This document shows, piece after piece, positions 1 through 21,311 of a stretch of 21,311 bases of DNA. The stretch comes from a virus, in the IMG/VR virus record IMGVR_UViG_3300020395_000131, positions 1-21,311 of that record; one strand, 5' to 3'. Positions within the stretch are counted from its first letter, which is position 1. Each line of letters starts with the position of its first letter. Under the pieces are notes generated by a model. The model was not told the DNA's origin, did no database searches, and saw nothing but the letters and a program-made list of their open reading frames with translations. Position numbers and translations under genes: made by a program.

Positions 1-743
1 GTAATGGCATCATCAGCTATAAGGGCTGAAGTAATAGCGTCATCGGCTATAGCGGCTGTAACGACTGCATCATCAGCTATAAGTGCTGAAGTAATAGCAT
101 CGTCAGCTATAAGTGCTGAAGTAATCGCATCATCTGCAATTTTAGCAGTAGTTATTGCATCATCCGCCAGATCAGCAGTTACAATAGTACCATCTACAAT
201 TTTTGCTGATGTTACTGTATCATCTCCAGGAACTACAGAAGCACCACCATTTACTAGTAATTGCGTTGGACGATATGGAAAAACAAATACAACACTCGCA
301 CTTTCTACATATACTAATGGTTGCGAAATTGCTGGCTCAGTAGCAGTTAGTGCACCCGCAGTTGAGGCATCTAAGTAGTACCACTGTCCTACTGTAAGAC
401 CGTGTGAAGATATTGTAAATCTTCCTGATTGTGCAACTGTAAAAGTATTACTATCAGCTACCGCAGTTACAACTCCGAGGGCTAAAGTAGTAGCAGCATT
501 TGCTTGTGCTTTTACCCAAGATGATCCATTATGACGAATACAATCTTTTGCTGAAAATCCATGACTAGACTGGGTTACGTCTGTGGTTGAGCCGCCTGCT
601 CCACCACCACCAATCTCTTTTACAGTACCGCCATCATTGATATATAACTTCTTTGCAGAAGTATCAATAGCAATCTCTCCAGATGCAATATCATCTGTAC
701 CTGGAGTGTTAGTACCTCTTTTAGGTTTAATTACTACGGCCAT
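1..743 (-). CDS. Tail fibre/adhesin with decapeptide repeats (C-terminus beyond left edge)
   Basis: An open frame starts at ATG 743-741 and runs without a stop off the left edge, so 247 codons are visible. AGGA lies about seven bases before the ATG, and the gap to the previous stop is 12 bases. Residues 1-45 (MAVVIKPKRGTNTPG, then SGEIAIDTSAKKLYIND) match the small adhesin head seen at the N-terminus of many phage fibres, with the pattern Gly-Glu-Ile-Ala followed by Leu-Tyr-Ile. A glycine-rich hinge follows (residues 45-51), then a beta-rich domain to about residue 176. From about residue 177 there are seven decapeptide repeats of the type ITSALIADDA, continuing past the edge. It sits last in the fibre cassette and is probably a distal receptor-binding or fibre-shaft protein. 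The receptor-binding C-terminus is not visible. The fibre role is inferred from composition and position. Confidence 0.8.
   Translation of the reverse strand, partial: MAVVIKPKRGTNTPGTDDIASGEIAIDTSAKKLYINDGGTVKEIGGGGAGGSTTDVTQSSHGFSAKDCIRHNGSSWVKAQANAATTLALGVVTAVADSNTFTVAQSGRFTISSHGLTVGQWYYLDASTAGALTATEPAISQPLVYVESASVVFVFPYRPTQLLVNGGASVVPGDDTVTSAKIVDGTIVTADLADDAITTAKIADDAITSALIADDAITSALIADDAVVTAAIADDAITSALIADDAI
6..215 (-). repeat. Seven 30-bp tandem repeats encoding Ala-Asp-Asp-Ala decapeptides
   Basis: Read on the minus strand, seven in-frame 30-base units run from 215 to 6 and continue past the edge. They encode VTSAKIVDGT, IVTADLADDA, ITTAKIADDA, ITSALIADDA (twice), VVTAAIADDA and ITSALIADDA. 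Units 4, 5 and 7 differ from one another at only two or three of 30 bases, so those copies look recently expanded or homogenised. Units 1-3 and 6 are more divergent. The repeat is protein-coding; it has no spacers and is not a CRISPR array. Confidence 0.9.
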
Positions 744-755
744 AGTATTATCCTA

Positions 756-1871
756 TTATGTATAAGTTCCGCCGTCTACAGTTGTTGTCCACGAAATTGT
801 ATCAGAAGATGATGTATATAAAAGTAATCCATCTGCTGATCCGCCGCCATCTAAAGCAGATAAAGTATTAGCTGAGTTTGCTACAAGTACTGAACCTTTT
901 GCAACTGCTGAAAGTCCTGTTCCACCATCTGCGACTGCTAAATCTGTAATTCCTGTTATTGATCCACCAGTAATAGTTACACTTGAATCTTCAAGATGGG
1001 CTACAAGTGTTGCCACAGCATATCCCGTACCGCTAGTATTGACTGTGGTGGAAGGTTCTGCTTGTAAGTTTTTAAATAACTTCCACTTCTGGTCTCCTGC
1101 GTCACGGAAAAGTCCTGCATATTCATCTTGCGACCCAGAATCATCATATAAACCATAAAAACCAATATCAACAGCATCACTAGAATTATTACCTGTAGCA
1201 AGCGACAACATTGAGTCTGCGACATTTACAGTCGTGGAAGAAACAGTAGTAGTTGTACCTGAGACTGTTAAATTTCCAGAAATTGTTACATTAGTAGGGA
1301 ACCCGATATTAATTTTATTATTAGATACTGTAGTTTCAATTTCATTTGCAGTACCTTCAAATGTTAAAGTATCTGTCCCAACCGCAACAGTATCATTTGA
1401 ACCACTATCAGCAGCGATTGTTAAAGTACTAGCTTGGGCTATCCAACTAAGTACACCTGATCCATTTGTAGAGAGTACATAACCATTTGTAACTGAGGCT
1501 GGTAGTGTATAAGTTAAGTCTGAACCAACCGTTGCAGGTGCTTTTAAAGCTACATAATTTGTACCGTTTGCGGTTGCCTCAAAAAGCTGTACTTCACCCT
1601 GCGCTTTTAATTTAATTTGATCAATATACGAGTTAGCATCTGTAATTATAGCACTACTAGCGGTTAATGTTCCTGCGGTATGGTCAAGCATATCCATAAA
1701 ATGCTTACCACCAATAATCTCTGGAGTATTTCCACCTCCACTTTCGTTTCCTATTGCGAGGCGCTTTCCATAAGTACCATTATCCCCATAGGCATAAAAT
1801 AGCTCCCCCTGCGCAACACTAGTGGGTTTGCCAGTTCCCGTAGTTCTTTTAATTTGAATTGTTTGAGCCAT
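756..1871 (-). CDS. Tail fibre protein
   Basis: A 371-residue protein. GGAG lies nine bases before the ATG. The N-terminus (IKRTTGTGKP, then QGELFYAYGD and KRLAIGN) is the same kind of adhesin head as in the next gene, with the pattern Gly-Glu-Leu and a following beta strand. Residues 90-180 are Thr/Ser/Gly-rich beta repeats. Around residues 193-300 lies a module I know from fibre proteins of marine phages (NLTVSGTTTTV, then DIGFYGLYDD and YAGLFRD, then LFKNLQAEP). The segment near residue 315 (LAVADGGTGLS) is a common trimeric-fibre motif. The tail ends TVDGGTYT. No catalytic, signal or chaperone domain is visible. It is probably a homotrimeric side or tip fibre; the attachment partner and receptor are unknown. 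Confidence 0.8.
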   Translation of the reverse strand: MAQTIQIKRTTGTGKPTSVAQGELFYAYGDNGTYGKRLAIGNESGGGNTPEIIGGKHFMDMLDHTAGTLTASSAIITDANSYIDQIKLKAQGEVQLFEATANGTNYVALKAPATVGSDLTYTLPASVTNGYVLSTNGSGVLSWIAQASTLTIAADSGSNDTVAVGTDTLTFEGTANEIETTVSNNKINIGFPTNVTISGNLTVSGTTTTVSSTTVNVADSMLSLATGNNSSDAVDIGFYGLYDDSGSQDEYAGLFRDAGDQKWKLFKNLQAEPSTTVNTSGTGYAVATLVAHLEDSSVTITGGSITGITDLAVADGGTGLSAVAKGSVLVANSANTLSALDGGGSADGLLLYTSSSDTISWTTTVDGGTYT

Positions 1872-1892
1872 TTATAAAACTCCGAATTATCC

Positions 1893-2306
1893 CTAATAGG
1901 ATCCTGCGTCTATTGTATCAGAATCACCGCTAGCTGCACCCACCATTATGGGAACCCACTGAAATGTGCCTGAACTTGTTTCTCTATAGACTTTAAATTG
2001 ATCGTCATCGGTATCATACCAAGTATCTCCTTCAGAAATATAACTTCCTGAGGGAGTGGATGCACCTCTAAAATCTTGATCTGCTAATTCTTTTAATGCA
2101 TCTCTTAAATTAGTAGTTGTAATTGTTCCATATGGTACAACAGTAACATTTGCGGCTGTAATTTGCCCCGGAACTTCAAAGGGAACTGCCAATGTATACG
2201 CCTGTAATTCTGTAACGTCATCGGTAATATCAATAGTTGTTGATGTTCCAGTAACACTAACTTCCGTAACAGCTTCTGTAATTTCTATTGTGGTTTGTGT
2301 ACTCAT
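1893..2306 (-). CDS. Small fibre-associated structural protein
   Basis: A 137-residue, acidic, Thr-rich protein with no enzyme motif. The N-terminal 35 residues hold two imperfect copies of TTIEITEAVTE/TTIDITDDVTE. Residues 65-75 (TTTNLRDALKELADQ) look like the short helix found near fibre trimerisation segments. Residues 90-118 carry the GDTWYDTDDDQFKVYR motif, common in phage fibre and tail proteins. The C-terminus, DTIDAGSY, resembles the TVDGGTYT end of the downstream fibre. The start ATG overlaps the upstream stop as ATGA, so translation is probably coupled to the 2303-2641 gene. Likely a fibre connector or adaptor; function inferred only from motifs and place. Confidence 0.65.
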   Translation of the reverse strand: MSTQTTIEITEAVTEVSVTGTSTTIDITDDVTELQAYTLAVPFEVPGQITAANVTVVPYGTITTTNLRDALKELADQDFRGASTPSGSYISEGDTWYDTDDDQFKVYRETSSGTFQWVPIMVGAASGDSDTIDAGSY

Positions 2307-2641
2307 CGAGTTACCTCAGGTGTAATAGTTACATCTCCTTGCATAATACGTTTAACAATAGAATCATTTGCTGTATAAATCTCTAAATCATATACATACT
2401 GACCTGCAGCTAGACCAGAACTGGTTGCTGCCGGTAATTGCATTTTTAAAGCTCCATTCGCCGCATTAGTAACAGTAACCGTAAATGATGCAGATACAGA
2501 ACTTGCAGTAACTGATGTACGCAGCTGTGCTCGACCTGAGTAATTAGCCAAGTTTAGAGCCGATCCTCCTTCCTTAATCACCAAGTCCAACGCAAAGTCG
2601 GAGCCTTGGTCGATTACTAAGTTATATGTTCCTGCGCTCAT
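2303..2641 (-). CDS. Small beta-sandwich tail/baseplate-type protein
   Basis: A 112-residue protein starting MSAGTYNLVIDQGSDFALDL. The pattern of a polar strand, a Leu-x-x-Tyr-Ser-Gly turn (LANYSGRAQL), then GQYVYDLEIYTANDSIVKRIMQGDVTITPEV near the end resembles the N-terminal immunoglobulin-like domain of BppU-type baseplate proteins and small structural proteins of marine phages. It is the first gene after the second sigma-70 promoter, with GGAG eight bases before the ATG, and it overlaps the next gene by four bases. It may link the tip to the fibres. Family assignment is from fold-like pattern only, so moderate confidence in structural role and low confidence in exact role. Confidence 0.6.
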   Translation of the reverse strand: MSAGTYNLVIDQGSDFALDLVIKEGGSALNLANYSGRAQLRTSVTASSVSASFTVTVTNAANGALKMQLPAATSSGLAAGQYVYDLEIYTANDSIVKRIMQGDVTITPEVTR

Positions 2642-2661
2642 TTATATTTCTCCATGCTGAA

Positions 2662-2690
2662 ATTATATCTCAAAGGACATAAATAGTCAA
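2662..2690 (-). promoter_or_regulatory. Sigma-70 promoter for the fibre cassette
   Basis: On the minus strand, -35 TTGACT (2690-2685) and -10 TATAAT (2667-2662) are separated by exactly 17 bases. The element lies in the 73-base gap between the J stop (2715) and the ATG at 2641. Transcription would start near 2655 with a short leader that holds the GGAG ribosome site. The spacer contains TGTCCTTTGA, closely matched in the promoter at 17956-17984. No clear terminator precedes it after J, so read-through from the tail block may add to expression. Confidence 0.85.
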
Positions 2691-2714
2691 GTTTTATTTT
2701 TAAGGTGGTTAATA

Positions 2715-5700
2715 TTAATTCATATTACCAAGTACTACACGATTAACTCCGGCTGTTTCACTGGTTGTATCACGAATTACAATTCTCTTATTTTGAGAGT
2801 CTAAAGTAATATTTGCATTTGGCCAATCAGTACTTGCACTAATCGTACCATATCCACCACCCATAATCCTATACCCTTTTATACGCCAGCCATCTACAGT
2901 ACTACCTATATATCCACTCGTTGCTTCTAGTACGCCTTTAAATTTGGCTCCTGATCCATCAATATAAAAATGCGGGGAACGTAAACGTCCCTTATCAAGA
3001 TCTATATGCAGTCCTGAACTAGATACATTTCCATCGGCATCTGTTCCATAACTGGCTGTGCCTGAAGAAATCGCACTTATCTTTCCTGTAGTAATATTAC
3101 CTCCATGAATGGTAGTATTTGTATCCGTTTCTAAAGCAGTAAATGTTACTAATCCTGTAAAAGCCACACCCTTTGCAGGAGTTGTAAAGCTAACCGATCC
3201 TGTTGCCTGTACTACATTATTTGTAACAGTTTGGGTAGTAGTATAGTAGGAATACCAATAAGCAGTAGTAGTATTTTGAGCATCATATGTAGGGGGAGAG
3301 GTACCCCAATTGTTAGTTAATCCTGTAAAAGCCCCTGTATTAAAATTAAAATTAGTAGCAGAAGGTGTACTAGGAGCATTCGCGTCCGTTACAGCTGTCT
3401 GATAATATACGAAACCACTTAAAACTTTAGGCGCATTAGTTCCTTGTGCTGTGCTATCTGATCCTGCCTTGACTTTATATAAATGCTGCTTCGCATTAAA
3501 GGTAAAGCTCTTACCTGTCGCATTTTTATAGGATATAGTAATAGTAATTGTTTCATTATCGTTCATTTGAGTACTACTACCAGTACCATAACCATGGTCA
3601 TTTAAAGTATAAACGGTGCTAGTATTACTATTTCCCCCATAACTCCAATTAGAAGCATTAGTGGAGGCTACTCCTGTAACTATCCAACTATTATTTGGCA
3701 TAGTATTATAGTTAGCATGATAATTTTTCTGTAGGCCATCAGCAAAAAATTCAACGGTAGTTCCACTGCCAGAATAGCTAGATACCTGACCATCATTATT
3801 GGCACTAACTCCATGATTGGGATTACCTAAAGATATATACGTACCTTGTGTTCCTGCAACGAATGAGTGTAAGGTTGCTTGGTCTTCCGCAGTAATAGTG
3901 TCATCCTCAGGCCAATCGCTGTTATCTCGTCCTTGTCCAGATGCAGGTTTTTCTGCTACTTCTACCGTTACTATCTCATGGTTCTCTGCAGTAACAGTAG
4001 TAGGTATCGTATAATCCACAGAAAAAGTGCCTTGAGCAGCCCAATTATAACTACCACTACTTCCAGCGGTTCCTGTTAAATATGTACTACCACGCTTAAT
4101 CCTAACTAACGGGGTTGTAAAGTTTCTAGGAGTTGCAGTAATACGTATCTTACCGCTTTCGGGGCCTGCTGTAAACGAAGGGTTCGCCCCATTAGCATCA
4201 TAACTTATAGTCCAATCTGAAGAAGATAAATCTACAGTTGTACCGCTATCTCCGGCAGCACCTCCTAAAGCTTTTGTTAGAGTTTGAACTGTAGTTTTTT
4301 CCCAAATTACATAGGGAGGATTGGCTTTAGCCTTCCTAGATTTTACTCTTATTGTATACGTAATAGCCTCAGTATTATCAGTATTCGAAGTAGCCGCATG
4401 ATCGCTAATAGTAACTATATTATTAGAAACACTAGTAGGGCCTCCTAAAGTAACATCACTGCCAGTAACCGTTATGGCGGAGATATACCAGGAACCCACA
4501 GCCATAGCTGCTTCATCTCCTGATGCTAATCCTGTGGTACCATCCGTTTTACCAGCGTAAGTAGCTATTAGGTCTCCTCTGAATACTTCTATTGTAGTTC
4601 CTGACCCTGATATTGTTCCGGTGAAGGTTCCGTCGGCAGGTGTTAGGTAAGAATGTGAATGATTAGGCTGAGAAATTGTAACCCCATATATACCCTCTCC
4701 CGCTAATCCAACTATAGATGTGGTATCAATAGCGACGTTTCCAGTCGGAGCGCTAGGAGCACTCCACCCTGACGGCTTCTCTCCAACCTCTACTTTATAT
4801 ACTCTGGGCCAGTCCGCTTTAGCATGTATTGGAGGAATAGCTTCTCTAGTTTGCAAAGTACCTGCACCCGTATCTGTCCAATCTGCGTCGTCTAGAAAAG
4901 TCCAAGTACTGGTATCGCTCCAGTCTTGCAATACGACGTCAGAGCCGGGTCCTGTACGAGTAAACTTATATATAGCATCAGTAAAGTTATGTGCGGTTGC
5001 AGTAAGTACTATATCACCATTAGTACTATTATATACGGGATTTGCGAAATCTTCATCATATATAACACTATTATCGTCTGCAGTGATAGAAACTGTCTTG
5101 CCGTCTACACCTATAGATCCATCTTGTACTTTTACAATTTTGAAATCTTTGGTTTTACTTTCGCTCTGATCAGTAGATTCTCTAACGGTTACCGAGAAAT
5201 TTAATGCTGAGCCATTATCGTATCCGATTCCTGAAGTTCCATCATGTAGTTTCCATGTAAGGCTTTGCCCCGTTACATCATTAGGAGCAGATAGTCCTGA
5301 AGTATCATCATTAACATAAGTACTTTGAGCACTTTCACTAGTTTGACTAAATCCTGCTCCCGTAATTATAAACTCTGGGTCAGAATATGCTAACGCATCC
5401 GCTGTGATAGTAATAGCAACTTCGTTCTGAAGTACGGAAGAAGAATTATAATTAAGAAATGCGATATTTGGATCAACAATTAATGCTCTAAGCCCTTGTA
5501 AGTTAGGATCTATTGTCCACAGATACCTTTCATGGGAATAAGTACTTCCATTCCTGCCTACAAAAGCTATAACAGCATCATTAGCATAGTCAGGACGTAG
5601 GGCATTTCTTGCTATTGCTTTAGATTCATCAACACTCGTTATCTCATTAGCAGTATTATTTAAACGTTGCTGAGTAAACAAAATATTATCGTTTTCAATA

Positions 5701-8700
5701 AAGGCAACTACACCCGCATAGTAAGTATTTGTTGCAGTTTTGATTCTAATAACGTCTCCGACTTGAAAACGAGTTAAAAATGCTGTTGTCCCTTCTGACT
5801 TCTCAACTTTATTACTATATCGCCCTACCTTGACTCTGGCATCTGCACTATTTGTACAATCTGTCCAAACATTCTCACTATTACTGACCCATTGTGTTCT
5901 ATCATACCATATACCAAGTGAAGCATTTTCAAAATTAAACCGTTTATAAAGAACTAATTTTAAATAATCCGTAGTATCGTCTGCGTCAAAGTAAATATGT
6001 GCTCGAGTTATCTCCTTTCCTGTTGCTGCCATAGCTGTCAAATCTTGTTGATAAGTTGCTGCAGTGCCTTGATTAGCATTATTTACAACCGTTCCCGGCG
6101 CACCATTAGAACGAATTGCAAAATCAACAGTATCTAAGCTAAATGTAGAGCCTGAAATCTTACTTTCACAATTTGCGAATATACCTCTAGGAATACCTCC
6201 TACCATGCGGGAGCAACTGACTGCAAATTTATCAACTAACTCTATAGTTCTCCAAGTTATTTCTGAACGTTTTCTAAATTTTGAAAAAGTCTGAACTCCA
6301 AAGTCATAAACTCCATCAGGTATTCCTTTAAACACGTGTCGTCTCGTATTACCACTTCGAGTCTCTACATAATCAGTGCCATCCGGTAAGGGGGGATAAA
6401 TATGTATTACATAGTTTCTAGGAAATTGATATGTGGAACCGTCCGTATTCCTAGGAGGCTCCCATTCTAATGTTATCTCATTTTGTTCCATTCTGAAATC
6501 GGGAGTATCTAAAATATAAACTGATTCAGGAGGTGGAACATAATCCGGAACAGGAGGAATAACAGTATCTTGTAATGCTAAAGTAAAATCTTTGTCAATT
6601 ATATCAAATTTTGAATTAAAAAATTCTACTGCAGTAATTTCAAAAAACTTATCTGAATCCTCTTTTAGTCCTAATATTTTATATTCTTTATATGAAGCTA
6701 AAGTATTTACACCTTTATAAGTTTCTCGTATTGACCAGATAGTATTATCTGGGATTTCTCCAGAGAAAGGAGCAGCAATAGCTATTTGGGTAACTCCATT
6801 AACTACAGAAACATTAGAAGAGGTAAACGTTATTGATTCAACATCTGTACTATTTCTAAACTCTACTTGAATATCGGTTCCGTCATTGTCTTGAATATTT
6901 GAAATAGTTTTTCTTATATCTTCATCAGAATCTGAATTACCAATAAGTTGTGTAGAAGTTCCATCAATCTTTGCATAAACTACTTCATCCCCTCTATTAT
7001 AAGTATAAGTTGCGCCTGAATGAGTTATTACTGCAGGGGCTTCCTGAGTTAAAACTACTTTACGTTTTAAAACTAAAAGGGCTAAACTATAAGCATAATC
7101 AGAACTGGATTGAAAACTAAAAGACTGTGCTCTCCCCCCATCAGATTGAGCCTGACTTGAGACAGTAGTGATATCCACATCTAAAGTTATAGCACTATTA
7201 GAGGAGGCCGTTATTCTACCACTAAATACAGTCCCTGTCTGTGAGGGATCTTGTATATTTATTATATCTCCAGGAGTTAAAAACGATGCATTAACAGAAG
7301 TTTTGAAAGTCGCAACTTCAGTTTGATTGACTGAAGTCCATGCTTTCCATCTTCCATACCTTATTGCTTGACCCTCAGAAGTACAACCAAATGCAACAGC
7401 TTTTTTAGGAATAATTTGTCCTGTAGTAAGAATATTTTCTTTATCTTCGATAACTATAGGCTCTGGTTTATATGCGGCTGAAGGATTATTCCATATAACT
7501 GTGTATTGATTAGTTCTTGCTTTACTTCCTGAATTTTGAGTTTGAAAAGTATCCTTTATTATATTTGAAGGAGAAAAGTTATAAATAGGATAAGCCGGAG
7601 AATCTTGTATTGGAATCATTTGTCCGTCCAACCAATATAATAAACCTCTAAACATGGTTGCCATGTCTTTTAAAACTTTATATGCCTCAGTAGGCTTAGT
7701 CAAATATAAATTAGATGTAAACCTAGGCTCTGTCTCACCATATTTAGTAGGTACTAATTCATCGCAATATTTTGCAATTTTATAAAGTTGAAATTTATTT
7801 ATATCTTGTGCGGTTAAAAAATCTCCTAAGCCATAACGGTCATTAATTAACATATCATAGAATACCCATGCAGGGTTATCAGTGTAGTATACTCCAGACT
7901 CAAGACCACTACTATTTGTTGTTCCTTCGTCACTAAATTCCCCATTCCACATTCCTGTATAGGTAGCAACTCCATCGCCAGTCAAGTGCCTAGGTTTATA
8001 GTTAGAAGGTATTTTAATTTTTAGTCCCCGAACATGATATGCTCTACTAGGGGCTGAGGGGAAACTTTGAGAACTAAAACTTACACCCGCTACTGCGGAA
8101 TAAGGGTAGGAAAGTTTTTCTTTAATGGTTGCTACGACTTGAGCAATTTGACAAGTATCTAAGACTACTGCTATATCACTAGTCGCTCCTCGAATTATAT
8201 GATTGCCGGAGAGCTTTCCAAGATAATTATTTCCTTTAGCTACTCCATCGGGAGTTAATCTAGTAATAACTAAACGCAAATCCCTAATATTTAAATGAGT
8301 ATTTATGGGCAATATTATAGTATAAACTACTGCTGTTTTCTGCAACCCCCAATATCTTTGGTATACAGCAGCTCCTCCTGTAAGGTCTTCCCAATCAGTA
8401 GGATTAGATCCTCCACTTTCAGAACCTTCGAGGGTTATACTAAAGGCTGCTCCGTTGTACTGATCGTTTCCCTCATCATTTGTTGCGTAATGTCCATTAG
8501 GAAATTCTAATTGAATTTTTACTTCATCAATTTCACTTATCTGTGCTCCTGAAAATGATTGACTAAACACAAGGACTTTTTGAATTGCTCCGTCATTTAC
8601 AGCAGTCGTAATATCACTAGAAGTGGGATAGCCCGCTGCGGGCGCACTAGTAAGAAAGTTGTTAGTGCTATTAAAAGGAGCGGAGTCACTAGCTGATAAA

Positions 8701-9731
8701 GTTAACGGAAAAGAGGCTACACCAGGCCCGGATAACTGATATAAAGGTTCTTGATGTAAATTACCAACTCGAAACTCAACTGACGAACCTGGGTATTTTT
8801 TTGAGTTAGCAGGAGTACTACCTGTAGTAGCAGTGCCTGAGTTATCACCATCTTCTGGATGAAGCCAAAAAGTTTTATCAGTTACAGATAAAGAATTACT
8901 CTGTTTTGGTATATAAATAACATTATTTCCACTAACTGTTCTTATATCTACAAGCCATACTCTATCTATATATACTTTTCCATATACTTGATTGGAGCCG
9001 GTATAAATATCTTTTTCTAGATTTACGTCTGAATAAGCTCCCCATACTTGTATTGTTACTCGCTTAGAGGGTCCACTAGTATCAACGGAATTATAATCAT
9101 CCCCATAAACTTCTATCACACTTCCTTTTATTAAATGTCCGGAGGGAGTAATAACTCGTACAATAGGTTTTAAGTTTCTAAGAGTAGGACTTCTCTTTCC
9201 AACTCCTGATTTATGACTTGTATAGAAAAGAGTACTTTCTGCTAACGGGGTTCCTGCAACTGCACAAACTTTTATTTCAGACAATCCATAATCACCGCCC
9301 GCCTCATGCTTAGATCTTTTCATGCCTTCAATTTTACAATCTGATGCTTGTAATCCAAATACTGTTATAAATCGATAAGCATTATCTCTTGTATACGTCT
9401 CTTTTAAATCATTATAATAAGCAGTATTACCGTCCCTATCCTTCATTGATGCGGTTACGGGCTGTAAATTGCTACTGGCTGCAGCAAAGGTTATTGTATG
9501 AGGCTCTCCTGCTTCATTTGCGGCCTCACTGTTTTTAAGGATTGTATCTTCAGAAGATAACTGATCCCCTTCTAAATATACAGAAGCCTCTCCATTTACC
9601 AGACCCTGAATAGGACCTTCTGATATTAAATCAGTTATTGAAACTTCTTGAATGTTAGAGCCTGCCTTACCGGGGTCTTCAGGCTTCCCTGTTCCTGTTC
9701 CGTCTGGGAGGTTTGGTATATTCACACTCAT
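2715..9731 (-). CDS. J: Central tail tip / host-specificity protein, gpJ-like
   Basis: A 2338-residue homologue of lambda gpJ (1132 residues in lambda). The N-terminus (IQEVSITDLISEGPIQGLV, near residues 27-46) is typical of the tip protein. Residues about 560-830 are the conserved J core (RGLKIKIPSNY, AWVFYDMLINDRYGLG, TEAYKVLKDMATMFRG, KAVAFGCTSEGQAIRYGRW). A fibronectin type III-like domain follows at about 1065-1160 (EITLEWEPP). Residues about 1435-1545 look like one Ig-like unit. Residues 1546-1822 and 1832-2090 are two related Ig-like modules. The C-terminus (about 2205-2278) carries TTIHGGNITTGKI and SPHFYIDGSGAKFKG, typical of the J-like fibre stem. It is the receptor-contacting tip and seals the tail tube. 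A perfect AGGAGG sits eight bases before the start. The extra length is mostly in insertions and the C-terminal half. Confidence 0.95.
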   Translation of the reverse strand: MSVNIPNLPDGTGTGKPEDPGKAGSNIQEVSITDLISEGPIQGLVNGEASVYLEGDQLSSEDTILKNSEAANEAGEPHTITFAAASSNLQPVTASMKDRDGNTAYYNDLKETYTRDNAYRFITVFGLQASDCKIEGMKRSKHEAGGDYGLSEIKVCAVAGTPLAESTLFYTSHKSGVGKRSPTLRNLKPIVRVITPSGHLIKGSVIEVYGDDYNSVDTSGPSKRVTIQVWGAYSDVNLEKDIYTGSNQVYGKVYIDRVWLVDIRTVSGNNVIYIPKQSNSLSVTDKTFWLHPEDGDNSGTATTGSTPANSKKYPGSSVEFRVGNLHQEPLYQLSGPGVASFPLTLSASDSAPFNSTNNFLTSAPAAGYPTSSDITTAVNDGAIQKVLVFSQSFSGAQISEIDEVKIQLEFPNGHYATNDEGNDQYNGAAFSITLEGSESGGSNPTDWEDLTGGAAVYQRYWGLQKTAVVYTIILPINTHLNIRDLRLVITRLTPDGVAKGNNYLGKLSGNHIIRGATSDIAVVLDTCQIAQVVATIKEKLSYPYSAVAGVSFSSQSFPSAPSRAYHVRGLKIKIPSNYKPRHLTGDGVATYTGMWNGEFSDEGTTNSSGLESGVYYTDNPAWVFYDMLINDRYGLGDFLTAQDINKFQLYKIAKYCDELVPTKYGETEPRFTSNLYLTKPTEAYKVLKDMATMFRGLLYWLDGQMIPIQDSPAYPIYNFSPSNIIKDTFQTQNSGSKARTNQYTVIWNNPSAAYKPEPIVIEDKENILTTGQIIPKKAVAFGCTSEGQAIRYGRWKAWTSVNQTEVATFKTSVNASFLTPGDIINIQDPSQTGTVFSGRITASSNSAITLDVDITTVSSQAQSDGGRAQSFSFQSSSDYAYSLALLVLKRKVVLTQEAPAVITHSGATYTYNRGDEVVYAKIDGTSTQLIGNSDSDEDIRKTISNIQDNDGTDIQVEFRNSTDVESITFTSSNVSVVNGVTQIAIAAPFSGEIPDNTIWSIRETYKGVNTLASYKEYKILGLKEDSDKFFEITAVEFFNSKFDIIDKDFTLALQDTVIPPVPDYVPPPESVYILDTPDFRMEQNEITLEWEPPRNTDGSTYQFPRNYVIHIYPPLPDGTDYVETRSGNTRRHVFKGIPDGVYDFGVQTFSKFRKRSEITWRTIELVDKFAVSCSRMVGGIPRGIFANCESKISGSTFSLDTVDFAIRSNGAPGTVVNNANQGTAATYQQDLTAMAATGKEITRAHIYFDADDTTDYLKLVLYKRFNFENASLGIWYDRTQWVSNSENVWTDCTNSADARVKVGRYSNKVEKSEGTTAFLTRFQVGDVIRIKTATNTYYAGVVAFIENDNILFTQQRLNNTANEITSVDESKAIARNALRPDYANDAVIAFVGRNGSTYSHERYLWTIDPNLQGLRALIVDPNIAFLNYNSSSVLQNEVAITITADALAYSDPEFIITGAGFSQTSESAQSTYVNDDTSGLSAPNDVTGQSLTWKLHDGTSGIGYDNGSALNFSVTVRESTDQSESKTKDFKIVKVQDGSIGVDGKTVSITADDNSVIYDEDFANPVYNSTNGDIVLTATAHNFTDAIYKFTRTGPGSDVVLQDWSDTSTWTFLDDADWTDTGAGTLQTREAIPPIHAKADWPRVYKVEVGEKPSGWSAPSAPTGNVAIDTTSIVGLAGEGIYGVTISQPNHSHSYLTPADGTFTGTISGSGTTIEVFRGDLIATYAGKTDGTTGLASGDEAAMAVGSWYISAITVTGSDVTLGGPTSVSNNIVTISDHAATSNTDNTEAITYTIRVKSRKAKANPPYVIWEKTTVQTLTKALGGAAGDSGTTVDLSSSDWTISYDANGANPSFTAGPESGKIRITATPRNFTTPLVRIKRGSTYLTGTAGSSGSYNWAAQGTFSVDYTIPTTVTAENHEIVTVEVAEKPASGQGRDNSDWPEDDTITAEDQATLHSFVAGTQGTYISLGNPNHGVSANNDGQVSSYSGSGTTVEFFADGLQKNYHANYNTMPNNSWIVTGVASTNASNWSYGGNSNTSTVYTLNDHGYGTGSSTQMNDNETITITISYKNATGKSFTFNAKQHLYKVKAGSDSTAQGTNAPKVLSGFVYYQTAVTDANAPSTPSATNFNFNTGAFTGLTNNWGTSPPTYDAQNTTTAYWYSYYTTTQTVTNNVVQATGSVSFTTPAKGVAFTGLVTFTALETDTNTTIHGGNITTGKISAISSGTASYGTDADGNVSSSGLHIDLDKGRLRSPHFYIDGSGAKFKGVLEATSGYIGSTVDGWRIKGYRIMGGGYGTISASTDWPNANITLDSQNKRIVIRDTTSETAGVNRVVLGNMN
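3462..5096 (-). repeat. Internal duplication of an Ig-like module in J
   Basis: Residues about 1546-1822 and 1832-2090 of J align as two diverged copies. Matching landmarks are NSVIYDEDFANPVYN / DWTISYDANGANPSF, IVLTATAHNFT / IRITATPRNFT, YKVEVGEKPSG / VTVEVAEKPASG, VTISQPNH / ISLGNPNH, SGSGTTIEVF / SGSGTTVEFF, VTISDHAA / YTLNDHGY and EAITYTIRVKS / ETITITISYKN. The repeat is visible at protein level only; the two DNA copies are diverged. Confidence 0.8.
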
Positions 9732-9733
9732 TA

Positions 9734-10384
9734 CTAATCCCTCCTATTAGCTGCGACTTTGTATATGTTTCCATCTGGATCCCCAGACAGAGTGTACGCT
9801 CCGTTTGCATTAGATAAAGCATTCCAGCCGTCATCTATATTTTGTAAATCAAAAGTAATAGGCTGCCCAGGAACTCTCAATTCTCCGTATAAAACTGGAA
9901 CAGGTCGTCCCTCGGGAATGACTTGTTCTGATCCTTGAAATAGATACCCATCCTCACCGTCTTCGCTCCCATCGTTATCTGTTGCAGGGTCTGGTGCCAT
10001 CATTTCTGCTAACCCCTGGCTTACCAGACTCAAGCCTATAGGAATTAGTATTGAACCAAGGGGTGGAACTATTATTCCTATTACTATTAGTACCGCCCCT
10101 ATGAATGCTTTGACAGCGCCCCTAGACCCTAAAGGAACTGGGGTAATAATTATATCCCCTTTATTTAAAGGCATTAAAAGCTCCTGATTGTGCTCAAGAT
10201 GTTGATCAGCTACTTTTATAGTAAACCCTATTTTTTTCTTATCAGAGTCAAGTAAATACTTTTTAACTCCTGTGTAATTAGCATCTAAATACTGTATGAC
10301 TTCTCTAACCGTTTCTGCTTTTACTTCAGCAACTTTCCCATATTTTTCACCTAATTCACCATTTAAATATACCTTACGCAACAT
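9734..10384 (-). CDS. I: Tail tip assembly protein, gpI-like
   Basis: A 216-residue protein of the lambda gpI family (lambda gpI is 223 residues). Residues 1-85 form a ubiquitin/beta-grasp-like domain (VYLNGELGEKYGK, then LLMPLNKGDIIITPVPLGSRG). Residues 88-127 are a long Gly/Ile-rich hydrophobic segment (FIGAVLIVIGIIVPPLG). An acidic linker (residues 135-145) leads to GYLFQGSEQVIPEGRPVPVLYGELRV (147-171), the signature of the family. In lambda, gpI is needed for tail tip assembly and acts with gpK and gpJ. GGAG precedes the ATG by nine bases, the start overlaps the end of the K gene by 11 bases, and the stop lies two bases before J. Confidence 0.9.
   Translation of the reverse strand: MLRKVYLNGELGEKYGKVAEVKAETVREVIQYLDANYTGVKKYLLDSDKKKIGFTIKVADQHLEHNQELLMPLNKGDIIITPVPLGSRGAVKAFIGAVLIVIGIIVPPLGSILIPIGLSLVSQGLAEMMAPDPATDNDGSEDGEDGYLFQGSEQVIPEGRPVPVLYGELRVPGQPITFDLQNIDDGWNALSNANGAYTLSGDPDGNIYKVAANRRD
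9740..9745 (-). promoter_or_regulatory. Perfect Shine-Dalgarno AGGAGG before J
   Basis: AGGAGG on the minus strand lies eight bases from the J ATG (9731-9729), and the TAG stop of the I gene (9736-9734) falls between them. It is the strongest ribosome site I see in the window and fixes the J start. Confidence 0.9.
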
Positions 10385-11069
10385 ATCTATATGCTCCTAC
10401 TAAATACTTATGCCAGAAAGGATACAAATTTTCTCTGCATGATAGTCTGTTAAATGCATGATGGTAGAAAATATCATTTCCTAAGTATACTCCACAATGA
10501 TCATTTACTTCTTCTTGTACTTTGAAGAGAAGTACATCATTTTCTTTCAACTCATCTAAATTCACGGGCTCTCCTTTCCACTTTTTAACCATCTCTGTAG
10601 TAAAATAATCTAATCCTTTATTATACCAGTTTTCTTCAAATAAGGCACGATGAGGGATTTCCATTCCTTGTTGAAATAAATAATCACGTACTGCTTCAAA
10701 ACAATCTGCTACCCCAAACTCATACTCTCTTCCATATAAATCCGTTGTATTATTTTCGGGTTCTAAGACAGTTAGATTCATATCAGGATAACTAAATATA
10801 TAATAAGGAATTCCTAAAGTATTACAAGCAACTTTATCAGTTTCGCCCGGCTCTGAACTACTACCAATATGATTATGTACTATTCCTACAATATCTGTAG
10901 TTGTTAATAATTTTATATATTCCTCTGAATCCATAATAAAATCATCATTATTAGTAGCAATATTAGTACAAGGGAACCACTGCTTTTTTCCTTTAACTAC
11001 TGATAAGACTCCACACCCCTCTTTAGGATACTCTCTATCGAAATGATCTTTTATGTCTTGTAAGTTCAT
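10374..11069 (-). CDS. K: Tail tip peptidase with JAMM and NlpC/P60 domains, gpK-like
   Basis: A 231-residue two-domain protein like lambda gpK. The N-terminal JAB/MPN domain has Glu17 (YPKEGCG) and the metal-binding H65-N-H67 followed at the correct spacing by Asp78 (EPGETD). The usual JAMM Ser before that Asp is Gly75 here. The C-terminal NlpC/P60 domain starts near residue 115 with Cys123 in GVADCFEAVRDYL, His191 in DHCGVYLGN, and His203/204 in FYHH. The NlpC/P60 part would cleave peptidoglycan peptides near the tip during assembly or entry. The ATG overlaps the L stop as TAATG with only a weak ribosome site, so expression probably depends on coupling to L. Confidence 0.93.
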   Translation of the reverse strand: MNLQDIKDHFDREYPKEGCGVLSVVKGKKQWFPCTNIATNNDDFIMDSEEYIKLLTTTDIVGIVHNHIGSSSEPGETDKVACNTLGIPYYIFSYPDMNLTVLEPENNTTDLYGREYEFGVADCFEAVRDYLFQQGMEIPHRALFEENWYNKGLDYFTTEMVKKWKGEPVNLDELKENDVLLFKVQEEVNDHCGVYLGNDIFYHHAFNRLSCRENLYPFWHKYLVGAYRYVA

Positions 11070-12562
11070 TAACGATGTTTTCTACTACCTGGGAACCCTC
11101 CGAAGGGAAGAACCCCAACAGCAGTATTAGTATCAGTTCCTACAATAGTATTTTGCTTATCGTTATCATTTTCTTCACTCATAAATTGAAATCGTGCTTT
11201 GCAAGAAGAAAGAAGTTTTCCACAAACATCCCCTCTAGTCCAATGTGCGGATCTGGAAGACGGCACTATACTATTATTTGTAATAAGTACTCTATAAATG
11301 GTTGATGTTGCTGTAAAGTCAAAAGTAGTATCAGTTTTATTGCCCGCATTATTTACGGGATATATAACATAATCATTTCTATCCGCTGAATCAGAATGAG
11401 TTGAATAAGTTTGTCCAGAAACCCAAGGTTCGTATAATCGTATCTGCTGCCAGTCACTATTGGAGGAGGAGGGTACTGACGTATTAGAATCTTTGTTGGA
11501 CCTCCAATATGTATATCCTGAACCACCGTCCGATAATGCAACTAGTGCATCTTTAGCATAGGATGTTCCTGCACTCCCTGAATGGGTTTTCCCGCTAAGA
11601 ATCTGTGTAGCATTAGAGGAATTGTGGATAAGATACTTCCACATAATAGGCTCATCTTTCTCAGTTAGATAAGCATAAAATTTTAAGTCTCCACTGCTAT
11701 TTTCATCAAGAACTAAACTATTGGCGGGCCAAGTACATGCTCCTTTTGGAGTATCAAATGTTAATCCCTGATAAGCCCAAGGGCAGTATTTTCCTATAAC
11801 TTGTCTACGTGGCAATTTTATACCTTCTAGATCAAAAGGATTTGCTAGTTCAAATGTAACTGTTTCTGCGTTTTTATTTTCAACTCTATCAATAATATGT
11901 ATTCTTTTTGGTAGTTCTATTACTGATTTTGTACTTACAGTAGTAGGATCCATAGTCAAATATTTTTCTAATGTTTGACGCTGGGTTAAACGTTTTCCTA
12001 TAAGATCATCGAGCTTAAAATCTGATAATCCATCATTGCCGCCATCATTAGCATTTTGAAACAAAGAACTAGACCTTAGTATAGATTCTACATTTCCAAT
12101 AGTTAACTTAGGTCTATTTTGTACTCCTTCAGTACTTACACTAAAAGTACTTAGTTCCATTGGGATAGCATAGTATGTATTAGTATCAAAAACTATAGGA
12201 GAATAATCCCTGGTTTGTATACCTGGACCAGTAACAGTCATACCCACCGTTAAACTAGAAGCATCAGAAACGGTTATAGTATTGGCGTCTGGATTATCCC
12301 CCGATATACTTTTAGTTACAGAAACTTCTGAACCTGTTGGACTAAGCCCTTTAAATGTTAAAGAGACCCCTGTAGTAATGGTTTGGGAACTATTTAAAGT
12401 AAGAGTGCCTCCGTCAATATTTGTAATACGAACAGATGTACTCAATCCTGGATGAAAATATAAAGTAGTAGAAGAAGAGTATTCTAACTCAAATAAAGAG
12501 ACTACCCCACTGTCTACTTCTAAGGATTGTATATCTTTTGCTATTAAGTTGCTGTTGCTCAT
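11069..12562 (-). CDS. L: Minor tail protein with Fe-S cysteines, gpL-like, enlarged by inserts
   Basis: A 497-residue homologue of lambda gpL (232 residues). The gpL core is seen at 1-50 (SNLIAKDIQSLEVDSGVVSL), 115-160 and 180-262. The four cysteines that bind an iron-sulfur cluster in gpL correspond to Cys260 (IGKYCPWAYQG), Cys276 (KGACTWP), Cys447 (GDVCGKLLSSC) and Cys454. Two expansions stand out: a Thr/Ser-rich beta insert at about 51-114 (TVSDASSLTVGMTVTGPG), and about 170 residues between Cys276 and Cys447, where gpL has only about 20. The latter holds two segments ending YWRSNKDSNTSVPSSS..W and YRVLITNNSIVPSSRSAHW, resembling CBM5/12 chitin-binding modules. It overlaps the M gene as ATGA. 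Confidence 0.92.
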   Translation of the reverse strand: MSNSNLIAKDIQSLEVDSGVVSLFELEYSSSTTLYFHPGLSTSVRITNIDGGTLTLNSSQTITTGVSLTFKGLSPTGSEVSVTKSISGDNPDANTITVSDASSLTVGMTVTGPGIQTRDYSPIVFDTNTYYAIPMELSTFSVSTEGVQNRPKLTIGNVESILRSSSLFQNANDGGNDGLSDFKLDDLIGKRLTQRQTLEKYLTMDPTTVSTKSVIELPKRIHIIDRVENKNAETVTFELANPFDLEGIKLPRRQVIGKYCPWAYQGLTFDTPKGACTWPANSLVLDENSSGDLKFYAYLTEKDEPIMWKYLIHNSSNATQILSGKTHSGSAGTSYAKDALVALSDGGSGYTYWRSNKDSNTSVPSSSNSDWQQIRLYEPWVSGQTYSTHSDSADRNDYVIYPVNNAGNKTDTTFDFTATSTIYRVLITNNSIVPSSRSAHWTRGDVCGKLLSSCKARFQFMSEENDNDKQNTIVGTDTNTAVGVLPFGGFPGSRKHR

Positions 12563-12963
12563 ACATATAGTCTTTTGAAGTTTGCATTAACATTATAATG
12601 ATTCGCATTATTGTATTGTTGAGACCAACTCTCACAAATTACTTTTATAGTTGAAACCTTATTACCATATTGATCAGTGCTTGTACTGTTATCATCGGGT
12701 ACTGTGACATTGAAAGAAGTTACCCCGGCTTTATCATTAAAAAACTTTATTATATCATCTGCTGCGGATTTTTCTCGATTTTTAAATTGCATAGCAAAAG
12801 TCTCTACAATATTATTAATCCCTGGTTTTGCTCTTTGCTGATAACCATTTCCAAACTCCGCTACTCTAACAGTAGGTTTATAGTTTCTTGAAAAATCATT
12901 ATCAGGACGTATAGTTGCTGTTGTAATATCTGTACCTGATATTTCAAATCCTATCTCTGGCAT
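12559..12963 (-). CDS. M: Minor tail protein, gpM-like
   Basis: A 134-residue protein of the lambda gpM/phage minor tail family (lambda gpM is 109 residues). The diagnostic stretch VRVAEFGNGYQQRAKPGINN lies at residues 32-51, followed by the amphipathic helix AADDIIKFFNDKAG (67-80). The C-terminus (VICESWSQQYNNANHYNVNANFKRLYV) is also typical. In lambda, gpM acts late in making the tail tip before tube polymerisation, together with gpL and gpH. The ATG overlaps the tape measure stop as TAATG and the stop overlaps the L start as ATGA. The place between H and L is exactly that of lambda. Confidence 0.92.
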   Translation of the reverse strand: MPEIGFEISGTDITTATIRPDNDFSRNYKPTVRVAEFGNGYQQRAKPGINNIVETFAMQFKNREKSAADDIIKFFNDKAGVTSFNVTVPDDNSTSTDQYGNKVSTIKVICESWSQQYNNANHYNVNANFKRLYV

Positions 12964-15900
12964 TATGCTACTCCATATGGGCTTAGTATCCCACCATTGC
13001 GTTTTTGATTTAATAGTTCTTGTTGTACTACATCTGCTATTTGATCTCCAAGTCTTTCCGCTGCGGCAGTATCACCTTCTGTATTTCTCTCGGTCCTATC
13101 ATTAGTGATATTAACAGTTACACCAACATTATTAGTTCCGGATCCTTTAGGCATTATAACTGGAATTGATTTACCATCAGGAAGAGGAACTATTGCTTCA
13201 TTATGCTTTCCTTCTCCGATAAGACCTAGCTGAGGGCCTGTTGCTATGCCTCCTGTTGCATATTTTTTAAAACCACCCTTGGCTATGCCCCCATCTGCGA
13301 AGCCGAAGCCACCACCACTCATAAAAGAGAAAATCTTTATGCCCGTTTGTACCAAGGACATAATACCACCAGTAGAATCAGTACCGGCACTTCCTCCTCC
13401 AAAGCTTCTAAATATATTCATAATGCTCCCAACACCTTCCTCAAAAAGCTTACCAATTTGTTCGAAATCTGTCGAAGCAGTCTTCATTGTATCTTCTAAC
13501 CCGTTAATATGATCATCAAATGTTTTGCTCATTTGGTCAATAAATATCAATCCGTCTATTTTTTCTTTAATTCTATTTGTATCCAGGATGTCTCTCTGGT
13601 CTGAAACAACTATTCGTTCTAACATGTCGCCTAACTCAGTACTTGATGAGCCTTCTATCCTTATACCCCCCTCGTTTGGTGGTGGTTCATCTCCCCAAGT
13701 TGGTAACTCTTGAGTTCTTGCAGCGTTAATTTCATTCTTTAAATCATTAAGGGTGTTTCTTAAGTCAGATAAAACTTGGTTAAGTAACGCACTAGTTTCA
13801 TCCTCCCCGGCGCCTCCTCCTGCTGAGGCTGCCTTACATGCACAAACTTCTTTGCCTATTAATTTAGCTAAAGGTTCTTGCCATATCTTCATATCTGCAG
13901 GGGTTGTAAAAGGATCCAAGTTTAATTTTATAGATGTGTCGCTGAACCTAACGAGGAGACCCTCGCCTTTTTCTAAATGGTCTTTAATACTTGTGCCTTC
14001 TTCTATCTTCAGACCTAGTCTAATACCAGCTGCGGCTATTCTGACTTCTTTTGGTGTTAGAATGGTTGGCTTAGTGCCTCCCTGTCCCCCAATTTGATCC
14101 TCTAGTATTCCCATACCCCAAGTGACCCAGCCTTCTACCATACTATCTATTGCGGCATCTACTGCTGCTTTGAGGGTCTTTATTAGTGCGTCTGTTAGAC
14201 TTGATTCATCACCTTTTATAAAGTCAGCTAAATTTGTACTTAGGCTTGTGGCAAAAGCTTCTCTGGCTGCATCGAGCATTCTCATACGTAGATCAAGTTG
14301 ACGCTCTAGGCTTTTTTCTTGCCACAGCAACTCGTCCTTTTCTGCCTCTAACTTCTTAATGTATTCGTCTTCTGCTTTTACCTGGGATTGCTTTGCTAAC
14401 TCAATCCTCTTTTCCATATCCTCCCTCGCCGCTACTGCTTTATTATAGGCGAGTGCTCTGTCGATTTCTGCTATTTCTAAAGAGGATTTTCCTATCTTTC
14501 TGCGGGTAGCATCTCTTTCTAATTGCGCTAGTTTAACGGAAGAGCCTATTTCTACGTCTCTAATTTTTTGCAAAAACGCTAACTGGTCTTGTAAAACCTT
14601 ATCTCTGTCTGCCCAGCCCTCGGCTTGTTTTACTGCATCGTTAGTAGTTATTAATTCCTCGGTTGTCTTGATTAAGTCATATACTTTGGTTCTAAAATGG
14701 TTTACAGCATGTGCTTGCTCTGTGAAAGCTTTAGTATTATTTTGAATTCCGTCTAACAATTCTTTAGCATTGCCACGCTGTGCATCAAAGAATGTATTAA
14801 TCCCCTCTAATGCTTTTATTTGGGTAGCATCTAGATCTAACTTTCCACTTTCAACGATGGACTCTACTAAAGCCTTATACTCTTTTTGGTAATCAGTTAG
14901 ATTGCTTGCTCCGACTTGTTCTTCAAATGCATTCAAATATTCTAATAAATTGCGAGCTTGAGTTAGTCCGGATGCTGTGACGTCTGCGAAATCCGCTATA
15001 AATGCTGTTCCAGTGTCGTACAGCGCTGTAAAATCTGTAGCTTCTTTTTTGGCCGCATTAAGCTCCTCATAATTTGACATCAACCCCTCGAACGTTCTCC
15101 AATATTCTCCCTCAAATGATTTAAACTCGGATAGCAGGTCTTTACCAAAAAACTTCTCTACCATTTCCTTAATACCTGAGAACATTCCTTTTGTTATCCA
15201 CTCGTTAAGTTTATCACCAACCTTACCTTGCATATTTTCGGGAACCATTCTAATAATACTGTTCCTCATTTGAAGTTCAAGATCCTTTAGCTCTTTCTCT
15301 CTTTCAGTAGTCCACTTTTCTATACCAGAATGAGCCATAGCGGTCTCTAGGCTTGAGGTGGCTTGGAGCATTTTATTATATTCTAATAGACTGTCGTTAA
15401 GTTTCAAGATTCGGTTTGCTTGAGCCTCTATGCCAGTAATTTTTGTTAACCCTAGTGCTAATTGTGTTGGATTGAAAGTAGAATATTCTTTATTTAGCTG
15501 TTTTGTATTAGTTGTAAGAGTTTTCATATCCTGATTTAAGTCATCCCATCCTTGACTTGATTTGATAATACCTAAAAGTTCAGCCATTTGAACCCCTAAA
15601 TCTTTTAGTAGCATTGCTAAGCCAACCCACCCAGCAGCTCGGAATAAAAAGTTAACTCCTTGAACAAATCGAGAAGCGGCTTTTTTCATAGCAGCCATCG
15701 CTATGCCCCATCCCGTTTGTGTTTTTTGTATCACAATACTAGCGGTTTGCTGAATTGATTGCCATCCTGTAACTATTTCAGTTTTGAAACCCTTGAACTC
15801 TTTCTTCATTACTTTCAAAGAAGCAATAAAAGTACGTTTTTGAGCCTCGCTCATTTGTGTTACTGCACCTTGACCTTGTTCGGCAAATCGTAGCATCCCA

Positions 15901-17069
15901 CTAACTTCCCGACTTGATAATTGCTCTCCTTTTTGCAATTTATCGAGCCCACTTCCTGGCTTGGCTTTGATATGAGAAACTGCGCCTCGTGCTGCACCGG
16001 CTGCATCTCCGGTACCAGTAATTCTAGCCTGCTCCATCTCTAGATCCTTCCATTTTTGTATATGAGTATCTAGGGCAGTATTTGCAGCTATAACATCCTC
16101 CTGAGCACTTGCAGCCCATGCGGTGAATCCTGGAATAATTTGCTTAAATATATTAGTAGCAAGAAGTCCTAAAGCAACCGTCAGAGACCCAATATTTTTA
16201 GTAAAAAACTCTGCGGTGGGCTCGCCAATAGCAGCAGTAAAACCTTTAACGTGTTTCATTACACGATCAAATGCGACCCCTAATCTTGCTATTTTATTGG
16301 CTTGTACACCTGTCGCTTTAGCTACTGCTGCATATTTCTTCTCTAATTGTCCTTGGACATCTACAAATACCGCCTGTTTCTTTTCGTATGTAGTTAGATC
16401 TTTTGCGCTCTTATTTAAAGCGATGGCATAATCATTTTGTGCATTCTCAAGACGTAGAATAATACCTAATTCGTCTAAAAGTTCGGGCTCTGCTTTTGTA
16501 ACACCCCTAATTAAACGATTAAAAGAGTCAGTAACATCTCGTCCTAATATTTTTGATAAATTTGCCGCTCCCTCGGATAGTTCCTCTATTTGTCCAGCAC
16601 CTAATCCGGAGGCTATACCAATGGCTGCTGCTTCTGAAGCGGCTTTAAAATCTAACATTCCCTCACTCGCAGCTTGTATATCTGAAGTAAGAGATTTCAT
16701 AGCAACTCCAGTTGCTCCTGTAAAAGCTATTTGAGATTCTTGCATGACTCGCATATCAGCGGCTTCTTTTAAAAATCTAAAAGCTGCTGAGATTGCAAAA
16801 ATATGAGAGGCTAAAACTGCATATGCAGGCACTAAACCACTATTAATGCTTTGCATAAGTTTTGCATTATTTTTAGTTGCGTTCGAAGACTGTTGAGAAA
16901 GCCCTTTTAAACGTCTATTAGTAGTTTGGGCTGATTTGCCCATCTTTTGGCCGGCGACTCCAGCATCATCCAGAGCAATTCCAAGCTTTTGGGCACTAAC
17001 TGCAACTTTTTGCATAGTGCCACCATCTTCGGTTCTGATATCAATCCATACTGTATCTTTTTTTGCCAT
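12963..17069 (-). CDS. H: Tail tape measure protein, gpH-like
   Basis: A 1368-residue, largely helical protein. Hydrophobic segments lie at about 79-100, 291-320 and 475-502. A long charged coiled coil lies at about 835-945 (EEIRDVE to RMRMLDAAREAF region), joined to the lambda-type tape measure C-terminal domain. CAC at residues 1076-1078 precedes a Gly-rich break. The end carries FADGGIAKGGFKKYATGGI and LIGEGKHNEAIVPLPDG (1257-1299), the tape measure C-terminal signature. It sets tail length and is ejected with the DNA. Lambda gpH has 853 residues; at about 1.5 angstrom per residue this one suggests a tail near 200 nm (inference, ignoring processing). The start overlaps the G-T stop as TAATG. 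Confidence 0.96.
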   Translation of the reverse strand: MAKKDTVWIDIRTEDGGTMQKVAVSAQKLGIALDDAGVAGQKMGKSAQTTNRRLKGLSQQSSNATKNNAKLMQSINSGLVPAYAVLASHIFAISAAFRFLKEAADMRVMQESQIAFTGATGVAMKSLTSDIQAASEGMLDFKAASEAAAIGIASGLGAGQIEELSEGAANLSKILGRDVTDSFNRLIRGVTKAEPELLDELGIILRLENAQNDYAIALNKSAKDLTTYEKKQAVFVDVQGQLEKKYAAVAKATGVQANKIARLGVAFDRVMKHVKGFTAAIGEPTAEFFTKNIGSLTVALGLLATNIFKQIIPGFTAWAASAQEDVIAANTALDTHIQKWKDLEMEQARITGTGDAAGAARGAVSHIKAKPGSGLDKLQKGEQLSSREVSGMLRFAEQGQGAVTQMSEAQKRTFIASLKVMKKEFKGFKTEIVTGWQSIQQTASIVIQKTQTGWGIAMAAMKKAASRFVQGVNFLFRAAGWVGLAMLLKDLGVQMAELLGIIKSSQGWDDLNQDMKTLTTNTKQLNKEYSTFNPTQLALGLTKITGIEAQANRILKLNDSLLEYNKMLQATSSLETAMAHSGIEKWTTEREKELKDLELQMRNSIIRMVPENMQGKVGDKLNEWITKGMFSGIKEMVEKFFGKDLLSEFKSFEGEYWRTFEGLMSNYEELNAAKKEATDFTALYDTGTAFIADFADVTASGLTQARNLLEYLNAFEEQVGASNLTDYQKEYKALVESIVESGKLDLDATQIKALEGINTFFDAQRGNAKELLDGIQNNTKAFTEQAHAVNHFRTKVYDLIKTTEELITTNDAVKQAEGWADRDKVLQDQLAFLQKIRDVEIGSSVKLAQLERDATRRKIGKSSLEIAEIDRALAYNKAVAAREDMEKRIELAKQSQVKAEDEYIKKLEAEKDELLWQEKSLERQLDLRMRMLDAAREAFATSLSTNLADFIKGDESSLTDALIKTLKAAVDAAIDSMVEGWVTWGMGILEDQIGGQGGTKPTILTPKEVRIAAAGIRLGLKIEEGTSIKDHLEKGEGLLVRFSDTSIKLNLDPFTTPADMKIWQEPLAKLIGKEVCACKAASAGGGAGEDETSALLNQVLSDLRNTLNDLKNEINAARTQELPTWGDEPPPNEGGIRIEGSSSTELGDMLERIVVSDQRDILDTNRIKEKIDGLIFIDQMSKTFDDHINGLEDTMKTASTDFEQIGKLFEEGVGSIMNIFRSFGGGSAGTDSTGGIMSLVQTGIKIFSFMSGGGFGFADGGIAKGGFKKYATGGIATGPQLGLIGEGKHNEAIVPLPDGKSIPVIMPKGSGTNNVGVTVNITNDRTERNTEGDTAAAERLGDQIADVVQQELLNQKRNGGILSPYGVA

Positions 17070-17922
17070 TAACCCTGTACATTATGAGTGTATGTTTTCC
17101 CACTGCTCTGCCGCTTTCTATCCGCCGCTTTTCTTTGTCTTTCACTTTCTTCTGCTCTGTGTTTAACTGTAGTGCCTTCTATCATTTTTATATAATATAC
17201 TGTTTCTTGATGGCAATCTACTTCATGTATATCTAATAAATCTTTAATTGGAGCCCAGTTTTTCCCTAAAAATGTTCCGTTCATTCCTTCGTACACGTCT
17301 TGTAGTAAGTCATATATAAAAAATGCCACTTGAAATTCTACAGGAAATATAGAAAGTTCGAGCGGCATTCTTTTAGGGTCGGGGTCTTCCCCCAACTGTT
17401 CGCAGATTTTTAAATATTTTTCATAGTCAATCTTTGATGTAGACTCTTTTACCCAACGTTCAAGTAACTTTTGTATTTCAGCTACTTGTTCCCAGTAAAA
17501 TTTTCTAAATCACCTACTGTTTCGGTTACCCATGTGTCAAAATCAGTTGCATTTTTCATTAACAACTCAGCATTATCTTGAGTGTAGGGTAATGTATCAT
17601 TAGGATCGAATTGCGAAACATCCACCAAAAGAAGCTCTTCTAAGTATGAATATTTTAAGCCCTCCCATCCTTTGACTACACCTTTGCAATATTCTGTAAG
17701 AAACTTATCATCATCGAGTTCCTCTACCATTTGTCGGTTTTTCTTATCCCATTTGCTAGATAAACATCGTTTTCTGAGTTTTATAAGCTCTGTTCTTGCT
17801 AAAAAACATAACGATACTGTCATTCCTTCGTATCCAGGATAATCAATAGATACGGTTTTACTAGGAGTTAGTAAACTTGCTAACGATACGGGTTCTTTCT
17901 TTTCTACTTTGGTCTCTGGCAT
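17069..17922 (-). CDS. GT: Tail assembly chaperone G-T fusion made by -1 frameshift
   Basis: The product is read from ATG 17922 to Phe codon 17499-17497, then slips back one base and continues YWEQVAEIQKLLERW to the stop at 17071-17069. This gives 284 residues (142 + 142), very close to lambda gpG-T (279). The T frame is open from the slip site onward. It has no ATG before residue Met in PKRMPLEL (the only early start is a TTG at 17395) and no good ribosome site, so a separate gene is unlikely. The T part has a conserved-looking core (YLKICEQLGEDPDPKRMPLE, then FPVEFQVAFFIYDLL) and a charged tail (RAEESERQRKAADRKRQ) ending THNVQG. By analogy with lambda, T binds tube subunits and G binds the tape measure. 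Confidence 0.85.
17461..17503 (-). promoter_or_regulatory. Programmed -1 frameshift signal: slippery A AAT TTT and stem-loop
   Basis: On the minus strand, A AAT TTT (17503-17497) is in the reading frame required for X XXY YYZ slippage near the end of G, 12 bases before its TAG stop. After an eight-base spacer (17496-17489), CAAGTAGC (17488-17481) pairs with GTTACTTG (17468-17461), an 8-bp stem with one G-U pair and a 12-base loop. Spacing and geometry match known stimulatory hairpins. The G stop codon lies inside the stem. Confidence 0.85.
17482..17922 (-). CDS. G: Tail assembly chaperone G
   Basis: The zero-frame product is 146 residues, compared with 140 for lambda gpG. It starts MPETKVEKKEPVSLASLLTP. 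The middle holds the chaperone-like stretch MTVSLCFLARTELIKLRKRC (34-53). Residues 75-98 (FLTEYCKGVVKGWEGLKYSYLEEL) are the most family-like part, seen in many tail chaperones between tube and tape measure genes. It is the first gene after the promoter at 17956-17984, with AAGGA about nine bases before the ATG. It should be the abundant product, with the G-T fusion a minor one. It is absent from mature virions in lambda. Confidence 0.88.
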   Translation of the reverse strand: MPETKVEKKEPVSLASLLTPSKTVSIDYPGYEGMTVSLCFLARTELIKLRKRCLSSKWDKKNRQMVEELDDDKFLTEYCKGVVKGWEGLKYSYLEELLLVDVSQFDPNDTLPYTQDNAELLMKNATDFDTWVTETVGDLENFTGNK

Positions 17923-17955
17923 GGTAAAAAGTCCTTATTTAAAATTTATAGAGAT

Positions 17956-17984
17956 AGTATAATTCAAAAGACACTAAATGTCAA
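17956..17984 (-). promoter_or_regulatory. Sigma-70 promoter for the tail assembly block
   Basis: On the minus strand, a perfect -35 TTGACA (17984-17979), a 17-base spacer and -10 TATACT (17961-17956) lie in the 113-base gap between the tube gene terminator and the G chaperone. The leader would be about 27 bases. The spacer contains TGTCTTTTGA, and GACATTTAGTGTC forms a small GAC-N7-GTC dyad that overlaps the -35. The same arrangement occurs at 2662-2690. Confidence 0.88.
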
Positions 17985-18005
17985 GAATTATTTTTGGAAG
18001 GTTGG

Positions 18006-18033
18006 GAAGAAAAAGGGGCCGAAGCCCCTTGAG
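18006..18033 (-). terminator. Intrinsic terminator after the major tail protein
   Basis: On the minus strand, AAGGGGC (18030-18024), a TTCG tetraloop (18023-18020) and GCCCCTT (18019-18013) form a stable hairpin followed by TTT, C, TT. It begins five bases past the TAA of the tube gene. It should limit read-through so that tube protein is made in excess over the assembly proteins, which have their own promoter. Confidence 0.93.
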
Positions 18034-18035
18034 TA

Positions 18036-19751
18036 TTAAGAGTACGTAGATGGTGCGTAGTATTTAATATCTGTTATTTCATTAGCAGTATCAAATCCAC
18101 TTGGTAATGCATGGAAGGAACTTTCTAGTGAAATTACATCCTCAATAGAGTGAGAAGGTACTTCAAAGTGAACATTCGGCATTGTAATTACCAACGAAGG
18201 TGTTCCGGATTGAGCGGAACCACCAATCTTTAATGTAACTGCAAATTTGTTAACAACCTGTGCCATTGCACTTGTGGATACTAGATCATTAAAAAACTGT
18301 CTAGAAGTTCCTGAAGTGCTGTCTGAGTCACTAAGAGTAAGGTAACAAGTTGCTCCGCCAGTAATATTTCGTGCGCCTGTTACATGCTCTAAAGGCTTGT
18401 TAACAAACCCTAGTTCATCAGGTACCAAATACGTAATATTATTAGCAATAGTAAAACTTCCGCCTGTTAATGCAAGATTATATTTTCCATCGCTATTCGC
18501 ATTCATTCCACCTGGGAATATAGTCTTATTATCAGCAGTAATATCAATAGAGGTTAAACGATTACGAATAAAAGTATTCGTACTTGTTATTGCCTCATCG
18601 ATAGCCTGTGTAGCAGTAGTATTACTACTATTATCTCCTGGGGTTGCTGAAATGAGCCAGAAAGCACTTCCTTGAGCATTATCTGAATCAAACCAGATAT
18701 CTCCAGCCGCCATCTTTGTGCCATCAGTAGTAGTATCACTACCTATAGGCAGAGTCGCGTCTACATGTACACTTCCTGATACATCTTGGACTTCTTTAGC
18801 CATTCCTGACCAATTCAAAGTAGCAATACCTTCTACATCAAAGTCAATACTAACCTCATTAATCACAGCTTCTGGCAGCTTGTAAACAATCGGATTGGCA
18901 CTAGCTGTATCAACTACAAAATAGAAATGTAATGGATGTAATGCTGATCGATTGGATTCTGCAGTTACTATTGTATTATAGTCTGAGCCAGGTGTAACAA
19001 CCGGGCCACTAACTTTATTCACTGCACGTGTAAAAGTACTGACCTGACTTGCAGCGGTTGTTAATAAGGTTGCAACATCAAAAGTAAGACTAGTATCTCC
19101 TGCTGCTGCTCCTATTTTATCGCTTGTAACAGTAAAGGTATCATCAACAGCATAACCATCACCATTGGAAGCGACAGCAACAGTAGCAACGCCGCTACCA
19201 TTTACGGTTATAGTAAATGAGGCACCCCTTCCGTTATTAGGGCTTACTGTATAGTCATCTTCAGTAATTGTATAAGTTCCTGCAGCTCTATCAGTATCGG
19301 TTGCCCCAGTTAGATTATCTACAGTAGCTACACCAGTAACGTTACTATAAACATCTGCTCCGAACATTGCTGCCCAAAGCACTTCCTCCACGGCATGTAC
19401 ATCCGTTCCACTACCTGTTTCAGCACCTTTTGTGCCTGCAAGTGTAGAAGAAGCGTCAAGCGCAGTTTGTCCTAAAGACTTAAAAGGTCTAATATATGTG
19501 CTAAAAGACCATTCTGCGGGAGCAAGAGAGTCGGTAAACATACGACGTCCACGACGTGATATGCCTTTAGTACTTTCCATTTCCGAGAGCAGAATTTCAG
19601 AGGTATTTGTTGTCTGTGAGAAACTGTATCCATCCAAGACAGGAATTTCCCATACAGTACCCGCCCCTGCGGTATTATCATCTTCAGCATCTTGATTACG
19701 CATTTGTACAAACAAACGTGTATCGCGGCTAAAGTATAATTGGTCTGCCAT
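18036..19751 (-). CDS. Major tail (tube) protein with inserted domains
   Basis: A 571-residue protein in the place of lambda V (246 residues). AGGAG precedes the ATG by seven bases. The N-terminus (LYFSRDTRLFVQM, then WEIPVLDGYSFSQTTNTSEI and RGRRMFTDSLAPAEWSFSTYIRPF) and C-terminus (VNKFAVTLKIGG, VITMPNVHFEVPSHSIEDVISLESSFHAL) are those of a tube subunit. Two segments look inserted: about 138-231, a beta-rich unit (TYTITEDDYTV, ASFTITVNGSGVATVAVAS, DTSLTFDVAT) of a type found on phage surfaces, and about 327-390 with GDIWFDSD..FWLI. Both would decorate the outside of the tube. It is followed by a terminator, which fits a protein needed in many copies. Tube identity comes from both sequence pattern and position. 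Confidence 0.88.
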   Translation of the reverse strand: MADQLYFSRDTRLFVQMRNQDAEDDNTAGAGTVWEIPVLDGYSFSQTTNTSEILLSEMESTKGISRRGRRMFTDSLAPAEWSFSTYIRPFKSLGQTALDASSTLAGTKGAETGSGTDVHAVEEVLWAAMFGADVYSNVTGVATVDNLTGATDTDRAAGTYTITEDDYTVSPNNGRGASFTITVNGSGVATVAVASNGDGYAVDDTFTVTSDKIGAAAGDTSLTFDVATLLTTAASQVSTFTRAVNKVSGPVVTPGSDYNTIVTAESNRSALHPLHFYFVVDTASANPIVYKLPEAVINEVSIDFDVEGIATLNWSGMAKEVQDVSGSVHVDATLPIGSDTTTDGTKMAAGDIWFDSDNAQGSAFWLISATPGDNSSNTTATQAIDEAITSTNTFIRNRLTSIDITADNKTIFPGGMNANSDGKYNLALTGGSFTIANNITYLVPDELGFVNKPLEHVTGARNITGGATCYLTLSDSDSTSGTSRQFFNDLVSTSAMAQVVNKFAVTLKIGGSAQSGTPSLVITMPNVHFEVPSHSIEDVISLESSFHALPSGFDTANEITDIKYYAPSTYS

Positions 19752-19778
19752 AGTTTTCTCCTATGAAACTTGAAAAGA

Positions 19779-19805
19779 CTGGTCGTGAATAATTATTCGT
19801 GCCAG
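19779..19805. repeat. Imperfect inverted repeat with palindromic core between tail terminator and tube genes
   Basis: Plus strand CTGG (19779-19782) pairs with CCAG (19802-19805), and the centre is the perfect palindrome GAATAATTATTC (19787-19798). A one-base bulge and, on the minus-strand RNA, two mismatches separate them. In the transcribed direction it is followed by TCTTTTC. It may be a weak terminator, a processing or stability hairpin, or a protein site. The strength is uncertain. Confidence 0.5.
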
Positions 19806-19811
19806 AATTTT

Positions 19812-20267
19812 CTAATAACGAACCTCTATAAGTATTTCTCCTACTCCCAGCGGTTCTAGTACACCTTCATCAGTATCTATACTGAGGATTGTGATTTGTT
19901 GGGTATATTTTTCTAACCCTAATCTATCGTGATATTTTAATTTACTATTATTTTCAATAACTGTTTCTACATCTTCTAGTAGTTCATCAAGAGCAGTAAC
20001 GGCGTCTTCTTCATTAACATAGCATCTTACAGTAATATTTAAAAATCTATCCTTATAGCCCCCTGTTTGATACTGTCTGGCTTCACTCCCTGCATTTAAA
20101 TGTACTGCGGGAAATTCTTCTATCTCATCCCAGAACTTTAACCGGGGGCTAGTTTGGGCGACCGCCGTATGGTATATACCTCTTCCATCAATTAAAGCAA
20201 TCTTATCGGATAAAGCCTTGGTAATAGCAGAACGACGAGTTGTGTAATTTCGTGCGTTACTTGCCAT
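19812..20267 (-). CDS. Tail terminator protein (lambda gpU / HK97 gp11-like)
   Basis: A 151-residue protein from ATG 20267 (MASNARNYTTRRSAITKAL). A GTG one codon earlier is possible, but AGGAG at 20278-20274 is six bases from the ATG and only three from the GTG, and the ATG overlaps the upstream stop as TGATG. The pattern of an N-terminal helix, then FPAVHLNAGSEARQYQTGGYKDRFLNITVRCYV, a helix (DAVTALDELLEDVETVIENN) and a final strand (GEILIEVRY) is that of tail terminators, which cap the tube and meet the neck. The gene lies just before the tube gene, as in lambda and HK97-like modules. Confidence 0.82.
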   Translation of the reverse strand: MASNARNYTTRRSAITKALSDKIALIDGRGIYHTAVAQTSPRLKFWDEIEEFPAVHLNAGSEARQYQTGGYKDRFLNITVRCYVNEEDAVTALDELLEDVETVIENNSKLKYHDRLGLEKYTQQITILSIDTDEGVLEPLGVGEILIEVRY

Positions 20268-21311
20268 CACTCTCTCCTAGTATAAAATCTTCCTAACGCA
20301 AATCCTGCTGCGATTTCTCTTATGGATCTATCAATGAGGACTCTTGGGTCTCTCTCAGGAGTTGACCAGGTGCCTTGTGATCCTGTTTCAAAAACTTGGT
20401 AAGGCTGTTTTGCATATGTATACCCAAAACTTGGATAGCCTTTTGGGGTTTTTATAACATCTGTCATTTTTACGCTATTAGCAAATCTACCTGTCTGATT
20501 TTCTAATGCTGGTGCCCCCATATTTTTTCTGACTGTTTCGGGCAGTTTCTCGTTAATCATTGCCATAACAGTATATAAACTAGCGCCTTGTTGATTGCCT
20601 GCACCTGTTTTAATTGTTGTATAAGCTAGGCTTGATCTAAAAGCCTTTCGTTTTTTACCTACCGACTCTCTATTGGCTGTCTTTACACTTTTTTCTTTTC
20701 TACTTACAGGCTTAGAATCTGAAACAACTCGTAATCTCTTTCTTAATTTTGAAATAACTAAATGTCGAGCATGCTTTCTTGCATCTTCTCGTATAGAGTT
20801 ACTACCTTTTACATCTGCTATTCCTTCTTCAACTATAAATTTTTGTAACTCTTCTTCGAGTTTTGGTTTTATAGTTGCCCAGTCTGTGGGCAGATCGCCT
20901 GCTGGATTATCTTTATGAGAAGAAACAAATATTGAAACTCTAAGGTTTGGGTTATACTTTACCTTACTACCGCCTTTCCCTGTATATCCTGCTGAATAAA
21001 ACTCTAATTCTATCTGACCCAAAGCTTTCGCCATAGATTTTATATTCTCTACCGAGCTAAACTTATTGTATTTAGGGCTTTGATTCGCCCATTCCAGTGC
21101 TCCTAATAACTGCAGGGCTCCTACAGATCTTTTTGTTTTATGGAGCCTTTGTGTTCCTTGTGCAAGAAGGGCAGCTTCAGATCCCTGTTTTCCACTTTCT
21201 GCTTTGTGTGCGGTTAACTGTTTAATTCCCGCACTCTTTAATTCCTGGTTTATTAGTTCCCTGGCTTTCCTTTTTAATGCATTAAAAGGAGCTGCAATAT
21301 ACCTGTCCTGG
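20267..21311 (-). CDS. Neck / tail-completion protein, partial (N-terminus beyond right edge)
   Basis: The frame ends at TGA 20269-20267 and stays open for 347 codons to the right edge. ATG 21034 is internal: 92 further codons upstream read like normal protein (ARELINQELKSAGIKQ, SEAALLAQGTQRLHK, GALQLLGALEWANQ), and that ATG has only a weak GAG ribosome site. The N-terminal part is helical and charged, and the middle is very basic (SKLRKRLRVVSDSKPVSRKEK). The C-terminus ENQTGRFANSV, GYPSFGYTYAKQPYQVFETG, RDPRVLIDRSIREIAAGFALGRFYTRR looks like a conserved structural domain. By place before the tail terminator it fits the HK97 gp10/lambda Z role, but it is longer than usual for those families. 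Structural role likely; exact family uncertain. Confidence 0.65.
   Translation of the reverse strand, partial: QDRYIAAPFNALKRKARELINQELKSAGIKQLTAHKAESGKQGSEAALLAQGTQRLHKTKRSVGALQLLGALEWANQSPKYNKFSSVENIKSMAKALGQIELEFYSAGYTGKGGSKVKYNPNLRVSIFVSSHKDNPAGDLPTDWATIKPKLEEELQKFIVEEGIADVKGSNSIREDARKHARHLVISKLRKRLRVVSDSKPVSRKEKSVKTANRESVGKKRKAFRSSLAYTTIKTGAGNQQGASLYTVMAMINEKLPETVRKNMGAPALENQTGRFANSVKMTDVIKTPKGYPSFGYTYAKQPYQVFETGSQGTWSTPERDPRVLIDRSIREIAAGFALGRFYTRRE

Follow-up and report, generated by a model that had tools for sequence, protein, structure and literature searches.

How does a virus translate a reading frame that carries half of a tail chaperone and possesses no credible start codon of its own? 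We encountered this question on a single viral contig of 21,311 bases, the whole of which was analysed and is referred to here as the window. Its minus strand encodes a siphovirus tail module comprising a tail terminator, a major tail protein, a G/T pair, a tape measure protein and tail-tip genes. The G/T pair consists of two short ORFs situated between the gene for the major tail protein (18036–19751, minus strand; PHROG 3575, 8.9e-44) and that for the tape measure protein (12963–17069, minus strand; 1368 aa; PHROG 3779, 1.4e-28), the start of the latter overlapping the stop codon of T in the sequence TAATG. Judged from the sequences of the window and its relatives, we are highly confident that the two ORFs are a G/G-T tail-chaperone pair joined by programmed −1 frameshifting, and that their carrier is a marine siphovirus with kinship to the T5 family. 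Tail chaperones produced by a −1 shift are as such already known; what appears to be new is a switch of recoding direction relative to T5 and a second hairpin within T. Below we describe the frameshift site, its conservation and its counterpart in T5-type phages, and discuss what the second hairpin may do.

Anatomy of the proposed frameshift site

Upstream of the pair, an intrinsic terminator with a UUCG loop (GGGGCTTCGGCCCC followed by TTTTT; 18013–18030, minus strand) lies 3′ of the major tail protein gene. A sigma-70-like promoter, TTGACA-17-TATACT, with 11 of 12 consensus matches (17956–17984, minus strand), is located directly 5′ of G, and similar TTGACA/TATAAT-type sites occur in relatives. 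With a conserved promoter behind a UUCG-loop terminator, G is predicted to open a transcription unit of its own.

Gene G (17482–17922, minus strand) encodes 146 amino acids, ends in a TAG stop codon, matches PHROG 313 ‘tail assembly chaperone’ (7e-10) and has T5-type homologues by tblastn. The T region (17069–17497, minus strand) lies in the −1 frame, contributes 142 residues past the slip site and matches PHROG 3914, likewise ‘tail assembly chaperone’ (1.8e-14). On the minus strand the G frame closes with GAA AAT TTT ACT GGG AAC AAG TAG, which contains A_AAT_TTT (17497–17503) as a slippery heptamer in frame with G. There follow an 8-nt spacer, ACTGGGAA (17489–17496, minus strand), and a putative frameshift-stimulating hairpin (17461–17488, minus strand) supported by folding and covariation, in which an 8-bp stem encloses a 12-nt loop; its arms CAAGTAGC (17488–17481) and GTTACTTG (17468–17461) pair with a single G-U pair. 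An earlier note on this DNA had described the in-frame heptamer, spacer, stem and loop, and its description proved exact at 17461–17503 on the minus strand. It had also placed the G stop codon within the hairpin: the TAG (17484–17482) is indeed inside, but it resides in the 5′ arm of the stem and not in the loop. The phenylalanine of the slip site is residue 142 of G and is followed by 142 residues in the −1 frame, so that translation agrees with the 284-residue fusion that had been predicted. The 71-nt site region folds with −19.1 kcal/mol (z −3.96), a value equalled by none of 200 shuffles.

In-frame heptamers of the X_XXY_YYZ type are found at 32 of the 6502 codon positions in the genes of the window, AAATTTT among them once. 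For this reason a heptamer near the end of a gene is by itself weak evidence, and it is conservation among relatives, not the sequence of the window alone, that places the site beyond chance. The longest ATG/GTG/TTG ORF of T begins with TTG and encodes 108 amino acids (17069–17395). As this TTG is the first in-frame start, ordinary annotation would lose 34 residues of T and miscall a TTG-start gene, precisely as the earlier note had warned.

According to the proposed mechanism, the majority of ribosomes would translate G and terminate at the TAG codon. A minority, delayed by the hairpin 8 nt further 3′, would move back by one base with tRNA-Asn and tRNA-Phe on A_AAT_TTT, re-pair with AAA TTT, bypass the TAG and thereby synthesise the 284-residue G-T. 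By analogy with lambda, G would coat the tape measure protein while the T part of G-T would recruit the major tail protein. We infer the slippage itself, its rate and the roles of G and G-T from sequence.

The site shares with lambda G/G-T its place between the major tail protein and tape measure genes, a −1 shift near the end of G, a similar fusion size and the proposed division of labour between the products (review PMC5009743). The features of a lambda-type −1 mechanism are present, namely the position of the ORF pair, a conserved in-frame heptamer near the end of G and a start-less open T in the −1 frame. The lambda heptamer is G_GGA_AAG, in contrast to the A_AAT_TTT of the window, which is moreover accompanied by a clear and conserved hairpin. 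Neither G nor T of the window matched any Pfam family, and membership of the lambda G/T family was thus not found by sequence; the comparison with lambda drawn in the earlier note is valid as an analogy, but the nearest family is that of the T5-type chaperones. Nearly the same heptamer operates in Rous sarcoma virus, whose −1 site A_AAU_UUA (of the A_AAT_TTN type of eukaryotic viruses) is also followed by a downstream structure, although genes and hosts are unrelated.

Conservation of the heptamer and stem in marine relatives

Viral contigs were searched with peptide patterns from within G that excluded the slip site, which yielded 147 distinct marine G sequences with amino-acid identities to one another down to about 50%. 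A_AAT_TTT stands at the corresponding position in every one of the 147. The codon preceding AAT TTT varies (GAA, CAA or GCA), its final base being A in every case, and the aspartate and leucine codons just 5′ of the heptamer vary freely. Elsewhere in the same G genes AAT accounts for 59% of asparagine, TTT for 80% of phenylalanine and GAA for 69% of glutamate codons. Given this background and the freely varying codons upstream, the fixed AAT TTT after A is not a matter of codon bias. Across these sequences synonymous drift has plainly been halted at the heptamer; the sequences are related and we therefore claim no exact probability.

The stem tells a similar story. Over 56 distinct sequences 96% of cells are paired, 36 cells have both sides changed, and the inner pair is C-G, U-A or A-U depending on the member. 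Covariation in this set exceeds that of all 500 shuffles and is well above that of slid versions. Averaged over 35 diverse members, the fold z reaches −3.3 at the site; of the other places scanned, all but one give far weaker values. On these comparative grounds the frameshift-site stem is a real RNA element. The earlier note had suggested aligning relatives to see whether heptamer and stem are conserved: the heptamer is invariant and the stem shows compensatory changes, but the stem is not universal, since one subgroup has it displaced and a few members lack an obvious hairpin. In L068–L071, L078 and L079 the G stop codon is 9 nt further downstream and the hairpin mostly about 7 nt further downstream, giving a spacer of about 15 nt, and the hairpins at the frameshift site of L046, L067 and L075 are weak. 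In deep members, L177 for example, the stem differs in sequence but likewise starts 8 nt past the heptamer.

T as a probable frameshifted domain

The −1 frame of T spans 139–146 codons in the closest set of relatives, in which one locus is cut by the end of its contig. In 134 of 139 relatives a stop codon in the −1 frame lies 0–2 codons 5′ of the heptamer. The first possible start codon of T varies widely in kind and place among the 139, and a Shine-Dalgarno-like motif precedes it in only two of them, which bears out the proposal that T is open from the slip site and lacks a credible start. Homology to the T of T5-type phages begins within the first residues past the junction (query residues 1–132 and 5–132). 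This pattern of starts, together with homology that extends from the junction, is that of a frameshifted domain, as far as sequence comparison can tell.

Two other origins for the T polypeptide were weighed. T might be a separate gene read from its own start, TTG or a later ATG, with the heptamer and the overlap arising by chance. Relatives do possess an in-frame start, and in 85 of the 139 the ATG at codon 44/45 is the first ATG; this common ATG is nevertheless buried in a strong hairpin, and the residues 5′ of such starts align with T5-type T over the same query ranges. With a first start so inconstant next to a heptamer that never changes, we regard a separate gene as very improbable, and the start-codon and Shine-Dalgarno counts led us to reject independent translation of T. 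A conserved start and ribosome site for T without a conserved heptamer, the pattern named in advance as contrary to frameshifting, was sought in the relatives and the opposite was found. Equally hard to credit is a −1 product of transcriptional slippage on the A/T-rich AAATTTT, in which three A precede four T, because runs of three or four are short for polymerase slippage, and the X_XXY_YYZ codon phase, the co-varying hairpin and the 8-nt spacer are what a ribosomal site needs. Programmed −1 frameshifting by ribosomes is the preferred reading in what follows.

T5-type phages and a proposed change of recoding direction

The nearest annotated relatives of G and T are those of T5-type phages (Demerecviridae), to whose chaperones (PHROG 313 / 3914) both are homologous with roughly 28–36% identity; in T5 itself the pair is p139/p138. 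We compared the junction in 14 T5-type phages: T5, Shivani, Gostya9, bombadil, My1, a Klebsiella phage, Gary, Brizo, PM135, PG07, 70E37.1, D254, AAS21 and Slocum (rows L082–L091, L093, L265, L267 and L268 of the sequence set). The junction of Aeromonas phage Akh-2, whose G reads with an early stop, was left out. Gene order is shared with the window. In all 14 phages T is shifted by +1 (equivalently −2) with respect to the frame of G, and all 14 carry TTT_CGT or TTT_CGA near the end of G. A +1 T frame with TTT_CGN, common to all the cultured members compared, is absent from the window, which, like all its marine relatives, is −1 with A_AAT_TTT. In an alignment of G with 20 rows, the phenylalanine of the T5-type TTT_CGN occupies the same invariant column as that of the A_AAT_TTT of the window, and the two recoding sites thus fall on a homologous codon. 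Only four codons, TTT CGT among them, leave room for a +1 shift in My1 and 70E37.1. Elsewhere in T5-type G genes TTT makes up 48% of phenylalanine codons and CGA is rare, yet the site uses CGA in several phages. Most T5-type records annotate T from an internal start, and that of Shivani contains a joined CDS.

Influenza PA-X is known to use TTT-CGn as its +1 motif (PMC3498833), and a +1 shift at this motif has been suggested for the tail chaperone pair of HF1-group haloviruses (PMC7230728). Both resemble the T5-type sites, as opposed to the −1 mechanism of the window itself. In T5-type phages we likewise infer that tRNA-Phe probably slips by +1 from TTT to TTC at the homologous phenylalanine codon. 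That the shift is +1 and not −2 is likely from the conserved motif and the logic of re-pairing. A −2 shift is less likely, as re-pairing of TTT to TTC in the +1 direction is available in all 14 phages and the codons before TTT differ (ACT, AAC, TCC, TTG and others).

An unrooted tree of 46 G proteins has a single branch (support 100/99) that separates the −1 group from the rest, and one switch of direction therefore suffices. The recoding direction would then have changed once between the T5-type and marine groups, at one homologous codon. Midpoint rooting, applied to a tree without outgroup, puts the −1 clade inside the +1 phages beside the Vibrio phages PG07, 70E37.1 and D254, and suggests that −1 is derived within a +1 background. 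Neither a +1 site in T5 nor the marine group was described in the literature covered, largely that outside the subscription journals. The announcement of phage Sugarland states that no frameshift signal was predicted, as in T5 (PMC6256483); T5, a textbook phage said to lack such a signal, hence gains a concrete candidate site. With related groups apparently making the same fusion via opposite shifts at one codon, the evolution of recoding becomes testable in terms of intermediates, costs and selection, and the selected trait at issue is the fusion ratio rather than the signal.

A second hairpin inside T

The fold scan reveals a second peak, confined to the marine clade, about 130–180 nt 3′ of the slip site. 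In the window it corresponds to a conserved RNA hairpin of about 20 bp, AAUGCCGCU...AGUGGCAUU (17321–17370, minus strand), whose base contains the first ATG of T and which has a terminator-like run of six T at its 3′ foot (17318–17323, minus strand). The motif is present in 120 of the 147 marine members, and in most of them the hairpin, AAAUGCCGCU...AGUGGCAUUU, has a stability of about −20 to −28 kcal/mol and is followed by TTTTTT. Codon choice within it departs from the background: the proline codon is CCG in 88 of 119 cases against 9%, the valine codon GTG in 110 of 110 against 9%, and GCA is used in 116 of 119 against 44%; in the TTTTTT run the second phenylalanine codon is TTT in 114 of 119. 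G-U alternates with A-U within the stem, which points to pairing at the RNA level, and stem covariation exceeds all shuffles in both foldings tried, with pairing counts that are variable mid-stem. The peak is no by-product of the conserved GEDPDP codons, as it arises from the next 50 nt. Rfam matched nothing in the window. The hairpin is an RNA element in its own right, so far without annotation, and the marine phages that carry it are a common group.

What it may do can be approached through the T5-type phages, all 14 of which carry, as read by eye, an intrinsic terminator just 3′ of T and ahead of the next gene, whereas in the window the TAATG overlap of the T and tape measure genes leaves no room for an intergenic terminator and the hairpin lies inside T. 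A stable hairpin directly followed by a T run has the makeup of an intrinsic terminator, and it is possible, if tentative, that the second hairpin serves as a terminator or attenuator within T. Ribosomes terminating on the G stop codon would leave the T mRNA bare, the hairpin would fold and RNA polymerase would stop, so that fewer transcripts would extend over the low-copy tape measure and tail-tip genes; frameshifting ribosomes might keep the hairpin open. The length and stability of the stem, its adjoining TTTTTT, the synonymous constraint, the position of termination 3′ of T in T5-type phages and the promoter of G all speak for such a function. Against it, the deeper marine lineages have neither the second hairpin nor a terminator between the genes, the stem exceeds those of usual terminators in length and has a lower G+C content, it was not listed by a consensus scan, and its pairing varies mid-stem.

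It is unlikely that the second hairpin is instead a distant stimulator of frameshifting or a mask that keeps ribosomes away from the internal ATG of T. Its distance from the slip site and the ATG it contains would suit these roles, but the lineages devoid of it (L177–L192 and L242–L261) keep the heptamer, and the hairpin is therefore not needed for the shift; as to masking, the Shine-Dalgarno motif that would have to be hidden is almost never present.

Combining attenuation with the switch described above gives the broadest proposal, and one that we consider quite improbable as a whole: that one chaperone family reversed its recoding direction at one codon, and that the T terminator hairpin of the marine clade is kept open only by frameshifting ribosomes, with the frameshift rate setting the expression of the tape measure.

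Other features of the contig

A search for hosts matched just two contigs of metagenome-assembled genomes, binned as Gammaproteobacteria and Euryarchaeota, which are possibly misbinned phage contigs. Among the tail-tip genes, 10374–11069 (minus strand) encodes a protein with fused JAB and NlpC/P60 domains, like lambda K. The protein end at 1–743 (minus strand), which runs off the contig, contains many degenerate repeats of the ‘ADDAITSALI’ type.
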